Positions 1 through 64,000 of a DNA stretch of 64,000 bases are shown here, piece by piece. Each line of letters starts with the position of its first letter. Position 1 is the first letter of the stretch. Source of the stretch: a virus. The stretch is from positions 32,887-96,886 of the IMG/VR virus record IMGVR_UViG_3300001097_000002, one strand, 5' to 3'. A model generated the notes under the pieces. The model did no database searches, was not told the DNA's origin, and saw nothing but the letters and a program-made list of their open reading frames with translations. Made by a program: the position numbers and the translations under genes.

Positions 1-665
1 ATATTAAAGGATTCCCCTTCACCTTTCTTATCAACAAACGTACGACTAGAATCTAATGTATCAAGTACCATACGAAGTGTTCCATAAGTCAGTTTAATTT
101 CACCACTTGAATTATAATTATCGTCACGCATTCGGTAATCATGGCTAATATTGTCAAAGTCACCAGATGCGATAATTTTACGCGCTTGGGATTTGGTTAC
201 CTTGTCTTTATTTGCAACGCTACCAACCGATTTGAAGTTCTTTAACATGGCTGGATTAAAGCATGCAACAGACATATTCTTCGAGGTTGATAATCGAACA
301 TCCTCAATAACACCAGTATCAACTAAGCGTTCTGCTGTTTCTACAATACCATCAATACTAGTAAGCGCATCAAAAAAACCACCATCAGCTTCTGCTTCTT
401 TGCTTATACTAATACGGTGCACATTGCCGTTACCTGCTTTACCATATTTTGAAGTATCGACCACATATAATGCGCGGTTACGTCTATCACGTTTAAATGA
501 CCACTTACCGTCAGTTGTATAGCAATCACCGCCACCTATTCTATACCATTCTTTAAATTCTGATAATGTACCAACCATATGTGTATCACCATCAACCTTA
601 AAACTAACAGCTTCAAGTAATGGTTGAGCAACACCTTCGTTTAAATATTCTGAGAAAGAAATCAT
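1..665 (-). CDS. Partial internal head protein with capsid-targeting sequence
   Basis: The frame opens at ATG 665 (minus strand) with AGAGG 5 nt upstream and runs off the left edge, so at least 221 residues are seen and the C-terminus is missing. The N-terminus MISFSEYLNE-G has the layout of the T4 capsid-targeting sequence (aromatic-x-x-aromatic-Ile/Leu-x-Glu, cut by prohead protease gp21); this phage's major capsid protein carries the same Leu-Asn-Glu site at Glu63. Inference: it is packed in the prohead, cut after Glu10 and delivered with the DNA. The remaining charged, mixed alpha/beta body has no domain I recognise. A late-promoter-like box lies at 696-703. Confidence 0.75.
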   Translation of the reverse strand, partial: MISFSEYLNEGVAQPLLEAVSFKVDGDTHMVGTLSEFKEWYRIGGGDCYTTDGKWSFKRDRRNRALYVVDTSKYGKAGNGNVHRISISKEAEADGGFFDALTSIDGIVETAERLVDTGVIEDVRLSTSKNMSVACFNPAMLKNFKSVGSVANKDKVTKSQARKIIASGDFDNISHDYRMRDDNYNSSGEIKLTYGTLRMVLDTLDSSRTFVDKKGEGESFN

Positions 666-695
666 GTGTACCTCTATTAAATTATATTGTGTATC

Positions 696-703
696 GTATT
701 TAC
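696..703 (-). promoter_or_regulatory. Putative late promoter box
   Basis: GTAAATAC on the minus strand, about 30 nt upstream of the start at 665. The same box precedes most structural genes in the window. T4 late promoters use TATAAATA read by gp55; assignment here is inferred from recurrence. Confidence 0.45.
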
Positions 704-795
704 TGTACATGATAATCATAAATCCCATTGGATAAAACATTTGACATATAAACAGCAACATTGAACTTCAACTCGCTCATTGTAACGTTAAACAT
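700..795 (-). CDS. Small hypothetical protein, 31 residues
   Basis: Short ORF starting MFNVTMSELKFNV with GGGG 5 nt upstream of its ATG and ending just before the gene at 665. It follows the early promoter at 849-877. Its stop codon overlaps the putative late box. No recognisable domain; it could equally be a leader segment without a product. Confidence 0.4.
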   Translation of the reverse strand: MFNVTMSELKFNVAVYMSNVLSNGIYDYHVQ

Positions 796-848
796 AAAAA
801 CCCCAATAATATAATTAGTAAACTACCTATCTCCCAACCTACGTACTA

Positions 849-877
849 ATTATAGCAATATTGGAGCCACCAGTCAA
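849..877 (-). promoter_or_regulatory. Sigma70-type early promoter
   Basis: Minus strand TTGACT (872-877), 17-nt spacer, TATAAT (849-854). It reads toward the small gene at 700-795 and the packaged-protein gene. Confidence 0.7.
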
Positions 878-1218
878 GAAAAACCGTATCCACCATCAAT
901 GCGTTCGATGGCTTCATCATAATTGTCAAAAACGTAATAGTCCCAATTTTCAAATTCATCATCTACGATAATATTCTTAAGACGATTAACATTCATATCC
1001 TGACCTTTATAATCATTACTTATTTTGTCACGCTCGACTATATAAGAACCTTCAATGGCTCCATGACCATATCTAACTTCTTTACGTAAACGCACTAACC
1101 AAACATCATTTACGTCCGGTGTAATAAACACACTGACATAGCCATTATTCTCGTACTCGCTATTATTAGTGAATGCGTATGTTGTAACGTTTGTTGTTTT
1201 TGCGAATTCAAATTTCAT
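874..1218 (-). CDS. Hypothetical small early protein, 114 residues
   Basis: Starts at ATG 1218 (MKFEFAKTTNV) with GGAG about 8 nt upstream; an in-frame start at 1230 lacks a good ribosome site. It has its own sigma70-type promoter at 1260-1288. The acidic C-terminus reads DDEFENWDYYVFDNYDEA. It is rich in beta-branched and aromatic residues like the other small early proteins on this strand. I do not recognise the family. Confidence 0.7.
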   Translation of the reverse strand: MKFEFAKTTNVTTYAFTNNSEYENNGYVSVFITPDVNDVWLVRLRKEVRYGHGAIEGSYIVERDKISNDYKGQDMNVNRLKNIIVDDEFENWDYYVFDNYDEAIERIDGGYGFS

Positions 1219-1259
1219 AATAAACTCCAATAATTTAAATTAATTTATCGTACTTGATA

Positions 1260-1288
1260 ATTATATCAATTTACCACTACAAAGTCAA
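1260..1288 (-). promoter_or_regulatory. Sigma70-type early promoter
   Basis: Minus strand TTGACT (1283-1288), 17-nt spacer, TATAAT (1260-1265), upstream of the gene starting at 1218. Together with the one at 849-877 it shows one-promoter-per-gene early control. Confidence 0.7.
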
Positions 1289-1297
1289 CAACTAAAA

Positions 1298-1332
1298 CAA
1301 AAAAAGTGGACACACGTTACATGCATCCACTT
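1298..1332 (-). terminator. Rho-independent terminator
   Basis: On the minus strand a stem AAGTGGA/TCCACTT is followed by a T-run. It sits just downstream of the gene ending at 1353 and separates it from the next promoter. Confidence 0.7.
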
Positions 1333-1352
1333 CGTTAATAAGCTATTTACTA

Positions 1353-1643
1353 TTAAGAGTTAAGTGTTTTACATCTGTTCCAATCTGTTCTTCTGTTAAG
1401 CTCTCTGTTTGTTGGTGGTAATGCTTCTTTGTATATATCAAATTGAATGTCGCCTCCATACTTTAGCACGCGCTCATAAAAGGCTTTGTTGATTCTAATT
1501 GGATAAAAACTCCAGTCGTTATCCATGCCATCAAAAGCATATGAACCGTTATTAATAGCGTCATTATATGTGGACATATGAGATGTACCAACACCTAAAA
1601 TAATGTTTTGTTTTTTATCTAAAATGCAATAATGTAATGCCAT
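1353..1643 (-). CDS. Hypothetical protein, 96 residues
   Basis: I choose ATG 1643 (MALHYCILDKKQ), directly after the stop of the phosphoesterase gene upstream, because the alternative ATG at 1667 lies inside that gene. The sequence looks like a small alpha/beta domain ending in a basic tail. It is last in the leftward cluster before the terminator at 1298-1332. No family recognised. Confidence 0.65.
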   Translation of the reverse strand: MALHYCILDKKQNIILGVGTSHMSTYNDAINNGSYAFDGMDNDWSFYPIRINKAFYERVLKYGGDIQFDIYKEALPPTNRELNRRTDWNRCKTLNS

Positions 1644-1644
1644 A

Positions 1645-2157
1645 TTATGCTGCCTTGATAAATTCATTTAAGTTATAGAGTCTGTGGTCGCAATCAATAC
1701 CAACATTAAAACGATTCTCCATCATGTTTGGGCCATAGTTATGAGTATGCCCATGCAAGTGTATTGCTCCGTGGTGCTTGCAATCCCATGTCTCAATAGG
1801 ATAATGGAATAATACTAATTTGACTTTGTTTACTCTAAACGAATCATAATGTCCAATAACCTCATGTGGTGTCCCTTTGCATATACTACGAAGTTGTTCC
1901 ATCTTGTCATGATTACCAATGATGAATTTCCACTTACCGTTTAGCTGCGAGACAATTTCTTCAACATCCGCATATTTAGTTTTCTTGCCACATGTTAAAT
2001 CGCCTAGATGCCAAACAGTATCATTTTGCTTAACTGGTTTGTTTACAATATTATTAATCCAATCGTTATGGTCGGCAATCTTACATGGCCTGTTACAGTG
2101 TTCAATAATATTATCATGATTATAGTGTAAGTCGCTTGTAACATAAATATTATTCAT
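1645..2157 (-). CDS. Calcineurin-like metallophosphoesterase
   Basis: All metal-binding blocks of the metallophosphoesterase fold are visible: SDLHYNH near the N-terminus, WHLGDLT, GNHDK, LFHYPIE and the C-terminal HLHGHTHN. The predicted product is about 170 residues, typical of compact phage members that hydrolyse phosphodiesters or phosphomonoesters with two metal ions. The start at 2157 (MNNIYVTSDLHYNH) overlaps the stop of the upstream gene and has AGGAT about 8 nt upstream. The substrate is unknown. It is co-transcribed with the small genes at 2150-3353. Confidence 0.85.
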   Translation of the reverse strand: MNNIYVTSDLHYNHDNIIEHCNRPCKIADHNDWINNIVNKPVKQNDTVWHLGDLTCGKKTKYADVEEIVSQLNGKWKFIIGNHDKMEQLRSICKGTPHEVIGHYDSFRVNKVKLVLFHYPIETWDCKHHGAIHLHGHTHNYGPNMMENRFNVGIDCDHRLYNLNEFIKAA

Positions 2158-2779
2158 AACCATTATCCTCTTCATCGCTTTTACCATAAGTGGCAGTTCT
2201 TAACAACGTGCATCTATAGCATCCACCCATGCCATCATAATCATCTAATCCATATGCGGCATTGTGTAGGTTGGTATCACTACAACTTGTTCGGTCATGT
2301 TGTGGCGCAATCATGTTAACGTAGTTTATTCTTAATTCTTCTTCATCATTGCGTTCTACTGATAAGTTGTCAACCAACGGAAATTTAACTATCAATTTAT
2401 CACGTAGTTCAATCATTTGCGCATCACTACATTGTACACTCATACCATATGATGGACCCCAATTTAACGACACGCTGTTGAAGTTGTCAGTATACATAAT
2501 AGAGATATTATTCTTATTAGCACTTTTGATAATATCATATGCATATACATGTGACATTGTTTCCATAATATCAGTCTTCACATTATTAATAAATATGTAA
2601 TAATCGTCTACGCTTAATGAATCCGTTTGGTGTCTATTTCTAAGTTTCCATTCATCGTTTGCGCTTACAAGTGCTTGCGCATACGTCATAATGCGGTCAT
2701 CAGTTTCTAGTTCTTCTGTAGTAAATCCACATGTTAATGCTAGTTTAGTTAGACTGTCTGTTACAACTACTGGTTTCAT
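2150..2779 (-). CDS. Hypothetical protein, 209 residues
   Basis: No known domain recognised. The C-terminal third holds several cysteines (RTSCSD, GGCYRCTLL), possibly a metal site. The ATG at 2779 overlaps the stop of the preceding gene, and its stop overlaps the start of the phosphoesterase, so the four genes 1645-3353 form a tightly coupled leftward operon. Confidence 0.65.
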   Translation of the reverse strand: MKPVVVTDSLTKLALTCGFTTEELETDDRIMTYAQALVSANDEWKLRNRHQTDSLSVDDYYIFINNVKTDIMETMSHVYAYDIIKSANKNNISIMYTDNFNSVSLNWGPSYGMSVQCSDAQMIELRDKLIVKFPLVDNLSVERNDEEELRINYVNMIAPQHDRTSCSDTNLHNAAYGLDDYDGMGGCYRCTLLRTATYGKSDEEDNGYE

Positions 2780-3012
2780 TAGACCACCTCAATAAATACT
2801 TCAACATCAATAGTATAAACGCATTTTATAGTGACTTGTGTTGGATACGTTGTAGGTAACGGTGTTTCAATGTTAAACATAATTTCCTGTATATCTACTT
2901 CACCGTTTGATAAGTGATAATATAACCCCATACTGCCTAATTGCCTATAAACAAGATTGATTAATTCTTCTATACTATTAACGGTTAGGATTGTGCTATT
3001 AGTTTCACTCAT
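2779..3012 (-). CDS. Hypothetical protein, 77 residues
   Basis: Short acidic protein (MSETNSTILTVNSIEELIN) with a predicted beta-rich C-terminus. It is translationally coupled on both sides: its start overlaps the stop of 3009-3353 and its stop overlaps the start of the next gene. No family recognised. Confidence 0.6.
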   Translation of the reverse strand: MSETNSTILTVNSIEELINLVYRQLGSMGLYYHLSNGEVDIQEIMFNIETPLPTTYPTQVTIKCVYTIDVEVFIEVV

Positions 3013-3353
3013 AATGATGCTCCTTTTAATGCATACTTATTTTCACATAATGTAAACAAGAACTCTGTAACATCATCAAACTCGTCTTGCAATACTGCTA
3101 GTTTTATCTCCTCGTCATATAATAAATGATACAACATGCATAAAGGTAAATGCGAAGCGAATAAATGCTCAGAACTACGAATTACAGACTTATATTCAGG
3201 TAAGAATTCAAGCTCATATACTTCTAGTAACTGACTAACATTAATACAGTCTTTAGCAATTTCATTTATACCCTTGTTAATGATACGCGCTTTCATATCA
3301 GGCGACTGGTTATAATCTAAAACAAAGTTTTGACCTGTGAATAAAGTGTTCAT
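3009..3353 (-). CDS. Hypothetical protein, 114 residues
   Basis: The start at ATG 3353 (MNTLFTGQNF) has GAGG 6 nt upstream, better than ATG 3365. Mostly helical, no recognised motif. First gene of the leftward operon served by the promoter at 3396-3423. Confidence 0.65.
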   Translation of the reverse strand: MNTLFTGQNFVLDYNQSPDMKARIINKGINEIAKDCINVSQLLEVYELEFLPEYKSVIRSSEHLFASHLPLCMLYHLLYDEEIKLAVLQDEFDDVTEFLFTLCENKYALKGASL

Positions 3354-3395
3354 AATATGCCTCATGATTTAAATGAAAAATTAGTGTACAGGTTC

Positions 3396-3423
3396 ATTAT
3401 ACACTAATTGTTAGACTTGTAAA
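3396..3423 (-). promoter_or_regulatory. Sigma70-type promoter for the leftward operon
   Basis: Minus strand TTTACA (3418-3423), 16-nt spacer, TATAAT (3396-3401), about 45 nt upstream of the start at 3353. Confidence 0.6.
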
Positions 3424-3491
3424 GTATTATTTCATAATACGTTTTAGTTATTTGTCCATACTTCGATTGAAGTGCATGTAATATAACACAA

Positions 3492-3498
3492 TAAATAC
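3492..3498 (+). promoter_or_regulatory. Putative late promoter box before terminase fragment 1
   Basis: TAAATAC on the plus strand, about 65 nt upstream of the ATG at 3562. It resembles the GTAAATA boxes before other late genes, though it lies farther from its gene. Confidence 0.35.
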
Positions 3499-3561
3499 AC
3501 ATATCAACTATTATTTTTGTTTAAGTACAAGTAATCCAAACTATAACTATAAAGTGATATT

Positions 3562-4038
3562 ATGCAAACAGAACACATAACCGCGGAAAATTATCAATAT
3601 AAGTTACCATTTGACAATAAAGAAGGCAAAGACGTTTTTCGGTACATACCGCATGCACCAGAGATTGAGGATGTTGACGAGGATTTTAAAGAAAAGAACT
3701 GCTATAAGAACGATACTTTTATTAGGGGTGCGTATGTCAGTTACCCATACACTAAAGAACATCTTGATGAAATGAAACGTTGCAAAGACGATTCTTTTTA
3801 CTTTATCCAAAATTACGTAAGAATTAACACGCTTGATTATGGTGTACGGTTATTTGACCCTTTCCAGTATCAGAAAAATATGATTAAGATGATGGACGAA
3901 AATCGTTTTACAATATTTACAACTTCACGCCAAGCGGGTAAATGCGTGCACGGTACTACTGAAATAACAGTGCGTAATAAAACCACTGGCTTGATAGAAA
4001 CAGTTGAGATAGAAGATTTCTTTTCGCGTTTTGAGTAA
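3562..4038 (+). CDS. Terminase large subunit fragment 1 fused to N-half of a split intein
   Basis: Residues 1-127 match the N-terminus of T4 gp17-type terminase ATPases, ending in the Walker A region FTTSRQAGK. Instead of the expected Thr/Ser the frame continues with Cys128 and a 31-residue segment (CVHGTTEITV..IETVEIEDFF) that has intein block A features, then stops. It resembles the very short N-inteins of atypically split terminase inteins of the AceL-TerL type. Excision would require a separate C-intein followed by Cys and the rest of the ATPase. The other terminase fragments lie 45 kb away (49009-50987), and the segment that should follow this one is not in the window. Confidence 0.9.
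   Translation: MQTEHITAENYQYKLPFDNKEGKDVFRYIPHAPEIEDVDEDFKEKNCYKNDTFIRGAYVSYPYTKEHLDEMKRCKDDSFYFIQNYVRINTLDYGVRLFDPFQYQKNMIKMMDENRFTIFTTSRQAGKCVHGTTEITVRNKTTGLIETVEIEDFFSRFE
3943..4035 (+). other. Split intein N-half (intein 1, Walker A site)
   Basis: 31 residues starting at Cys128 of the fragment, inserted after the Gly-Lys of Walker A. Block A is visible (C-x4-T-x-I/V and a following IETVEIEDF strand). Its C-half partner is not in the window. The C-intein at 49009 cannot be its productive partner: joining them would fuse Walker A directly to Walker B and delete the intervening ATPase segment. Confidence 0.85.
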
Positions 4039-4042
4039 CCAC

Positions 4043-4067
4043 AAAAAAGGAGTGTAAACACACTCCC
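4043..4067 (-). terminator. Rho-independent terminator between convergent genes
   Basis: Stem GGAGTGT/ACACTCC followed on the minus strand by a run of T. It ends the leftward gene 4088-4321 and lies immediately after the stop of terminase fragment 1. Confidence 0.65.
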
Positions 4068-4087
4068 AAATAACGTAGCGTTAACTA

Positions 4088-4321
4088 CTAGGCAACCTCA
4101 CCATACAGTGATACAACCAAATCTTTTAATGCTTTAAGTCGGTAATCATATGCTGGATAATATCCCAATTTAACTTTTCCATACGTTGAACGCGCCATAC
4201 CAACTTCATCTGCAATTTCATCACCGATGAAATCTTTATTAATTATGTGGTGTAAAGCAACAAAGCGTTTATTGTTAGTGCTTGCTGAATGTTGGTCACG
4301 AACGTTACAGGTTGGTTTCAT
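4088..4321 (-). CDS. Small helix-turn-helix-like protein
   Basis: 77 residues with a probable helix-turn-helix (DEIADEVGMARSTYGKVKLG). A paralogue lies at 5296-5658, with matching NK-x-FV-x-LH, IA...S...KxKLGYxxA and LV blocks. It has its own promoter (4375-4402) and terminator, suggesting an early regulator. DNA binding is inferred from the motif only. Confidence 0.65.
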   Translation of the reverse strand: MKPTCNVRDQHSASTNNKRFVALHHIINKDFIGDEIADEVGMARSTYGKVKLGYYPAYDYRLKALKDLVVSLYGEVA

Positions 4322-4374
4322 ATAAATATTCCAATTATTAAAAGTTGTTGTGTTAACTAAATCCTACAAAACTA

Positions 4375-4402
4375 ATTATACACGATTATTTAGGGTTGTC
4401 AA
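4375..4402 (-). promoter_or_regulatory. Sigma70-type early promoter
   Basis: Minus strand TTGACA (4397-4402), 16-nt spacer, TATAAT (4375-4380), reading into the gene starting at 4321. Confidence 0.7.
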
Positions 4403-4419
4403 TTACAAAGGTGGATTAA

Positions 4420-4986
4420 ATGTTTTTAAAGTATAGCGTAATGCTCAATATTATTTTAGTTATGTTATCAGTGACTTTATTTTACAAGTACGACAAAACA
4501 GTAAAAGAAGTAGAACTGGTTAAACTTAATTGCGAATTATCAATAACCGAATCTAACAATGATATTATTAAGGATAACATAATAGAACTTACACGTATTA
4601 AAGCATTACAAGATAAACAACATCAAAAATTCTTAGAGGTCAACGATGAACTTATTAACACGCAACAAAAATTCAATGCTGACATTAGCGCTGTTAACGC
4701 TACTAATGAGCGGTTGCTCATTGATGCACAAGAAGCAAGAAGTAAAGCCTTTACCACAGATATCAAATCTGACAACCGTTCAGAAGCCTTACGTGAATAT
4801 GCAACTATTAGAGAAGGATTACATGATGAATGTAAATATTCACTTATTGAGGTCTCAGAAGATGCTACAAGACTTCAGCAAAAAGTATTAGAATTTGATA
4901 AAAAATGGGATATCCAAAGTGATACTATACTAGGATTATCAGCCAATAAAAAAGCCGACACTAGTGACTTAGTACCGGCTCAGTAG
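4420..4986 (+). CDS. i-spanin, Rz-like inner-membrane lysis protein
   Basis: 188 residues: an N-terminal hydrophobic helix (about residues 7-22, SVMLNIILVMLSVTLFY) followed by a long, charged helical region to about residue 165, the standard Rz topology of an inner-membrane anchor with a periplasmic coiled coil. The diagnostic support is the lipoprotein gene 4646-4891 nested in its +1 frame. Spanins fuse inner and outer membranes in the last step of lysis of Gram-negative hosts. The endolysin is 38 kb away, so lysis genes are not clustered. Confidence 0.85.
   Translation: MFLKYSVMLNIILVMLSVTLFYKYDKTVKEVELVKLNCELSITESNNDIIKDNIIELTRIKALQDKQHQKFLEVNDELINTQQKFNADISAVNATNERLLIDAQEARSKAFTTDIKSDNRSEALREYATIREGLHDECKYSLIEVSEDATRLQQKVLEFDKKWDIQSDTILGLSANKKADTSDLVPAQ
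4646..4891 (+). CDS. o-spanin, Rz1-like outer-membrane lipoprotein, nested in Rz
   Basis: 81 residues wholly inside the i-spanin gene in the +1 frame. The N-terminus has a hydrophobic signal and a clear lipobox: TLLMSG-C, with Cys at residue 24 if translation starts at 4646 (GAGG 6 nt upstream) or residue 14 from ATG 4676. After the Cys comes a short Lys/Pro-containing segment (KPLPQ). Nested Rz/Rz1 is a classical arrangement, which argues that this overlapping frame is real. Confidence 0.85.
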   Translation: MNLLTRNKNSMLTLALLTLLMSGCSLMHKKQEVKPLPQISNLTTVQKPYVNMQLLEKDYMMNVNIHLLRSQKMLQDFSKKY

Positions 4987-5001
4987 CAATTAAAACATTT
5001 T

Positions 5002-5262
5002 CTATGCTGCTAACTCTTTAAGTTTTACCACACGTAGCGAAGTACCTCTGTGGTTTTTAAGGACTTTCAAAGCCATTGACGAATCAAGTTCAGTAACTGT
5101 CTTTTTAAGACGTGTAAGTTTTTTCTTGTTAGAAATAACCCACGCTTTAGAATTAACTTGGGTAATACCATCATAACTATAAATGCGGTTACACGACATA
5201 CGATTAAGGTCTAATGCGGCACGTATAACTGTGGTAGTGTCGTGTGTTTGGCGATTACTCAT
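5002..5262 (-). CDS. Hypothetical protein, 86 residues
   Basis: Basic protein (MSNRQTHDTTTVIRAALDLN), starting at 5262 with AAGGAAAC upstream. It converges with the spanin genes. No motif I recognise; the Lys/Arg-rich middle (SNKKKLTRLKK) might bind nucleic acid. Confidence 0.6.
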   Translation of the reverse strand: MSNRQTHDTTTVIRAALDLNRMSCNRIYSYDGITQVNSKAWVISNKKKLTRLKKTVTELDSSMALKVLKNHRGTSLRVVKLKELAA

Positions 5263-5295
5263 AATGTTTCCTTTGATAATTGATTTAAGATTGTA

Positions 5296-5658
5296 TTACT
5301 TAACGTTGATTGTAATATCACCAACAAAGTTCAATGGGATATTAACAACAACTGACTTCTTCTTAGCGGCTGATTTCTTAACAGTAGTAGACTCTCCTAA
5401 TACCGATTTACCATGCATTTTAACTTCTTTGATATCTAAAATAGATGGACGAACTTCACTTTTAACTAACCGACTCATTGATTGCAAAATATCAGCATCA
5501 GCATAGAAGTATCCCAACTTGATTTTTGAAAATGATGAAGTTGGGATACTAAGTTTATTTGCAATAACACCATCACGATATTTCGATGATAATGTTTCGT
5601 GTAGTTTAACGAATTTTTTGTTACATCTGGTGTGGTTGTACTGACCGCGAAATGCCAT
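5296..5658 (-). CDS. Helix-turn-helix-like protein, paralogue of 4088-4321
   Basis: 120 residues. The N-terminal half repeats the layout of the 77-residue protein at 4088-4321 (NKKFVKLHE, GVIANKLSIPTSSFSKIKLG, LVKS). The C-terminal half adds a basic Lys-rich stretch (KKSAAKKKS) and a short beta tail. Probably a small DNA-binding regulator; targets unknown. Confidence 0.6.
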   Translation of the reverse strand: MAFRGQYNHTRCNKKFVKLHETLSSKYRDGVIANKLSIPTSSFSKIKLGYFYADADILQSMSRLVKSEVRPSILDIKEVKMHGKSVLGESTTVKKSAAKKKSVVVNIPLNFVGDITINVK

Positions 5659-5731
5659 AAAATATCCTGTTTGATATAAATTGTTACTTGATTGTGTTGT
5701 TAAGTATAAACACTTTTAATATTAATGCAAG

Positions 5732-6007
5732 CTATTTTTTAACATTACGTTTATTACGCTTTCTGATAAGCGCCATTTGAATTTTATCAACAACCATCAT
5801 AACAAGTTTAAAAACGAATACTAATAATACGCAGGCGATAAGAATTACAAACAATAATAAGAACGGTCCCCAAATTGGTGAAAGCACCATTAACCAACTC
5901 ATGTCACTAAAATTAAAAACTTTGGCTGCTGCAAATATCGCTGTCAACATAACAAAGATACTCGTGCCACCAACATATACTGGTGATGTTGAACTTTCTT
6001 TACGCAT
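5732..6007 (-). CDS. Small membrane protein, candidate holin
   Basis: 91 residues with two hydrophobic segments (about residues 15-28 and 38-69) and a strongly basic C-terminus (IRKRNKRNVKK), a holin-like layout. It lies near the spanins but points the other way and is served by an early-type promoter, so a non-lysis membrane role is equally possible. Confidence 0.6.
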   Translation of the reverse strand: MRKESSTSPVYVGGTSIFVMLTAIFAAAKVFNFSDMSWLMVLSPIWGPFLLLFVILIACVLLVFVFKLVMMVVDKIQMALIRKRNKRNVKK

Positions 6008-6044
6008 GATACTCCTTAACTGATTAATTAATAATAACTAAATA

Positions 6045-6073
6045 ACTATACACGTATAACTATGAGATGTCAA
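6045..6073 (-). promoter_or_regulatory. Sigma70-type early promoter
   Basis: Minus strand TTGACA (6068-6073), 17-nt spacer, TATAGT (6045-6050). It overlaps the upstream edge of the rightward gp4-like gene, favouring ATG 6082 over 6067 for that gene. Confidence 0.65.
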
Positions 6074-6081
6074 TAACTATT

Positions 6082-6543
6082 ATGGCTGGATATCCTAAAC
6101 CAAAAAGGTTCAAACCCGAAAACCCGAAAAAATATGTTGGTAAAGTAAATGACATTATCAGTCGTAGCAGTTGGGAAACAAAAATGTTCCATTGGTGTGA
6201 CAACAACCCTAGCGTGGTACGTTGGAACAGCGAGGATGTTATTATACCATACTTTAGCAATGCTGACGGTAAAATGCGCAAATACCATATTGATGTTTAC
6301 GCTGCTATTAAAATGAAAGACGGCAGCGTAAAACAATACATTATAGAAATAAAACCTTACGAGCAAACGATTAAACCAAAAATGCGCGGACGTAAGAAAA
6401 AAGAAACATATCTAAAAGAATGCTATACATTCCAAGTTAATACTGACAAGTGGCAACATGCAACGGCATGGGCTAAGCAAAACGATATGGAATTTATCAT
6501 AATGGATGAATATTCACTTGGTCTAAAAAAGAGAAAACCATAA
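6082..6543 (+). CDS. 4: Head completion nuclease, T4 gp4-like
   Basis: About 153 residues. The pattern PENPKKYVG, SSWE, WNSEDVIIPY, DVYAAI and IIEIKP matches T4 gp4 (gp50), a head-completion protein with a TnsA-like endonuclease core: the acidic residues of DVYA and the E-x-K of IIEIKP form the PD-(D/E)XK site. It is thought to act on DNA ends or heads after packaging. An upstream in-frame ATG at 6067 would add five residues; neither start has a strong ribosome site. A CTAAATAAC late-like box lies about 40 nt upstream. Confidence 0.85.
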   Translation: MAGYPKPKRFKPENPKKYVGKVNDIISRSSWETKMFHWCDNNPSVVRWNSEDVIIPYFSNADGKMRKYHIDVYAAIKMKDGSVKQYIIEIKPYEQTIKPKMRGRKKKETYLKECYTFQVNTDKWQHATAWAKQNDMEFIIMDEYSLGLKKRKP

Positions 6544-6557
6544 TGCTAAGTGACAAA

Positions 6558-6818
6558 TTAAAAATACATAACCTTTGCTAATGCATCCATCGAATATCTG
6601 TCTAATCTCATAGTGTTTTTCTCGGTTGAGTAAACCGTTTCTTTAACAATAATTTTTTGGTGTATATTTCTCTGTATATATGTAAACACTTTATCGTTAG
6701 ATTCTAGTATAAATACGTCCTTAATTGGCTTGCCATGTTTATCTAAGCAAATCATGCCAATACGGTCCGCATTCATATTAGAACGCTCAAAATCAAAATT
6801 CTCATTAACGTGTGACAT
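6558..6818 (-). CDS. Hypothetical early protein, 86 residues
   Basis: Starts at ATG 6818 (MSHVNENFDFERSNMNADRI); driven by the promoter at 6833-6861. Alpha/beta composition with no recognised motif. Confidence 0.6.
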   Translation of the reverse strand: MSHVNENFDFERSNMNADRIGMICLDKHGKPIKDVFILESNDKVFTYIQRNIHQKIIVKETVYSTEKNTMRLDRYSMDALAKVMYF

Positions 6819-6832
6819 AGTTAACTCCAGTC

Positions 6833-6861
6833 ATCATAACAATACTTGCATAGGTTGTCAA
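6833..6861 (-). promoter_or_regulatory. Sigma70-type early promoter
   Basis: Minus strand TTGACA (6856-6861), 17-nt spacer, TATGAT (6833-6838), 15 nt upstream of the start at 6818. Confidence 0.65.
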
Positions 6862-6865
6862 GTAA

Positions 6866-7366
6866 CTATCTTCTTTTATTCCATTGTAGTTCACTCCATT
6901 CAGTAGTGCTATCATGATGACCTAGTTTATCTGTCGATACCAACCCATTTTTGATAGTAATGCGAATATGTCGACCATCATCAGCAAATAGTAAATCACT
7001 TTCATCAACTTGTATAAGGTCAGTAATATATCCCACTGCTATACTTTTATTAACACCACCGTTTCCGTAGTGCTTACTATAAGGGGCGTATATGCCGTCA
7101 TCAAAATAAAATACTGGATACAGTGAATGTGTTACATTAGGTCCAAGATGAACACGCTCTAGCTTGATATATTTTAGCATGTTGTTGGTACTATGTACAT
7201 TAATAAAAAAATCATCTACTATTCTACGCCTACGAAAAATAGTATTAAAATAAAAACGTGCAATGTTCATTGCTGCAATGAAATTCAGTGCAGCAAATAC
7301 AGCACCAACAACGCAAGCAAAAAGAAATCCTACAGATAAACAAAATATTATAAAATCCATGACCAT
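6866..7366 (-). CDS. Hypothetical membrane-anchored protein, 166 residues
   Basis: The N-terminal hydrophobic region (about residues 3-35) could span the membrane once or twice and is followed by an Arg cluster (FRRRR) and a soluble beta-rich domain to the C-terminus. No family recognised. It follows the bidirectional terminator at 7526-7561 by about 160 nt. Confidence 0.6.
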   Translation of the reverse strand: MVMDFIIFCLSVGFLFACVVGAVFAALNFIAAMNIARFYFNTIFRRRRIVDDFFINVHSTNNMLKYIKLERVHLGPNVTHSLYPVFYFDDGIYAPYSKHYGNGGVNKSIAVGYITDLIQVDESDLLFADDGRHIRITIKNGLVSTDKLGHHDSTTEWSELQWNKRR

Positions 7367-7525
7367 AATTCTTAACCCTCATAATCTATTTGGTTGTTTT
7401 AAGTGTAAACGTAACAGTATCTTCTTGTTGATTGCACGCGCTAATTCACAGCGTTTAATTATACCATAATATAATAGTCAATTAATATTGTTTATATTAA
7501 CACTCTTCTCACATATTGTACATAT

Positions 7526-7561
7526 AAAAAAAGCCTAACACATTACGCATCAGGCTTTTTT
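7526..7561. terminator. Bidirectional hairpin terminator
   Basis: A-run and AAGCCT, 15-nt loop, AGGCTT and T-run: a symmetric stem that can stop transcription from either side. It sits at the end of the UvsX operon. Confidence 0.75.
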
Positions 7562-7574
7562 GTTACGATAGTAT

Positions 7575-7688
7575 TTATTTCTGACTTATTAGTTTAATCA
7601 GTTTACGCCACACGTACATAGTTGTGTTTGGCAAGTGTAGTATTACTAAAATAATAACAATTGTTGCTATAATTATATAAGTATTCAC
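7575..7688 (-). CDS. Small single-pass membrane peptide, 37 residues
   Basis: GTG start at 7688 overlaps the UvsX stop codon. The product begins MNTYIIIATIVIILVILHL, a single hydrophobic helix, and ends with a basic tail (WRKLIKLISQK). The overlap suggests coupling to UvsX. Function unknown. Confidence 0.5.
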   Translation of the reverse strand: MNTYIIIATIVIILVILHLPNTTMYVWRKLIKLISQK

Positions 7689-8794
7689 TCGTCATTACCT
7701 AAAAAATCATCGCCACCATCCCAATCATCGCCACCACCTAACATAGTTTCATTAGTATCAACTTCGTCGTGAATTAGTTTACCACTGCTAATTTGATACA
7801 TAGTTTCCACGTCTGAATGGAATTTCTCTTCTGCAAACAAAGGACCCCAGAATTTAGAACTATTGGTATCTTTGGCGCGCCACTTCTGGTCTTCTTGTAC
7901 ACCTTCAATAACTCGACTATACCAACCATTTGATGGTTTTTTAATATAACCTACATTCATGCCCACTTCTAGCATACCAGTATACTTATTCATACCACCG
8001 TCAAAACGCATTTCGATTGGAAACTTAGATTTCTCTTTACAGTAACGACTTTTCTCAACGTTCATAATCAAGTTAAATCCAGTAATTTCTTTACCTTCTT
8101 TTTCTTGTTGTCGTCCCATAATGAACACTTGGTCACTTGAATACATGATACCTGAACCACCAGAAACAACAGCTTTTGAAAACAGTTCCATTGTTTGATA
8201 TACATGCGCTACCCCAACCATAACAATTTTCATGATACGCAAGTAAGGTGTGACAATACGTGTTAATGATTTTAGTTCTTTAGCACGTGTCATATCAGCT
8301 TTGGCTTTACCTTCTAGTGCATCCTCTGCTTCTTTCTTACTTGCTAAGTTACCTAAGCTGTCAATATAGATAAACACTTTCGCACCTGGATATTCTTTCT
8401 TAATCATATCAAGTTGTTTAACAAGGTCAAACTTCAAGTTTTCAATGTTAAGAAGTGGCATATGCAAGATACGTGAAGTATCAATATCCAAACTGTCAAA
8501 ATATGATTTAGGTGTACCGAACTCACTGTCATAAAATAACATGATAGCATCAGGATACTTGGTCATATACGCTTTCGCGCACACGTTAGACAGTACACTC
8601 TTACCATGTTTACTAGGACCCGCAAACAATGTCAAACCAGGTTTTAGTCCACGTCTTAAACTACCAGAGAACGCTAAATTCATTAGCGGAATATCAAGTA
8701 GAACATCCTCTTCGTCAAAAAATACACTGTTATCCAAACCATCAGTGCCTTCAATAATACTGTTTTTCTTTAACGCTTTTAGCATACTACTCAT
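7685..8794 (-). CDS. uvsX: UvsX RecA-like recombinase
   Basis: 369 residues. A RecA/RAD51 core with Walker A GPSKHGKS (residues 59-66), Walker B around VFIYIDSLGNL, and an acidic C-terminal tail (GGGDDWDGGDDFLGNDE) like T4 UvsX, where the tail interacts with partner proteins. It forms filaments on single-stranded DNA and drives strand invasion for recombination-dependent replication, with UvsY (61068-61496) as mediator. It is immediately downstream of the polymerase C-terminal fragment. Confidence 0.95.
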   Translation of the reverse strand: MSSMLKALKKNSIIEGTDGLDNSVFFDEEDVLLDIPLMNLAFSGSLRRGLKPGLTLFAGPSKHGKSVLSNVCAKAYMTKYPDAIMLFYDSEFGTPKSYFDSLDIDTSRILHMPLLNIENLKFDLVKQLDMIKKEYPGAKVFIYIDSLGNLASKKEAEDALEGKAKADMTRAKELKSLTRIVTPYLRIMKIVMVGVAHVYQTMELFSKAVVSGGSGIMYSSDQVFIMGRQQEKEGKEITGFNLIMNVEKSRYCKEKSKFPIEMRFDGGMNKYTGMLEVGMNVGYIKKPSNGWYSRVIEGVQEDQKWRAKDTNSSKFWGPLFAEEKFHSDVETMYQISSGKLIHDEVDTNETMLGGGDDWDGGDDFLGNDE

Positions 8795-8803
8795 ATAATT
8801 CCC

Positions 8804-10295
8804 TTAAAAGAATGTTTTTCTGTTATGTGATTTCTTCTTGCCTACGCTTGTATCCTCAGTGGTTACATTAGCGCTTGCAACTAGACCATTATCAATATTT
8901 TCTCCATCACCAAACTTAAATATTGAACCTGAATGACGAATGTTATAATTTAATAGTTTAGTAAATGATTCAAGCGGACGCATAAACGTCACTTCAAACA
9001 TATTTTTTCTGTCTATGTAATTGTCAAGATTAAACTCCTTTGGTAATTCATCAGGATAACCAATTACAGTTGAGTTAAGTGGATTTCCGTCTACTAGGTC
9101 AAGGTACTTAATTTTACTGCCGCTTTTGATTATGGGGTGGTTCTTAGTATGGATATCACTACTTCTAACAAAGTTGTTATATGTTATAGCAGCGCGTACA
9201 TGTTTAGGACAACGCTTGATAGGTTGATTGTTTTCGTCACTCCATTTCTCAATCCCGTTAACACCTTTTGGATATGCAATTTTATTAGGATGTAGGTTTT
9301 TATAATCATTTCTAAATCCCTTAACATACTTGCGCAAACCGTCCTCGTCGCGTGTAACCATATATTTAATACATTCTGTTAGGCTGTTACGTATGACCGC
9401 AGGTGTAGAAGTCCTATTGGTTTCAATACCAAGCATTTTAAGTTTAGGCTCTGTATAACGTACGTGCTCCATATCATATACGTTTAATATATAGTTCTTT
9501 TTAGCTCGGAAAATAGCACAATCACAAATTGCCTCGCGTTTCATTATCAATCTGTTTTCCATACCGTTTAAGTATTCTGATAACTCACCGTAAGATTTTT
9601 CTATAAATGGTTCAATATTATCATGTACGTATTCGTCAATTATTGTTATTACTTCATTAGTATCAGTATTGACTGGTAAACTGTCAACCAATGGTGCAAC
9701 TGTAAAATATAGACTATCAGTGTCACCATAAATTGTATAGTCTATATTATTAGTTTTAAATTGTTCATTTAAAAAACCATTAAGCTTTTTCTCCATATAT
9801 TTAATTGCCAATTGACCTGTAGACGTAACAGCTTCTGCTATCTCACGTTTGAAATAACGAAAGCCTTCATTTCCAATCGCACCATAACCCAAGATATTAA
9901 TTCTGAACCGATAACTAACCTCAGAATAAAAGTATTTTACTACTTTTGCAACATGTCACCATGTTGATTAGACTATATCATGACCCATTCTCCAGGGCCC
10001 TCACCGTTTCCAATACTCTTGTATTGTACTCTACTAACTGCGATTAAGCGCTTTCGATAGTCGTTGCACGCATCCCGTAGGACTTTGTACATGATTGTCT
10101 TATTGTGGCTCAATAAGAGTTCCCATGTTTAGATGAGTTATTCACTTACACATTACCATGTAAGGCAGCAGTCTTGTTTTACTTGCTTTTACTGTTTGCA
10201 AGAATCTTGTAGGCGTATTGTAGTGCGTCTTCTCTGCTAACATCGTTCTCTAATTCAGCTATGCGTTTATTAATAGACGCAATATCTTTATACAT
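8804..10295 (-). CDS. 43: DNA polymerase (family B) C-terminal fragment, split by a group I intron
   Basis: Two exons. Exon 1 (10295 to 10191) starts at an ATG preceded by AAGGA and encodes 35 residues ending YKILANS. Exon 2 (9889 to 8804) continues GYGAIGNEGFRYF. Joined, they restore the family B motif equivalent to T4 gp43 KILINSLYGALGN. Motif C follows as IYGDTDSLYF, then the thumb and the C-terminal clamp-binding end. Combined length about 396 residues. The remaining polymerase is encoded at 10391-11113 and 16624-17823. The start at 10295 overlaps, in another frame, the 38-residue ORF upstream. Confidence 0.85.
9890..10190 (-). ncRNA. Group I intron (IA2-like, td type) in the polymerase gene
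   Basis: About 301 nt without an ORF. Core elements line up with the T4 td intron: a P2 hairpin CTTACA...TGTAAG, then CATCTAAACATGGGAAC, ACGACTATCG, GATATAGTC and AACATGGTGACATGTT near the 3' end. The 5' exon ends CAGT, which can pair with GCTG downstream (terminal U-G pair). The intron ends in G before GGT. Splicing at these points restores the conserved polymerase frame. The insertion lies in a DNA segment encoding the highly conserved motif B, typical of phage introns. Confidence 0.9.
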
Positions 10296-10404
10296 ACTTT
10301 AAATATTCCTTATCTTTTGATACGATTGGATTATCGTAATTAAATATGTAACGTTTATCAGTATATTGTTGATACATAATAAACTTAATATCACTTAATT
10401 CCAT
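10288..10404 (-). CDS. Polymerase fingers segment in a shifted frame (38 residues)
   Basis: MELSDIKFIMYQQYTDKRYI.. lies between the palm fragment (stop at 10391) and the C-terminal fragment (start 10295) and overlaps both out of frame by a few nucleotides. Its length and place fit the missing fingers-region segment of a T4-like polymerase. Each junction needs a +1 shift. It may be translated by reinitiation, by frameshifting, or be the footprint of two single-base insertions (mutational or sequencing). Confidence 0.5.
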   Translation of the reverse strand: MELSDIKFIMYQQYTDKRYIFNYDNPIVSKDKEYLKYV

Positions 10405-11113
10405 CTTTAATCATATCCTCTCTGAGAGCATATAACTTTTGTAACTCTCTTTCGCTGTCTTTCATACCACTCTTAATAACACTACGAGTATCAAACAAGT
10501 TTTCCATAGTGGCTGCAATAACACCAATTTTGTCTTTTGAATACAATGTACCATTAGCAGCAAGGCAATAATCTTTTTCGTGTGCTATTTTGGTACTATA
10601 TTTCATATCTATCATACTGTTTAATATATCGTCTACGTGCTCCTTTGATTTCATCACAAGAGTTTCAGCGCTCATGTTTAGCATCATTATGATAGATGGA
10701 TACAAGCTTTTTAAATCGCCACTAACAACCCAGTCAGTGCGTCCTAATACAGGTTCTTTAACGTGACCACCCATATAACTTTCACCGCCCTCAGCGTATA
10801 CTTTAGGAGGTATGACAATGCTATCTCTATCAAGTCTAGCGTAAATCATATTGTCCCATGGTTGCACGGTTGCAAAAATATCACTTGGGTTACTACGGCT
10901 TACGTGTGCAAATGATAACGCCACCTGAATAAAGTTTAGCTTGTTATCAAGTTTAGATATTAATACAGTATCAGTCTCGTTATAGTCAATAAATGTGTTG
11001 AAGCTGTCCTGTTTAACTTTTTGGTTAACATCATCATATAATTTCTTAAGCTGTTCAAAACTCAACTTGTCAAGATGGTTCTCGACAAGCATTTCATACT
11101 TTTTTAAATTCAT
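10391..11113 (-). CDS. 43: DNA polymerase (family B) palm fragment
   Basis: 240 residues. After a 33-residue N-terminal extension without obvious homology (MNLKKYEMLVENHLDKLS), the protein joins the T4 gp43 pattern: IDYNETDTVLISKLD, a region matching the WDAIIF segment, and motif A SGDLKSLYPSI with the catalytic aspartate. It ends LREDMIKDGIK before the motif B region. The exonuclease part is encoded 5.5 kb upstream (16624-17823), so the protein must assemble from pieces or be non-functional. Confidence 0.85.
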   Translation of the reverse strand: MNLKKYEMLVENHLDKLSFEQLKKLYDDVNQKVKQDSFNTFIDYNETDTVLISKLDNKLNFIQVALSFAHVSRSNPSDIFATVQPWDNMIYARLDRDSIVIPPKVYAEGGESYMGGHVKEPVLGRTDWVVSGDLKSLYPSIIMMLNMSAETLVMKSKEHVDDILNSMIDMKYSTKIAHEKDYCLAANGTLYSKDKIGVIAATMENLFDTRSVIKSGMKDSERELQKLYALREDMIKDGIK

Positions 11114-11134
11114 ATATCACCAATGTTAGATGTT

Positions 11135-11165
11135 AAAAAAGGGCACCTAATTATTATAGGCGCCC
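11135..11165 (-). terminator. Rho-independent terminator
   Basis: On the minus strand GGGCGCCTA pairs with TAGGTGCCC, followed by six T. It separates the 11204-16634 block from the palm fragment of the polymerase. Confidence 0.7.
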
Positions 11166-11203
11166 ATTAGTATAACATAAAATTTTATAATAGCAAGATA
11201 TAA

Positions 11204-11464
11204 TTAGATTTGCAATTTCAATTTATTAGCAGCACAATACGCACGCATAGCTTCATCAAGCAAAAGTTTATTATAACCAATCTCTATTGAATACATGTCA
11301 TTTACTAGCACCAGCGGCACTAAATTACCTTTCATATCAACATTAACCTTTGCGATAGGTTTTATATTAGTATCAAAAGTTGTCTTAGTTATATATTTCA
11401 TATCATGGTTTTTATCAAAATGATATAGAATGATAAAATCATCTGCGTTTGGTTTGTAGCTCAT
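11204..11464 (-). CDS. Hypothetical protein, 86 residues
   Basis: I choose ATG 11464 (MSYKPNADDFIILYHFDKN), which has GGAG 7 nt upstream. Beta-rich pattern with a helical C-terminus (LDEAMRAYCAANK). No family recognised. Confidence 0.6.
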   Translation of the reverse strand: MSYKPNADDFIILYHFDKNHDMKYITKTTFDTNIKPIAKVNVDMKGNLVPLVLVNDMYSIEIGYNKLLLDEAMRAYCAANKLKLQI

Positions 11465-11491
11465 ATAATACTCCAAATAATAAATTAGTTT

Positions 11492-12106
11492 TTATAGATA
11501 GTCTACGATAGTATTACCTGGCGTTCCGAACATAATTTTCGTATGTTGACCACCACCAAGTTCACGACTGTAAAAATACTCTGCTAGCTCTGGATACTTC
11601 TTAGGATAAGCCGGGTCGACATGTTCAGTGTTCAGTTTCTTACCTAGAATATCGCGTGCGTCATCAACTGTCTGTGCATACTTAATCGCTTCTGACATAC
11701 CAATTGAGCGCACAACAAATTTGAGCATACCGGCACTAGTTTCACCCATTGAACGGTCAAATTCATTAGATACCAAATCAGCCAACGCAATCGCGCCTTG
11801 CTTTGTTTGGTTTGTGAAACTAGCTACTGACTTACGACCATTTTTGTCTTTGTACAACTTACCGGCAATGATTTCACCGTTTTTTCGAATCAGTTTCCAA
11901 AACGTAATATTAAGCATATCTTCAGGACTATCAAAACCAGACCCTTTAATACCACCAATCTTAGCATATGAGCGTTGAACTAAGTCCCATACTACTAACT
12001 TGTGTTTTTCTTTCTTCTCGTTATCACCAATGATATTAATGTAACGTTCGTTAAGGTCGTTACCACTATCGCGTTCATGTAAGTAATCTTCAAATGCAAC
12101 TGTCAT
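11492..12106 (-). CDS. Putative internal head protein with acetyltransferase-like body
   Basis: 204 residues. The N-terminus MTVAFEDYLHERDSGNDLNE has the F-x-x-Y-L signal and the L-N-E site (after Glu20) shared with other predicted packaged proteins; the P1' residue here is Arg rather than Ala/Ser/Gly. The body (AYKIGGIKGSGFDSPED-like pattern, FWKLIRKNGEIIAGKLYKDK) resembles GNAT-like proteins found in T4-like phages, but I cannot verify catalytic residues. Inference: an enzyme delivered with the phage DNA. Confidence 0.65.
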   Translation of the reverse strand: MTVAFEDYLHERDSGNDLNERYINIIGDNEKKEKHKLVVWDLVQRSYAKIGGIKGSGFDSPEDMLNITFWKLIRKNGEIIAGKLYKDKNGRKSVASFTNQTKQGAIALADLVSNEFDRSMGETSAGMLKFVVRSIGMSEAIKYAQTVDDARDILGKKLNTEHVDPAYPKKYPELAEYFYSRELGGGQHTKIMFGTPGNTIVDYL

Positions 12107-12128
12107 TATTTATTCCTTTCTTAGTTTA

Positions 12129-12653
12129 TCAAGATAATACTGGATATTTATACTTTCCGACGTCCTGAATCCCATCAATTATATCAGGGGTCCGGCAAAT
12201 ACGATGGTGTCCATTGTCAAAGTATTTAACGTCATAGTTATCAGGGAAGTTATCAAATACGGCTTTAACTCCATTGTAATCAATGACTTCATCATCTTTC
12301 TCAACCAATACAGCAACATCTGCCTTACTTGGAATGAATTTAGTATTGTCATCGCAAATCTCAGGACGGTTCAATGTTGGGTTAATACAAGGACTAATCA
12401 ATACCGCATTATGTCCATATTTTACACTCATTGCGTTTGCAATGTAAGCGCCCATACTGTGACCAACAACAATAACGTCTTCATAATCACTCAAATCTTC
12501 AACCGCTTTACTAGCAATTGCGAGGGCGTTCTCCAAGCCATCATCATAGTCGATTGCAACAGCAACCTTATTAGTGAAAATGATATTAGTGAATTTGTCA
12601 GTATTAACACTACTGCCATATCCGTGAAAAAACAAAATGATAGAATCTTTCAT
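12129..12653 (-). CDS. Alpha/beta hydrolase (YqiA/esterase-like)
   Basis: 174 residues with the fold's signature: an oxyanion His-Gly (FFHGYGSS, residues 9-16), the nucleophile elbow GHSMGA (Ser66), an acidic residue near LVEKDDEVID and a C-terminal histidine in FDNGHHRI. Likely a serine esterase or thioesterase; substrate unknown. It has its own promoter (12676-12704) and lies in the accessory block between the polymerase pieces. Confidence 0.85.
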   Translation of the reverse strand: MKDSIILFFHGYGSSVNTDKFTNIIFTNKVAVAIDYDDGLENALAIASKAVEDLSDYEDVIVVGHSMGAYIANAMSVKYGHNAVLISPCINPTLNRPEICDDNTKFIPSKADVAVLVEKDDEVIDYNGVKAVFDNFPDNYDVKYFDNGHHRICRTPDIIDGIQDVGKYKYPVLS

Positions 12654-12675
12654 TAACTTATCTCCTTAAAGATTT

Positions 12676-12704
12676 ATTATAACATAATATATACTATGGC
12701 ACAA
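12676..12704 (-). promoter_or_regulatory. Sigma70-type promoter for the hydrolase gene
   Basis: Minus strand TTGTGC (12699-12704), 17-nt spacer, TATAAT (12676-12681). The -35 box is weak, the -10 box perfect. Confidence 0.5.
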
Positions 12705-12715
12705 CCGTAGAACCC

Positions 12716-13120
12716 TTACAATTGCGCGTATGTGAAATCATCAAGTTCATCAATAACACATTGTAAACCATTATCTTTGAAACGGTTGTAAAAGTAATTA
12801 ACTTCCTTTGAACTCAAATTATACCCTATGGATAAATCATGAAGAAACTTAGAAGTTAGTTTTGATTTCTTGGAATTATACTCGCACACGGCCGCTTTAA
12901 AGTCATCTTCAGCAACGACAACTTCGCGCACTGAATAATCAATAACAGTTTCGCGGACAATGGCTTTTTTAACGCCTAACATATCATAGTAAACATATGC
13001 ACCTTCAACCGTTTCGCGCATGCCTACAACTCGACCTAACTTGTAATAGTAGATGGTTGTGAACATTGACTGTGTTGGTACTGGTGTATCGTTCATTGTA
13101 TATTTATCTAAGTTATTCAT
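12716..13120 (-). CDS. Hypothetical early protein, 134 residues
   Basis: Starts at ATG 13120 (MNNLDKYTMNDTPVPTQ) behind AGGAG. N-terminal half beta-rich (TTIYYYKLGRVVGMRE), C-terminal half helical with SKEVNYFYNRFKDNG. No family recognised. Confidence 0.6.
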   Translation of the reverse strand: MNNLDKYTMNDTPVPTQSMFTTIYYYKLGRVVGMRETVEGAYVYYDMLGVKKAIVRETVIDYSVREVVVAEDDFKAAVCEYNSKKSKLTSKFLHDLSIGYNLSSKEVNYFYNRFKDNGLQCVIDELDDFTYAQL

Positions 13121-13181
13121 AATAATTCTCCTATCATTTAAACTGTTTCTCAAAACTACCACTAAATTATATAACAGCCAC

Positions 13182-13217
13182 AAAAAAGTGTAAAGCTATA
13201 TTACATAACTTTACACT
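13182..13217 (-). terminator. Rho-independent terminator
   Basis: Stem AGTGTAAAG/CTTTACACT with a T-run on the minus strand, directly after the gene ending at 13230. Confidence 0.7.
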
Positions 13218-13229
13218 CAATGATTTAAA

Positions 13230-13661
13230 TTAAATTGTTTCGACTGATTGATAATCAATAACAGTAATAGGTACAGGTTTAACTTCAAAGTATTCAGTAC
13301 CGTCAGTATCAAATCCGTAATAACTTTCGTAATACCCGTGACATAACAGATATCTACCACTAGGCATATGTTTTACTACTTGTTCCCAATGGTCACCGTC
13401 GCCTTCTCCGCCTTGACGCCTAACAATTTCGTATAACGTTTTTTCATCAAACGCACGTAACTTGTCTTCTAGCGCATCAGTACGTTCTCGCATTTCTACT
13501 CTATCGTCACCGTTAGTTTCAACAAAATCACTAAATTGATACATAAATTCGTCTGCAAAAAATACTCTAAGCTCATTCATAACATCTTTAAAAGTTTCAA
13601 ATGATAATTCTTTACCATGTACCATTTCTTCAAGTGTGCTGATAACGTCTTCGAATTCCAT
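13230..13661 (-). CDS. Hypothetical early protein with repeated C-terminal module
   Basis: 143 residues; acidic helical N-terminus. The C-terminus reads YFEVKPVPITVIDY, a module also seen at the C-termini of the proteins at 14223, 14604 and 15870 (W/F-x-x-V-x-P...Y). Preceded by AGGAAA 8 nt before the ATG. Function unknown. Confidence 0.6.
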   Translation of the reverse strand: MEFEDVISTLEEMVHGKELSFETFKDVMNELRVFFADEFMYQFSDFVETNGDDRVEMRERTDALEDKLRAFDEKTLYEIVRRQGGEGDGDHWEQVVKHMPSGRYLLCHGYYESYYGFDTDGTEYFEVKPVPITVIDYQSVETI

Positions 13662-13716
13662 AGTGTTTTCCTTTTTGATAAAATTATATGTTACTAGTTT
13701 TTAACTACATTGTCAA

Positions 13717-14064
13717 TTATAATATATAGCAATCTGCACTATCAAGATGATACTTATTAACCATTACTTTTTCCTGTATTACTTTATCCCATTTATCATG
13801 TACCCACATTTCACTATACAGTTCTTCAAAGCGCGATTGTTGATAATACTCGCCACTGACTTTATCAACATATATGTTAAAGTCAAAATAACTGCCGTGT
13901 TCAAATGACTCTACATATTCCATGCGCTCGTCAAACGCATTGACATCATCCATGAGCAAATAGCAAACAGTTACATCATATGCAAACTTTGTGCGTAATA
14001 CCAGTAAGACTTCTTGTGGTAGCATATATTCACGGTTAATAAAACGATTATATAATTCTCTCAT
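13717..14064 (-). CDS. Hypothetical early protein, 115 residues
   Basis: MRELYNRFINREYMLPQEVL...; rich in Tyr, Phe, Asp and Glu, with a compact helical appearance. No motif recognised. One of a series of tightly spaced leftward small genes. Confidence 0.6.
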   Translation of the reverse strand: MRELYNRFINREYMLPQEVLLVLRTKFAYDVTVCYLLMDDVNAFDERMEYVESFEHGSYFDFNIYVDKVSGEYYQQSRFEELYSEMWVHDKWDKVIQEKVMVNKYHLDSADCYIL

Positions 14065-14073
14065 AACATAAGC

Positions 14074-14226
14074 CTAAATGTTGGTGTATTGGGTAACAGT
14101 AACTTCAGCGGTTTCGTATTGATATAATTGCACCAAATCAATGCAACAACCATCCATCAACACAAATAACATATCATCACGTGCTAGTTCTTTGTTGTTT
14201 AAGAAATCGTTAATTAAGTTTTTCAT
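14074..14226 (-). CDS. Small hypothetical protein, 50 residues
   Basis: ATG 14226 overlaps the stop of the gene at 14223-14426. The product begins MKNLINDFLNNKELARDDML and contains Cys-Cys (DGCCIDL). Coupled position supports translation; function unknown. Confidence 0.5.
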   Translation of the reverse strand: MKNLINDFLNNKELARDDMLFVLMDGCCIDLVQLYQYETAEVTVTQYTNI

Positions 14227-14426
14227 AATGTTCGACACTCGTATTGTACATTTACAAGCTCTACTTTATCCCAATACTCCCAGTTTTCTGCTGTGCCATT
14301 AAGTCTATATAAGAAACCAAATGATTTAATGATAATATAGTTATAAGGCCCTTCCATTGATACGTCAATAATTTCAATGGTGTCAAGTGAAATAACATGA
14401 TGCATATATTTACATGCGTCTGTCAT
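14223..14426 (-). CDS. Hypothetical small protein, 67 residues
   Basis: MTDACKYMHHVISLDTIEII.. A beta-rich protein with the C-terminal WDKVELVNVQYE module related to its neighbours. TTG at 14429 is an alternative start. Confidence 0.55.
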   Translation of the reverse strand: MTDACKYMHHVISLDTIEIIDVSMEGPYNYIIIKSFGFLYRLNGTAENWEYWDKVELVNVQYECRTL

Positions 14427-14464
14427 CAATTTCTTATCTCTTACATCAAACAGAACATTATTGT

Positions 14465-14563
14465 TTAAAAATTCAGCACCACTAAACTATGTTCAACAGA
14501 CATTCTGGCGCACACGATGTGACGTTGTTCTTTTGATAATCCTGCTAATTCATAACTACTCAT
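14465..14563 (-). CDS. Small ORF, 32 residues
   Basis: MSSYELAGLSKEQRHIVCAR.. with GGAG 7 nt before the ATG. It fills the only gap between adjacent leftward genes. Support is the ribosome site and position only. Confidence 0.4.
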   Translation of the reverse strand: MSSYELAGLSKEQRHIVCARMSVEHSLVVLNF

Positions 14564-14603
14564 AATCATTCTCCAATAATAAAATTTATATTAAACAGTA
14601 TTG

Positions 14604-14975
14604 CTAGTACGGAGTATATACTGTTATTGTTTTTTCATGCGGCATAACTCTAGTCCAATTACCTATTTCGTATGATAGTGTATCGTATATCCTGTTAGGA
14701 TACGTAAACATATAATATACATCAGTATGTATACATTGCACAACTAAACAATCCTCTTCATCATCATCGCTACCTATAGACTCATATTCAAACATATTCC
14801 AAAATGCTTCATATAGTAACGAATGGTTAACAATAATATCATCAACGATTACCGTCTCAATTGTATCAGCATCATTTAAATCAATTTTTACAAGCGTGTT
14901 TAACAAATCAAGCAAGTCAATATTTTGCATTCTTTCATTTGCTAAAAACAAACCTAGTCTATCTAAAATATTCAT
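14604..14975 (-). CDS. Hypothetical early protein, 123 residues
   Basis: Acidic protein; helical N-terminus (LDRLGLFLANERM) and a beta-rich C-terminus ending WTRVMPHEKTITVY, the recurring C-terminal module. The start overlaps the stop of the nucleotidyltransferase-like gene. Confidence 0.6.
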   Translation of the reverse strand: MNILDRLGLFLANERMQNIDLLDLLNTLVKIDLNDADTIETVIVDDIIVNHSLLYEAFWNMFEYESIGSDDDEEDCLVVQCIHTDVYYMFTYPNRIYDTLSYEIGNWTRVMPHEKTITVYTPY

Positions 14976-15883
14976 AATGAAAACTCCAATGATAAAATTT
15001 TACGATAATAGAACGGGTCAAATGCATCAATAATATCTGAGTAATTATCAATAGCAAACGCTCTAAAGAAACCACTTGCTAAGTCAGTACATACACGCAT
15101 CAATGCCCACATAAAAGAGCTTCTAGCGTAATATTCTTTACTGTCATTTACTAGTTTTGGAATGATGCATCGTTCACTAGCAATCACGTAACACTCTTCT
15201 AATACAGTTTGCACTTTTTCTAATTGTGTGAACTTATTCCATAAATGCTTGTAACATAACACTTCTCCGTTCTTCTGCATTTTATTATACATGGGTTTAT
15301 CATTATGTGCAAACACTTCATGCAAATAATCATGTTCGATATATTTCTTAACACCATCATCAAAAAAATGTTCTTTAGTAACATTTAGTTTAGGCAACTT
15401 TTGCGCACCAAGTCGCAAGTCTGTATCAATTCTTTGCGTTCTGATTAACTCGCTCACTGTGTATGCGCTTGTTCCATATTGTTCATCATCAGTTAAACCA
15501 CGTACTCGGTTTAACTGTACGAGGTCACTCATATGCTTATCCCATTTACGCATACGTTGGTGGATATGACCACGTTTGATAATGTATAGCATAGTTGTAT
15601 CAGCAAGGCTAATAGGCGCCCTGTAATAGGCGTTATATAGCTCTGCTAGTGTATTATCATATGCTACCAATAGTTCAATACGCTGCTCACCATCATTAAA
15701 TGGGATAATGCTGTCTTTAGATATCTTATCCCTAAAACGATACGGAATGTCTTTTGGCATAACCACAACATCCAAATCAGCTTTTGTTCTATCATCAAGA
15801 ACAGTAATCGCTTGGCTACCAACAACAATACCGTTATAAATACCGTTACTATGTAACAGCGCTTTTATATCATGAATATTCAT
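14972..15883 (-). CDS. Nucleotidyltransferase-like protein, 303 residues
   Basis: The N-terminal region has a nucleotidyltransferase pattern: GSQAITVL followed by KADLDVVVM (G-S ... D-x-D), with a possible third acidic residue in RIELLV. The rest is helical with several Tyr/His-rich stretches. Phages carry such NTase-fold proteins with poorly known roles (toxin/antitoxin-like, RNA end modification). Start ATG 15883 lies inside the upstream gene, indicating coupling. Catalysis is not proven by sequence. Confidence 0.6.
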   Translation of the reverse strand: MNIHDIKALLHSNGIYNGIVVGSQAITVLDDRTKADLDVVVMPKDIPYRFRDKISKDSIIPFNDGEQRIELLVAYDNTLAELYNAYYRAPISLADTTMLYIIKRGHIHQRMRKWDKHMSDLVQLNRVRGLTDDEQYGTSAYTVSELIRTQRIDTDLRLGAQKLPKLNVTKEHFFDDGVKKYIEHDYLHEVFAHNDKPMYNKMQKNGEVLCYKHLWNKFTQLEKVQTVLEECYVIASERCIIPKLVNDSKEYYARSSFMWALMRVCTDLASGFFRAFAIDNYSDIIDAFDPFYYRKILSLEFSL

Positions 15884-16151
15884 AAATCACCCTTGTTACT
15901 GGTTTAACTTCATACCATTCTTGTTCGTTGAATATGATGTGTGTACCATTGCGTGTATGTTGATAATAGCCGTTTTGTCGATAATGTTTACCATCATATG
16001 TGATAATCATATACGCTTGACTATCAGTCAATATTTCTATAGCCGTACATTCAGCGCGTTCAACCATGGTATCATTAATCATGACACCATATTCAACGCT
16101 TGCGTGAACTAGATGTTTATTGAGTTTATCCAAAAATTCGTCCTGTAACAT
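15870..16151 (-). CDS. Hypothetical early protein, 93 residues
   Basis: MLQDEFLDKLNKHLVHASVE.. with a C-terminus WYEVKPVTRVIYEY that matches the module at 13230, 14223 and 14604. GGAGG 5-6 nt upstream of the ATG is a strong ribosome site. Confidence 0.6.
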   Translation of the reverse strand: MLQDEFLDKLNKHLVHASVEYGVMINDTMVERAECTAIEILTDSQAYMIITYDGKHYRQNGYYQHTRNGTHIIFNEQEWYEVKPVTRVIYEYS

Positions 16152-16163
16152 AATCCCTCCAAT

Positions 16164-16196
16164 AAAAAAGTGACATACGAAATCATCTTATGCCAC
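16164..16196 (-). terminator. Rho-independent terminator
   Basis: GTGGCATAAG pairs with CGTATGTCAC (wobble pairs) followed by a T-run on the minus strand, downstream of the gene ending at 16230. Confidence 0.6.
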
Positions 16197-16229
16197 AATT
16201 ATAACAAATTATTGATGCGCTGTAAAGGT

Positions 16230-16634
16230 CTAAAACAAATCAACTATATTCTCAGAAAGTATTCTTGCGAAATCACCATCTAACGGTTTTGAGTTATACA
16301 CCATATTGTGCTTGATTTCAGCAATTGACAATCCTGACGGTTTAGATAGTTCTACTGCTAATGCGTTAACATTTCGCAGCGCAACATCATTAATTATATT
16401 ATCCTCGTTTTCTGCGCAATACTCCCATAATGTCATCAGTAATTCAGTAGTCATCATTTCAGCATATGCTAAGTTTTTAAACTGATAAGACATAACAATT
16501 GCTCTGGCGGTTGGCCTATACATTGTAACCGATACACCACTAAAATTTGATAATTGCATCGCCACTTCTATTTGATATTGTAGGCTAACAATCAAGTCGC
16601 CATCATCAAACTTAACAATTTCTTTAAATGTCAT
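16230..16634 (-). CDS. Hypothetical protein, 134 residues
   Basis: Mostly helical protein (MTFKEIVKFDDGDLIVSLQY). Its start overlaps the 3' end of the polymerase exonuclease fragment by 11 nt, so it is coupled to it. It might help the split polymerase, but nothing in the sequence shows this. Confidence 0.55.
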   Translation of the reverse strand: MTFKEIVKFDDGDLIVSLQYQIEVAMQLSNFSGVSVTMYRPTARAIVMSYQFKNLAYAEMMTTELLMTLWEYCAENEDNIINDVALRNVNALAVELSKPSGLSIAEIKHNMVYNSKPLDGDFARILSENIVDLF

Positions 16635-17823
16635 TGTTCTCCTCCAACATCATATCAAGTCTTGTGGCAACCATAGTTCTAATCCTTGCCCATCGGTCTT
16701 TTTCTGGTAGTTCTTCAATGTTTGTTTCTTCTGGTAGTTCTTCAATGTTTGTTTCTTCTGGTATATCATACACACCACAATACAAGTTCATTAGACTGTC
16801 TTTGTATTCGCTATAATTTACTTTTTTCTCGCCAAGCTCAACATCAGAAATATGGTCAAGTGTATATCGTTCTTGCTTAGCCTTTGCGTACTGTTTATAT
16901 AATGCCATATAGTCTAAATGAGTAAGACCAAAGATATTATATTCTAATGATGGTGCTCGCTTGTTTTCTTTAATAACGTTCTTACCGTATGCACTAAATG
17001 GACTTAGTTTATTAGTAACAGCGTTACCTACAATCTTTCTAGCGCGAGTTACAAGATATGGTATATCAAATAACACACCAAACCAACTAGTGATAAAGTC
17101 AAACTGTTCGTCTACAAAAACGTTGATAAATGCCGTAATCAGTTCTTTCTCATTTCTACATTGTAGATACTCAATATCCGATTTTCCAGTATACCCTTTT
17201 AATCCAAGTCCGCCTGTTTTAACAATGTTATGTCCAACGATAACTTGATAGGTGATACTAAGAATTTCAGCAATTGCATCCTCGGGTTTCGGAAAGCCGA
17301 TGTTCTGGTCAGCATACGTAGAGTCTTTATACCAAACCATTTTTTTATAGAACGGGTCCATCACTTTAATATCAGCAAGATTATCGAAGTTTTTAATTTG
17401 TTTGTAAAATGCTTCTTTAGTTGGACCCTTACCTTCTTTATATACAACGGTGTCGAAATTCGTATATGTAAAACCATCACCATGATTAACTTCAATATCA
17501 AAGGATATCGTTTTATACAAAGGTTCGTCCACGCTTACTTCTTCATACTCCTTTGATATAAATTGCTGTATAGGTGAAGTGTTTCCGAATATATTTTCCA
17601 TTTGGTTGTTGTGTACGAAATCATTAAGCTTATATATAGTATCAAATTCGATACGTTTTAACTTGTCACCATACAAACTAATATAGTCTCCACTTATACT
17701 TTTTGTGAATAGTTCATATGGATAGTTTTTTACAATCTCAATATGACGTTCACCATCTTGTATATAACGATGAAACAGCGTGTCGCCCATTGTTCCCACG
17801 AACGTATAATACCGCTTACTCAT
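16624..17823 (-). CDS. 43: DNA polymerase (family B) N-terminal and exonuclease fragment
   Basis: 399 residues covering the N-terminal and 3'-5' exonuclease domains of a T4 gp43-type polymerase: Exo I SFDIEVNHGDGF, Exo II region GHNIV / SWFGVLFDIPYL, Exo III TLDHISDVELG. It stops after NYSEYKDSLMNLY, where T4 gp43 runs on into the palm. Then comes about 50 residues of extra tail with two tandem EETNIEELP repeats and a charged helical end (RIRTMVATRLDMMLEENNDI). The palm fragment (10391-11113) also has an added N-terminal extension; the tails may dock the two proteins. No intein motifs are seen at this break. Confidence 0.9.
   Translation of the reverse strand: MSKRYYTFVGTMGDTLFHRYIQDGERHIEIVKNYPYELFTKSISGDYISLYGDKLKRIEFDTIYKLNDFVHNNQMENIFGNTSPIQQFISKEYEEVSVDEPLYKTISFDIEVNHGDGFTYTNFDTVVYKEGKGPTKEAFYKQIKNFDNLADIKVMDPFYKKMVWYKDSTYADQNIGFPKPEDAIAEILSITYQVIVGHNIVKTGGLGLKGYTGKSDIEYLQCRNEKELITAFINVFVDEQFDFITSWFGVLFDIPYLVTRARKIVGNAVTNKLSPFSAYGKNVIKENKRAPSLEYNIFGLTHLDYMALYKQYAKAKQERYTLDHISDVELGEKKVNYSEYKDSLMNLYCGVYDIPEETNIEELPEETNIEELPEKDRWARIRTMVATRLDMMLEENNDI
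16703..16756. repeat. 27-bp tandem repeat, two copies, inside a coding region
   Basis: Two exact 27-bp units (16703-16729, 16730-16756) followed by a partial third. They encode the doubled EETNIEELP in the tail of the polymerase exonuclease fragment. Confidence 0.9.
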
Positions 17824-17861
17824 TTATAATCCTTAATAGTTAACAGATATACAATTATCAT

Positions 17862-18362
17862 TTAGTCGAACAGATTCTCATTCCATTCACGATGCCCTTC
17901 CCTAAATGCCATATTCGATTGTGTTTCTCGAACAGAAACTCTATAGCACCACACATTTTTAGCAACTTCTTTACCAAACGCTTCTTCGATAAAAATACCG
18001 TTAATGTACTTGTACACGAAGTCAGCGATTGATTCACAACCAGTATGCTCAACTTCAGTAATTTTAGCAATACCTAGTTCACCTAATGCTTTAATTTGGT
18101 TGTACATTGGGTCATCACTACTTAGCAATAAAGTATGGTCAAACCATTCCTCCAACTTTTCTTTAAGTGGTTTCAAACCACCGTATTCTACTTGTCCCCA
18201 ATTACGTGTATCTAATTCATTTGAACCAAAATATAATTTAAAACTAAAACTATATCCATGTATTTTATTACAGTGTGAATCGGCCCTCCATTGTCTGTAT
18301 GCACACGGAAAAGCATCGACATATTCTTTCGTGACTGTGTATTTGTAATTTATGTTATTCAC
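17862..18362 (-). CDS. queD: 6-carboxytetrahydropterin synthase, QueD-like
   Basis: 166 residues of the PTPS fold. Zinc/active-site region SHCNKIHGYSFSF (His30, Cys31, His35), WFDHTLLL, and the C-terminal EHTGCES glutamate block. The N-terminal AYRQWRAD variant is typical of a subgroup found in phages. QueD converts dihydroneopterin triphosphate to 6-carboxytetrahydropterin on the path to 7-deazaguanines; FolE (36401-37084) supplies the preceding step. GTG start. It overlaps the end of a decayed small gene upstream. Confidence 0.9.
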   Translation of the reverse strand: MNNINYKYTVTKEYVDAFPCAYRQWRADSHCNKIHGYSFSFKLYFGSNELDTRNWGQVEYGGLKPLKEKLEEWFDHTLLLSSDDPMYNQIKALGELGIAKITEVEHTGCESIADFVYKYINGIFIEEAFGKEVAKNVWCYRVSVRETQSNMAFREGHREWNENLFD

Positions 18363-18550
18363 TTATTATCTCCCATTCTGTTAGTTTTTTATCGTTAACT
18401 TTTTTCATAATTTGATATCTGTTAATATTAGTTGCCTGTACACATTCACTTGTTGACACACAAACCAATATGGTGTTTTTACCTTTATGCCTGTTGTTGG
18501 TGCTATACCTTTTACAAACTCACCATTATTATACACTGTTTTGTATCATA
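18355..18550 (-). pseudogene. Decayed small gene upstream of queD
   Basis: Two overlapping frames each look coding in part: YNNGEFVKGIAPTTG in one, then GKNTILVCVSTSEC and NRYQIMKKVNDKKLTEWEII in another, ending at a stop overlapping the queD start. There is no good start codon and an in-frame stop near the beginning. It reads as one 60-residue domain broken by at least one frameshift. Confidence 0.4.
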
Positions 18551-18965
18551 TTTTCACACCTTTTAATTGATTAGTTAATGCTTATATATAGTAATGCAAA
18601 ACACGCCTAATGTAAAGTAAACGTATATCATTAAAACTATTACAAATCTTTACTTGACAATGCTTGACAGGGGTGTTATTCTATCATTTATACAATATGC
18701 TTAAGAAATTCTCTATACCCTATGCCTCTGGGATATATATATGTTTTATATGCATTCGATAATAATAGTAATGATGCATAACCAAATAGTATAATGTTTT
18801 ATAGTATAGAAGTATGGTCACTCTCAAATGTTAAGTGCCAATAATTGATAATACGCTTTATTTGAGTGATTAGCTACAAAAACAAGCTATAATAAGCTAT
18901 ATTTGAGTGATTAGCTATATAGTATAACGCGAAGCTAATGAAGATGCGAAAGCATCGAATATAAG
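18551..18965. other. AT-rich non-coding region with promoter-like elements and repeats
   Basis: About 400 nt without a plausible gene, at the switch from the leftward 7.6-18.4 kb block to the rightward block. It holds a TTGACA (18654-18659), 17-nt spacer, TATTCT promoter-like pair, an 18-bp direct repeat (18859-18917) and a small hairpin GATGCGAAAGCATC near 18943-18956. It could be a divergent control region, a small RNA or a replication start; the sequence does not decide. Confidence 0.5.
18859..18917. repeat. 18-bp direct repeat, 41-bp spacing
   Basis: TATTTGAGTGATTAGCTA occurs at 18859-18876 and 18900-18917, separated by AGCTATAATAAGCTAT-type palindromic sequence. The spacing is about four helical turns, consistent with a protein-binding site pair. 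Confidence 0.7.
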
Positions 18966-18994
18966 TTGACAACACATAATATTATTGTTATAGT
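18966..18994 (+). promoter_or_regulatory. Sigma70-type early promoter (leader copy 1)
   Basis: TTGACA (18966-18971), 17-nt spacer, TATAGT (18989-18994), upstream of the gene at 19049. The -10 box and leader are duplicated upstream of the next gene. Confidence 0.75.
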
Positions 18995-19048
18995 TATTGA
19001 GTAGTTCGGAAAGGCAGTTTAAACAAATTTATATTATTGGAGTCTAAA

Positions 19049-19312
19049 ATGAGTATTATCAAATTGGTTAGTAAATGTCTAAATGAGTATGGTCTACTAT
19101 TCACATATAAGCACACAGGCTTACATACAATAACAATTAGTGATGGTATAACTTTACGTATCAATAATGATGGGAAATATATTGCATTTTATTACTATGG
19201 TTTAAGAGAAGAACAAAGAAAAAACGAAACTGGTATTACTAAAGAAGATATACAATTTATACTTGATGATGCAATGCGCGTTAAACGCATTTATGAAGAT
19301 TTTGTAAGTTAG
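19049..19312 (+). CDS. Hypothetical early protein, 87 residues
   Basis: MSIIKLVSKCLNEYGLLFTY.. starts behind GGAG within the repeated leader. Alpha/beta with a helical end (DDAMRVKRIYEDF). No family recognised. Confidence 0.6.
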   Translation: MSIIKLVSKCLNEYGLLFTYKHTGLHTITISDGITLRINNDGKYIAFYYYGLREEQRKNETGITKEDIQFILDDAMRVKRIYEDFVS

Positions 19313-19324
19313 TGTAATAATCAC

Positions 19325-19353
19325 TTGACCTGTTCGTCATATATTGTTATAGT
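19325..19353 (+). promoter_or_regulatory. Sigma70-type early promoter (leader copy 2)
   Basis: TTGACC (19325-19330), 17-nt spacer, TATAGT (19348-19353), upstream of the gene at 19410. Confidence 0.7.
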
Positions 19354-19409
19354 TATTGAGTAGTTCGGAAAGGCAGTTTAAACAAATTTACATTATTGGA
19401 GTAATTATT

Positions 19410-19679
19410 ATGAGAGCATATCCACTAGTAAGAAACGTTATCATTGTAAACGAAGAAATTAACGGACTTGATACGGTAAAGGTTGATTTCACTCTAAGTT
19501 ATGATTGTAATCCGTTTGATGCAGAAATGGTTGGTACTAATGTTAATACTGACGGAGCAGGATTTATTGAATTCAATAACTTTATAATTGATGATGTTGA
19601 TAGCGTCAGTGAGGAGGACGAAGCCATTATCTTTAAAATATTACGTAAAGAAATCATGCAAGCGTTCACAGTCACATAA
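19410..19679 (+). CDS. Hypothetical early protein, 89 residues
   Basis: MRAYPLVRNVIIVNEEINGL.., acidic, beta-rich N-terminal half and helical C-terminus (EEDEAIIFKILRKEIMQAF). It shares the leader, not the coding sequence, with the previous gene. Confidence 0.6.
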   Translation: MRAYPLVRNVIIVNEEINGLDTVKVDFTLSYDCNPFDAEMVGTNVNTDGAGFIEFNNFIIDDVDSVSEEDEAIIFKILRKEIMQAFTVT

Positions 19680-19724
19680 AGCTTGTTATGAGACATGCTA
19701 ATTTGACAACAAGGAAAAACGGTT

Positions 19725-20150
19725 ATGACTAGTTTAAAGGCGCAATTGCCTATAAAACCAAAGTTCTCGCAAGTGTCAGAGAAAACTGGTAAAGTGTTTA
19801 ATGATATGACTAAGGATATCAGTAAGAAAAACTTAAGAACTTTTGACAGTACCACTATTGGTAGTGACGGTGAAAAAGTATATATGTACACCAAGGGCGA
19901 CTCTATCATGCAAGCGGCACATTCACGTGGTGGGGTTATTATAGAAGTCCGGTTTCCAACTGCTAATGCGGTTGATAGAGTAAGTGGATGGAATAAACAT
20001 GCAAAGCGGAAATTCATGGTTGTTTATGATAATAGTAAACCTTACGCTGTTATCGGTTCTGGTAATAATGTTGATAGTATTTCCCATGTAGAACTTGATA
20101 AAGATGCTTGGTACACAGTTGATGAATTAGTATCGCGATGTAAAATGTAA
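19725..20150 (+). CDS. Paralogue of the packaged protein at 20278, lacking the targeting sequence
   Basis: 141 residues. From about residue 17 it aligns with the next gene: K-x-G-x-VF-[ND]-[DS]-M, FDST, GE-x-VYM, AVDR-x-x-GWN, VVY-[DS]-N-[SG]-KPYAV-[IV]-GS, SHVEL-type and a common RCKM/ICKM end. It has no F-x-x-Y-L signal or L-x-E site, lies behind early promoters and ends at the terminator 20186-20219. Inference: cytosolic early form of a protein whose sister is packaged. Biochemical role unknown. Confidence 0.7.
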   Translation: MTSLKAQLPIKPKFSQVSEKTGKVFNDMTKDISKKNLRTFDSTTIGSDGEKVYMYTKGDSIMQAAHSRGGVIIEVRFPTANAVDRVSGWNKHAKRKFMVVYDNSKPYAVIGSGNNVDSISHVELDKDAWYTVDELVSRCKM

Positions 20151-20185
20151 TAAGGTAACTATAGTATGGTAGATGATATATATCC

Positions 20186-20219
20186 GCGCTTAATTATAAA
20201 ACATAGTTAAGCGCTTTTT
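20186..20219 (+). terminator. Rho-independent terminator
   Basis: Perfect stem GCGCTTAA/TTAAGCGC with five T, ending the early transcription unit before the late-type gene at 20278. Confidence 0.85.
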
Positions 20220-20226
20220 GTTGGTT

Positions 20227-20233
20227 GTAAATA
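20227..20233 (+). promoter_or_regulatory. Putative late promoter box
   Basis: GTAAATA 8 nt after the terminator and about 45 nt before the start at 20278. A TATAAT (20249-20254) nearby could serve sigma70 instead. Confidence 0.4.
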
Positions 20234-20277
20234 TATTATCTATGCTGTATAATACAGTTATAGACAAAGGATATATG

Positions 20278-20727
20278 ATGATTAACACTTTTGAGCAATA
20301 TTTGAATGAGGCTAAGCAGTTGCCAAACCATACTGCTCCATCAGAAGTTTCTAAAAAAGCAGGTAATGTTTTTGATTCTATGGCAAACGGTATTTATAAG
20401 AAAACTGTTGCTAAATTTGACAGTACAGTAATTGAAGACCGTGGCGAAATTGTTTATATGTTTGCTAATAGAAAACCTATCATGGCGGCATATAAATCAG
20501 AAACTGGTGCCAGTGTTGAATTTTGCTTTTCTAGCTCAACTGCCGTTGATAGATGTGCAGGTTGGAATTTGTGGAATGGTCGTGAATTTGAGGTTGTATA
20601 TTCAAACGGCAAACCATATGCGGTAGTGGGTAGCGACTATAACAAACCAGAGTTATTAACACACGTCGAGTTAAGTAAAACGAAGTGGTACGACGAAAGT
20701 ACGTTAGAAGATATCTGTAAAATGTAA
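20278..20727 (+). CDS. Putative internal head protein, paralogue of 19725
   Basis: 149 residues. MINTFEQYLNE-A carries the capsid-targeting-like signal with an immediate gp21-type cut site (after Glu11), exactly as in T4 internal proteins. The body matches the 19725 protein (DSMANGIYKKTVAKFDST, AVDRCAGWN, KPYAVVGSD). Start chosen at 20278, 7 nt after AAAGG; ATG 20275 is an alternative. Flanked by terminators at 20186 and 20748, so it is a one-gene unit. Confidence 0.75.
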   Translation: MINTFEQYLNEAKQLPNHTAPSEVSKKAGNVFDSMANGIYKKTVAKFDSTVIEDRGEIVYMFANRKPIMAAYKSETGASVEFCFSSSTAVDRCAGWNLWNGREFEVVYSNGKPYAVVGSDYNKPELLTHVELSKTKWYDESTLEDICKM

Positions 20728-20747
20728 CATTAAATAAGTATAAAACT

Positions 20748-20779
20748 AAAAGCGATATAGCTTATGTTATATCGCTTTT
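20748..20779 (+). terminator. Rho-independent terminator
   Basis: 12-bp stem AAAAGCGATATA/TATATCGCTTTT with a T-run at its end. It closes the single-gene unit at 20278. Confidence 0.8.
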
Positions 20780-20916
20780 CGGGTTGACTAATTTTTGGTT
20801 ATATGTTAAATTACTATGTAAATACGCACATAATCAATTACTATGAATGCCTTTGTCAATTCAACCCAAACTATAAAAATATTTCTTTTAGTAAATACAA
20901 TAAAAAGGAATATAAA

Positions 20917-21906
20917 ATGGTTTACTACACTTACGAGATACAGTGCAATACAACAAACAAGCGTTATATAGGTTCGCGCATTACTGCAAACAGAGTTGAT
21001 ATTTTAGACGGGTACTACACATCATCAAAAGTAGTTGCGCTATTAATAGAAAAACATGGCATTGATAATTTTAGTGTGATAGGAACTAAACTACACGACA
21101 CACAAAAAGAAGCGATTAAATATGAAAATATCCTGTTACTGAACGCTAAAAACAATAGGCATAAGTACTTAAATATTAATTTTAGCAGTAGTGTTAATGG
21201 AGCAGTAATTAAAACACAAAGCCATATAAAGATTACTAATACGAAAACAAACGAATGTATATACTACCCTAAAAATGTTTCGCTGCCAAAAGGGTGGATA
21301 AAAGGTACTAACTGCAAACCACCTTCGAGAAAAGGGTTTAAGACGTATTATAATACTGAAACAGGTATTACACAGATACTTGGGCCACATGATGATAAAG
21401 TTGGTTACGTGCAAATTACAGCTTATAAAAAGCTATTAAAAAATAAAATGAAATCTCAAAGGGGTATACGATGCGTATGGATAACAAATGGTACCAGTAA
21501 CACTAAAATATACAAAGATGAGAAACCAAGAAAAGAATGGTGGTTTGGTAAAACGTCTAAGGCAACAAAGCATATTATAACAAACGGATATGAATCTAAG
21601 TGGACCAAACGTACTGATGAAATTCCAGATGGATGGAAGAAAGGAAAACATTATAAAACGTTTAGTACTAAAGGTATGATTAGAATAACTGACGGATTAT
21701 CAAACAAAATGATAAACTCCAGTGAAAAAGTACCGGAAGGATGGTTTAAGGGCAAAGCAAGTAAAAAAATATACATATATGATAATGTCACGTTTTTAAA
21801 CAGAAAATTATTACTAGAGTATCTTAATATATCTGCCAACACGTTTAACTACAATCAATTAAAAAATAAATACGATGGTATACTAGTCGTCAAGGAAAAT
21901 ATATGA
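20917..21906 (+). CDS. Free-standing GIY-YIG homing endonuclease
   Basis: About 330 residues from ATG 20917 (AAAAAGGA upstream). The N-terminal catalytic domain reads VYYTYEIQCNTTNKRYIGSR (GIY-YIG) with a KYEN glutamate block. The C-terminal half contains repeated modules of the form I-T-[ND]-G...GW-x-K-GK (near GWIKGT, WWFGKT, GWKKGK, GWFKGK), typical DNA-binding repeats of phage homing enzymes. It abuts UvsW with an ATGA overlap. Likely a selfish element that cuts related phage genomes near this locus. Confidence 0.85.
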   Translation: MVYYTYEIQCNTTNKRYIGSRITANRVDILDGYYTSSKVVALLIEKHGIDNFSVIGTKLHDTQKEAIKYENILLLNAKNNRHKYLNINFSSSVNGAVIKTQSHIKITNTKTNECIYYPKNVSLPKGWIKGTNCKPPSRKGFKTYYNTETGITQILGPHDDKVGYVQITAYKKLLKNKMKSQRGIRCVWITNGTSNTKIYKDEKPRKEWWFGKTSKATKHIITNGYESKWTKRTDEIPDGWKKGKHYKTFSTKGMIRITDGLSNKMINSSEKVPEGWFKGKASKKIYIYDNVTFLNRKLLLEYLNISANTFNYNQLKNKYDGILVVKENI

Positions 21907-23678
21907 ATATAAAGATACACTACTATAATGAAATATATATGCGTATTGAAACTGAACGTAGCATTGAATATGAATTGCGTGATGAATTTTCATTTTTCGC
22001 AAACGGTTATATGTATAATAATAAGTTCAAGAGTGGACAATGGGATGGTAAAATACGCTTGTATAACGGGCGCGACAAAACGTTATACGTTGGTTTACTA
22101 TTTGATTTATATAAGTTTGCTAAAAATAACGGCTATACAATCACTGTAAACGAGGATGATAAAAATCAATTCAAACCGTCCGTTGTACTTGATGACGCAT
22201 GGATTGAGCGTTTTAATAATGGTATGTCTTTATATCCATTCAAAGAATATCAAGAAAAGGCTTTTATTCAGGCTATCAAATATAATAAAACGCTTATCCT
22301 AAGTCCAACAGGTAGTGGTAAGAGTTTCTTGTTATATGCTATCGTTCGTTACTTGATTGACTGTGGTCACGTGGGTGGTAAGAAGCGTATGCTCATTAAC
22401 GTTCCAAATATTGGTTTAGTTACTCAATTACTATCGGACTTTAAAGAATACACCACTGATGGTTTTGATATCGAGAACTACATTACCCAAGCGGGTGGTG
22501 ATAACGTTGAAGATGATAGCAAACCAATTGTTATCAGTACGTGGCAGACTTCTATGCGTAAACCACAAGAATATTTTGAGAGTTTTACCGCATACGCGCT
22601 CGATGAAGCACACCAAGCAACTGCTAAAGAAATCACCAACATTATTGACAAACTTGAATTTTGCAAGTTTAAAATCGGTATGACTGGCACACTTGACGGC
22701 ACCTCAATGCACGAATTAGAAATGAGAGCGCGGTTTGGTAAACTGTATAGAGCCGCAACTACTAAGCAATTGATGGATAGTGGTGACCTTGCTAAGCTTG
22801 CAATTGATGCTAGAGTTATAATGTATGGCGAGGACGATATCAAAGCGCTACACAAGGAGATACGTGGCAAAACAGCGGTATTAAAGTATAAGGCTGAGAT
22901 TGATTATATCGTTGAACACGAAGGTCGTAACAAATATTTAATGGATACTGCATTTGCCACTGATAAAAATACATTGATGCTTTTTAACTATGTTGATAAA
23001 CACGGTAAGGTTTTACTCGAGAAAATGATGCCTTTACAAGATGAACATTGCAAACGTGTATACTTCATATATGGTGGTGTTAAAGGCAACGAACGTGAAG
23101 AGATTCGACAATTGCTTGATAAAAAGCCTCCTGTATGGTACGACATTTATGTAAGCGACAATGAATTTATTCGCATTCGTGGGTCAAAAACTATTACATT
23201 AACAGATGGTAAAACAGTAAGTGGTTACGATTTACAGCTTCACAAGAAATATGATATATGTAATGAATGGTTGAGGACTGTTATCGAGAACGAATTACAT
23301 TACAATACCATTTCATATAATGACGAAGTAAATTACAAATCCACAAAAACTGTTGTTAAACGCGGGTCATGCATTTTGTTAGCGTCATATGGTACACTGA
23401 CCGTGGGTATTAATATTAAGAATTTACATACGTTATTATTATGTCACCCTGTTAAAGGTCAAATACGGTTATTACAAAGTATCGGGCGTATCCTACGTAA
23501 GACGAATGATAAAAATGAGGTAACACTTATTGATGTTGTTGATAACTTAGAAAAGAAAACCGCTAAGAAAACAAGCAAAAATACGCTACTAAAACAGTTT
23601 TTAACACGTTTAGAAATATACGAAAAGCAAGAGTTTGATTACAATATTAGTAAAGTATCATTAGAAAATAACCAATAG
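21903..23678 (+). CDS. uvsW: UvsW helicase with an extra inserted domain
   Basis: 591 residues, superfamily 2 helicase. Walker A SPTGSGKS (134-141), DEAH box (234-237), motif III TGT (261-263), motif VI QSIGRILR near residue 530. T4 UvsW unwinds branched DNA and R-loops and helps switch from origin- to recombination-dependent replication. Odd: about 80 residues (409-487) are inserted between GGVKGNERE and ASYGTLTVGI, with a beta-rich pattern IRIRGSKTITLTDGKTVSGY. Confidence 0.9.
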   Translation: MNIKIHYYNEIYMRIETERSIEYELRDEFSFFANGYMYNNKFKSGQWDGKIRLYNGRDKTLYVGLLFDLYKFAKNNGYTITVNEDDKNQFKPSVVLDDAWIERFNNGMSLYPFKEYQEKAFIQAIKYNKTLILSPTGSGKSFLLYAIVRYLIDCGHVGGKKRMLINVPNIGLVTQLLSDFKEYTTDGFDIENYITQAGGDNVEDDSKPIVISTWQTSMRKPQEYFESFTAYALDEAHQATAKEITNIIDKLEFCKFKIGMTGTLDGTSMHELEMRARFGKLYRAATTKQLMDSGDLAKLAIDARVIMYGEDDIKALHKEIRGKTAVLKYKAEIDYIVEHEGRNKYLMDTAFATDKNTLMLFNYVDKHGKVLLEKMMPLQDEHCKRVYFIYGGVKGNEREEIRQLLDKKPPVWYDIYVSDNEFIRIRGSKTITLTDGKTVSGYDLQLHKKYDICNEWLRTVIENELHYNTISYNDEVNYKSTKTVVKRGSCILLASYGTLTVGINIKNLHTLLLCHPVKGQIRLLQSIGRILRKTNDKNEVTLIDVVDNLEKKTAKKTSKNTLLKQFLTRLEIYEKQEFDYNISKVSLENNQ

Positions 23679-23685
23679 GGCGTAT

Positions 23686-24039
23686 ATGAGTTTTAATATG
23701 GATAATTATAGTTTAGAAGACATCATTACTAATCTCTGGTGTGTGATTGATACTGTTACGGGTTTAACCCACATCGGTGTTTTAGTTAATGAGAGTGATA
23801 ACACTACTATTGTGTTACACTGTCCGAGATGTGTTATTGAGAACGAAAAAACAAACCAAGTTGTGTTAACACAACCAATGTATATTGGGTCACCTAAAGG
23901 CGTTTTTAAGCTAAATTGCAATACTGCGAATATACAGTTTAGTCCATGTGATGAAGTGGTTGAAGCTTATATTAAATCATTAATGCAAGCAGAAGAATCG
24001 CTTAGTTCTGATATGTATACCATAGACGCAATACAATAA
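23686..24039 (+). CDS. Conserved T4-like hypothetical protein, 117 residues
   Basis: Beta-rich N-terminal region (NLWCVIDTVTGLTHIGVLVN, TIVLHCPRCVI) resembling a small barrel found in T4-like phages, and a short helical end. The protein at 35678-35974 has a similar layout (GEIVGDIE, IKHPHRI, DTIEL). Function unknown; an Sm/SH3-like barrel is a guess. Confidence 0.6.
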   Translation: MSFNMDNYSLEDIITNLWCVIDTVTGLTHIGVLVNESDNTTIVLHCPRCVIENEKTNQVVLTQPMYIGSPKGVFKLNCNTANIQFSPCDEVVEAYIKSLMQAEESLSSDMYTIDAIQ

Positions 24040-24052
24040 ATGAGGTATTATT

Positions 24053-24562
24053 TTGACAGTTAAAAGTGAAGAAAGGATTAGTGAAGTTACCGGTAAAAAT
24101 GTTGTTGATTATGTTGATAATGAAACGTTCACTGCTGCAATGCATGCATATGTTACCAGACAAAGTGAGCGTGAAGAAGCAGGTTTAACACGTGAAATGA
24201 TACCTGATTACATTGGTGCATGCATTCTAAAGATTGTTAACGGTTTAGGGTCACGTCCAAATTTCCGGAACTACACGTATCTTCCGGAAATGAAAGGTGA
24301 CGCTACGGTAGCAGCAGTAAAAGCAGTACATAAATTTGATATTGAGCGCTGCAAAACTGGTGCATTTGGCTTTATCACTTTCTGCGCTTGGCGCTTCATG
24401 GTAAACCGTATTAAGATTGAGCATAAACAGCAATCCATTAAAGAAAGCATGATTATTGACCCAACCTTTGAATTTTATGAAACTATGGGACATAATGATG
24501 ATGCTGTTAGTATCGACAAAGAAAACAGCATTGATACATACTTCCAAGGAAAAATGAGATAA
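24053..24562 (+). CDS. 55: Late transcription sigma factor, T4 gp55-like
   Basis: 169 residues from a TTG start with AGGT upstream. The block YIGACILKIVNGLGSRPNFR..EMKGDATVAAVKAVHKFD matches T4 gp55, the minimal sigma factor that directs host RNA polymerase to late promoters when aided by the sliding clamp (gp45, 31804) and gp33 (39970). FITFCAWRFMVNRI corresponds to the helix contacting promoter DNA. Its presence supports reading GTAAATA boxes as late promoters. Confidence 0.95.
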   Translation: MTVKSEERISEVTGKNVVDYVDNETFTAAMHAYVTRQSEREEAGLTREMIPDYIGACILKIVNGLGSRPNFRNYTYLPEMKGDATVAAVKAVHKFDIERCKTGAFGFITFCAWRFMVNRIKIEHKQQSIKESMIIDPTFEFYETMGHNDDAVSIDKENSIDTYFQGKMR

Positions 24563-24565
24563 ATT

Positions 24566-25279
24566 ATGAATACAAATAAAATTGAAAATAACTTACAGAA
24601 AATCAAGGCTATTACATTTATTAATTCAGTTATAGATATTAAATGCGTTATTGATTTAGAAGACGAGTGCGTATTAAGTTACACGCATAATATTAAATCA
24701 CCTATTAGAGATAGTAATTTTGGGCATAGTAAACTGTTAGCATATGAAGGCGCCATTGAGTTGTTTCACAAGCTATATGGTAATAATGTACCAGTTGAGA
24801 ATGAACGCGGTAATGACAGCGAATATGCAATGTCTGACTTAATTTATAATTTTATTGAAACTAATACGTTTGATGTTAAAAAATTAACATCTCTTATTAA
24901 CACCATATCAAGTAACCTGAACATTACAGGCGCGTTAAATCGCTTAGCAGGTGAGTTTATTCCTAAATTAATGGCGGGTCGTGCAACAGGTCATACACAT
25001 GCCATCAAACGCTTTATTGTCGATAACCCTAATTTACGAATAGGAGTTGTTGTAAGTGAGTATCAATTTAGAGATGATTTTAAAAAATATAAAAACGCAT
25101 ATATGATTAGAAAGTGTATTGCACCAATCGGTTTCGTTGATGATAGATTACACGGTGTTAAACTTGATTATATTATATATGATGTCATTGGTGATAATGG
25201 ACTTGACATTAATGCACTTCAACGTGTTTTATATGTAAACACTCACGATAATACTAGACTTGTTGGTTTAGGTAACTAA
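24566..25279 (+). CDS. Hypothetical protein with a P-loop-like motif, 237 residues
   Basis: The central motif LMAGRATGHTHAIKRFIV is followed by a hydrophobic strand (LRIGVVVSEY) and DYIIYDVIG, the order of Walker A, strand and Walker B in P-loop NTPases. The Lys of GK[ST] is replaced by His (GHT). Either a diverged, inactive or unusual NTPase. Directly downstream of gp55. Confidence 0.55.
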   Translation: MNTNKIENNLQKIKAITFINSVIDIKCVIDLEDECVLSYTHNIKSPIRDSNFGHSKLLAYEGAIELFHKLYGNNVPVENERGNDSEYAMSDLIYNFIETNTFDVKKLTSLINTISSNLNITGALNRLAGEFIPKLMAGRATGHTHAIKRFIVDNPNLRIGVVVSEYQFRDDFKKYKNAYMIRKCIAPIGFVDDRLHGVKLDYIIYDVIGDNGLDINALQRVLYVNTHDNTRLVGLGN

Positions 25280-25368
25280 ATTTATATAATTGGAGTTGTT
25301 ATGTTTGGTATTTCTATGTTACAATACAGTTTATAAAATTGCAGAATGGGAACTAAAGGTAATTTAAT

Positions 25369-25788
25369 ATGATGTGGACCTCTGGTGTTTTAGATATTTT
25401 TATAAAAACCGAATATTCATACTTAGTAAAAACAGGTATGCTTGAACATGCAATGTTTGAAGAAAATGAAAGGGATTGCCCATACTTGCTTGTTAATGAT
25501 GTCGATGCGTATATTGAAGAACTTATAGGTATTTGTAAATATAATGATTATGTTATTGGTATTATATGCAACAAATCGAGTGATTTTAAAAAATACAGTC
25601 GCATACCTCAGAGTTTTCGCGTATCAGAAAACAGTATACGTGGACGCTCACCAACACACTATATTGTTGACTTTGACTGTATAGATGCAAATATAAACAT
25701 TGCACACGATGCAATTATGCGCTCATGTAATTTTACAGACGCAAAATATTTTAAAACTAAATGTTTACTACCAAAAGAGATTGTATAA
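25369..25788 (+). CDS. Hypothetical protein, 139 residues
   Basis: MMWTSGVLDIFIKTEYSYLV.., alpha/beta pattern; AAGG 8 nt upstream. No family recognised. First of four compact genes up to 26772. Confidence 0.6.
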   Translation: MMWTSGVLDIFIKTEYSYLVKTGMLEHAMFEENERDCPYLLVNDVDAYIEELIGICKYNDYVIGIICNKSSDFKKYSRIPQSFRVSENSIRGRSPTHYIVDFDCIDANINIAHDAIMRSCNFTDAKYFKTKCLLPKEIV

Positions 25789-25789
25789 T

Positions 25790-26005
25790 ATGTTAGATAG
25801 CAATGATGACTTTGACTTCATCGTAAAACAACAGAAGCGCAAAAAGCAAAGTAAATCAACTTCTGCTCTATATGAAGTTACATATACGAAAAACGAATTG
25901 GATAACGTTTATGATGTACGCGCTAAAAATGAGGGTGAGGCATCACGTAAAGTAAAAAGTAAGTTTGGTAATGTATCAATATCAAATACAGTAGAAATTT
26001 CATAG
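25790..26005 (+). CDS. Hypothetical small basic protein, 71 residues
   Basis: ATG 25790 follows the previous stop by one base. Lys-rich N-terminus (KQQKRKKQSKS) and a predicted beta-hairpin domain (YEVTYTKNELDNVYDVRAKN). Perhaps nucleic-acid-binding; not demonstrated. Confidence 0.6.
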   Translation: MLDSNDDFDFIVKQQKRKKQSKSTSALYEVTYTKNELDNVYDVRAKNEGEASRKVKSKFGNVSISNTVEIS

Positions 26006-26181
26006 TGTTTGATTATGATTACGGTTTATTGTTGTTTACCATTACACTTCGTTGTAATGGAACAATTATTATTATTAGAGCGAAGTCAAAAAGTATACGC
26101 CTTGCTAGAATAGATATTTTAAAACGTTTTAGTAACGCTGAAGTTGTCGACATTAAATTCATCGAATACGTAAGGTATTAA
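26005..26181 (+). CDS. Small hypothetical protein, 58 residues
   Basis: GTG start overlaps the previous stop (TAGTG). MFDYDYGLLLFTITLRCNGT..; shares with the preceding protein the idea of a small beta domain with Arg/Lys-rich surface (IRAKSKSIRLARI). Overlap supports translation. Confidence 0.5.
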   Translation: MFDYDYGLLLFTITLRCNGTIIIIRAKSKSIRLARIDILKRFSNAEVVDIKFIEYVRY

Positions 26182-26184
26182 ATT

Positions 26185-26772
26185 ATGAACACTGCTAAGA
26201 AAATAGAATTACCTGACTTAATTAATATGGTAGAAAATGTTAGTTATACAATCCTACCTGATAGTACAATTACGGTATGTAAAATTACATTAAAAAGTGG
26301 CTTTAAAGCTATTGGTTATAGTGTAACAGTTAACGAAGCTGATTTTAATGAACAAACAGGTCAACAGGTTTCGTACGATAATGCAATTGACACGCTATGG
26401 GAACTTGAAGGTTATCACCGTATTGCCAAACAGTATGCTAGTGAACAAATAGATGAAGCTAACACTCACCTGTGGGAAAACAGCACACTTGGCGCTGATA
26501 TTGAGTATGCACAATTAGCACCACTTGCAGCCGATGTTATGTTGCAAGAAATTGTACAAGATAGAAAAGGTTACTTCGATTATTGTGACAAATATGCACC
26601 ATCAACTGATGCGAACAGTAACTATGTACTGCCAGAGCTTGGCGTAATTGAACAATATGTTAAAAAATCAAAAATGCCTGATTGTATAATGAACATATTA
26701 AAAGCAAATAAATTAACAGTTAGGGGTAGATACAAACAGACTAATCTTAAAGCACCTCACAGAGATAATTAA
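26185..26772 (+). CDS. N4 gp49 / Sf6 gene 66 family protein
   Basis: 195 residues. The N-terminal pattern TVCKITLKSGFKAIGYSVTV..NEADF..YDNAIDTLWELEGY matches the small phage protein family named after N4 gp49 and Sf6 gene 66, whose role is unknown. The C-terminal 100 residues are extra and unrecognised. It ends a run of overlapping rightward genes. Confidence 0.75.
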   Translation: MNTAKKIELPDLINMVENVSYTILPDSTITVCKITLKSGFKAIGYSVTVNEADFNEQTGQQVSYDNAIDTLWELEGYHRIAKQYASEQIDEANTHLWENSTLGADIEYAQLAPLAADVMLQEIVQDRKGYFDYCDKYAPSTDANSNYVLPELGVIEQYVKKSKMPDCIMNILKANKLTVRGRYKQTNLKAPHRDN

Positions 26773-26910
26773 AACATAAGAATTATACTTGGAACAGCAA
26801 AACACTCCATATCATAGACGTAGGTGTTAATTTAAATTCGCATTCATTGGTTGTTATATGTTATACTAAAACAATAGCAAAGACATAACAGCAGTTATAT
26901 TAGCTGATAT

Positions 26911-26938
26911 TTGAATACAAATAGTAAATATGTATAAT
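26911..26938 (+). promoter_or_regulatory. Promoter region: sigma70-type with overlapping late-type box
   Basis: TTGAAT (26911-26916), 16-nt spacer, TATAAT (26933-26938). A GTAAATA box (26924-26930) lies inside the spacer. Either or both may drive the gene at 26985. The rest of 26773-26984 holds no gene. Confidence 0.5.
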
Positions 26939-26984
26939 GCGTCCTTGCTTAATAGGATTCAACAATTAATTAAGGAGTAAAAAA

Positions 26985-27665
26985 ATGAGCGGTTTTAGAC
27001 AATACCTAAGGGAAAATGCAGACAACAATGAACAGTCACTTAACGAATCATCAATTACAAGATTTTTAAGACACTTCCAAAAATATGATGCTGCTATTAT
27101 TACAGCTTTCCGCGATGGTTTTACAAAACGCGAAAACAAAGCGCGTAATAAAGAGTTATTCTCAGCACTTTATGCGGCTGGCTACTCAATTACTCGAGTG
27201 GATGGTAGCTACATTGAGAACTTTGATACTAAAGACGCTGTCACAGTAGCAGAAGAATCTTACGTTGTTGTCAACTACAAAGAAAAATCAAACTTTCATG
27301 CCACTATCAAAAAACTTGGTATCAAATACGAACAGGATAGTGTATTACTTATCCACAGTGGTGATAAACCGTCTGCCGAATTATTTGGCACTAACAGAGA
27401 TTCAGTCTGGCCTGCGTACGGTACAGGTGAAAAGACTGGTAAATTATCATTATCAAGTGGAAATCAATTCTTTACGCGCCTACGTAACAAAGAATTTGCG
27501 TTTCTGACTGATGAAGACAAAGAGGAAAAGCGCAAGCGTAATAACGGAAAGGTTAATGAAAACAATTATATTGATGTAGGCGATATTGCACCAACTTCAC
27601 GTCTAAGTAAACAAGGTTGTGTTACAGTAGGCAATCGCATTTTAAGCGAATTAGGTCAAATTTAA
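26985..27665 (+). CDS. Putative internal head protein, 226 residues
   Basis: MSGFRQYLRENADNNEQSLNE-S: F-x-x-Y-L signal, Asn-rich linker and a gp21-type site after Glu21. The body (IITAFRDGFTKRENKARNKE, SALYAAGYSITRVDGSYIEN, a final CVTVGNRIL) resembles a protein type seen in other phages but of unknown function. Strong ribosome site (AAGGAG). Followed by a terminator at 27688-27713. Confidence 0.75.
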   Translation: MSGFRQYLRENADNNEQSLNESSITRFLRHFQKYDAAIITAFRDGFTKRENKARNKELFSALYAAGYSITRVDGSYIENFDTKDAVTVAEESYVVVNYKEKSNFHATIKKLGIKYEQDSVLLIHSGDKPSAELFGTNRDSVWPAYGTGEKTGKLSLSSGNQFFTRLRNKEFAFLTDEDKEEKRKRNNGKVNENNYIDVGDIAPTSRLSKQGCVTVGNRILSELGQI

Positions 27666-27687
27666 TCTATTAAGAAGTATATGTTTA

Positions 27688-27713
27688 AGAGCCTCATTTA
27701 TTGGGGCTTTTTT
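27688..27713 (+). terminator. Rho-independent terminator
   Basis: Stem AGCCTC/GGGGCT (one wobble pair) followed by six T. Confidence 0.65.
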
Positions 27714-27717
27714 GCGC

Positions 27718-27746
27718 TTGTAATTATACGATAATTGTTATATAAT
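27718..27746 (+). promoter_or_regulatory. Sigma70-type promoter
   Basis: TTGTAA (27718-27723), 17-nt spacer, TATAAT (27741-27746), upstream of the gene at 27771 and the gp47/gp46 operon. Confidence 0.6.
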
Positions 27747-27770
27747 AATTACTAATCAATTGGAGATGCT

Positions 27771-28076
27771 ATGAACAAACTTAAACTTATTAATAAAAAT
27801 AACGGTATAGAAGTAGATGATATTGGAATTATCAGTTTTTTCTTTACTGACAATAAAATACTAAGCATGTCAATTAATATTATAGATAATAAAATTAGTA
27901 CTGACATGCTCCATCAAGCCCATGCTGATTATTCGGGAATTCTACACGCGGTTATCGATAAACTAAACAGTGAGGTATTATCAGTCATGGTTGAAGATTG
28001 CAACCTGGAAAATAATGCGGATGATTATTACCAAGCGGTTAATGCAATCAAAAAGTATTGTGCGGAGTCGTTATGA
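27771..28076 (+). CDS. Hypothetical protein, 101 residues
   Basis: MNKLKLINKNNGIEVDDIGI.., acidic, no recognised domain. GGAG 5 nt upstream. First gene of the recombination operon. A 20-codon ORF (28073-28135) lies between it and gp47; I do not call it a gene. Confidence 0.6.
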   Translation: MNKLKLINKNNGIEVDDIGIISFFFTDNKILSMSINIIDNKISTDMLHQAHADYSGILHAVIDKLNSEVLSVMVEDCNLENNADDYYQAVNAIKKYCAESL

Positions 28077-28137
28077 CACCTGTGCCAGTATCAGATATAC
28101 GCTCATTCAATAATTGTAAACAAAAAGGAAAATAAAT

Positions 28138-29190
28138 ATGTTGATAGGTATTATAACCGATATTCATCTGGATTGCAGAGGTGGTAGTCAATACTTTTTA
28201 GACCAATATAAAAAGTTCTTTGATGAACAGTTCTTTCCATATTTAAAAGAACATAACATAACAACTGTTTTAATAGGTGGTGACACGTGGGAAAGCCGCA
28301 AGCACATTAACGTTAACACTATGTATCATGCCAAGCGTATGTTTTTTAGTCGTTTAAAGGAAAATAACATTGAGACCATTAGTATACTTGGCAACCACGA
28401 TGTTGTGTACAAAAATACAAATCAAGTTCATAGTATGGAGTTTGTTGAAGATACTTATAGTAATTTTCGCACTATTTATGATAGCGATGTTGTGGATTTT
28501 GATGGGTGTGCAATTGGTCTTATTTCTTGGATAAACAAAGAAAACTTTGATGAACGCTTAAAATTTATTGAGACTGCTAAATGTGACTACTTGTTAGGTC
28601 ACTTTGAAATTAATGGTTTTGAAATGTCAAAAGGACATCCTTGCGAGAATGGTTTAAAGGCAAGTGTGTTTAAAAATTATACTGAAGTGTGGAGTGGTCA
28701 TTTCCATATTAGAAGTAAGATTGATAATATTCGTTATTTAGGAAACCCATTCCAAACTACTCGTGGCGATATCGGTTACTCACGTGGCTTCCATGTTTTT
28801 GATACTGATGCGCGTGAACTGACTTTTATTGAGAATGAATTTAACATTTACGAAGCCGTATATTTTAATGATGATATCAATATAAAAGAATATGATTTTG
28901 ACAAGTATACTAATAAAATTGTTATAGTGTATGTGGATAATTTACTTAACGCCAATACTGACTTGCTTAATATTTTTATTGACAAACTCAACCACATATG
29001 CCACAAGGTTGAAGTAGAAGAAACTAGTCGTATGCAAGTTGATAACATTGCGGTAGATGATGCTGATGTTAAGTCGCACACAGAAATCATTGCTGATTAT
29101 ATTGATGGTGTTATGGACGATGACGCTCAAAACAGTAAGGTTAAACAGATTATGATTGAACGTTATAATGAATGTATTAACGAGAGTTAA
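28138..29190 (+). CDS. 47: Recombination endonuclease subunit gp47 (Mre11-like)
   Basis: 350 residues with all Mre11-type phosphoesterase motifs: TDIHLD, GGDTWE, LGNHD, a GHFEI block and SGHFHIR. With gp46 it forms the nuclease complex that resects DNA ends for UvsX-dependent recombination and helps degrade host DNA in T4. Starts at ATG 28138 behind AAAGGAAA. Confidence 0.95.
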   Translation: MLIGIITDIHLDCRGGSQYFLDQYKKFFDEQFFPYLKEHNITTVLIGGDTWESRKHINVNTMYHAKRMFFSRLKENNIETISILGNHDVVYKNTNQVHSMEFVEDTYSNFRTIYDSDVVDFDGCAIGLISWINKENFDERLKFIETAKCDYLLGHFEINGFEMSKGHPCENGLKASVFKNYTEVWSGHFHIRSKIDNIRYLGNPFQTTRGDIGYSRGFHVFDTDARELTFIENEFNIYEAVYFNDDINIKEYDFDKYTNKIVIVYVDNLLNANTDLLNIFIDKLNHICHKVEVEETSRMQVDNIAVDDADVKSHTEIIADYIDGVMDDDAQNSKVKQIMIERYNECINES

Positions 29191-29230
29191 AGTGTGTTAT
29201 TATGCATATATAAATTAAAGGATGTGAAGT

Positions 29231-29578
29231 ATGTTTGAATTAATAAAAAAGTTTATGAACGCGCTAGGTAAAGACAAGAAAGCTCATATTCTAAAATGCG
29301 TAGAAGATGGCGATGACGATGATAGAGAAGTTAAACTTTTTATTGCGTCGGTTTGTGAACACTTAAAAATTAACCGTTTTGATACAGGTATACAAAAAAT
29401 AATTAGAAACAATATCAGTAAACTATCTACTCACAAACCAGTAGTTACTAAGGTAAAAGTAGCTACCACGAAACCTAAACCTAAGACGATACCGCATACT
29501 GCTACCACATCAACTGATAAAATACATAACAAGTCATTTGACGATAGTGGTACAAGGAAATCATTTTTTAACCTTTAA
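29231..29578 (+). CDS. Hypothetical protein, 115 residues
   Basis: Helical N-terminal 60 residues and a long Lys/Thr/Pro-rich, probably disordered tail (KVATTKPKPKTIPHT). Lies between gp47 and gp46. No family recognised. Confidence 0.6.
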   Translation: MFELIKKFMNALGKDKKAHILKCVEDGDDDDREVKLFIASVCEHLKINRFDTGIQKIIRNNISKLSTHKPVVTKVKVATTKPKPKTIPHTATTSTDKIHNKSFDDSGTRKSFFNL

Positions 29579-29589
29579 GGTATATTATT

Positions 29590-29841
29590 ATGAACAATCT
29601 TAGTGGTCGTGATAAAATTTATAATATATTAACAGTCGTAATTGTTGAGCATCTCAATGTTTTTGCAAGTTTAGATTGGATGTTAGAATGTAGTTTAGAT
29701 GAATTACGAGGTGGAGCAGAAGCTAATTTACTAGTAACCAAGGCAATTGAGAGGTTTACACATGATAAAGCTTCGTATGATGGGTATAGAGATGATATAC
29801 TATTAATGATACCAGACATAATTGAGAAGGTTAACAAATGA
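29590..29841 (+). CDS. Hypothetical helical protein, 83 residues
   Basis: MNNLSGRDKIYNILTVVIVE.., helical, ends overlapping the gp46 start by 4 nt (ATGA), so it is coupled to gp46. In T4 small genes also separate 47 and 46. Confidence 0.6.
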   Translation: MNNLSGRDKIYNILTVVIVEHLNVFASLDWMLECSLDELRGGAEANLLVTKAIERFTHDKASYDGYRDDILLMIPDIIEKVNK

Positions 29842-31550
29842 AGAAGTTAGAATTACAAAAAGTACGTTGGAAAAACTTCTTATCATATGGTGAGACGTGG
29901 AGTGAAATAGAATTTACTAGTCATAGATTTACAATTATAAACTCACCAAATGGTTTTGGAAAATCATCATTTATCGAAGCGACTTGTTTTGCATTGTTTG
30001 GTAAGACTATACGTAAAGTTCCAAAGTCAAATCTAGTCAATACTAAAAATCAAAAAGGTACATTAGTTGAATTAAAGTTTATTAGTAATGATAAAACATA
30101 TTTAGTTAGGCGCGGTATCAAACCAGCTAAGTTTGAAATATACGAAGATAAGACATTAATAGCGCAAGACGCAAGTGTACGTGAATACCAGGAAAAACTT
30201 GATGCCATCATCGGTATTGACTATAACACTTTTATTCAAACTGTTATTATCAGTAAGACAAAATATGTACCATTTATGAAGCTAGATGCTGCCTCACGTA
30301 GAGAGTTCGTTGAGAACTTACTAACATTAACAGTGTTTGGTAACATGAATAAAAAACAAAAACTAATAATGTCAACTTTAAAAGAACAGTTGCAAACACT
30401 CAAAAGCCAATATAGTATAAATAAAAATAATATTGAGCAAGCAGAAAATAACGTTAAAAGTATCAATGAACTGTTACAACAGAACCTAACCGAAAAACGC
30501 GACTATATTAACAATCGTATTGATGAACTAAAAGATACTAATGCAGAAATAAAAGAATCAGCTAAAAAATTAAAAGATACATTGTACGTTGATGAAGATG
30601 ATACAATTAACGTATGGGACGCAACGCAACGTTCAATTGTCGATTTAGTAGGTGAGGTAAAACATAGAGAACTTGTGTTAACAAAACTTAAAAATTCTTC
30701 TGATACGTGTGGCTCGTGTGGTCAGGAATTAACAGATGCGCATGTTGAGCACACGAATAAAAATATACGTGAGGAAGAGGATGACTTAGAAACGTGTAAC
30801 ATTAAATTGAAACGTGACCGCGAGCTATTATTAAAATTGCAACCTAAGTTTGATTTAATTATAGGAAACACTGAAACAGAACACGAAATAAAAAACATGG
30901 TACAAAAAATTAAAGGTAACATTAAGCAAATAGAAAATATTGAGCGTGAACGCGACAGTATTGTATTTGATGATAGTAATGATAAACTTGATGCCGCCAA
31001 AGAAAAGTTAATGCAATTCAGAAATGATTATGCTACAATAACGCAAGAACTTAAGGGTTGCAAAGAAGAGTACGAATATAATGCTATCGTTTATGATATG
31101 CTGAAGGATGGTGGTATTAAAGCTAGTATCATTGATAAAAGTATTCCACTTATTAACAGCGTTATCAATAAAAATCTTAGTAAGTTTGGCTTCTTTGTGC
31201 ACTTCCAGCTTGATGCAGAATTTAACGAAACTATTAAACAACGTGGTATAGACGTGTTAACATATGATAGTTTTAGTGAAGGCGAGAAGCTTAGGATGGA
31301 TATGGCAATACTGTTAGCGTGGCGTGAGGTTGCTCAACTACAGAATAACCTATCGTGTAACGTGCTATTGTTCGATGAAATGACGGACGCCAGTATGGAT
31401 TTTGAGGGTAGTGAAATTTTAGGTAGCTTGCTTAGTGAATTAGATAATACACACGTATTTGTTATTACGCATAGTCCTGAGAAATTGCAAACATATGCTG
31501 ATGGCGCAATACATATTAAAAAGGAGAATGGCTATAGTAAAATAAGTTAA
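29838..31550 (+). CDS. 46: Recombination endonuclease subunit gp46 (Rad50-like)
   Basis: 570 residues: Walker A NSPNGFGKSS (35-44), coiled-coil arms, a zinc-hook CGSC (291-294) at their apex, the ABC signature FSEGEKLRMDM and Walker B VLLFDEMTD, then THSPEKL. It is the ATPase partner of gp47. Confidence 0.95.
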   Translation: MKKLELQKVRWKNFLSYGETWSEIEFTSHRFTIINSPNGFGKSSFIEATCFALFGKTIRKVPKSNLVNTKNQKGTLVELKFISNDKTYLVRRGIKPAKFEIYEDKTLIAQDASVREYQEKLDAIIGIDYNTFIQTVIISKTKYVPFMKLDAASRREFVENLLTLTVFGNMNKKQKLIMSTLKEQLQTLKSQYSINKNNIEQAENNVKSINELLQQNLTEKRDYINNRIDELKDTNAEIKESAKKLKDTLYVDEDDTINVWDATQRSIVDLVGEVKHRELVLTKLKNSSDTCGSCGQELTDAHVEHTNKNIREEEDDLETCNIKLKRDRELLLKLQPKFDLIIGNTETEHEIKNMVQKIKGNIKQIENIERERDSIVFDDSNDKLDAAKEKLMQFRNDYATITQELKGCKEEYEYNAIVYDMLKDGGIKASIIDKSIPLINSVINKNLSKFGFFVHFQLDAEFNETIKQRGIDVLTYDSFSEGEKLRMDMAILLAWREVAQLQNNLSCNVLLFDEMTDASMDFEGSEILGSLLSELDNTHVFVITHSPEKLQTYADGAIHIKKENGYSKIS

Positions 31551-31589
31551 TCTATGCTATACTTTATTCTTAAACAACAGAGATAATAT

Positions 31590-31760
31590 ATGACTGAACA
31601 AAGCTGTAAAGATGATGTATCATGTGGCGACCATTGCACAGAGGGTTTATTTTATGATTTAGACGCATTACAAGATATTTTGGATGGTGAGTTTTATACT
31701 GTGCCACCTGGATTAAGCCGTGAAGAAACACGTTACTGGCTGTTAAGTAGTCATGAATAG
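31590..31760 (+). CDS. Small hypothetical protein, 56 residues
   Basis: MTEQSCKDDVSCGDHCTEGL.. contains three Cys and one His close together (C6, C12, H15, C16), possibly a metal site. The C-terminus is PPGLSREETRYWLL. Its position between gp46 and gp45 and compact spacing support it. Confidence 0.55.
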   Translation: MTEQSCKDDVSCGDHCTEGLFYDLDALQDILDGEFYTVPPGLSREETRYWLLSSHE

Positions 31761-31803
31761 TAAGCAAATAAAACACAATTTAATAATGTTATAGGAATGT
31801 ATT

Positions 31804-32469
31804 ATGAAAGAGAGAACTATTGAGATTTTAAAATACTTCAGTGAAATCAACAAGAAGATGCTATTTGTTGAAGGTACTGAACTTTGTATATCTAACGTTG
31901 AAGGTAGTGTGCTTGCACATGCTGTATTACCTGAGCGTATGAATAAGAACTTCGCGTTCTATGATGTTACAGAATTCTTAGGTACGTTTAATTTGTTTGA
32001 AACACCTGATATCACGTTTGATGAAGATTATCTTACTATTGTTGATAGCAAAAATAAGAACAAAGTAAAATACTATTACAGTTCATCACTTGGTATCATC
32101 AACGTATACAATACGGATATCAAAAGCAAAACTGGTGCTGAACTAGCTAAATTTACACTAGAGAAAGGTGCGCTTGATACTGGTAAGAAAGCAAGTTCTA
32201 TATTAGGTCTTAATGACTTTATGCTTACTGTTAATGGTGTTAAACTGTTAAACTTAGAAGCAAACAACCACGGAAACGAGTTTGATTTAGAAGTTAAAGA
32301 CTTAGAAATTATTGACAAAGATGGTATTAACGAATCCGAGCGTGTTCTCATTTTTAAAGAACTAACCTTTATCCCAGACACTTATTATGTTACCTTCTAT
32401 GATAACTTAGTATCGTTTAAATCAGCCAATGGTGATGTTATCTATTACATTATGTATGTTGATGTTTAA
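31804..32469 (+). CDS. 45: Sliding clamp gp45
   Basis: 221 residues, the length of T4 gp45, with matching pattern: ERTIEILKYFSEINK at the start, VLPERMNKNFAFYD, VKYYYSSSLGII, and a beta-strand end VSFKSANGDVIYYIM. A ring-forming processivity factor for the polymerase and a co-activator of late transcription. Followed by its loader gp44. Confidence 0.95.
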   Translation: MKERTIEILKYFSEINKKMLFVEGTELCISNVEGSVLAHAVLPERMNKNFAFYDVTEFLGTFNLFETPDITFDEDYLTIVDSKNKNKVKYYYSSSLGIINVYNTDIKSKTGAELAKFTLEKGALDTGKKASSILGLNDFMLTVNGVKLLNLEANNHGNEFDLEVKDLEIIDKDGINESERVLIFKELTFIPDTYYVTFYDNLVSFKSANGDVIYYIMYVDV

Positions 32470-32528
32470 TCAGTAAGAATATAACTACCGTAGTATTTTA
32501 AATTATATCATTATATATAGAGGATTTT

Positions 32529-33473
32529 ATGGAAAAGCAAGAAAGCTATTTATGGGTAGAACGTTACAAGCCACACTCAATCTCTGAATGTATTTTACCG
32601 AATCGCATTAAAGATTCGCTAAGTGATTTTGTTGAAAGTGGCGAAATAAAAAACTACATTGCTGTTGGACCTGCTGGTTGTGGTAAGACTAGTAGTGCAA
32701 TGGCGTTATTAGAACAAATGGACGTACAGTACTTGTTTATTAACGCAAGTTCTGAAGGTAGCATCGACACTATCCGTAATAAGGTTACACGTTTCGCAAC
32801 CACTAAAAGTATTTTAAGCACTTACAAAGTGGTTGTGCTGGATGAGTGTGATTATCTTTCGATGAACGCACAAGCCGCATTACGTGGTATTATGGAACAG
32901 TTCTACCAAAACTGTCGCTTTATTCTAACTGCTAACTTTGGCAATCGCGTATTGGAGCCGTTAAAATCGCGTGCACCTGTGGTTGATTTTAGTTTTAGTA
33001 AAGCAGAAAAGAAAGATATGATGAAGGTTTTTCTACCACGCATTGCGGGTATTTTGGACGACAATAACGTCACATATGATAAGAAAGAACTTGTCAAATT
33101 CTGCGTAACAACATTTCCGGACTTTAGACGCACACTCAACCTATTACAACGTGCATCTGTTAATGGTGTTTTAGATTTTGCGTTGGCTAGTAGCGTAACT
33201 GATGAAACTATTACAGAACTATGTCGTTACATTACAGGTTTAGATTTTGATAATATGAGTAAGTGGGTTGCTGAGAACGTTGATAATGACGGTCATATTG
33301 TTAGACGTGCATTATATGATAAGCTTAAGCCTGTACTAACTGACGAATCAATACCTGCGCTTATCATGATTTTAAATGACTTTGACCGTTATGAGGTGCA
33401 AGTTAAAGACTTAGAAATCCATATGAAGGCGATGTGTATTACTATTATGCAAGAATGTGAATTTGCAGCATAG
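32529..33473 (+). CDS. 44: Clamp loader large subunit gp44
   Basis: 314 residues, AAA+ ATPase: WVERYKPHSI N-terminus, Walker A VGPAGCGKTSS (46-56), Walker B VVLDECDYLS, sensor and arginine region LEPLKSRAPVVDF. It loads gp45 together with gp62. Confidence 0.95.
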   Translation: MEKQESYLWVERYKPHSISECILPNRIKDSLSDFVESGEIKNYIAVGPAGCGKTSSAMALLEQMDVQYLFINASSEGSIDTIRNKVTRFATTKSILSTYKVVVLDECDYLSMNAQAALRGIMEQFYQNCRFILTANFGNRVLEPLKSRAPVVDFSFSKAEKKDMMKVFLPRIAGILDDNNVTYDKKELVKFCVTTFPDFRRTLNLLQRASVNGVLDFALASSVTDETITELCRYITGLDFDNMSKWVAENVDNDGHIVRRALYDKLKPVLTDESIPALIMILNDFDRYEVQVKDLEIHMKAMCITIMQECEFAA

Positions 33474-33566
33474 GTATTAACACTAGACATCAAACTTAAA
33501 ATATTGTATACTATAGAAGTAATGATACGTTTATTGTTACTTCTATTTTTATTTATGGGGATTATT

Positions 33567-33959
33567 ATGAGTTATTATACGTCAGGTGAAATAGTAAGAA
33601 TTCGCGGTGAGCAAGGTCTGTTTGAAATTGAAAGCATTGTAGGTTGGACTGGAAAGGTTAATGTTAAATGTATATATACAGGAAAAACACTTAATTATAT
33701 ATGCGAAGGTGTATTGGTCAAGGTAGCCATCCCAAACAACCGTAGTGAGCCGTCTGTTGGCAATGTTAATGTTAACGTTATTAAGACTGGTGATGTGGTA
33801 ACCGTGAAAGGATTCACTGTATGTTTTAACGTTATTGCCATATACGGTAATACTGTAGAATTATTACATATTCAATCAGACGAACGTGGTAAGTATTTAT
33901 CACATACTCGATTACCAGACATTGCGATTAATTCGATTAATTTAGCTAGTACAAAATAA
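33567..33959 (+). CDS. Hypothetical protein with two related modules, 130 residues
   Basis: ATG 33567 (MSYYTSGEIVRIRGEQGLFE) with GGGGA upstream. Two halves look alike: TSGEIVRIRGEQGLFEIESI and KTGDVVTVKGFTVCFNVIAI, each a short beta barrel (KOW/SH3-like appearance). A decayed third copy follows at 33972. Inserted between gp44 and gp62, which are adjacent in T4. Confidence 0.6.
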   Translation: MSYYTSGEIVRIRGEQGLFEIESIVGWTGKVNVKCIYTGKTLNYICEGVLVKVAIPNNRSEPSVGNVNVNVIKTGDVVTVKGFTVCFNVIAIYGNTVELLHIQSDERGKYLSHTRLPDIAINSINLASTK

Positions 33960-33971
33960 ATAAGGGATATT

Positions 33972-34175
33972 ATGAGTGATATAGTAAGAATTAAAGGTTT
34001 TAGTTTTAGTTTTACAGTGGTTGATGTGATTGGTCACCAACGCATATGTAATACGTCTGTGAAAGTATGCATGTAGAAAGTATTAACGTTATTACATGTA
34101 TATGAGAATAATAACGCTGAAGTTAAGGACCTAATCATCAATGGCGTTGGTGCTGACGCTTGTATTTTTACCTAA
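33972..34175 (+). pseudogene. Decayed copy of the module in the previous gene
   Basis: MSDIVRIKGFSFSFTVVDVI resembles the second half of the 33567 protein, but a stop follows after 34 codons. A different frame then reads HVYENNNAEVKDLIINGV up to 34175. It looks like a tandem duplicate broken by a frameshift. Confidence 0.5.
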
Positions 34176-34190
34176 AAGGTTGTACACTAT

Positions 34191-34616
34191 ATGACAGACA
34201 TTCTTAATCCGTTTGATGTAGCGAAAAATATTAACTCGAAAACTGGCAACATATCGTTTGGCGATAAAGCTAAAAAGGTTCCAATGTTCGTGGTTAATAA
34301 AACGTTTAGTAATACAATCGACAGTTTGATGTATGCAAACGAAGTAAATAAGTTTAGTATTGACGACAATCAAATGTCCTATGATTTTTATTATTATGCG
34401 CTACCCAAGAAAAAACGGTTTGGTAAATACAATAAGAAGCCAAAAGCAGATGAAGTATATGATTCAGAGTTCGTTGATGCTATAATGGAAGTGTATAAAT
34501 ACTCGACAGAAAAGGCATTACAGTGTACTGATATTTTGAGTGACCATAGAGACGATATTATTAAGTTAGTTTTTAAAGGCGGAATGGAGAACAAAAATGG
34601 CGTTAAACGTAGATGA
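34191..34616 (+). CDS. 62: Clamp loader small subunit gp62
   Basis: 141 residues (T4: 187). The pattern LNPFDVAKNINSKTG, FVVNKTFSNTIDSLMYANE and YYALPKKKRFGKYNKK matches gp62-type proteins. Partner of gp44. Its end overlaps the RegA start by 20 nt. Shorter than T4 at the C-terminus. Confidence 0.85.
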   Translation: MTDILNPFDVAKNINSKTGNISFGDKAKKVPMFVVNKTFSNTIDSLMYANEVNKFSIDDNQMSYDFYYYALPKKKRFGKYNKKPKADEVYDSEFVDAIMEVYKYSTEKALQCTDILSDHRDDIIKLVFKGGMENKNGVKRR

Positions 34617-35046
34617 TTTAGTAAACATTATCGGTGAATCAATGTTACCGATTGAAATTGAACCGTTGGCAGACGATGATTTTTTAGTTGTTAAAGAAAC
34701 ATTAACCCGTATAGGTTTTACACAAGTAACAGATGATAGCAAAAAGCTATTTCAAACCTGCCATATATTACATAAGAAAGGTCGTTATTTTTTAACACAC
34801 TTCAAACATATGTATTTGTTCGATGGTAAAATCCAACACACCAACATTTTAGACATTGATATCAATCGTCTTAAATACGTTGCGAAGCTATTAAATGATT
34901 GGAACTTAATTGTACCATTAGACACTAATACACTAAAAGGTGATACTGCTGAAGTTAGGGTCTTAAAACATAGTGATGCTCGCGGTTGGCAATTAAAACC
35001 AAAGTATTTTAATTCTTTTAACACAGAAACAATGGGAAATAAATAA
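34597..35046 (+). CDS. regA: RegA translational repressor
   Basis: 149 residues. FLVVKETLTRIGF, FQTCHILHKKGRYFLTHFKH, LLNDWNLI and the C-terminal WQLKPKYFN match T4 RegA, which binds ribosome sites of early mRNAs and shuts off their translation. Follows gp62 as in T4. Slightly longer than T4 RegA at both ends. Confidence 0.9.
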   Translation: MALNVDDLVNIIGESMLPIEIEPLADDDFLVVKETLTRIGFTQVTDDSKKLFQTCHILHKKGRYFLTHFKHMYLFDGKIQHTNILDIDINRLKYVAKLLNDWNLIVPLDTNTLKGDTAEVRVLKHSDARGWQLKPKYFNSFNTETMGNK

Positions 35047-35047
35047 T

Positions 35048-35674
35048 ATGAAACTTGAAGTATATAAAATTGAGCAATCAGCAATTACACCAACACGTGC
35101 TACAGAACAGTCTAGTTGCTTCGATGTGTATGCATGCTTACATGATGATATTAGTGTTTATTACAAAGGAGGTAAAGGTGTTAAGTCAATTCAAACAAAC
35201 GACGGACGAGGGAAAAGCATCGTAGTTCGTCCACGTGAGCGTATTGCTGTACCTACCGGTATCATTTTAAATATCCCTGAAGGTCATGATGTTAAATTAT
35301 ATGCACGTAGTGGATTGAGCTTAAAGAATGGTATTGGTTTATCTAATAGTGTTGGTGTTATTGATAATGATTATAAGGACGAGCTATTTGTAACTGTTAT
35401 CAACAATTCTGATGACGTATTTATTCTTAGCGACGGTATGAGCATTGCTCAATTTGAACTTGCAGGAAAATTACAGTATAAGCTCGAAGAAACTACTGAC
35501 AAACCACAAACAACTACTGACCGCAAAGGCGGACTAGGCAGCACTGGAACTGACGCTAAGAAAGAAGAGTCACCACAGCCAGCACCTGAAGTAGAAGACA
35601 AGCCTGTACAAGCCGATAAGCGCAAAACAAAAATGACTGACACACAAACCGAAACCAAAACAAACAAGGTATAA
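35048..35674 (+). CDS. dut: dUTPase with a long charged C-terminal tail
   Basis: 208 residues. All five trimeric dUTPase motifs are seen: QSSCFDVYA, ARSGLSLKNG, GVIDNDYKDE, GMSIAQFEL and GGLGSTGTD. It hydrolyses dUTP to dUMP, keeping uracil out of phage DNA and feeding dTMP synthesis. About 40 residues of Lys/Glu/Thr/Pro-rich tail follow motif V, and about 20 residues are inserted between motifs I and II. Both are unusual and probably disordered. Confidence 0.92.
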   Translation: MKLEVYKIEQSAITPTRATEQSSCFDVYACLHDDISVYYKGGKGVKSIQTNDGRGKSIVVRPRERIAVPTGIILNIPEGHDVKLYARSGLSLKNGIGLSNSVGVIDNDYKDELFVTVINNSDDVFILSDGMSIAQFELAGKLQYKLEETTDKPQTTTDRKGGLGSTGTDAKKEESPQPAPEVEDKPVQADKRKTKMTDTQTETKTNKV

Positions 35675-35677
35675 TTT

Positions 35678-35974
35678 ATGATTGGCATGTTATATTGCAA
35701 AGACTTAGGCGAGATTGTTGGTGATATTGAGAAAAACATCGACAATCGTACGTATACAATTAAGCACCCGCACCGCATACAAATGACAGAACGTGGACCA
35801 GTCATTATTGGTTTGCTTAGTATGACTACAGCTGATACTATTGAACTTGGTGCTGATGCATTGATTTTTAATAAGATTTTTGAACTTGACCCGCAACTAG
35901 AAAAAGAAGTTAAATCAACAATCACACCAGAAAGTGGGCTTGTTCTACCTGAAACTAAACTACACTTGCAATAG
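35678..35974 (+). CDS. Conserved T4-like hypothetical protein, 98 residues
   Basis: Beta-rich (MIGMLYCKDLGEIVGDIEKN, YTIKHPHRIQMTERGPVIIG, TADTIELGADALIF). Layout similar to 23686-24039. Small proteins like this accompany replication genes in T4-like phages; function unknown. Confidence 0.6.
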   Translation: MIGMLYCKDLGEIVGDIEKNIDNRTYTIKHPHRIQMTERGPVIIGLLSMTTADTIELGADALIFNKIFELDPQLEKEVKSTITPESGLVLPETKLHLQ

Positions 35975-35983
35975 GATAAAATT

Positions 35984-36370
35984 ATGACAACGTTTTCAGA
36001 CTACCTTAATGCTGAAAAAAACGTAGACGATGTCCCTCCAGCTGACCTAACAGAGGCATCGATAAGTAAAGTTTTTAAAGTCACACACGATTGGAACCCT
36101 GGTTCCAAAAAAACAATCGAAGCGTTCTATGCAAAATATGGTGATGTTAAAAACGTGTTACTTGAATTTCATGACCACGTACCAAGCACTTACACTGTTA
36201 TGATGTATGATGACATTAAAAATGCACAAAAAGCAAGCAAAGCGTTTGTAAAAGAGGCGCGTTCTGAGGGCGTTGATGTTGATGTTAAGGTTGATAAAAG
36301 CACGTTGCACACTAAAGAGAGTGATATTTTACGTGGCGGTGTGGTTGACATTGTGCACACTATCAAATAG
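35984..36370 (+). CDS. Putative internal head protein, 128 residues
   Basis: MTTFSDYLNAEKNVDDVPPA then DLTE-A: F-x-x-Y-L signal and a gp21-type site after Glu24. The body (KVFKVTHDWNPGSKKTIEAF, LEFHDHVPSTYTVMMYDD) is a small alpha/beta domain whose K-x-T-x-x-WN-x-x-x-x-KTI start resembles that of 37163-37597. Function unknown. Confidence 0.7.
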   Translation: MTTFSDYLNAEKNVDDVPPADLTEASISKVFKVTHDWNPGSKKTIEAFYAKYGDVKNVLLEFHDHVPSTYTVMMYDDIKNAQKASKAFVKEARSEGVDVDVKVDKSTLHTKESDILRGGVVDIVHTIK

Positions 36371-36400
36371 TTAACTACTTTTATTTTACGGGATACATTT

Positions 36401-37084
36401 ATGATTGATAAAGCTAAAACTAATGCCAAATTAGGTGTAGATGTTGCTGAACTGATGCGTGAGAAGGGTATCGAAACACCAATGGTTGATGGTGTTGTTC
36501 CAAGTATTGATGAACTAGAAGTGTTATACACCAAAGTCCATCAATCACTTGGAATTGATTTAGAAGACGATTCTATACAAGATACACCTAGGCGTATCGC
36601 TAAGTTACAAGTAAACGAAAGTATGAAAGGGTTGGACTATAAAAACTTTCCTAAAATGACTACCGTTGAGAACAAATTTTATGATGGTATGGTTAGCGTG
36701 AACGATATGCTAATTATGAGCATGTGTGAGCATCACTGGGAGCGTATTGTTATGCGTGTCAGTATTGCATATGTACCACGTAAAGGCGGTAAGGTTGTCG
36801 GGTTAAGTAAATTTAGTCGTTTGGCTGATTTCTTTGGTAGTCGTCCCATCGTACAAGAACGTTATACACAACAATTATTTGAAGCCTTAAAGTATATTAT
36901 GGACACAGATGATGTGGCTGTACACGTGCGCGGTATCCATTTATGCATGTTTGCACGTGGAGTAAAAGAACCATGTAGTAGCACCACAACAACATGCTTG
37001 GGTGGTGATTTTAATGTTGATATGGCAACCCGTAAAGAGTTTATGGATGGTATCAATATCGCACTGCCTATTTTACCACAGTAG
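36401..37084 (+). CDS. folE: GTP cyclohydrolase I
   Basis: 227 residues. DTPRRIAKL, the zinc and catalytic block CEHHW (Cys109, His111, His112), VGLSKFSRL and a second zinc cysteine in IHLCMFARG are all present. FolE opens GTP to dihydroneopterin triphosphate. With QueD (17862-18362) it forms the first two steps toward 7-deazaguanine (preQ0) for tRNA queuosine or DNA modification. The later genes queE/queC are not in the window. Confidence 0.95.
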   Translation: MIDKAKTNAKLGVDVAELMREKGIETPMVDGVVPSIDELEVLYTKVHQSLGIDLEDDSIQDTPRRIAKLQVNESMKGLDYKNFPKMTTVENKFYDGMVSVNDMLIMSMCEHHWERIVMRVSIAYVPRKGGKVVGLSKFSRLADFFGSRPIVQERYTQQLFEALKYIMDTDDVAVHVRGIHLCMFARGVKEPCSSTTTTCLGGDFNVDMATRKEFMDGINIALPILPQ

Positions 37085-37105
37085 TAAATACGCGGTATAA
37101 ACAAT

Positions 37106-37134
37106 AAAGCACATTAATTTTAGTGTGCTTTTTT
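37106..37134 (+). terminator. Rho-independent terminator
   Basis: Stem AAAGCACA/TGTGCTTT with extra T, after folE. Confidence 0.8.
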
Positions 37135-37162
37135 AATATAAACTACAACGGAATGACAAACT

Positions 37163-37597
37163 ATGAATTTTAAAGATTATATAAGTTCAAGCAAAACAAC
37201 ACATGAAAATGAAGATGTTAATGAACAAGTAAACGATAATAATATCAATGAAAGTAAATTTGCTAACATTTTAGTTAAAGATATGGTAATTTCTACATAT
37301 AATTGGAATATTGATTACCTGAAAACTATTAGGCAAATCAAACTGTATTTTAATAATATGTCAGAAGGTGAACTTACAGCGAGCAAGATTTCTACTGCTA
37401 GAGGCGACACAGAGTTAAAAATTACATTGCTGTTTGTAACTGATAAACTTGATGATGAAGACTACTTAGATATGGTGGGCTCATTTGGTGAAGATTGTAA
37501 AAAACTTTTTGGTAGTAAAGTAAGCGCATTGAGTTCAGGTAAAAAGATTGTAGATGATACGTGGTCTCAACGTGTAATTACATGTACATTTGTATGA
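37163..37597 (+). CDS. Putative internal head protein, 144 residues
   Basis: MNFKDYISSSKTTHENEDVN.. with INE-S at Glu30: F-x-x-Y-I signal, Asn/Glu-rich linker and gp21-type site. The body starts KFANILVKDMVISTYNWNID, resembling the early part of 35984-36370 and suggesting distant relation. A single-gene unit after a terminator. Confidence 0.7.
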   Translation: MNFKDYISSSKTTHENEDVNEQVNDNNINESKFANILVKDMVISTYNWNIDYLKTIRQIKLYFNNMSEGELTASKISTARGDTELKITLLFVTDKLDDEDYLDMVGSFGEDCKKLFGSKVSALSSGKKIVDDTWSQRVITCTFV

Positions 37598-37674
37598 ATA
37601 CATTTGCATACACTATATAGTTTTGCTATAATTACTATATCAAATACACACTAACACAAATAAGGAATATTAAT

Positions 37675-38520
37675 ATGAGCTTTGAAGAATACCTTAGCGG
37701 TAACTCAAATAACTCAAATAATTTAAATGAGTCAACAAAAGCGTTCACTGCTAAAGGTTTCACTATACGTGTAACAACAGAAAACTACAAGAACGAGAAG
37801 ATGGCTAAGATATCAACTAGTGAAAACGGGAATTTTTCGAGTAAGAGAACTTACCTTGATTTAAATTACGTTTTTCATCTTGAAATACTAGAAAATAGAA
37901 AAGTAGTTTATAGTGATGAAATAAATATTGACCCACGTGATTTAGAATTTAAAAATCGAGGTGGTTATTGGCAAGTAGAAGCTGGATATGTGGACCAACT
38001 CAATGTTAGTAACTTTAATAAAAACCTTGATAAATTGTATGACAATGACGAGTATCCATTTTCAGAGTTTGAGAATCACTCGTCTAAAACAGTAAATATA
38101 AGCGCAGGATTAAAAAATATAGACTTTACAGTAGTTGAAACTGATAAAGGTCTCATTACACAGGTGCTTGATAACGGTGGCGGTAGCAGTGGTATTGAGG
38201 TTAAAGTAGATAGACAAAAAATTGGTGAATTGTTCTGTAACAATATAGCAAAAAGTATAGCTGATACTATTGAAGATTCGTACGTAGTCATTGAAGAATA
38301 TACAGGTGCGTTCTTTTATAATTTAGCGCATCAAAAAGCATCATTGCAGCGTAAACATTTAGCCGCAATTGAAGAAAATCTTGATACGTATATACTTTTG
38401 GAAGTTCCTTGTCTTATACACTTTGAATATTCAGGCGGCCCTGATGACGCTGAAGTTATTAGAAAAATGCAAAGCGCACTAAAAAACGACTCTTACTTTG
38501 TAAAACAAGATTCTTTATAG
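37675..38520 (+). CDS. Putative internal head protein, 281 residues
   Basis: MSFEEYLSGNSNNSNNLNE-S: signal, Asn/Ser linker and site after Glu19. The 262-residue body starts TKAFTAKGFTIRVTTENYKN and is acidic and mixed alpha/beta. No family recognised. Strong AAGGA ribosome site; terminator at 38543-38568. Confidence 0.7.
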   Translation: MSFEEYLSGNSNNSNNLNESTKAFTAKGFTIRVTTENYKNEKMAKISTSENGNFSSKRTYLDLNYVFHLEILENRKVVYSDEINIDPRDLEFKNRGGYWQVEAGYVDQLNVSNFNKNLDKLYDNDEYPFSEFENHSSKTVNISAGLKNIDFTVVETDKGLITQVLDNGGGSSGIEVKVDRQKIGELFCNNIAKSIADTIEDSYVVIEEYTGAFFYNLAHQKASLQRKHLAAIEENLDTYILLEVPCLIHFEYSGGPDDAEVIRKMQSALKNDSYFVKQDSL

Positions 38521-38542
38521 TTAAACTGTAAGTTGTAATAAG

Positions 38543-38568
38543 AACTCCACAAATACGTGGAGTTTTTT
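38543..38568 (+). terminator. Rho-independent terminator
   Basis: Perfect stem AACTCCAC/GTGGAGTT with six T. Confidence 0.85.
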
Positions 38569-38670
38569 ACGATTAAATTTGACAATCACCTGTAATTTTG
38601 TTATTGTAACAAGCGCAAGTTAATCAAACAACAGCTTTTATATATTGGGACATTTATTTTCAACTCTACT

Positions 38671-39267
38671 ATGCCTTATTCAAGTGATTACTTGACCGCG
38701 ACAGTAATTACACCAATTCTTAGAAACGAAGTAGCAAGTAAAATCCTTAAGAAATGCGCAAGTGATATGCAATTCACTAGAGCATCACGTTCGCCAGTTT
38801 CTATTACCTCAGCAGGAACACCAAACTATGATAATATTATTGACCACAGAGACGTAAAGTTAAACCAGTTGATTGATACAATAAAAACCAATGCGGGTTC
38901 GCATGTTGTTGTATATGCCAATAGTACAATTATCATGAAAGCTATTGCGCACAAAGACACTGCTGGTAAATATGCGTATAAAGTTACTGTTAACTATCAG
39001 GATGGACTTGACTTCTATGACATAGACACGTACTATATATCCTTGTTTGATATGGTTAACGCATTAGCAGAGTGTGTCGAGTATCGTAATAATAGCGATT
39101 TAATAGCAGAAGATGGACTTAATGTTATTATTGTTGAAACAGAGTATACTGGTTCTGATTACCCATTAGAAACATATGTAATTGAGCGTAACCCTACTCC
39201 TTATGTTGATAATGGACACTCACAATCATATGCTCCTAAACCTGGTAGTAATTGTAGAGGTGATTAA
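38671..39267 (+). CDS. Hypothetical protein, 198 residues
   Basis: MPYSSDYLTATVITPILRNE.., alpha/beta, Pro/Gly-rich C-terminus (YAPKPGSNCRGD). It lacks a clear ribosome site. The S-S-D-Y-L start faintly recalls the targeting signal, but there is no L-x-E site nearby. Ends adjacent to the nuclease gene. Confidence 0.55.
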   Translation: MPYSSDYLTATVITPILRNEVASKILKKCASDMQFTRASRSPVSITSAGTPNYDNIIDHRDVKLNQLIDTIKTNAGSHVVVYANSTIIMKAIAHKDTAGKYAYKVTVNYQDGLDFYDIDTYYISLFDMVNALAECVEYRNNSDLIAEDGLNVIIVETEYTGSDYPLETYVIERNPTPYVDNGHSQSYAPKPGSNCRGD

Positions 39268-39930
39268 TTGATAATTAGAAATAACAAATATAGCGAAGAA
39301 TTAATATTTGATGATAATGAAGTCGGTGTGTTAATAGCTAACACACCACAGTTACAGCCAGCGGAAAAATATCCAGGTGTTAGTAAAGTATTAAATGCAA
39401 CAAATGATATGTCCTTTTTAGCTAAGTGGAAAGCACGTGTAGGTGAAGAAGAAGCTGAACGTATCGTAACGGAAAGTATCACGATAGGTAAAAGTTTTGA
39501 TATGCTAATGTTCGAATACTTTAAAGGTGGTGATGTTGAGAATATGGTTGACGAAGTAGCGTTTAAACTATACACTCAAAGCATAAAACAGTTACGACAT
39601 ATACAGCCAATCGCGTTGCAACTAAAAGTTTTTAGTGATAAACTAAAAATGCAAGGTTACATTGATATGTTATGCTACTACAAAGGTGAGCTGACCTTAC
39701 TCGATTTTAAGAACAGCGCAAAATATAAGCATGATGACCATTTAGACAGTTATTACAAACAGTGTACATTCTACTGTATGATGTTGTATCATATGTATGG
39801 AATTGTCGTTAAACAAATTGTATTATTCATTGGTATGCGCCGACACATATATCCTGATATTAGGATATCAAAGGCTAAGTATTTTATCAAGGATTGTGTT
39901 ACTGCTAACAAAGCATACTATACAAAGTGA
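39268..39930 (+). CDS. PD-(D/E)XK exonuclease-like protein
   Basis: 220 residues from a TTG start that follows the upstream stop directly, with AGAGGTG before it. The pattern YPGVSKVLNAT..LAKWKARVGE, LKVFSDKLKMQGYIDML, LTLLDFKNS and YYKQCTFYCMML fits RecB/MGME1-type nucleases (catalytic D...D-x-K, then Q). Phage relatives act in recombination or DNA processing. Upstream of gp33-gp59-gp32. Confidence 0.75.
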   Translation: MIIRNNKYSEELIFDDNEVGVLIANTPQLQPAEKYPGVSKVLNATNDMSFLAKWKARVGEEEAERIVTESITIGKSFDMLMFEYFKGGDVENMVDEVAFKLYTQSIKQLRHIQPIALQLKVFSDKLKMQGYIDMLCYYKGELTLLDFKNSAKYKHDDHLDSYYKQCTFYCMMLYHMYGIVVKQIVLFIGMRRHIYPDIRISKAKYFIKDCVTANKAYYTK

Positions 39931-39969
39931 TAAAAGTGTGTTATACTGCTACTTAACTACACATTTATC

Positions 39970-40212
39970 ATGGGCGGTAATATGAAAGCAAACGAAAAAC
40001 TGATGACTGAGTTGATAGAAACGTCTAAGTATGAAGATATCCAACTATTTGAAGTTGTGGCAACGTATGCAAAAGAACACGATATTGACCCTGTTGAATT
40101 AGTTAAAATGTTCGATAAAGACTTCATTTATCAAATAAAAGCAAGTGCTACAATTAACAATCAACGTTTAAAAAACATTGAGCCAAAGTTAAGAAGACGT
40201 AGTTTAATTTAA
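39970..40212 (+). CDS. 33: Late transcription accessory protein, gp33-like
   Basis: About 76-80 residues (starts at 39970 or 39982). MKANEKLMTELIETSK..FEVVATYAKEHDIDPVELVKMF..KIKASATINN has the helical layout of gp33-type proteins, which bind RNA polymerase and the sliding clamp for late transcription. Position immediately before gp59 and gp32 is the T4 order and strengthens the call. Confidence 0.7.
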   Translation: MGGNMKANEKLMTELIETSKYEDIQLFEVVATYAKEHDIDPVELVKMFDKDFIYQIKASATINNQRLKNIEPKLRRRSLI

Positions 40213-40243
40213 ATTAATATGTTATACTATTGGAGATTATTAT

Positions 40244-40819
40244 ATGAAAGATAGAGATTACCTAAAAACGTATCGCATTTACGTTGGTTTAAAGCAACAT
40301 TTTAATCCTGAAAATGACTTTGTATATACTTCACCTGATGCATTATCGAAGTTGAGCATTGATAGTTTGCTAAAACGTAAGGATAGAAAGTTTTTTATCC
40401 GACTTACTCAAAAGCTTCACCCTGACCAATACGAATATATCCTTAGTATGTTTGTTAGAAATACTGATATGTGGGTTGGCGAGATGATGGAGTTAGTCAA
40501 TAAAGAATACCACAGCCAACGTATGGGTCGATTAGGACAGATTGATTATATTGTTACTAGTGAACTAGAAGAATTTATGCTACTAAATAGTGGTACATTA
40601 CGCGAAAGCTTAGACGCTAATGATAATATTCCACACATTGCAAAGAACAATAATGTATCAATGGAAACAAAATCCGTATTGAACAAAGTTGTAAATTTTA
40701 CTAATGAAGAAACAATGAACCCATTGTGGAATAAAATGAGATTTGATATTGACAACTATTCTAAATTGTTGTATATTAATCCCACTATAATCAGCAGGGT
40801 GGAGGAGCTATTGACCTAA
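40244..40819 (+). CDS. 59: Helicase loader gp59
   Basis: 191 residues. KTYRIYVGLKQHFNPENDFV, RKFFIRLTQKL and SMFVRNTDMWVGEM match T4 gp59, an all-helical protein that loads gp41 helicase at gp32-coated forks. Located between gp33 and gp32 as in T4. GGAG upstream of the ATG. Confidence 0.9.
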   Translation: MKDRDYLKTYRIYVGLKQHFNPENDFVYTSPDALSKLSIDSLLKRKDRKFFIRLTQKLHPDQYEYILSMFVRNTDMWVGEMMELVNKEYHSQRMGRLGQIDYIVTSELEEFMLLNSGTLRESLDANDNIPHIAKNNNVSMETKSVLNKVVNFTNEETMNPLWNKMRFDIDNYSKLLYINPTIISRVEELLT

Positions 40820-40886
40820 TACACTATATCAGTATGCACTAGCAGTAATATTTTATAAAATAAACGTTTAATAAAGGAAGTATACA

Positions 40887-41762
40887 ATGGGATTTAAAAA
40901 TCTAAAAGCTAAATTAAAAGACTCTACTAGCAGCCTTGATAAAATCAAAAGCCGTATTGAGAACGAAACCTCAACTACTGATTATAAAGATGAACGCTAT
41001 TGGAAATTCTCAGTTGATAGCTCTGGCAGCGGTATGGCTGTTATTCGCTTTATGCCAGAACCTGAAGGCGAAGACTATCCCTATGTAAGTTACTATCAAC
41101 ATTCTTTCCAAGGACCAACAGGTAAGTGGTATATTAACCGCAGCCGTACGTCACTCGGTAAAGGTGTACCTGACCCAGTATCTGAGGCCAACAGTGAGTT
41201 ATGGGAAACTGGATTAGACGAGAATAAAACAATCGCACGTAACCGCAAACGTAACTTGCGTTATGTAAGTAACATTTATGTCGTTAAGGATGGTAAGAAT
41301 CCTGAAAACGAAGGTAAAGTCATGTTGTGGGAATACGGCCCATCAATTTACAAAGTTATTGCTGATGTAATTGCTCCACCAGAAGAGTATGAAGAAGAAC
41401 CGCTAAACCCGTTTGATTTATGGAATGGTGCCGACTTTAAACTTAAAGCGTACCTGGATAGCAAAAGCGGATACCGCAGTTATGATAAATCTTCATTCAC
41501 TGATTCTTCTGCGTTACTTGATGGTGATGATGAAAAATTAGAAAAAATGTATGATAGCTTATATAGCCTATCGGAAGTAGTGGCTGACAGCAAATATAAA
41601 AGCTATGATGAACTTAAAACATGGTTTGATACTGTTACTGGTAAAACCAAAGCGGCAACTCCATATAACAATGATGCCGGCGAAGAAGCTGATACTACCA
41701 AAGAAAGCTCAACTGACGATGATGACGATGATGACGATTACTTGAACTTTTTAGAAGACTAG
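40887..41762 (+). CDS. 32: Single-stranded DNA-binding protein gp32 lacking the zinc cysteines
   Basis: 291 residues. N-terminal basic LAST-like region, core ERYWKFSVDSSGSGMAVIRF, YYQHSFQGPTGKWYINRS, NIYVVKDGKNPENEGKVMLW and an extremely acidic C-terminus (run of Asp). T4 gp32 binds zinc through one His and three Cys; here the His remains but RSRTSLGKGVPDPV replaces the cysteine region, so the zinc site appears lost. Confidence 0.95.
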   Translation: MGFKNLKAKLKDSTSSLDKIKSRIENETSTTDYKDERYWKFSVDSSGSGMAVIRFMPEPEGEDYPYVSYYQHSFQGPTGKWYINRSRTSLGKGVPDPVSEANSELWETGLDENKTIARNRKRNLRYVSNIYVVKDGKNPENEGKVMLWEYGPSIYKVIADVIAPPEEYEEEPLNPFDLWNGADFKLKAYLDSKSGYRSYDKSSFTDSSALLDGDDEKLEKMYDSLYSLSEVVADSKYKSYDELKTWFDTVTGKTKAATPYNNDAGEEADTTKESSTDDDDDDDDYLNFLED

Positions 41763-41784
41763 TAGTTACTGATTGTTAGTGTAT

Positions 41785-41815
41785 AAAAAGCGTAGATTAA
41801 TTTCTACGCTTTTTT
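41785..41815 (+). terminator. Rho-independent terminator
   Basis: 12-bp stem AAAAAGCGTAGA/TCTACGCTTTTT, after gp32. Confidence 0.85.
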
Positions 41816-41823
41816 ATTGTCTG

Positions 41824-41830
41824 TTAAATA
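41824..41830 (+). promoter_or_regulatory. Putative late promoter box
   Basis: TTAAATA, 9 nt after the terminator and about 35 nt before the ATG at 41864. Confidence 0.4.
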
Positions 41831-41863
41831 GTAATACATACTTTAATAAAAGGACACTCTCAC

Positions 41864-42061
41864 ATGGTTATGAAAGCACAATCGAAACCAGAACAATTAT
41901 CAAATACATTGCAACATAGTAGTGTTCAGAGTAGTAACACTAATGTATACCAGCCTGGTATTGCGCCTACAGTGGCGCGCAATATGATTTCACAGAAGTT
42001 TGATAAGCCAGTAAAAGCAATGAAAGTCAGTGAAGTATTCGATACATACTTTAAAGGATAA
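41864..42061 (+). CDS. Hypothetical late protein, 65 residues
   Basis: Ser/Asn/Gln-rich small protein (MVMKAQSKPEQLSNTLQHSS) with a helical end. AAAGGA upstream. It sits between a late-type promoter and the endolysin and ends 5 nt before it. Function unknown. Confidence 0.6.
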   Translation: MVMKAQSKPEQLSNTLQHSSVQSSNTNVYQPGIAPTVARNMISQKFDKPVKAMKVSEVFDTYFKG

Positions 42062-42065
42062 AAAT

Positions 42066-42830
42066 ATGTTAACAATGAAAAATATATTCAACCACCTACG
42101 TAACATGTCAGGTGGAAAACTCACACAATCACAAGTAAACGCATCTAATGCAATCATAGCAGCAAATGGCGTTGACGTTTTAACTGATGCACTTGGTATG
42201 GACGCAGATGGTGGTTATAAACTAACATCACAGGCACTCAGAAACATATACAGCAATGCCGATATGGACTTTGTTGATATCATCAATAAACACGCAAGCA
42301 CGTTTGGTATTACCACTAAAAAACGCATGGCGATGTTTATAGCGCATGCAATACACGAATCAAATGGATTTAATTCACTACAAGAAAGTTTTAACTATAG
42401 ACCATCGCGTCTAAAGGCAGTATTTGGTTTTCGTATACCATCATTGAACTTCGCCACGAACATACTTGCGAAGGGCAAAGAAGAGGTTGCAAATCACTTG
42501 TATGGTGGTCGATACGGTAACAAAGGTCCAAATGACGGTTGGTTATACAGCGGTAAAGGTATTGGTGGATTAACGTTTAAAGGTAACTACATAGTAATGC
42601 AACGAGTAATGAGCAAACATGGTTTACACTATGATATTGTTAATAATCCATTGTTGCTATTGAACAAAGAAGTCGCTACACTGTCATATATGGCATACTG
42701 GCTCGACAAAGACTTAAATTCATATGCTGATGCGGGTAAAATCATAGGCGCAACTAAGGTTATCAATGGCGGTCGTAATGGTTTAGCTGATAGAAAAAAA
42801 TATTACAAGCTAGCGTTAAACTACTTGTAA
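42066..42830 (+). CDS. Endolysin, GH19 chitinase-like glycoside hydrolase
   Basis: 254 residues from ATG 42066. The core MFIAHAIHESNGFNSLQESF (catalytic Glu98), GGRYGNKGPNDGWLYSGKGI and GNYIVMQRVM matches the lysozyme-like GH19 fold used by many phage endolysins to cut peptidoglycan. There is no signal peptide, so it needs a holin. Confidence 0.9.
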   Translation: MLTMKNIFNHLRNMSGGKLTQSQVNASNAIIAANGVDVLTDALGMDADGGYKLTSQALRNIYSNADMDFVDIINKHASTFGITTKKRMAMFIAHAIHESNGFNSLQESFNYRPSRLKAVFGFRIPSLNFATNILAKGKEEVANHLYGGRYGNKGPNDGWLYSGKGIGGLTFKGNYIVMQRVMSKHGLHYDIVNNPLLLLNKEVATLSYMAYWLDKDLNSYADAGKIIGATKVINGGRNGLADRKKYYKLALNYL

Positions 42831-42858
42831 TATGTAATTGTTTGTTGTACACTAAGAG

Positions 42859-42886
42859 GTAAGTCACTAAGGGCTTACTTTTTTTT
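42859..42886 (+). terminator. Terminator-like hairpin
   Basis: GTAAG/CTTAC stem with eight T, between endolysin and the kinase gene. Confidence 0.55.
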
Positions 42887-42898
42887 ATGGAGTGTTAC

Positions 42899-43492
42899 AT
42901 GAGAAAGAACGTAATCTTACTAAACGGGCCACCTGGTAGTGGTAAAGATACAATTGCTGATTTAATCGTCAGTAGTCACAAAGCTGAGCATTTACGTTTT
43001 AAAACCAAGCTGTACGAAATTACAGCACTACTTAATAATATTGATTTAGAAACGTTTATCAAGTATGCAACAGATAGAGAAACAAAAGAGTCGTTGGTGC
43101 TTGACAGAGGACTAACACCACGTGCGCTACTCATAGAGGCTAGTGAAAACGTTATCAAGCCATACTATGGTGAAGACTATTTTGGTATTGTAGTAGGCGA
43201 AACAATACGTGATTCATATAGTGATTTGTTTGTTATCAGTGACGGTGGATTTGTTGATGAATTAATTGCATTGATTGATGCCGCAGAATTAACAGGTGAT
43301 GACATTAACATAACAGTTATTAAGTTATTCAGAGATGGTTGCACGTTTGATAATGATTCACGCGAATACTTGCCAGAAGAAGTTTTAAGCAAATATGGTA
43401 TTACTGCGTTGTACGTATACAACAAGGTCACGATAGAGGAACTGGAAAAATACGTTAACATGCTTTGTTCATATATCAAAACCGCCGCGTAA
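42899..43492 (+). CDS. Deoxynucleoside monophosphate kinase-like
   Basis: 197 residues from ATG 42899 (GGAG 7 nt upstream). Walker A LNGPPGSGKDT, a substrate/lid region with TDRETKES and DRGLTPRALLIEASE, consistent with T4 gp1-type dNMP kinases that phosphorylate dGMP, dTMP and modified dCMP. Nucleotide-supply role. Confidence 0.8.
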   Translation: MRKNVILLNGPPGSGKDTIADLIVSSHKAEHLRFKTKLYEITALLNNIDLETFIKYATDRETKESLVLDRGLTPRALLIEASENVIKPYYGEDYFGIVVGETIRDSYSDLFVISDGGFVDELIALIDAAELTGDDINITVIKLFRDGCTFDNDSREYLPEEVLSKYGITALYVYNKVTIEELEKYVNMLCSYIKTAA

Positions 43493-43521
43493 TATAATAT
43501 ATTTTACTTTAAGGGAAAACA

Positions 43522-44115
43522 ATGAATTTAACGTCATTACATTTAGCAATTGATACGGAAACATTAGGAGTTACGGATAATGCTATTATCACTTCTATAG
43601 CAGTAACACCATTTAAACTTATTGATACAGGTGCCACATTTGAAACGTTACTAGATGACACGTTCTACGTAAAACTAAAAGCAAAAACACAGAACAAGTT
43701 ATACGGGCGTACTGCTGATAAGTCAACTTTAGAATGGTGGGCGAAACAAGGCGATAATGTAAAAGAACATAGTTTTAAAAGAGCATCAACTGACGTTCAC
43801 CCAAAAGAAGCTCTAATCGAACTTAATAAGTTCATTACAGGTACTGGTTACGAATGGAATAGCAGTTATATTTTTGAGCGAGGTATGGGTTTTGATACTA
43901 CTAAGATGCAATCATTGTATGAAGACTGCCAAGTTAAAATGGGATTTAACTTTTGGCGTGCACGCGAAATAAGAACCATTAATGACTTGATTGGTGACGT
44001 ATCGAATGGAAAGTGGGAACCGGAAGAAGGTCGTCCCACTTCGTTTATTGAGCATCATGCCAAACATGATGCAGCACTAGATGCTTATAGATTAATTAAG
44101 CTTTTTGATTTGTAA
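43522..44115 (+). CDS. DnaQ-fold 3'-5' exonuclease, DexA-like
   Basis: 197 residues with the DEDD pattern: Exo I LAIDTETLG, a later Asp in FERGMGFD, and Exo III EHHAKHDAALDAYR. WWAKQGD is typical of DexA and related 3'-5' exonucleases. T4 DexA degrades DNA; related enzymes act on RNA. Confidence 0.85.
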   Translation: MNLTSLHLAIDTETLGVTDNAIITSIAVTPFKLIDTGATFETLLDDTFYVKLKAKTQNKLYGRTADKSTLEWWAKQGDNVKEHSFKRASTDVHPKEALIELNKFITGTGYEWNSSYIFERGMGFDTTKMQSLYEDCQVKMGFNFWRAREIRTINDLIGDVSNGKWEPEEGRPTSFIEHHAKHDAALDAYRLIKLFDL

Positions 44116-44118
44116 TTT

Positions 44119-44472
44119 TTACTTAACGTACATATCACAATTCCTATGTAATAACTCAATAAAATAAGAGTCCATTTTATTAGGCTCCTTATACGATAAG
44201 AAAAAGTATAAGGAGTTAATATATACCATTTCTTTGTTGTTGCATATATTCTCATATATAGTATAGCTTAGTTCTATCCCAAAAATATTAGATGAAATGA
44301 TTATATTGTTAAGTAATAGTTTATCATTTATTGGTTTTTCTTTGATATATTTGCGTACACAAGTTCGGACACTGAATATGATATTGACAGTTTTATCAAT
44401 ATCATATTCAATCCAGTGATTGTGCAAACGCAAACGCTGTTTTATATCCTTCCTAGTGTACGCATTGCTCAT
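44119..44472 (-). CDS. Hypothetical protein, 117 residues
   Basis: Helical, Ile/Asn/Tyr-rich (MSNAYTRKDIKQRLRLHNHW). Last gene of a small leftward cluster (44119-45094). No family recognised. Confidence 0.55.
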   Translation of the reverse strand: MSNAYTRKDIKQRLRLHNHWIEYDIDKTVNIIFSVRTCVRKYIKEKPINDKLLLNNIIISSNIFGIELSYTIYENICNNKEMVYINSLYFFLSYKEPNKMDSYFIELLHRNCDMYVK

Positions 44473-44476
44473 ATTA

Positions 44477-44872
44477 TTAGTCTTTGTTTTCTTTAGTGTC
44501 TACGTCTTTTTCTTTAGACGCGCTTTCTTCAACTTTTGAAGTCTTGGTAGTCTTAGGAGGCTTGTCCTCTGACTTAGTTTGTTTATTTATTTTTGTCGCT
44601 GGCGGTGCAACTGGTGGCGTCTCTGGTTTTTGTTCGATAATTGTCGCTTCTGCTTCTGTCTTCTCGTTCGCTTCAAACGCATTTAATGATACCTTGTCAG
44701 AAATAAGTTCAGCAATCGGGTCGGCATCAGGTAAGACATCATCAACATACGTTTCGTTGATACCAACAACTTGAAGTGTACCGTCTTTTAATACGATAAC
44801 TTTAACTTCTTTTGATTCTTTTACAGCATCATTGACCATGTTACGTTGCACGGTGTGTGTTTTGTTTGACAT
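44477..44872 (-). CDS. Hypothetical protein with disordered charged tail, 131 residues
   Basis: The N-terminal module KEVKVIVLKDGTLQVVGINE is shared with the next gene (44903-45094). The C-terminal half is Lys/Glu/Pro/Thr-rich and probably disordered (KSEDKPPKTTKTSKVEESAS). Paralogue pair. Confidence 0.6.
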   Translation of the reverse strand: MSNKTHTVQRNMVNDAVKESKEVKVIVLKDGTLQVVGINETYVDDVLPDADPIAELISDKVSLNAFEANEKTEAEATIIEQKPETPPVAPPATKINKQTKSEDKPPKTTKTSKVEESASKEKDVDTKENKD

Positions 44873-44902
44873 AATATTATCCTTTTAAATTTATAGTAAT
44901 GG

Positions 44903-45094
44903 TTAAACTACAGGCTCGGGTGCAGGGTCATCACTGTTCACATCAACATTAACATGTTCTGTAAATGTAGGCTCGACTTCATTTTTATTAACTACTAAGA
45001 TGTTGTCATCTCGTACAATTATTTTTACAGTATCTTTATTAGCACGTGCATATGCGTTTAAGTCAGCAATTGCATTTTTTAGAGCAGTTTCCAT
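44903..45094 (-). CDS. Hypothetical protein, paralogue of 44477-44872, 63 residues
   Basis: DTVKIIVRDDNILVVNKNEV matches the N-terminal module of 44477-44872; a short acidic tail follows. Driven by the promoter at 45128-45156. Confidence 0.6.
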   Translation of the reverse strand: METALKNAIADLNAYARANKDTVKIIVRDDNILVVNKNEVEPTFTEHVNVDVNSDDPAPEPVV

Positions 45095-45127
45095 ATTATA
45101 TCCTATTTGCTTTTTGTTTTAAAGTAG

Positions 45128-45156
45128 TGTATAGTTGTTGAACAATAGTGTAACAA
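45128..45156 (-). promoter_or_regulatory. Sigma70-type promoter, leftward
   Basis: Minus strand TTGTTA (45151-45156), 17-nt spacer, TATACA (45128-45133). Overlaps the rightward promoter at 45138-45166, forming a divergent pair. Confidence 0.5.
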
Positions 45157-45166
45157 CTAATATTAT
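45138..45166 (+). promoter_or_regulatory. Sigma70-type promoter, rightward
   Basis: TTGAAC (45138-45143), 17-nt spacer, TATTAT (45161-45166), 18 nt before the primase start. Confidence 0.55.
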
Positions 45167-45183
45167 TTACTAGGTAATTTTTT

Positions 45184-46251
45184 ATGAAATACGTTGATAA
45201 AACATATATACGATTGGTTAGTAGCTACTTAGACCGTTTTAAAGAAACATCTAGTGAAGTATATAACTTTCGTTGCCCATACTGTGGAGACAGTGATAAG
45301 AGCAGAACATTGGCGCGTGCGTACCTATTTGAGTCTGATGATACCTATTTATTTAAATGTCATAACTGTGGACATCCAACAAACTTACAACAATTTATTA
45401 AAGACCAAAGCTTTTCGTTATACACTGAATATCGTAAAGACAAGTTATTATCACGCGGAAAACCTAAACCTGAACCTACTGTTAAAATTGATACAAGCAC
45501 CATAAAAACAAACAATGGAGCAGTTTTTTCGGTTGGTAGTCATGTCGGTAATAAAATTATTAAATCTCTAGACAACGCTGACATTATTGGGACTACTAGA
45601 GACTATTTATACAACAGGGATATACCAAGAGCCAAGGTACCATCATTATATCACGTGGCAAATATTAACTATGTAACGCAACAAATACCTAAGTATAAAG
45701 ATAAAAAATTTATGGACGTGTCTGCTATAGCCATACCCTTTATTGATGCTGATGGTATTGTAACGCATATACAATTTAGGATGTTCGAGGGCACAATGCG
45801 TTACATGACACTCGAATGTGAGACTGGCGCCATAAAAATATTTGGACTTGATACTGTCGATAAGAACAAGATGGTATATGTATTTGAAGGCCCTTTTGAC
45901 AGCATGTTCTGTAATGGTATAGCACTTGCAAATGGTTCATTGCATACGTTTATACCATATCTAAACAAGCATTTTAAGAATTACACTCTAGTTTATGATA
46001 AGGACTTGGTTAGTAATAAAGACATACTAGCAAGTTTAAAAAAGAGTATAGTTAACGGTTGTAACGTGTTACTATACGACACTGTTATTATTGACAGTGA
46101 CGCTAAGGATTTAAACGATATGGTGTCCGACGGTTTGATTACTGATACGGATTCATATCTATTAAATAACACATATAAAGGATTCAAAGCAACAATGTAC
46201 TTGGATAGAATTAAACAAATTGATAAGCACGCTTCACCATTTTCCATGTAA
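45184..46251 (+). CDS. 61: DNA primase gp61
   Basis: 355 residues. N-terminal zinc ribbon CPYCG (Cys31, Cys34) and CHNCG (Cys59, Cys62), RNA polymerase region, TOPRIM motifs YVFEGPFDSMF and VYDKD. Makes RNA primers for lagging-strand synthesis with gp41 (not in the window). Followed by RNase H, which removes primers. Confidence 0.92.
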   Translation: MKYVDKTYIRLVSSYLDRFKETSSEVYNFRCPYCGDSDKSRTLARAYLFESDDTYLFKCHNCGHPTNLQQFIKDQSFSLYTEYRKDKLLSRGKPKPEPTVKIDTSTIKTNNGAVFSVGSHVGNKIIKSLDNADIIGTTRDYLYNRDIPRAKVPSLYHVANINYVTQQIPKYKDKKFMDVSAIAIPFIDADGIVTHIQFRMFEGTMRYMTLECETGAIKIFGLDTVDKNKMVYVFEGPFDSMFCNGIALANGSLHTFIPYLNKHFKNYTLVYDKDLVSNKDILASLKKSIVNGCNVLLYDTVIIDSDAKDLNDMVSDGLITDTDSYLLNNTYKGFKATMYLDRIKQIDKHASPFSM

Positions 46252-46264
46252 TAGGATATTTTTT

Positions 46265-47113
46265 ATGATTATTTTTGACACTTCATCAATTGCATACAGC
46301 ATGCTATATCAGCTTGATAATCAGGATATTGGTTTGCTTCGACATGCAATATTAAATAAAATCGGTTATATAATGCGTGAATTAAAACAGTATGATAATT
46401 GCACAAAAGAAGTCATTCTTGCATGCGATTCACGTGGTAACTGGAGAAAAGAAATATTTGCCCCTTACAAGGCAAGCCGTAAGAAAAATCGAGAATCCAC
46501 TAGTGATGTTGACTGGGGTAAATTCTTTCTTGATTTCAATGCGCTAATTGATGAATTTAGAACTAATATGCCTTTTAAGGTTTTGTTAGTTGACCGTGCG
46601 GAGGCTGATGATATTATTGCCGTATTATGCCAACAGCGTAGTGATGATAACATTACTATTGTAAGTCCTGATAAAGACTTTAGACAGTTATGCAAGCCCA
46701 ATAGCAACGTAAAACTATATAGTCCAATAGGTAAGACTGGATTTATTGATGCTACGGATTATGAGCTATTTGAGCATGTAATGACTGGTGATTCGTCTGA
46801 TGGTGTTCCAAATATTTTGAGTGAAGGTACTGTATTCATTGATGGTATTCGTCAAACAACATTGACCGCTAAGAAAAAGCAAATACTAAAAGATTTTAAA
46901 TTCAATATTGATAATGCACCAATCATGACTGATGCAATTAAAGAACGTATTGATATGAACACACAGCTTATTGACCTTGCATATGTGCCCAAGGATATCG
47001 TTGAGAATGTACTTGAACAATATGACAGCGCAAAAGTACCAAAAGGTAAAGTTTTTAACTATTTTGTAAAAAACAAATTAACAAAAATCATGGAGAGTGG
47101 TATATATAAGTAA
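46265..47113 (+). CDS. rnh: RNase H / 5'-3' exonuclease (T4 Rnh, FEN family)
   Basis: 282 residues from ATG 46265 (AGGAT upstream). Acidic metal sites: FDTSSIAYS, CDSRGNWRKEIFAPYKASRK, RAEADDIIAV, SPDKDFRQL and TGDSSDGVPN, the hallmark order of T4 RNase H. Its last codons lie inside the 79-bp tandem repeat. Confidence 0.93.
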   Translation: MIIFDTSSIAYSMLYQLDNQDIGLLRHAILNKIGYIMRELKQYDNCTKEVILACDSRGNWRKEIFAPYKASRKKNRESTSDVDWGKFFLDFNALIDEFRTNMPFKVLLVDRAEADDIIAVLCQQRSDDNITIVSPDKDFRQLCKPNSNVKLYSPIGKTGFIDATDYELFEHVMTGDSSDGVPNILSEGTVFIDGIRQTTLTAKKKQILKDFKFNIDNAPIMTDAIKERIDMNTQLIDLAYVPKDIVENVLEQYDSAKVPKGKVFNYFVKNKLTKIMESGIYK

Positions 47114-47152
47114 TAGTATTCAAGTAAATAACATTATACTTTTACAATAAAG

Positions 47153-47181
47153 TTGACAACCACCTACTATATTGCTATACT
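47153..47181 (+). promoter_or_regulatory. Strong sigma70 promoter, copy 1
   Basis: TTGACA (47153-47158), 17-nt spacer, TATACT (47176-47181). Confidence 0.75.
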
Positions 47182-47231
47182 TATATAAGTAATAGTATTC
47201 AAGTAAATAACATTATACTTTTACAATAAAG

Positions 47232-47260
47232 TTGACAACCACCTACTATATTGCTATACT
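47232..47260 (+). promoter_or_regulatory. Strong sigma70 promoter, copy 2
   Basis: TTGACA (47232-47237), 17-nt spacer, TATACT (47255-47260). About 40 nt before the ATG at 47301. Confidence 0.75.
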
Positions 47261-47300
47261 TATATAGTAAATTAAATAACACTTAAAAAGGAATAACATT

Positions 47301-47746
47301 ATGATTACTTTTCAAGATTACCTAACCTAAACGAATCGAACTACACTAATACAGTGCAAGAAGATGATAGTAAAGAAGCTGAAAAACTGTTAACGCTTGC
47401 TATTAAAGAGCTGAAAAGTGTAGGTCTTAAACATGGCCATAAACTATTTGACACCAAAAAAGGTTCTCCGTATGCTGCGGATAATATGATATTTCCACGT
47501 GAAACTTATAAATTTCAGAGTTCTGATAGTGTTAGTGTTGGCGAAGTAATACAGTACATGTCACTAGGTATTGGCATTCACGCTGAAAATGGTGAATTCA
47601 CACTAGTATCGTACGGCAGTAAAAAAGCAAAACCACATGAACTAAAAGCATTAGATTTAATTGTTTACGAAACTGGAAAGCGTATTAAAGCCAGTGATGC
47701 TGTGGGTCCAAGTGACCATCACTATACAATAGAAGACTTGTACTAA
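47301..47746 (+). pseudogene. Frameshifted internal head protein gene
   Basis: ATG 47301 with AAAAAGGA upstream gives MITFQDYLT then a stop at 47328. Reading one base back continues LNE-SNYTNTVQEDD.. in frame to 47746 (about 148 residues in total). The join restores the F-x-x-Y-L signal plus L-N-E cut site, so the two parts belong together. A one-base deletion, a sequencing error or programmed -1 slippage could explain it. The body (LLTLAIKELKSVGLKHGHKL) is unrecognised. Confidence 0.65.
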
Positions 47747-47793
47747 GATTTAAAGGTTAATAATTTAATACAGATTTAGGAGTATTATGTATT

Positions 47794-48075
47794 ATGGGAT
47801 ATAAATTTACATGCACGTCATGTGAACATTCATGGGATATCGTTTATATGGGTAGTTACACACCTGCACTTATAACGTCTTTCCCGTGTCCTAAATGTGA
47901 CAATAAAAGCATAACAGCAGAAAAAGTTGAAGGTGAGATTATTGAGAACAAAGAAATAAGCGCTGCCATTATTAAAGGTGAACATAACATGCGTCCATCA
48001 GGCGACTTTATTAATCATCTACAAGATATTAAAAAGGCACACGTTGGTAATACCATGCAAGATAAATGGACTTAA
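47794..48075 (+). CDS. Zinc-ribbon protein, 93 residues
   Basis: Two Cys pairs, CTSC (near residue 7) and CPKC (near residue 33), form a zinc ribbon with SWDIV between them. The C-terminal half is helical. Probably a small nucleic-acid- or protein-binding protein. The AGGAG lies 12 nt before the ATG, farther than usual. Confidence 0.65.
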   Translation: MGYKFTCTSCEHSWDIVYMGSYTPALITSFPCPKCDNKSITAEKVEGEIIENKEISAAIIKGEHNMRPSGDFINHLQDIKKAHVGNTMQDKWT

Positions 48076-48111
48076 ACAATAGTTACACAATGCTAATAAA
48101 AGGCTACGCAC

Positions 48112-48489
48112 ATGTCACCTTTTCAAGATTATATTTCAAACAGTAGAAATTTAAAAGAGAGTGGGCCGTCAAACGACCAAGTTAATTTATTGAAATCTAG
48201 TACGGAACGAATCATTAAAAGACTTAAAACGAAATTAAAGTATTTGAACGTTACTACGAACGGTACTGAAATTGTTGTTGGTAATGATAAAATGAATAAC
48301 GACCCTAAATTATATGCAATGCTCTCTACACGAGGTGAATTAAGAGTGTACCAATCGTCTCATAGTGAACACACTGTTCAGTCCCTTACTAAATTATCTA
48401 ATATGGCTAAAGAATTAGCCGATAATAATGATTTTATTATTGATAATTTACGTACTGCTCAAGCATTAGTTGATGAAATTTTAGGTTAG
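48112..48489 (+). CDS. Putative internal head protein, 125 residues
   Basis: MSPFQDYISNSRNLKE-S: F-x-x-Y-I signal and gp21-type site after Glu16. The body is helical (STERIIKRLKTKLKYLNVTT, SLTKLSNMAKELADNND). Closed by a terminator at 48498-48534. Function unknown. Confidence 0.7.
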   Translation: MSPFQDYISNSRNLKESGPSNDQVNLLKSSTERIIKRLKTKLKYLNVTTNGTEIVVGNDKMNNDPKLYAMLSTRGELRVYQSSHSEHTVQSLTKLSNMAKELADNNDFIIDNLRTAQALVDEILG

Positions 48490-48497
48490 TAACCTAC

Positions 48498-48534
48498 TAA
48501 AAAAACCACTTACTTAATTGCAAGTGGTTTTTTT
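48498..48534 (+). terminator. Rho-independent terminator
   Basis: Stem AAAAAAACCACTT/AAGTGGTTTTTTT, symmetric and able to act both ways. Confidence 0.85.
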
Positions 48535-48543
48535 ATGCATTGT

Positions 48544-48550
48544 GTAAATA
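48544..48550 (+). promoter_or_regulatory. Putative late promoter box
   Basis: GTAAATA followed by C, 10 nt after the terminator and about 30 nt before the ATG at 48582. Confidence 0.5.
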
Positions 48551-48581
48551 CTAATAAAATACTATTACAAATGAGGGTGGC

Positions 48582-48926
48582 ATGGATACTTTAGGATTTA
48601 CAAGTTGGATGAACGAAGGTGGTGATATTTTTAATGGTGACCCAGTAACTACACAAACCGCCAGCAGTAACGTTAACACAATGGCTGGCACTACCAGTAA
48701 AACAACTGAGCGCACTACTAAGCCAAATATCAGTAACATCGAAATTGGGGTTGTTGAAACAGGTATCACCGATGGCACTACGCATGAACAAGTGGCTAAA
48801 CCAACAATCTTTGACCCATACACGCATGAGGTTGTACCTGCGTCACAAATTGCAGACGAGGACATGGATATTTTTACACCTAGTATTAAATTAACAGACT
48901 TGTTCAACACTAATATGAACCCTTAA
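48582..48926 (+). CDS. Hypothetical late protein, possibly packaged, 114 residues
   Basis: MDTLGFTSWMNE-G has an F-x-x-W-M followed by N-E-G, a looser form of the capsid-targeting signal with immediate cut site. The middle is Thr/Ser-rich (TTSKTTERTTKPN) and likely disordered. Late-type promoter in front (48544), GAGGGTGG ribosome site, terminator behind. Confidence 0.6.
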   Translation: MDTLGFTSWMNEGGDIFNGDPVTTQTASSNVNTMAGTTSKTTERTTKPNISNIEIGVVETGITDGTTHEQVAKPTIFDPYTHEVVPASQIADEDMDIFTPSIKLTDLFNTNMNP

Positions 48927-48949
48927 TTCACTGTCCATGCAATACAACA

Positions 48950-48974
48950 AACGCGCTTATACAGCGCGTTTTTT
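48950..48974 (+). terminator. Rho-independent terminator
   Basis: Stem AACGCGC/GCGCGTT with a T-run. Confidence 0.85.
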
Positions 48975-48981
48975 GTGAACA

Positions 48982-48988
48982 GTAAATA
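48982..48988 (+). promoter_or_regulatory. Putative late promoter box before terminase fragment 3
   Basis: GTAAATA in ACAGTAAATAATAA, 8 nt after the terminator and 20 nt before the start at 49009. The same extended box occurs at 51493 and 51561. Confidence 0.5.
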
Positions 48989-49008
48989 ATAATAAAAGCG
49001 GGAATAAC

Positions 49009-49365
49009 ATGGACATAAAATCATATGATTCTTTTGCATCAAACTCTAATTTCAACATTCTAACAGATGATGGATACAAACATTTTAGTGGTGTTACAAA
49101 GTCACTATTAGTTGACCCGCCTATTGAATTAACGCTCAATAACGGTGAAATAATTGTGTGCACCATCAACCACAAATTATACGTAACTAAAGACAAATGG
49201 GTATATGCTAAGTTTTTAAATGTTGGTGATACACTATACAGCCCTTTTAATAAGGTGCGCATAACAGCTATTGGTGACAGTAAAGAACGTTACGTGTACG
49301 ATATAATAGATGTAACAGATACTAGCAGTTACCTAGTAACACCGTACATGATTAAAAGTAGCAAT
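49009..49365 (+). other. Split intein C-half (intein 2, before Walker B)
   Basis: 119 residues ending Ser-Ser-Asn before the Cys of CLYLDE. The usual penultimate His is replaced by Ser. Its N-half is not in the window. It is inserted at a different terminase site from intein 1. Confidence 0.85.
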
Positions 49366-49731
49366 TGCTTATACTTAGACGAATTTGCGTTTGTTGAAAA
49401 TGACGTAGAATTCTATACTGGTACATATCCTACAGTAACATCTGGTAAAAACACAAAGGTCATCATTACTTCCACGCCACGTGGTTTGAACATGTTCTAT
49501 AAAATCTTTAATGATTCTCAACAAGGTAATAACAAATACAAGTCATATAAAATCGGTTGGGAGGAGCATCCTGAGCGCGATGAAGAATGGTACTTAGAAA
49601 CCAAATCTAACATCGGTGAGTCAAAATTTTCCGTGGAATATGAGAGTTTGGCACACGAAACTATAGTAAGTATAAATGATAATAACACACTAACAAGTAT
49701 GTGCATTGGAGATTTATATGACTATATGTAA
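49009..49731 (+). CDS. Terminase large subunit fragment 3, flanked by two split-intein halves
   Basis: 240 residues in three parts. 1-119: a C-intein (DDGYKHFSG, block B CTINHKLYV, block F YVYDIIDV, end KSSN). 120-212: terminase extein starting CLYLDEFAFV (Walker B plus catalytic Glu) and including VIITSTPRGLN (coupling motif), ending FSVEYE. 213-240: an N-intein starting SLAHETIVSI. Protein splicing at both ends would join this middle piece to its neighbours. The upstream neighbour carrying the segment between Walker A and Walker B is not in the window; the downstream neighbour is the next gene. Confidence 0.92.
   Translation: MDIKSYDSFASNSNFNILTDDGYKHFSGVTKSLLVDPPIELTLNNGEIIVCTINHKLYVTKDKWVYAKFLNVGDTLYSPFNKVRITAIGDSKERYVYDIIDVTDTSSYLVTPYMIKSSNCLYLDEFAFVENDVEFYTGTYPTVTSGKNTKVIITSTPRGLNMFYKIFNDSQQGNNKYKSYKIGWEEHPERDEEWYLETKSNIGESKFSVEYESLAHETIVSINDNNTLTSMCIGDLYDYM
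49645..49728 (+). other. Split intein N-half (intein 3), Ser1 type
   Basis: 28 residues SLAHETIVSINDNNTLTSMC.. beginning with Ser instead of Cys, with block A H-E-T-I-V. It follows extein FSVEYE. Partner at 49815-50165, only 86 nt downstream. Confidence 0.85.
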
Positions 49732-49814
49732 TAGTGATTTGATTGAGACAGTAGAAATCTTAGCGGCATTTGGATTACCACTCTAATCAAGTGTCTCGAA
49801 TTTTTGGAGTTGGT
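49732..49814 (+). other. Gap between the two halves of intein 3
   Basis: 83 nt with stops in the intein frames. The region upstream of ATG 49815 can be read DYHSNQVSRIFGVG from a TTG, which faintly resembles a helix-turn-helix. It may be the scar of a lost endonuclease domain or just leader. Confidence 0.35.
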
Positions 49815-50165
49815 ATGAGCAAAGTACATCTAGGGTTTAAAAAGAACACTAAAAATTTAAAAGTGTTAACACCAAATGGACACGAAGAATTCTACGGAAT
49901 AAACAAAATACGTGTCGATGAATATATACGAATAAAATTCAAAGAACATAAAGAAATACGTTGCTCGATTGACCACCCGTTTATACAAGAAAATGATTTA
50001 CCAATAAAAGCAAAACATATTGATAAAAGCAAACATATAAAATGTATTGATGGATTTACTACTTTAGAGTATTCGCATGTTGTTAATAAACAAATTGAAC
50101 TATATGATATTGTAAACTCTGGTAGTGAGTACATATATTTTTCTAATGGGATATTAAGTCACAAC
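49815..50165 (+). other. Split intein C-half (intein 3)
   Basis: 117 residues: NLKVLTPNGHEEFYGINKI, block B CSIDHPF, block F ELYDIVN, end NGILSHN before Cys. Very like the C-intein of the atypically split AceL-TerL intein (NIKILSPNG.., SINHPF, NGVVSHN as I recall it). Confidence 0.88.
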
Positions 50166-50987
50166 TGTAAATTCATGGGTTCTGCAGGTACACTTATTAA
50201 TGGACGTACACTAGAACTATTATCATATAGTGAACCATTGCGTGAAACCGACCACAGACACAAAACAATCCGCGTGTATGCAGAACCTGTGGAATCACAC
50301 AAGTATGTAACCATTGTTGATACTAGTGAAGGTGTACAGCTTGATTTTAGTGTTATCACTGTTATTGACGTTTCTAAAATGCCTTACAAACAAGTATTCA
50401 TGTACAAGGATAATACCACCCCACCAATCACGTTTACTAGTATTGGTGCAGAAGTAGCGGAACGTTATAATAGCAGTGTAATGCTTGTAGAAAATAATAA
50501 CAGTAGTGGTGGTATTGTTGCAAACGGGTTGTGGTACGATATCGAGTATGAGAATATGCTAACCACAAAAGTAGCAGTAAATACACGTGATACCGAAATT
50601 GGTTTTGATAACAAAAGTATACCGGGTGTTAGAACCACCAAAAAAACAAAAGCCGTTGGTTGTACATACCTCAAAAACTTAATAGAAAGCAATCAGCTTG
50701 AAATTGTTGATTATGACACTGTGGCGGAATTAACAACGTTTGTTCGCGTAGGAAAAAGTTATGAAGCTGAAAAGAACAAACATGATGATATTGTTATGAC
50801 GCTTGTTATGTTTGCATGGTTTACATCACAGGATTATTTTGAGGATGAAACTGGCATTAGTTCATTAAGTGATATGAATGATACGTTGATGGAAGATAAC
50901 GACATGGACTTTGTGCTTGGCTTTATCAGCAACGGCACGGAGAAAAATGAAGAAGTTGATTTATTTGATAAGGGCTTGTTTAATTAG
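49815..50987 (+). CDS. Terminase large subunit fragment 4, preceded by C-half of split intein
   Basis: Start ATG 49815 with GGAG 6 nt upstream (a TTG at 49770 is an alternative). Residues 1-117 are a C-intein; Cys118 begins the extein CKFMGSAGTLINGRTLELL. After joining with FSVEYE, the sequence lines up gaplessly with T4 gp17 around FEGTSGTLISG. The 273-residue extein carries the nuclease domain: TIVDTSEGVQLDFSVI (catalytic Asp), ENNNSSGG, and KNKHDDIVMTLVM with the C-terminal Asp pair. Confidence 0.93.
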   Translation: MSKVHLGFKKNTKNLKVLTPNGHEEFYGINKIRVDEYIRIKFKEHKEIRCSIDHPFIQENDLPIKAKHIDKSKHIKCIDGFTTLEYSHVVNKQIELYDIVNSGSEYIYFSNGILSHNCKFMGSAGTLINGRTLELLSYSEPLRETDHRHKTIRVYAEPVESHKYVTIVDTSEGVQLDFSVITVIDVSKMPYKQVFMYKDNTTPPITFTSIGAEVAERYNSSVMLVENNNSSGGIVANGLWYDIEYENMLTTKVAVNTRDTEIGFDNKSIPGVRTTKKTKAVGCTYLKNLIESNQLEIVDYDTVAELTTFVRVGKSYEAEKNKHDDIVMTLVMFAWFTSQDYFEDETGISSLSDMNDTLMEDNDMDFVLGFISNGTEKNEEVDLFDKGLFN

Positions 50988-51043
50988 TTGCTATACTGTA
51001 TAATAAATTTATACTAAAAAGGATTGATATTTTTAAAACCATC

Positions 51044-51051
51044 TATAAATA
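51044..51051 (+). promoter_or_regulatory. Putative late promoter box, T4-like
   Basis: TATAAATA, identical to the T4 late consensus, 37 nt before the ATG at 51088; a second GTAAATA lies at 51057-51063. Confidence 0.6.
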
Positions 51052-51087
51052 GATATGTAAATAACCAATAACCAAAGGATACACAAC

Positions 51088-51422
51088 ATGAACTTTCAAG
51101 ATTACATTAATAATTCAACTCCAGTAGGAAAAGATTTACACGAAGCACAATATAAACCAAAACGTACATTTTCTAAAAAATCACTATGGATGACCTAGTA
51201 GGCGCAATGGCTGTTTCAAGCTCATTATACGGTGAAATGTATGTCGTATATCCTATTGCAATGAAAGTAAAAAATACTACTATTTATTTTGTTTGGTACG
51301 ACGAAGACGAAGACACGTATGCTATCAGCACTTTCACGAATAAAGACGGTATTTCATCTATGCCAGTTGATGATGATTTTAATTCATTATCAGATGCTAA
51401 GCAAGAACTAAGTCGCAAATAA
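51088..51422 (+). pseudogene. Frameshifted internal head protein gene
   Basis: MNFQDYINNSTPVGKDLHE-A at the start (F-x-x-Y-I signal, site after Glu19), then FSKK at TCT AAA AAA and a stop at 51196. A -1 shift at the A6 run continues ITMDDLVGAMAVSSSLYGEM.. to 51422 (about 111 residues). The A run is a plausible slippage or deletion site. The C-terminal part (KNTTIYFVWYDEDEDTYAIS) is beta-rich, function unknown. AAAGGA upstream. Confidence 0.6.
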
Positions 51423-51431
51423 TAACCAGTC

Positions 51432-51483
51432 AACAGCCACAAAAAAAGCCATTTTTAATTAAGTGGCTTTTTTTGTGGCTGTT
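51432..51483. terminator. Long perfect hairpin terminator, 20-bp stem
   Basis: 20-bp perfect inverted repeat (51432-51451 and 51464-51483) around a 12-nt loop, with A7 and T7 tracts inside the stem. Two late boxes follow directly, so it isolates the tail gene transcript. Confidence 0.85.
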
Positions 51484-51499
51484 ATAAATACAGTAAATA
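51483..51499 (+). promoter_or_regulatory. Putative late promoter boxes before the tail sheath gene
   Basis: TATAAATA (51483-51490) and GTAAATA (51493-51499) in tandem. Confidence 0.55.
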
Positions 51500-51560
51500 A
51501 TACAACAAACACGCACGACGAGGATAATCAGTTAGTATGGATTAAAAAATATCTCATACA

Positions 51561-51567
51561 GTAAATA
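51561..51567 (+). promoter_or_regulatory. Second putative late promoter box before the tail sheath gene
   Basis: GTAAATA within ACAGTAAATAATAA, about 45 nt before the start at 51614. Confidence 0.5.
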
Positions 51568-51613
51568 ATAATGTATATATAAATTAATGATAGATAAAGA
51601 CGAGGAGCATTAC

Positions 51614-53326
51614 ATGGCTAGTCCAGGCGTATACACAAGCGAAACAGACCTAAGCCAAACATTGAAAGCGTTCGGTAGCACTGCCGGTGGCTTTGTTGGG
51701 ACATTCAATTGGGGACCCATTGAGGTAAACACCATCGTTTCTAGTGAAGACGATGTTGTTGAGTATTTTGGTAAACCAGATGACACTAATAACGTTGATT
51801 GGTTTAGTGCAACAAACTTTTTAAAATACACAGGTTCTTTGACCATTAGACGTGTCGCTAGTATGAACGCGCTAAACGCATCAAGCGGTGTCGCTGGTAT
51901 GCTCATTAAAAACAAGATGGGTTACGATACCGCAGAATCAACACTCAGCGAAACATTCTATGCGAAATATGCTAGTGAATTAGGTAACAGCATTTCTGTA
52001 CACGTTGCTGACGCTGCTACATATGATGCATGGGACTATTCAGGAGAATTTGATACTGCTCCAGGTAGCAGTGATTCAAGTTCAATTTATGGTCTTGATA
52101 TTAATGACGAGATGCACGTTGTTGTTACCGACACATACGGTAAATTCTCAGGCGTACCAGGCGCTATTCTTGAGAAATTTGCTTACCTTAGTAAAGCACA
52201 GGACGGCACTGACACAAACGGCCAAGCATCATTCTACAAAAACGTCATCAATCGTAAAAGTGCTTATATCTATGTAGGTATTACATTTACGGGCGCTGAT
52301 GTTGTTGATGATATCGTAGGCGTAACAACCGCAGCATTTGGTGATAAATTCACAGCCACACCATACATTTCATTAGATGGCGCGGTCAAAGTTCAACTAT
52401 CCAATGGTCATAATGGCGGTATTGCTGAAAAATCAGACTATGTTGATGGTTATACTATCATGTCAAACATTGACGACAATGAAGTTGCTGTTATTTTTGC
52501 TGGTGGTTGCGGCGGTGATATGAATCACGCAGACGTATGTAATGCTATTGGTACAGAGACTAAGAAAAATCAGCGCAGAGTAGGGTTCTTCAGTCCTAAA
52601 ATCAGTGATGTTGTTGGCGTGTCAAGTGATTCAGCAGCATTTTCTAATATTATTACAACATACGAATCAATCACAGAAAAACATAGCTTTGTTAGTATGG
52701 CTACTGGCGTGAAAATGGTGTATGACAAATATAATGATGCATACCGTTGGATTCCAACCAACAGTGATGAAGCTGGTGTATTTGCACGTGTTCATAACAA
52801 CGAAGGCAAATGGGTTAGTGGCGCAGGTTACAACAAAGGCGTATACAGCAACGCAAAAGGATTGGCTTATAGTCCTAACGAATCGCATCGTAGCAAGCTG
52901 TATGCTAAGAATATCAACTGTGTAATACAAGAAAACGGTGCTGGTATTCTATTATTCGGTGACAAAACATTGCAAGGTAAAAACAGCACGTTTAGTTTTC
53001 TTGGAACACGGTTCTTGTTTATTGAGTTGCGTAATATTGTCGCAGAAGCCGCTAAGTATACACTGTTTGAATTTAACGATGAATTTACACAAAGTCAGTT
53101 CCGCGATTTAGTCATCCCAACCTTACGTGATATCAAAGGACAACGAGGCGTTCATAACTTCTTAGTTGTATGTGATTCTACTAACAACACACCTACAGTT
53201 ATTCAAAACGGCGAATTTAAAGGCGATGTATTCATCAAGCCAAACTACAGCATCCAGCAAGTTCTTCTTTCGTTTGCAAGTGTTAATCGTACACTTTCTT
53301 TCGACGAAGTTGTTGTTAAAGGTTAA
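51614..53326 (+). CDS. 18: Tail sheath protein gp18
   Basis: 570 residues from ATG 51614 (MASPGVYTSETDLSQTL) with GAGGAG upstream. MASPGVYT-type start, GGFVGTFNWGP, and the conserved C-terminal sheath domain (NENGAGILLFGDKTLQ-like segment, FNDEFTQSQFRDLVIPTLRD, GVHNFLVVCD) match contractile sheath proteins of T4-like phages. Subunits polymerise around the tail tube and contract at infection. Confidence 0.93.
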   Translation: MASPGVYTSETDLSQTLKAFGSTAGGFVGTFNWGPIEVNTIVSSEDDVVEYFGKPDDTNNVDWFSATNFLKYTGSLTIRRVASMNALNASSGVAGMLIKNKMGYDTAESTLSETFYAKYASELGNSISVHVADAATYDAWDYSGEFDTAPGSSDSSSIYGLDINDEMHVVVTDTYGKFSGVPGAILEKFAYLSKAQDGTDTNGQASFYKNVINRKSAYIYVGITFTGADVVDDIVGVTTAAFGDKFTATPYISLDGAVKVQLSNGHNGGIAEKSDYVDGYTIMSNIDDNEVAVIFAGGCGGDMNHADVCNAIGTETKKNQRRVGFFSPKISDVVGVSSDSAAFSNIITTYESITEKHSFVSMATGVKMVYDKYNDAYRWIPTNSDEAGVFARVHNNEGKWVSGAGYNKGVYSNAKGLAYSPNESHRSKLYAKNINCVIQENGAGILLFGDKTLQGKNSTFSFLGTRFLFIELRNIVAEAAKYTLFEFNDEFTQSQFRDLVIPTLRDIKGQRGVHNFLVVCDSTNNTPTVIQNGEFKGDVFIKPNYSIQQVLLSFASVNRTLSFDEVVVKG

Positions 53327-53340
53327 TAAGGAGTTAGACA

Positions 53341-53880
53341 ATGTCAGCAGATATTTTTGGTTTTTTAGGTAATTTCCAAGGGGGCGGTGCTCGTCCTAAC
53401 CGTTATGAACTTATGTTAACGTTCCCATCAACCATTGGTAGTACATCAATTGCACAGAAGCTTAGTTTCACGTGTAAAGCGACCTCTATACCAGGTTTCA
53501 CTTTAGGTGAAGCGGTTGTACCATACAAAGGTCGTCAAATTAAGATACCAGGCGACGTTGTGTTTAACGATTGGAATGTAACAATTCTAATTGACAACGA
53601 CATGGTTGGTAAAACAGTGTTTGAAGATTGGCTCAACATGATAAGCGCATGGGAAGCCAACACTACACAAGCGGGTTACATGGCGCCAAGTAAGATTTAC
53701 GGTAACGGTACTATCAAGCAATTGGATAGAGAAGATAACGTCATCAAAACTTATGAAGTGCAAGGTATTTTTCCTAAAGACGTAGGCGAAATTGCGCTAG
53801 GTTATGACACTAACGATACTATTATGGAACAACCTGTCACGTTCGCCGTGAACAGTGTTAAGTCTGATACTAGTGTTTAA
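53341..53880 (+). CDS. 19: Tail tube protein gp19
   Basis: 179 residues. N-terminal GGGARPNRYELMLTFP, SFTCKATSIPGFTLGEAVVP, GRQIKIPGDVVFNDWNVTI and DRE...YEVQGIFPKDV are hallmarks of gp19 tube proteins. AAGGAG upstream. Lies between sheath and portal as in T4. Confidence 0.95.
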   Translation: MSADIFGFLGNFQGGGARPNRYELMLTFPSTIGSTSIAQKLSFTCKATSIPGFTLGEAVVPYKGRQIKIPGDVVFNDWNVTILIDNDMVGKTVFEDWLNMISAWEANTTQAGYMAPSKIYGNGTIKQLDREDNVIKTYEVQGIFPKDVGEIALGYDTNDTIMEQPVTFAVNSVKSDTSV

Positions 53881-53901
53881 TTAGCACGCATTTATTATAA
53901 C

Positions 53902-53931
53902 AAAAGGAGTGGCTTAATGCTACTCTTTTTT
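53902..53931 (+). terminator. Rho-independent terminator
   Basis: Stem AAAAGGAGTGGC/GCTACTCTTTTT with wobble pairs and a T-run. Confidence 0.65.
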
Positions 53932-53937
53932 GTGCGC

Positions 53938-53944
53938 GTAAATA
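53938..53944 (+). promoter_or_regulatory. Putative late promoter box
   Basis: GTAAATA followed by C, 34 nt before the portal gene. Confidence 0.5.
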
Positions 53945-53977
53945 CAAATATTATAACCAATTAAACAAAGGTAACCA

Positions 53978-55525
53978 ATGGAACTATTCGGATTCGACAT
54001 TAAAAGAGGCAAGGAAAAAGCCGCCCCCGAAAAGCGCACATTTAAGGATGCGGTAGTAGATAACGATGCTGTTAATATTACTACGAATAGTACATCAAAT
54101 AATAATGACCAGTTATCAGAAATGGGCATTCGTCAATTACCACAGTTCACATATGTTAACGATGTACAAAAAATAAAACTATATAGAAAAATGGCGCAAT
54201 CAAACGTACATATTGGATTAGCGGTTACTGAACTTAAGAATGAAGCTTTTATTCTTAATGACCCTGGTAAGCGCGCGTTTGAGGTGGGTTTCTATAGTGA
54301 TACTAAAATCAAGAAGAATATACAAGAAAAAATAATCGAAGAAGCGGACGAACTATATAAGATTATTGACTTCAACGGTAATGCAAGCGAATGGTTTGAA
54401 AGTTGGTATGTTGACAGTCGTTTTTTCTTACATGTGATTGTCGATGAAGCTAAACCACAGCTTGGTGTACTTGGTGTAGTACCATTAAACCCAATCAATA
54501 CACGTAAAGTTAAATTACTGCCTAAAAGTGACAATAAAGGCAGCATTGATATAAATAAAGTAAAAGAAGTATACATATATAAAAATAACTTTAAGTCTTT
54601 TGATTTAGAACAAACATTATACATGGAGCGCGATAACACAACCATAGAAGACATTGTTTTATCAAACGATTCTGTAATTGATGTTACTAGTGGTCTACGT
54701 GATAAGGATACAGGTAAAACAATTGGACATTTAGAAAAAGCCATTATCCCATATAACAACTTAAAAATGTTAGAAGAATCAATGGTAATTTTCCGCATCG
54801 TCCGAGCGCCAATGCGCAGAGCCTTTTATATTGATGTTAGTAACCTACAACCTAAGAAGGGTGAGAAGTACATTAAGGATACGAAAGACCGTTTCAAAGT
54901 TGATGTTAACTATAATAGTGAGACTGGCTCAATTAATGGTGATAGACATATTACTAGTATTTTAGAAGATTACTATATCCCAAGACAGGGTAATCGCACT
55001 ACTGAAATACAAACACTGGATGGTCAAACCACACAGGATATTCTTGAGGAAGTTGAGTACGCACGTGAACAGCTGTGGATTGGTTTAAACGTACCTAAAA
55101 GTCGTTTTAAAGATGAAGCTTCCTCATTGTTTACGCGCCCGTCAGAAGTACAACGTGATGAATATCGCTTAAACTTATTTGTTGATATTTGCCGTCAACA
55201 GTTTATGAAGTTTTTTGACCAGTTGCTGTTAACGCAATTACTCCTAAAAAACGTTATAAAAGAATACGAATGGAATGACATAAGAGGCAGTTACTTTTAC
55301 AATTTCACAGAAGACAATCTATTTGTTGAATATAGAGCGATGGAAAAACTTGGTTCTCAGTTAGATTTATTACGCGATGTTGAGCCATACATTGGTACGT
55401 ATTTTAGTAGAGATGACGTGCGAAAAAACATATTAAAGCAAAGCGATGATGATATTAAAATCATGAAAGCTAAAATGGAAGAAGAAGCAAAAATAGAGCC
55501 CAAACAAGATAAGGACGATGAATAA
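53978..55525 (+). CDS. 20: Portal protein gp20
   Basis: 515 residues. YRKMAQSNVHIGLAVTELKN, RIVRAPMRRAFYIDVSNLQP, YYIPRQGNRTTEIQTLDG and KSRFKDEASSLFTRPSEVQR match gp20. The dodecameric portal sits at one vertex, starts prohead assembly and docks the terminase. The acidic C-terminal tail is typical. Confidence 0.95.
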   Translation: MELFGFDIKRGKEKAAPEKRTFKDAVVDNDAVNITTNSTSNNNDQLSEMGIRQLPQFTYVNDVQKIKLYRKMAQSNVHIGLAVTELKNEAFILNDPGKRAFEVGFYSDTKIKKNIQEKIIEEADELYKIIDFNGNASEWFESWYVDSRFFLHVIVDEAKPQLGVLGVVPLNPINTRKVKLLPKSDNKGSIDINKVKEVYIYKNNFKSFDLEQTLYMERDNTTIEDIVLSNDSVIDVTSGLRDKDTGKTIGHLEKAIIPYNNLKMLEESMVIFRIVRAPMRRAFYIDVSNLQPKKGEKYIKDTKDRFKVDVNYNSETGSINGDRHITSILEDYYIPRQGNRTTEIQTLDGQTTQDILEEVEYAREQLWIGLNVPKSRFKDEASSLFTRPSEVQRDEYRLNLFVDICRQQFMKFFDQLLLTQLLLKNVIKEYEWNDIRGSYFYNFTEDNLFVEYRAMEKLGSQLDLLRDVEPYIGTYFSRDDVRKNILKQSDDDIKIMKAKMEEEAKIEPKQDKDDE

Positions 55526-56593
55526 ATGAATATATTTGAAAATGTAAGTTCAACATTGTATACAGTTGCACCAGTATCGGTTAATGATGCAACTGATGAT
55601 TATGCAACCATCATAAATGAAGTTACACACTTTGGTGGTACTATTACTAGTATTGAAGATGACATGTTTGTTGTTGCATGTTCATCAAAACAATCAGTAG
55701 AGGATATTGCTGATTTGCTCGATGACGATAACCGCATTGATGAATACAGTATACAAGTATACGAGCACACTGGTACAGGCGTGCCAAATAAAATTGATGG
55801 TGAAGATATTGATATTGACAAGATTAGTAATTTCAATAACGTTGAAGTAGAATTTGTTGTGTTTTTAAACAGTGACTATGTTGACTATGATTCTTACACT
55901 GACGTTGATGATGACGAGTTAACAGAAAGTTATGTAAATACCAATAAGAAACAGCCTTTATGGTTGGCATTAAGTGGTACGCGAACGAGCTTAAAATATG
56001 GTAGTTTTATCGTTACACCACACCCAGTAAGGCATGATGCGATTTTAGTACACGTTGAATATAAATACGATGAAGCAGATATTGGTTTTATTGAGGAAAA
56101 CGTAGTAAAAATTAAGAATGATATAAATACTATTAATAACGGATTAGTAAACAAAACCCTATTAGCTGCTAACTATGAGCTAGAGGATAATATCAATTTT
56201 GATTTTAATCTTGATATGAGCAATCCGGGACATTTTATCAGTGCGCCAGCAGTATATGCAAGAAATAAAAGTACGGTTAACATACCAGAAATTATGGAAG
56301 CATTTGGTGAAACTACACTATTCGCAGAAACAGCAGTTATCAACGAAGTTAAACGGAAAGTAAAGATTAACTTCAAGGGTAAAAAACGAATTAAACTTAA
56401 ATGTTTAAAGGGTTATAAATACGATAGTAGTAGAAAAGCCTGTGTTAAAATTACGGGTCGCGAAAAGGCTACTGATAGAAAATCTAAAATTAAAATGACC
56501 CGCACAAAAAAATCTAAGGGTAGTGCCCTAAAACGTTCTACTAATAGAAAAACTAAAAAAGCAATGCGCTTTAGAAAACAAATGGGGAAATAG
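55526..56593 (+). CDS. Prohead core protein, gp68-like, with long N-terminal region
   Basis: 355 residues. It occupies the 67/68 slot between portal and protease. The last 90 residues are extremely basic (KGSALKRSTNRKTKKAMRFR), the gp68-type end. The N-terminal 260 residues are acidic and include a possible gp21 site (DDDELTE-S). Much larger than T4 gp68 (about 140), perhaps replacing both 67 and 68. Starts one base after the portal stop. Confidence 0.7.
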   Translation: MNIFENVSSTLYTVAPVSVNDATDDYATIINEVTHFGGTITSIEDDMFVVACSSKQSVEDIADLLDDDNRIDEYSIQVYEHTGTGVPNKIDGEDIDIDKISNFNNVEVEFVVFLNSDYVDYDSYTDVDDDELTESYVNTNKKQPLWLALSGTRTSLKYGSFIVTPHPVRHDAILVHVEYKYDEADIGFIEENVVKIKNDINTINNGLVNKTLLAANYELEDNINFDFNLDMSNPGHFISAPAVYARNKSTVNIPEIMEAFGETTLFAETAVINEVKRKVKINFKGKKRIKLKCLKGYKYDSSRKACVKITGREKATDRKSKIKMTRTKKSKGSALKRSTNRKTKKAMRFRKQMGK

Positions 56594-56597
56594 CTTT

Positions 56598-57278
56598 ATG
56601 TCATTACTAATAGAAAGCGTAGATGAAAACCTAACGGAGTCAAAAACAGTATTCAACGAAACAACTAAAGAAAAAGAATACTTTATTGAAGGGATTTTCC
56701 TTCAATCTGATGTAGTAAATAAAAATAATCGTATCTATCCACGTGAGGTAATGGCACGTGAAGCTAACAGGTATATTGATGAAAAAGTTAAACTAAATAA
56801 AGGCATGGGTGAACTTGAACATCCTGGTATGGATAGAGATAACGCTATCAACTTGCGCTACGTTAGTCATAAGATTGTAACCTTAGAGGAGCGCGGTAGT
56901 AACTGGTTTGGGCGCGCAAAAATTGCGCATAAAAGCGGTATGGGAGCATTAGTTGCTAACTTAATAGAATGTGGTATTACACTTGGAACGTCAAGTCGAG
57001 CCATGGGGTCAGCAAAAACAAATAATCAGGGTATTAGCGTAATACAGAACGATTTTAGATTAATTACGCCAAGTGATATTGTTGCTGACCCATCGGCTCC
57101 TGATGCGGTGTTGACGAGCTTGATGGAAAAAACTTGGATATACGAAAACGATGTCCTAGAAGAACAGCAATTAGAGGTTTTAGCTGCCAATGTAAATACA
57201 TTATATAAAGTTGGTGTTTTAGACAATCAAAAGTTAAATGAAGCATTTAAATCAATTCTAAGAACAATCGGAGACTAA
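56598..57278 (+). CDS. 21: Prohead protease gp21
   Basis: 226 residues. EYFIEGIFLQSDVVNKNNRI, GELEHPGM (catalytic His), GTSSRAMG (catalytic Ser region) and PSDIVADPSAPDA match herpes-type phage prohead proteases. It matures core, capsid and internal proteins at L/I-x-E sites. It carries its own likely autocleavage site ENLTE-S near residue 14. Confidence 0.95.
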   Translation: MSLLIESVDENLTESKTVFNETTKEKEYFIEGIFLQSDVVNKNNRIYPREVMAREANRYIDEKVKLNKGMGELEHPGMDRDNAINLRYVSHKIVTLEERGSNWFGRAKIAHKSGMGALVANLIECGITLGTSSRAMGSAKTNNQGISVIQNDFRLITPSDIVADPSAPDAVLTSLMEKTWIYENDVLEEQQLEVLAANVNTLYKVGVLDNQKLNEAFKSILRTIGD

Positions 57279-57281
57279 TCA

Positions 57282-58154
57282 ATGAATTTCACATCGTTAC
57301 TAGGCGATAGCGTATCAAAAGAGGTAATCGACCAGCTTGAAGAAGGCATGGCTACTACTATTAAAAACGCTGTATACGCTAAAGAACAAGAACTTACCGA
57401 ACAAGCCAATGCATATTCTGAATATGTGCAAAGTGAATTAGCAGAAAAAGCTGATGCGTATGGCGTGTATATTAAAGAAAGTCTTGCTGTCGAATCTAAG
57501 GAATCTAAAGAAACATTAGAGGAAAGTTTCGCTGAAAAAGAAGTTTCTTATATTGAGCGCATTGAAGAAGTTAAACAGGCAGCCGAAGGTTATGCTGAAC
57601 TTATTTTTAATGACATCGTCGAAAAAGCTGATGCGTACACAGAGCATTTTGTTGAAGAATATCAATCTAAAAATACTGAAATGTTTGAATCAATTCAGCG
57701 CGAACAAAACGCCCATGATATCGTAGAAAACATTACATCTACATTGGCAGGTTTTGGTTTTGATGTTACCCAAAACACTGCTATTGCTCAACTTAAAGAA
57801 TCTGTCGCCACTAAGGATGCTGAAATTTCCGAATTAAATGGTAAACTTTACGAAGACGATGTAAGTAAACAAAAAGAACTAGTTTTAGAAGAAATGACCG
57901 AAGGTTTATCATTAAGTGAGAAACAAAAAGTTGTCGACGCTGCTAGTGATATTTTAACTGAGAGTGTAGGCGGTTTTAAAAATGTCGTGCGTATTTTAGT
58001 TAATAAATACGATAGTAATGATGACCGTGTAGAGACAACTACTAAAAAAATTAACGAGCGTGTAAATACTGATAACAACGATGAAGATGTTAGCTTTAAA
58101 GACACGTTTACCAATGGCCAATCTGTCAATGACATTGCAAACACCTTAATTTAA
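57282..58154 (+). CDS. 22: Prohead scaffold protein gp22
   Basis: 290 residues, almost entirely helical and acidic (EQELTEQANAYSEYVQSELA; repeated KADAY motifs). The order protease, scaffold, capsid is that of T4. Ends FKDTFTNGQSVNDIANTLI, typical of scaffolds binding the capsid. Confidence 0.9.
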   Translation: MNFTSLLGDSVSKEVIDQLEEGMATTIKNAVYAKEQELTEQANAYSEYVQSELAEKADAYGVYIKESLAVESKESKETLEESFAEKEVSYIERIEEVKQAAEGYAELIFNDIVEKADAYTEHFVEEYQSKNTEMFESIQREQNAHDIVENITSTLAGFGFDVTQNTAIAQLKESVATKDAEISELNGKLYEDDVSKQKELVLEEMTEGLSLSEKQKVVDAASDILTESVGGFKNVVRILVNKYDSNDDRVETTTKKINERVNTDNNDEDVSFKDTFTNGQSVNDIANTLI

Positions 58155-58173
58155 AACCTGGAGAACAATAAAA

Positions 58174-59460
58174 ATGAGTAAAACAATTAACGAAAACATC
58201 AATGAAACTTTCAACGATGAAAAATCGCGTCAACACCACTTGGTTGAAAAATGGTCTAAAGTGCTTGACACTGAAGGGCAAGGTATCCAACCAATCAATG
58301 AAGACACACGCAAAAAAGTAACCGCTTACTTGCTTGACAACGAAGCCAAATATCTAAACGAAAGCGCTAACAGCGTACAAGGCATGGCTACTTGGACTCC
58401 AATCTTAATGTCGATGGTTCGTCGTGCTGCTCCACGTTTGATTGCTTATGACGTAATGGGTGTTCAAGCAATGGATGCGCCTAACTCTTATATCTTCTCA
58501 CTAACCGCGAAATATAACGACAAAGGTACTTATCCTAACGACCCTGCTAACAGTGAAGCACTACACAAAGACATTGATACTACATACTCTGGTACAGGTA
58601 CAGAAGTTGGTGCTACTGATGGTGGTGCTGCTCCAGCAGACCTAAACAGTTGGGGTTCTTATGCCGCTGCCTCAGTTGGGACTGGTATGGAAACCGCAGT
58701 TGGTGAAGTTGCGCCTTGGGCTGAAATGGGTATCAGCATTGAGAAGGCTAACGTAGAAGCTAAAACTCGTCAGTTGAAAGCTACCTATTCTCAAGAACTT
58801 GCAGAAGACATGAAACGTATACACGGTTTATCAGCAGACAGTGAATTGCTTACTATTCTTAGTAACGAAATCATTGCTGAAACTAACCGCGAAGTTATGC
58901 AAACAATTTATAAAGCTGCCAAACTTGGTGCACAATCAGCTACCACTCCAGGTGTTGTCGATTTAGATGCTGATGCTGATGGCCGTTGGTCAGTTGAGAA
59001 ATTCAAAGGTCTTCGTTACATGATAATGAAAGACGCTAACAACATCGCTTTAGATACTCGCCGTGGTAAAGGTAACAAACTTATTACGTCTGCTAACGTT
59101 GCAACCGCTTTAGAAATGAGTGGCTTGCTTGATTTCAACCCAGCACTACAAGCACAAACCAACCTAAGCGTAGATGCTTCAGGTATGACCTATGCAGGTC
59201 GTATGGGTACAATTGATGTTTATATTGACCCTTATGCACAAGGCGATGGTTACGCAATTGGTTATAAAGGCGACCAGTATGACGCAGGTATCTACTACTG
59301 CCCATACATCCCTCTACAACTTTCACGTGCTGTAAACAGTGATGTTTTCCATAATACCATGGGATTCAAAACACGTTACGGAATTTCTGCTAACCCATTC
59401 TCAACGTTAGCTGCGGATAGTAACGCGTATTACAGAAAAGCTCGCGTTATTAACTTATAA
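58174..59460 (+). CDS. 23: Major capsid protein gp23
   Basis: 428 residues (T4: 521). MVRRAAPRLIAYDVMGVQAM, ATYSQELAEDMKRIHGLSAD, DLDADADGRWSVEKFKGL and the C-terminal FKTRYGISANPF are signature T4-type capsid segments. The predicted gp21 cut is KYLNE-S at Glu63, close to the T4 site at Glu65. This site defines the local protease consensus used to judge the packaged proteins. Confidence 0.97.
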   Translation: MSKTINENINETFNDEKSRQHHLVEKWSKVLDTEGQGIQPINEDTRKKVTAYLLDNEAKYLNESANSVQGMATWTPILMSMVRRAAPRLIAYDVMGVQAMDAPNSYIFSLTAKYNDKGTYPNDPANSEALHKDIDTTYSGTGTEVGATDGGAAPADLNSWGSYAAASVGTGMETAVGEVAPWAEMGISIEKANVEAKTRQLKATYSQELAEDMKRIHGLSADSELLTILSNEIIAETNREVMQTIYKAAKLGAQSATTPGVVDLDADADGRWSVEKFKGLRYMIMKDANNIALDTRRGKGNKLITSANVATALEMSGLLDFNPALQAQTNLSVDASGMTYAGRMGTIDVYIDPYAQGDGYAIGYKGDQYDAGIYYCPYIPLQLSRAVNSDVFHNTMGFKTRYGISANPFSTLAADSNAYYRKARVINL

Positions 59461-59481
59461 TAACACGAACAAACTAGTAGC

Positions 59482-59514
59482 AAAAAAAGCCTATATTAAT
59501 TTATAGGCTTTTTT
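59482..59514. terminator. Bidirectional terminator after the capsid gene
   Basis: Stem AAAAAAGCCTATA/TATAGGCTTTTTT between the convergent capsid and homing endonuclease genes. Confidence 0.85.
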
Positions 59515-59519
59515 ATTGG

Positions 59520-60950
59520 TTATAATTTAACATATACTATATTACCACAGTCCCATAATTTATATAAGTTATCAGCATTAAGCATATCAGGATTATTAAT
59601 ACCTTTAAACCTACTGAATATGTCTCTGGTTGAGCTATTATAATAAGTATGCGATGGTTCAGATGTATGCGTTTGCACAAATCCGCAAGTATTATATACA
59701 TTACCAGTGCTAAAACGTCTATTTGCATAACTTAATATACTACCATTAATTGCACTTAAAATTTTACTCATGCCACCAACCACTATAGTATTAATACTAT
59801 TACAATATCTTACCATCTCATAGTCATACTTTTTATTAAAGCGTGGCGTCATAAACGTACCAATAGCAACCAATTCATCATTATAGTATAGTCCTTTATT
59901 AATTTTACTAGATGACATACCCTGTATATGATTATCAACAATAAACTGCATAGCATCATTATATGCAACATCGCGCATGATACATTTTCTTGCGTATACT
60001 TTATTATCAATTAAACCCAGCTTCGCTTTAATCATTGATTTTACAATATCAAAATGCTCAATAATTTCATAATCCCAAAAATGTAAAAGTGCTATATTAT
60101 TGTCTAAGCAACCGGTTGTCTTTTTAAGGTGGTACTTAGTGTCTTTAATAAACTTATCGCTGTGCCAATACACGCCATTACATTCAATAGCTAAATTATA
60201 TTCGGGTATGTATATATCAAGTTCTCTATTACCTAATACTGTATAATCACCGTGTATAAAATCAATCCCTAAGCTTTCAATAAAATCAACTAATAATTTT
60301 TCTGGGAATGAAGTAGTAAATGATTTGTTGGTTGCTGCACCATGACGTCTAAATGTTTTTTTAATTGTACCTCTACTGCATCCTATTTCATATGCAATTT
60401 GTTCTAAAGATTTAGTCTCGTTTTCAACCTTTAAAAACTCGATATCATTCGCTATCTCTCTGTCAAAACCATTATAGTTCCATCTATCGCATGTACCTCC
60501 ATATAACGATTGCTGTTCACTATGACTACGCTGTTCTATACCATGTTCACGCATACGCGTAGTTACCGTGACATTACTACACTCATATAACTCTCCTATA
60601 ATCTCAGGTTGTAACTTTGCAATATTATACAAATATTCAAGTTCAGTTTTTGGTATATCAACTTTGTGTGGTTGTATGCCTTCAGTGCGATACGTATACC
60701 CGCAAGCCTTAGAACATGTATCAGTAAATTCACCGTTCCCTTTCATTTTTGTTGGTGTATCACATATAACACACAATCCATCAAGGTCAAATATAATGAG
60801 TTTAATACATTCTTTAAATGAGCGTTCTAGATTAAACGTGCTAACATATTCGTGTATATTGGGGCTATGTTTTTTAATATAGTTCTCCCCGCAGCGCTTA
60901 GGGTTTACGTCACCATTTATACTAACTAATTCTAATAGTTGTGATTTCAC
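59520..60950 (-). CDS. Vsr-like (EDxHD) free-standing homing endonuclease
   Basis: 476 residues on the strand opposite the capsid gene. N-terminal Cys-rich zinc motif (CVICDTPT..CSKAC), a helix-turn-helix region SLEQIAYEIGCSRGTIKKTF, and a nuclease core GNRELDIYIPEYNLAIECNG-VYWHSD resembling very-short-patch-repair enzymes. This fold was reported with fractured genes and split inteins in phage metagenomes, making it relevant to the split terminase here. No intron is seen in the adjacent genes. Confidence 0.8.
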   Translation of the reverse strand: MKSQLLELVSINGDVNPKRCGENYIKKHSPNIHEYVSTFNLERSFKECIKLIIFDLDGLCVICDTPTKMKGNGEFTDTCSKACGYTYRTEGIQPHKVDIPKTELEYLYNIAKLQPEIIGELYECSNVTVTTRMREHGIEQRSHSEQQSLYGGTCDRWNYNGFDREIANDIEFLKVENETKSLEQIAYEIGCSRGTIKKTFRRHGAATNKSFTTSFPEKLLVDFIESLGIDFIHGDYTVLGNRELDIYIPEYNLAIECNGVYWHSDKFIKDTKYHLKKTTGCLDNNIALLHFWDYEIIEHFDIVKSMIKAKLGLIDNKVYARKCIMRDVAYNDAMQFIVDNHIQGMSSSKINKGLYYNDELVAIGTFMTPRFNKKYDYEMVRYCNSINTIVVGGMSKILSAINGSILSYANRRFSTGNVYNTCGFVQTHTSEPSHTYYNSSTRDIFSRFKGINNPDMLNADNLYKLWDCGNIVYVKL

Positions 60951-61013
60951 ATAAAATCCTTGTTTATTATAAGTTCGAGCAGTATAGCATTACTTGATAG
61001 CACAAAACAAACC

Positions 61014-61042
61014 TTGTTTTAAGTATACCATTATTGTATAAT
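61014..61042 (+). promoter_or_regulatory. Sigma70-type promoter for uvsY
   Basis: TTGTTT (61014-61019), 17-nt spacer, TATAAT (61037-61042), 25 nt before the uvsY start. Confidence 0.6.
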
Positions 61043-61067
61043 ATAGTTAATCAAACAAGGTGATATT

Positions 61068-61496
61068 ATGAATTTAGATGAATTGCAAAAAATGATTGAA
61101 CTTGATAGTGTTATTGAATTAACCAACCTTAGTACACACTCAATTGAGGTACCTAAAATATCAGCAAAATACCAGCATATTTTAATGGACTATTTGCGCA
61201 TACAAAAACAACTAGAATTTAAGATGCAAAAAGTCAAAAAGGAATTACTAGAATATTACAAAGGATACGCAAGTGATAATATATACTTAGAAAAACCACT
61301 CAATAGAAAGCCGGCAGCGGGTGAAGTAGAAACATACATAAAAGCTGATAATGATTGGCAAGTGGTTGCTGCTAAGTTTGAACATATCACAATGAAGATT
61401 AAACTTGTAGAAGAATTTGTTAAGCAATTAAATCAACGGTCGTTTATGATTAAGAATGCAATTGACTATGAGAAGTTTAAAAATGGTGGCTTTTAA
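61068..61496 (+). CDS. uvsY: Recombination mediator UvsY
   Basis: 142 residues, helical. MNLDELQKMIELDSVIELTN, YYKGYASDNIY, YIKADNDWQV, SFMIKNAIDYEKFKNGGF match T4 UvsY, which helps UvsX replace gp32 on single-stranded DNA. Separate from uvsX and uvsW here. Confidence 0.9.
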   Translation: MNLDELQKMIELDSVIELTNLSTHSIEVPKISAKYQHILMDYLRIQKQLEFKMQKVKKELLEYYKGYASDNIYLEKPLNRKPAAGEVETYIKADNDWQVVAAKFEHITMKIKLVEEFVKQLNQRSFMIKNAIDYEKFKNGGF

Positions 61497-61586
61497 TTGC
61501 GTTCCGGTGCTATGATACCATACAGTTATTAGCGCGCCGTGTACACACCAAATTTACACACTGAATACACTTAAAGGATATAGCTA

Positions 61587-62042
61587 ATGCACACTCATAT
61601 CACAGAAAATTTATCATATGATGTAAACGGATATAAAGTACACGATAAAGAATTTATTAATGAATTACCTGATAATTACATATTCGTGTTTGGTAGTAAT
61701 ACGGCAGGAAGACATGGAGCTGGCGCGGCAAAAGTCGCAAGGGTTAAATTTGGTGCTGTATACGGGATTGGTGAAGGACTTGTTAATCAATCATATGCAT
61801 TACCTACACTTGATAATGATTTACAACAACTACCAGCGTCTGTATTATTTCAAACATTACATAACTTTATTGAGTGCGCACGTATCAATGACCACTTAAC
61901 ATTTGTACTAACAAAAGTAGGTTGCGGATTAGCAGGATATGACAAACCCGAAGAAATGTATAGTGATATGTTAAAAGGAATAGATATGTACAACCCTTTT
62001 CCAACTAACATCATTTTTCCGGTTGATTTTATACAGCCATAA
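61587..62042 (+). CDS. Macro-like conserved phage protein (A1S_2505 type)
   Basis: 151 residues. FVFGSNTAGRHGAGAAKVAR, GVYGIGEGL-like and YALPTLD, then FVLTKVGCGLAGY match a protein type widespread in phages and bacteria with macro-domain-like motifs, possibly binding ADP-ribose-type ligands. Function uncertain. AAAGGA upstream. Confidence 0.75.
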   Translation: MHTHITENLSYDVNGYKVHDKEFINELPDNYIFVFGSNTAGRHGAGAAKVARVKFGAVYGIGEGLVNQSYALPTLDNDLQQLPASVLFQTLHNFIECARINDHLTFVLTKVGCGLAGYDKPEEMYSDMLKGIDMYNPFPTNIIFPVDFIQP

Positions 62043-62084
62043 AAAACACCTACCTCAATAAGTGTTCTTTGTTGAGCTATTACT

Positions 62085-62321
62085 TTATTTTTTAACTACT
62101 CGTATTGGGTCATTACCTTTAAACCTTCGCGCCATCAAAATGATAGCTGGTAGAACTAGTGTAGCAATATTACTTAGACTATCAGGTAACATTGCTGCCA
62201 GTTGTGGAATGAATGGCTCCAAACCAATAACAATCAGAACAAGTGCTGACATAAAAATACTACTAAAAATAGCCCATTTACTATCAGTTTTATTCGTTGT
62301 CGTTTTCGTTATCTTCGTCAT
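62085..62321 (-). CDS. Small membrane protein, candidate holin
   Basis: 78 residues. Two hydrophobic segments (about residues 16-33 and 45-64) with a basic C-terminus (MARRFKGNDPIRVVKK). Its start lies within the upstream gene. Holin is an inference from size and topology. Confidence 0.6.
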   Translation of the reverse strand: MTKITKTTTNKTDSKWAIFSSIFMSALVLIVIGLEPFIPQLAAMLPDSLSNIATLVLPAIILMARRFKGNDPIRVVKK

Positions 62322-62733
62322 TATCGTTCATCCTTTGCAATTTAAATAATTTGATATATTCTTTTATAGTTGTAAAAAACAACTTTATTAGTTCTATAAT
62401 ACTGACAATCAATGTTTCGGTAATTCCGTTAACTAACTTGGTTGTGAAACCGGGCATTGAAATGCGCATTGCATCAAGTAGTGAAAGCCCAAATATTCCA
62501 GTAAAACCACCTAAAATAATATAAGCAAAAATTGATATATTACCACTTTGTAACTTAACATAATCACCGATAGCACCAGCGGCGGCACATGTTAGTATAG
62601 TCATAAGAAATGTTAATTTTAAGCCATAGCGTTTCGTGTCGGAGTTAATGAACGCGCCAACTAAGCTCCCTAATATTGTAGCAATTGCTTCTGGTGTTAC
62701 AGCCAATTGCATAAATGTGATGTAAACATCCAT
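62290..62733 (-). CDS. Membrane protein, holin-like, 147 residues
   Basis: Three or four hydrophobic segments (IATILGSLVGAFI, LTFLMTILTCAAAGAIG, IFAYIILGGFTGIFGLS) and an acidic C-terminus (NDNDEDNENDNE). The layout recalls LydA-type phage holins. Neighbour of two other membrane proteins. Confidence 0.6.
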   Translation of the reverse strand: MDVYITFMQLAVTPEAIATILGSLVGAFINSDTKRYGLKLTFLMTILTCAAAGAIGDYVKLQSGNISIFAYIILGGFTGIFGLSLLDAMRISMPGFTTKLVNGITETLIVSIIELIKLFFTTIKEYIKLFKLQRMNDNDEDNENDNE

Positions 62734-62747
62734 TGTATTGCCTCATT

Positions 62748-63206
62748 TTATTCCTCTTGCTCTTTACTTGTACGAAGCACACCATAACCAGTAACACCAA
62801 ATACAAATGACAATCCTGTATATATGGGTAGAGCCGTGCTTATAGGCGGCTGTAATGCAAACGCCATAGCAATAACAAGCCAAATGATAGCCGAAAATTG
62901 TAACAATATACCACCAAACTGATTTGAATTATTACATGATTTACATAGTAACCAGAATTGCAATATCCCTAAACCAATCATAAACACCCAAACCATATAC
63001 GGCACCTTAACAAAATTGTCGTATATATTGATTTTTAATAAATACGATGAATTGCCAAGCATGATGACACCAAAACCAACTAGACACCACGTATTAAATA
63101 ACTCAACAACCCTAGATGTATACTCAAACATCCAATCGCCAGTGTTTTTTAAAATACCTGGCATTAATATAAAAGGTATCATAATCTTTTTTATTACATG
63201 TAGCAT
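62748..63206 (-). CDS. Membrane protein with about four segments, 152 residues
   Basis: Hydrophobic stretches near residues 37-50, 67-85, 100-116 and 126-145. Charged ends. No family recognised. Part of the leftward membrane-protein cluster downstream of the small terminase. Confidence 0.6.
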   Translation of the reverse strand: MLHVIKKIMIPFILMPGILKNTGDWMFEYTSRVVELFNTWCLVGFGVIMLGNSSYLLKINIYDNFVKVPYMVWVFMIGLGILQFWLLCKSCNNSNQFGGILLQFSAIIWLVIAMAFALQPPISTALPIYTGLSFVFGVTGYGVLRTSKEQEE

Positions 63207-63255
63207 ACATACCTCAAGATTAAAATTTATTTCATATATATTTACAAAAAACCAT

Positions 63256-63286
63256 AAAAAACCTTCTAAAGTTAGAAGGTTTTTTT
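63256..63286. terminator. Bidirectional terminator
   Basis: 14-bp stem AAAAAACCTTCTAA/TTAGAAGGTTTTTT, separating the small terminase from the membrane-protein cluster. Confidence 0.85.
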
Positions 63287-63302
63287 AATAAGGTGATATT
63301 AA

Positions 63303-63695
63303 TTAATCATTTTCGCTGTTAGTTTGCGCAAGCGCGTCCTCTGAACTCATATAATTATAGTTAACCGTATTTGTTTGTGTTGATGGTGTTGAACCTTTAC
63401 TGTTTTGTGGTTTATCAAACTCTGCATATTGTGCATTAATTTTAGTTAATGACTCCATGTAACTACTAGCAGCGCTATACATTTTAGGATTATCACTGTC
63501 CTTTAAAACACGTATCATATCAGGCAATGCACGCATACCAGTATCAATGACTTTCTTTATATTTTTTTTAGCATAATCAGCTGAATCAACAGCCTCTGTA
63601 TAAACAACGTCGCCTTTATCATTAGTAGTTGGTTTAGTCTCTGAAATCTCATATATGCCCGTCTCACCACCTAATATTTGACTTATCTTATCCAT
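63303..63695 (-). CDS. 16: Terminase small subunit, gp16-like
   Basis: 130 residues. DYAKKNIKKVIDTGMRALPD..LKDSDNPKMYSAASSYMESLTKINAQYAEFDK has the two-helix central domain and the pattern of T4-like small terminases; the C-terminal tail is Ser/Thr/Asn-rich. It recognises DNA and regulates the large subunit. Unlike T4, it is not next to the large subunit and points the opposite way. Confidence 0.8.
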   Translation of the reverse strand: MDKISQILGGETGIYEISETKPTTNDKGDVVYTEAVDSADYAKKNIKKVIDTGMRALPDMIRVLKDSDNPKMYSAASSYMESLTKINAQYAEFDKPQNSKGSTPSTQTNTVNYNYMSSEDALAQTNSEND

Positions 63696-63706
63696 TAGTG
63701 TTCACC

Positions 63707-64000
63707 TTATAATAAAAAATCATCAGTTACCTGTGTCAATCCCACAGCTTCAAACGCTATCATCGGGTCGATGTCAACAGCGATAACAATCTTGTCAGGC
63801 GTCGCTTTAATCCCAGTATCGTACATAACACTAGCGTCTAGTGCTGATTGAGCATCAGTGTTATCTACTGTTTGACCAAACATATCTAAAACAATCGGTT
63901 TGATGACGGTGCTACAGACAGCATATAAATTACCGTCTGCATCCTGATAGTCCGCTACGCTAAATGTACTCACGTCAGCTGCGGACTCACCAGCTATTAG
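63707..64000 (-). CDS. Partial hypothetical protein, C-terminal part
   Basis: The frame is open to the right edge (a GTG at 63973 is not needed as a start). Visible 97 residues include VSTFSVADYQDADGNLYAVC and end VGLTQVTDDFLL. Beta-rich, perhaps virion-related because it lies just upstream of the small terminase. Identity unknown. Confidence 0.55.
   Translation of the reverse strand, partial: LIAGESAADVSTFSVADYQDADGNLYAVCSTVIKPIVLDMFGQTVDNTDAQSALDASVMYDTGIKATPDKIVIAVDIDPMIAFEAVGLTQVTDDFLL

What the first reader, a model, noticed from the sequence alone, without database searches (positions are those of the whole stretch)
49366..50200. Intein chemistry is non-canonical: Ser1 start and Ser-Asn end
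Intein 3 begins with Ser (SLAHETIV) rather than Cys yet ends His-Asn before Cys; intein 2 ends Ser-Ser-Asn, lacking the penultimate His. Both deviate from standard class 1 inteins and could have unusual rates or specificity. Joining FSVEYE with CKFMGSAGTL gives a gapless T4-like sequence, so the splice points are well fixed.
Basis: partly seen in the sequence, partly recalled or inferred. Interest (0 to 1): 0.7.

Follow-up and report, generated by a model that had tools for sequence, protein, structure and literature searches.

The report
Split-intein phage packaging motor, Ser1 junction
A phage's DNA-packaging motor is made in pieces that inteins (self-splicing protein segments) should join; one intein starts with serine instead of cysteine and another lacks the usual last histidine, both rare but already known or recurring in relatives, so this is a good new example rather than new chemistry.

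Summary
The residues are as described. The window is part of a 96.9-kb T4-like phage contig whose large terminase (TerL, gp17) is fractured by atypically split inteins: a short N-half, and a long C-half on the next fragment.

Intein 3 starts with Ser1 (49645) and ends His-Asn before Cys+1 (50165/50166). It is homologous to the Cat (AceL/GOS-TerL consensus) intein. Ser1/Cys+1 is documented for GOS-TerL. I found two more TerL examples (L022, L200) among 22 distinct inteins at this insertion site; the other 19 are Cys1. All 22 lack the NX histidine reported for Ser1/Ser+1 and Ser1/Thr+1 inteins.

Intein 2 ends Ser-Ser-Asn before Cys. Its junction is fixed by eight relatives at the same Walker B site. 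There the last two residues vary (SN, KN, KQ, NQ, QQ, EQ, HQ, HN, HN): only 3 of 9 keep the penultimate His and 5 of 9 end in Gln. Its N-half is not in the contig. It also lacks the block-F His and has two extra residues before the junction.

Both remain class 1 by definition. Verdict: real; a new member of a known kind. The site-2 series and the apparently four-piece TerL are the more interesting parts. Splicing is inferred, not shown.

The parts
3562..3942 (+). TerL (gp17) fragment 1: N-terminus to Walker A (...SRQAGK)
   Evidence: phmmer to T4 gp17 E=1.6e-12; ends at Lys166 of 3ezk
3943..4035 (+). IntN1 (31 aa, Cys1: CVHGTTEITVRNKTTGLIETVEIEDFFSRFE), stop 4036-4038
   Evidence: up to 52% identical to IntN halves of other TerL inteins; same Walker A site split in L023 and L027
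49009..49365 (+). IntC2 (119 aa) ending YMIKSSN; penultimate Ser, terminal Asn
   Evidence: Cat intein E=7e-5; Hint fold, best PDB 6dsl; junction shared with 8 relatives
49366..49644 (+). TerL fragment 3 extein: Cys+1, Walker B (CLYLDEFAF) to FSVEYE
   Evidence: T4 gp17 E=5.7e-11; Leu after the Cys aligns with residue 252
49645..49728 (+). IntN3 (28 aa, Ser1: SLAHETIVSINDNNTLTSMCIGDLYDYM), stop 49729-49731
   Evidence: aligned position and length (26-35 aa) as in the other split relatives apart from L023
49815..50165 (+). IntC3 (117 aa) ending GILSHN; GGAG ribosome site at 49806-49809
   Evidence: Cat intein E=1.5e-16; predicted Hint fold, best PDB hit 6dsl E=5e-9
50166..50984 (+). TerL fragment 4: Cys+1 (CKFMGSAGTL...) and nuclease domain
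   Evidence: RB49 gp17 nuclease E=3.8e-33; Pfam Terminase_6C

Best explanation
The phage's TerL gene is fractured at three conserved places: Walker A, Walker B and the ATPase-nuclease junction. Each break is an atypically split class 1 intein. Fragments are translated separately; a short IntN docks on the long IntC of the next fragment, the Hint fold closes, and the exteins are joined. Intein 3 uses Ser1: N-O acyl shift to an oxoester at FSVEYE|S, then transfer to Cys+1 of CKFMG as a thioester, Asn cyclisation helped by the penultimate His, and an S-N shift to the peptide bond. This is the GOS-TerL route. Intein 2 most likely uses Cys1 (on the missing fragment 2) and Cys+1; its Asn cyclises without penultimate or block-F His, probably slowly, as in other inteins that have lost these residues. 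Shown: sequence anatomy, homology, insertion sites, shared junction residues, predicted fold. Inferred: that splicing occurs, its rate, and the existence of fragment 2.
For: Homology of both C-halves to the Cat TerL intein. Empty-site TerLs in relatives. 22 distinct site-3 inteins, three Ser1/Cys+1: window, L022, L200. Ser1/Cys+1 splicing described for GOS-TerL. Nine distinct site-2 inteins including the window's, sharing the junction RGxSxN|C ... |CLYLDE wherever the N side is available. Walker A split inteins with Thr+1 in L023 and L027, including fragments of the form IntC1-extein-IntN3. Catalytic His of block B, Asp of block F and terminal His-Asn of intein 3 are invariant with relatives. 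TerL fragments 3 and 4 lie just upstream of ORFs taken to be the tail genes, the place where TerL sits in annotated phage relatives.
Against: No fragment 2 (IntC1, Walker A to B, IntN2) is found anywhere in the 96.9-kb contig; the contig is incomplete, so this is absence of data. Cys1 to Ser inactivates the close homologue AceL-TerL, so Ser1 could in principle be a damaging change. Intein 2 lacks both histidines that assist step 3 and has a two-residue insertion before the junction. No expression or protein data exist.
Confidence: 0.77

Rival explanations
1. Ser1 of intein 3 is a recent inactivating change (Cys to Ser, one base) and the TerL fragments now work without splicing, by non-covalent assembly across the ATPase-nuclease junction, or the phage lineage is failing.
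For: Ser (AGT) is one base from Cys (TGT). The same change kills AceL-TerL splicing. Site 3 lies near T4 residue 354, between the two TerL domains.
Against: Two further TerL inteins at this site have Ser1 with Cys+1, and the window groups with one of them (94/90 support), so Ser1 has probably persisted. Ser1/Cys+1 splices in GOS-TerL. Other catalytic positions and both reading frames are intact.
Confidence: 0.13
2. Intein 2 is degenerate at its C-terminus (no penultimate His, no block-F His, two extra residues) and does not splice. Its fragments act uncut, or C-terminal cleavage is all that remains.
For: The alignment shows the two-residue insertion directly before SSN. In plain gapless alignment to L102/L103 the conserved HN|C falls on K-S|S. 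The partner half is missing.
Against: Asn and Cys+1 sit exactly where eight relatives have N or Q and Cys. Five of those eight also lack penultimate His, so the site tolerates this. About 5% of functional inteins lack it.
Confidence: 0.25
3. The stop between IntN3 and IntC3 is a sequencing or frameshift error and the intein is really contiguous.
For: Only 83 bases separate the two ORFs. Contiguous versions exist at this site (L008, L034, L036, L038).
Against: Identical in a second contig over 11 kb. The halves have the lengths of other naturally split relatives (IntN 28 vs 26-35 aa, L023 excepted; IntC 117 vs 110-132 aa). IntC3 has its own ATG and ribosome site. The frames differ, with stops between.
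Confidence: 0.03

Closest known systems
GOS-TerL split intein (Bachmann and Mootz; reviewed in PMC11766414)
   Same: TerL host, atypical split with short IntN, Ser1 with Cys+1, class 1
AceL-TerL and Cat (PDB 6dsl) inteins
   Same: Same intein family (IntC3 about 40% identical in the structural match, E 1.5e-16 by sequence); Cys+1; Cat keeps the penultimate His and has no NX His
   Different: Cys1 in both; the C1S form of AceL-TerL is reported inactive
PolB16 OarG and other Ser1/Ser+1 or Ser1/Thr+1 inteins (PMC10189870)
   Same: Ser1; PolB16 is also atypically split with a short IntN
   Different: Those carry R/K-His in motif NX. Intein 3 has Asn-Lys there, L022 Asn-Lys, L200 Val-Gln. +1 is Cys, not Ser/Thr.
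Npu DnaE split intein (PDB 4lx3, 2keq)
   Same: Ends Ser-Asn, as does intein 2 (its Cys+1 is from general knowledge)
   Different: Split at the usual place; keeps a block-F His (...RDHNF...) that intein 2 lacks
Inteins ending in Gln (Pab Pol II, CIV RNR; PMC4031507)
   Same: Show that loss of C-terminal consensus residues is survivable; five of the nine site-2 TerL inteins end in Gln
   Different: Intein 2 itself keeps Asn

Membership tests
Class 1 intein (intein 3) | Cys/Ser/Thr at position 1 and at +1, terminal Asn | tested here: met
   Ser1 49645, Asn 50163-50165, Cys+1 50166; definition from PMC4031507
Class 1 intein (intein 3) | Block B [T/S]xxH and block F Asp | tested here: met
   CSIDH and LYDIV; His54 and Asp98 invariant among 10 sequences
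Class 1 intein (intein 3) | Splices its exteins | not testable with these tools
   No bench work possible
Class 3 intein | Cys at block F position 4 and no nucleophile at position 1 | tested here: not met
   Asp at that position and Ser1 present
Atypically split TerL intein (AceL/GOS-TerL type) | Insertion in TerL directly before C-x-F-x-G-S | tested here: met
   Same junction in relatives, and intein-free TerLs run through it. That AceL/GOS-TerL sit at this exact site is from memory and the Cat match, not tested.
Atypically split TerL intein (AceL/GOS-TerL type) | IntN of about 25-37 aa, IntC of about 104-115 aa on a separate ORF | tested here: met
   28 aa and 117 aa; separate ORFs 83 bases apart; published lengths
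Ser1/Ser(Thr)+1 'cysteine-less' intein group with motif NX | R/K-His 23 residues before the block B His | tested here: not met
   Intein 3 has Asn-Lys at that place; spacing taken from 2cw7 and the PolB16 numbers; table
Class 1 intein (intein 2) | Cys/Ser/Thr at position 1 | tested here: inconclusive
   IntN2 not in the contig; Cys1 in the eight site-2 relatives with the same junction
Class 1 intein (intein 2) | Terminal Asn (or Gln) and +1 nucleophile at a conserved host site | tested here: met
   SSN|CLYLDE aligned with KN, KQ, NQ, QQ, EQ, HQ, HN, HN |C[LV]
Class 1 intein (intein 2) | Penultimate His (common, not required) | tested here: not met
   Ser at that position; block-F His also Ser

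The most novel reading that the evidence does not exclude
Two linked readings. (a) The Walker B site of TerL holds a set of split inteins in which C-terminal catalysis has repeatedly drifted (Ser-Asn, Lys-Asn, Lys-Gln, Asn-Gln, Gln-Gln, Glu-Gln), with intein 2 lacking both step-3 histidines and carrying a two-residue extension, so Asn/Gln cyclisation there is supported by something else. (b) Ser1/Cys+1 TerL inteins activate Ser1 without the NX histidine, a separate solution from other Ser1 inteins. In this phage three such inteins must act to build one motor from four pieces, the first encoded 45 kb from the last.
Probability: 0.3. Interest if true: 0.62.

Novelty: new member of a known kind. 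Interest (0 to 1): 0.45.

Why it matters
Ser1/Cys+1 inteins with a short IntN are rare and useful for peptide labelling. This adds three natural sequences (window, L022, L200) to the published GOS-TerL. The nine site-2 inteins form a natural series at one insertion site in which the last two residues vary while host context and +1 residue stay nearly fixed, a direct way to test what catalyses the last cleavage step. A TerL with three split inteins would be a natural case of multi-part protein assembly.

Tried and rejected
Fragment 2 was looked for in the whole 96.9-kb contig by tblastn, motif search and an HMM of 41 TerL middle regions: no hit beyond fragment 3. It was also sought in IMG/VR through a pattern for the Walker A intein: other phages only.

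Considered and dropped: that the intein 2 junction is K-S|S, as the gapless alignment to L102/L103 suggested. Those two are inserted two residues upstream; eight other loci share the window's exact site.

Considered and dropped: that Ser1 implies class 3 chemistry (the block F position holds Asp).

A genome-contig scan with a Walker A intein found nothing. NCBIfam intein models were below cut-off and Pfam Intein_splicing sub-threshold, so profile libraries alone would have missed these. Seventeen isolated-phage records match IntC3; in the six examined, a motif scan showed no Ser1 example, but the scan did not recover every junction.

The original GOS-TerL paper is not held.

Full report
What is there. 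The window is bases 32887-96886 of a 96,886-bp IMG/VR virus record. Upstream of ORFs I take to be T4-like tail genes lies a fractured terminase large subunit (TerL). The piece at 49009-49731 holds the C-half of one intein, a TerL stretch beginning at Walker B, and the N-half of another. The piece from ATG 49815 to 50987 holds the matching C-half and the TerL nuclease domain. The N-terminal TerL piece with its own intein N-half lies at 3562-4038, about 45 kb away. Mapped on T4 gp17, the breaks are after Lys166 (Walker A), before about residue 251 (Walker B) and before about residue 354 (ATPase-nuclease junction).

Intein 3: FSVEYE | Ser1 ... His-Asn | Cys+1. Intein 2... Ser-Ser-Asn | Cys+1. A second IMG/VR contig is identical over 11,170 bp across both. 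Intein-free TerLs run through site 3 without a gap.

Intein 3 is an ordinary member of a known family with a rare nucleophile pair. Its C-half matches the Cat intein, the AceL/GOS-TerL consensus, at E 1.5e-16, and the predicted fold matches the same entry best (6dsl, E 5e-9). The review PMC11766414 describes GOS-TerL as an atypically split TerL intein with Ser1 and Cys+1, active at 2.4-4.6 x 10^-3 per second, and notes that the same pair inactivates AceL-TerL. I collected 22 distinct inteins at this site, counting the window's: 19 Cys1 and three Ser1 (window, L022, L200), all with Cys+1. The window and L022 group together (94/90); L200 is unplaced, so one or two origins of Ser1 are possible. 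Three of the Cys1 members end Ser-Asn (L205, L210, L213), so a Ser-Asn end also recurs within this family.

Ser1 inteins with Ser/Thr+1 carry a histidine (motif NX) close to Ser1 that is needed for splicing (PMC10189870). It lies 23 residues before the block B His in 2cw7, consistent with the PolB16 numbering after its insertion is subtracted. At that place intein 3 has Asn-Lys, L022 Asn-Lys and L200 Val-Gln, and none of the 22 site-3 inteins has His. Ser1/Cys+1 TerL inteins therefore seem to activate Ser1 without it. This is an inference from alignment.

Intein 2. Its N-half is not in the contig, so the junction cannot be proved from this sequence. Gapless alignment to two relatives (L102, L103) even put the junction two residues upstream. 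A wider search settled it: eight distinct loci have inteins at exactly the window's site, with N sides RGx(S/T)x(N/T/Q)|C, all Cys1, and C sides |C(L/V) followed by Walker B. Their last two residues are KN, KQ, NQ, QQ, EQ, HQ, HN and HN; with the window's SN, only three of nine keep the penultimate His and five of nine end in Gln. For comparison, about 5% of functional inteins lack the penultimate His (PMC4031507). Intein 2 also has Ser at the block-F His position and two extra residues before SSN. So it is unusual, but in a group where this is common. The nine are related to one another, so they are not nine independent losses.

How it most likely works. Each fragment is made separately. IntN binds IntC, the Hint fold closes, and class 1 splicing joins the exteins; three such joins would build one TerL. 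The tests show anatomy and homology only. Splicing, rate and the existence of fragment 2 are inferred. Fragment 2 is made plausible by L023 and L027, where a fragment of the form IntC1-extein-IntN3 exists with Thr+1 at Walker A.

Comparison and verdict. By the published definition intein 3 is class 1, and intein 2 fits as far as it can be read. Ser1/Cys+1 is known from GOS-TerL; Ser-Asn ends are known from Npu DnaE. I could not compare directly with the GOS-TerL sequence. New here are two further Ser1/Cys+1 examples besides the window's, the missing NX His in that group, and the variable C-termini at the Walker B site. I rate it a new member of a known kind with moderate interest.

Noticed in passing
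window 9949-10218 (-): Group I intron (RF00028, 61.8 bits, E 4.7e-15) inside the family B DNA polymerase gene, between ...YKILANS and YGAIGN...; the whole-window Rfam scan missed it.
   Followed up: partly
window 8804-17823 (-): The DNA polymerase gene is itself in separate parts: exonuclease part 16624-17823 and polymerase parts 10391-11113 and 8804-9892, with about 5.5 kb of other genes between the exonuclease and polymerase parts.
   Followed up: no
L102 (1095-2660) and L103: A second Walker B intein site two residues upstream (RGxS|CNLIYLDE); the ORF with the N-half runs on into what looks like a GIY-YIG endonuclease.
   Followed up: partly
L022 and L008, TerL Walker A: Contiguous inteins starting with Ala and ending THN|S or THN|T with a Cys in the block F region, as in class 3 inteins, inserted after GK of Walker A.
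   Followed up: no
L182-L192: Split P-loop inteins sharing the motif EVFVKDLxxGD occur in TerL, in a gp41-like helicase and in a ClpA-like ATPase, suggesting spread among P-loop genes.
   Followed up: no
window 59520-60950 (-): 476-aa ORF with a weak Vsr endonuclease match (E 3e-4), among structural genes; may be a free-standing homing endonuclease.
   Followed up: no
window 6067-6543 (+): TnsA-like endonuclease N-terminal domain (E 6e-16), 158 aa.
   Followed up: no
window 47103-47270: Tandem repeat of a 79-bp unit (2.1 copies, 98% matches) in a gap between ORFs.
   Followed up: no
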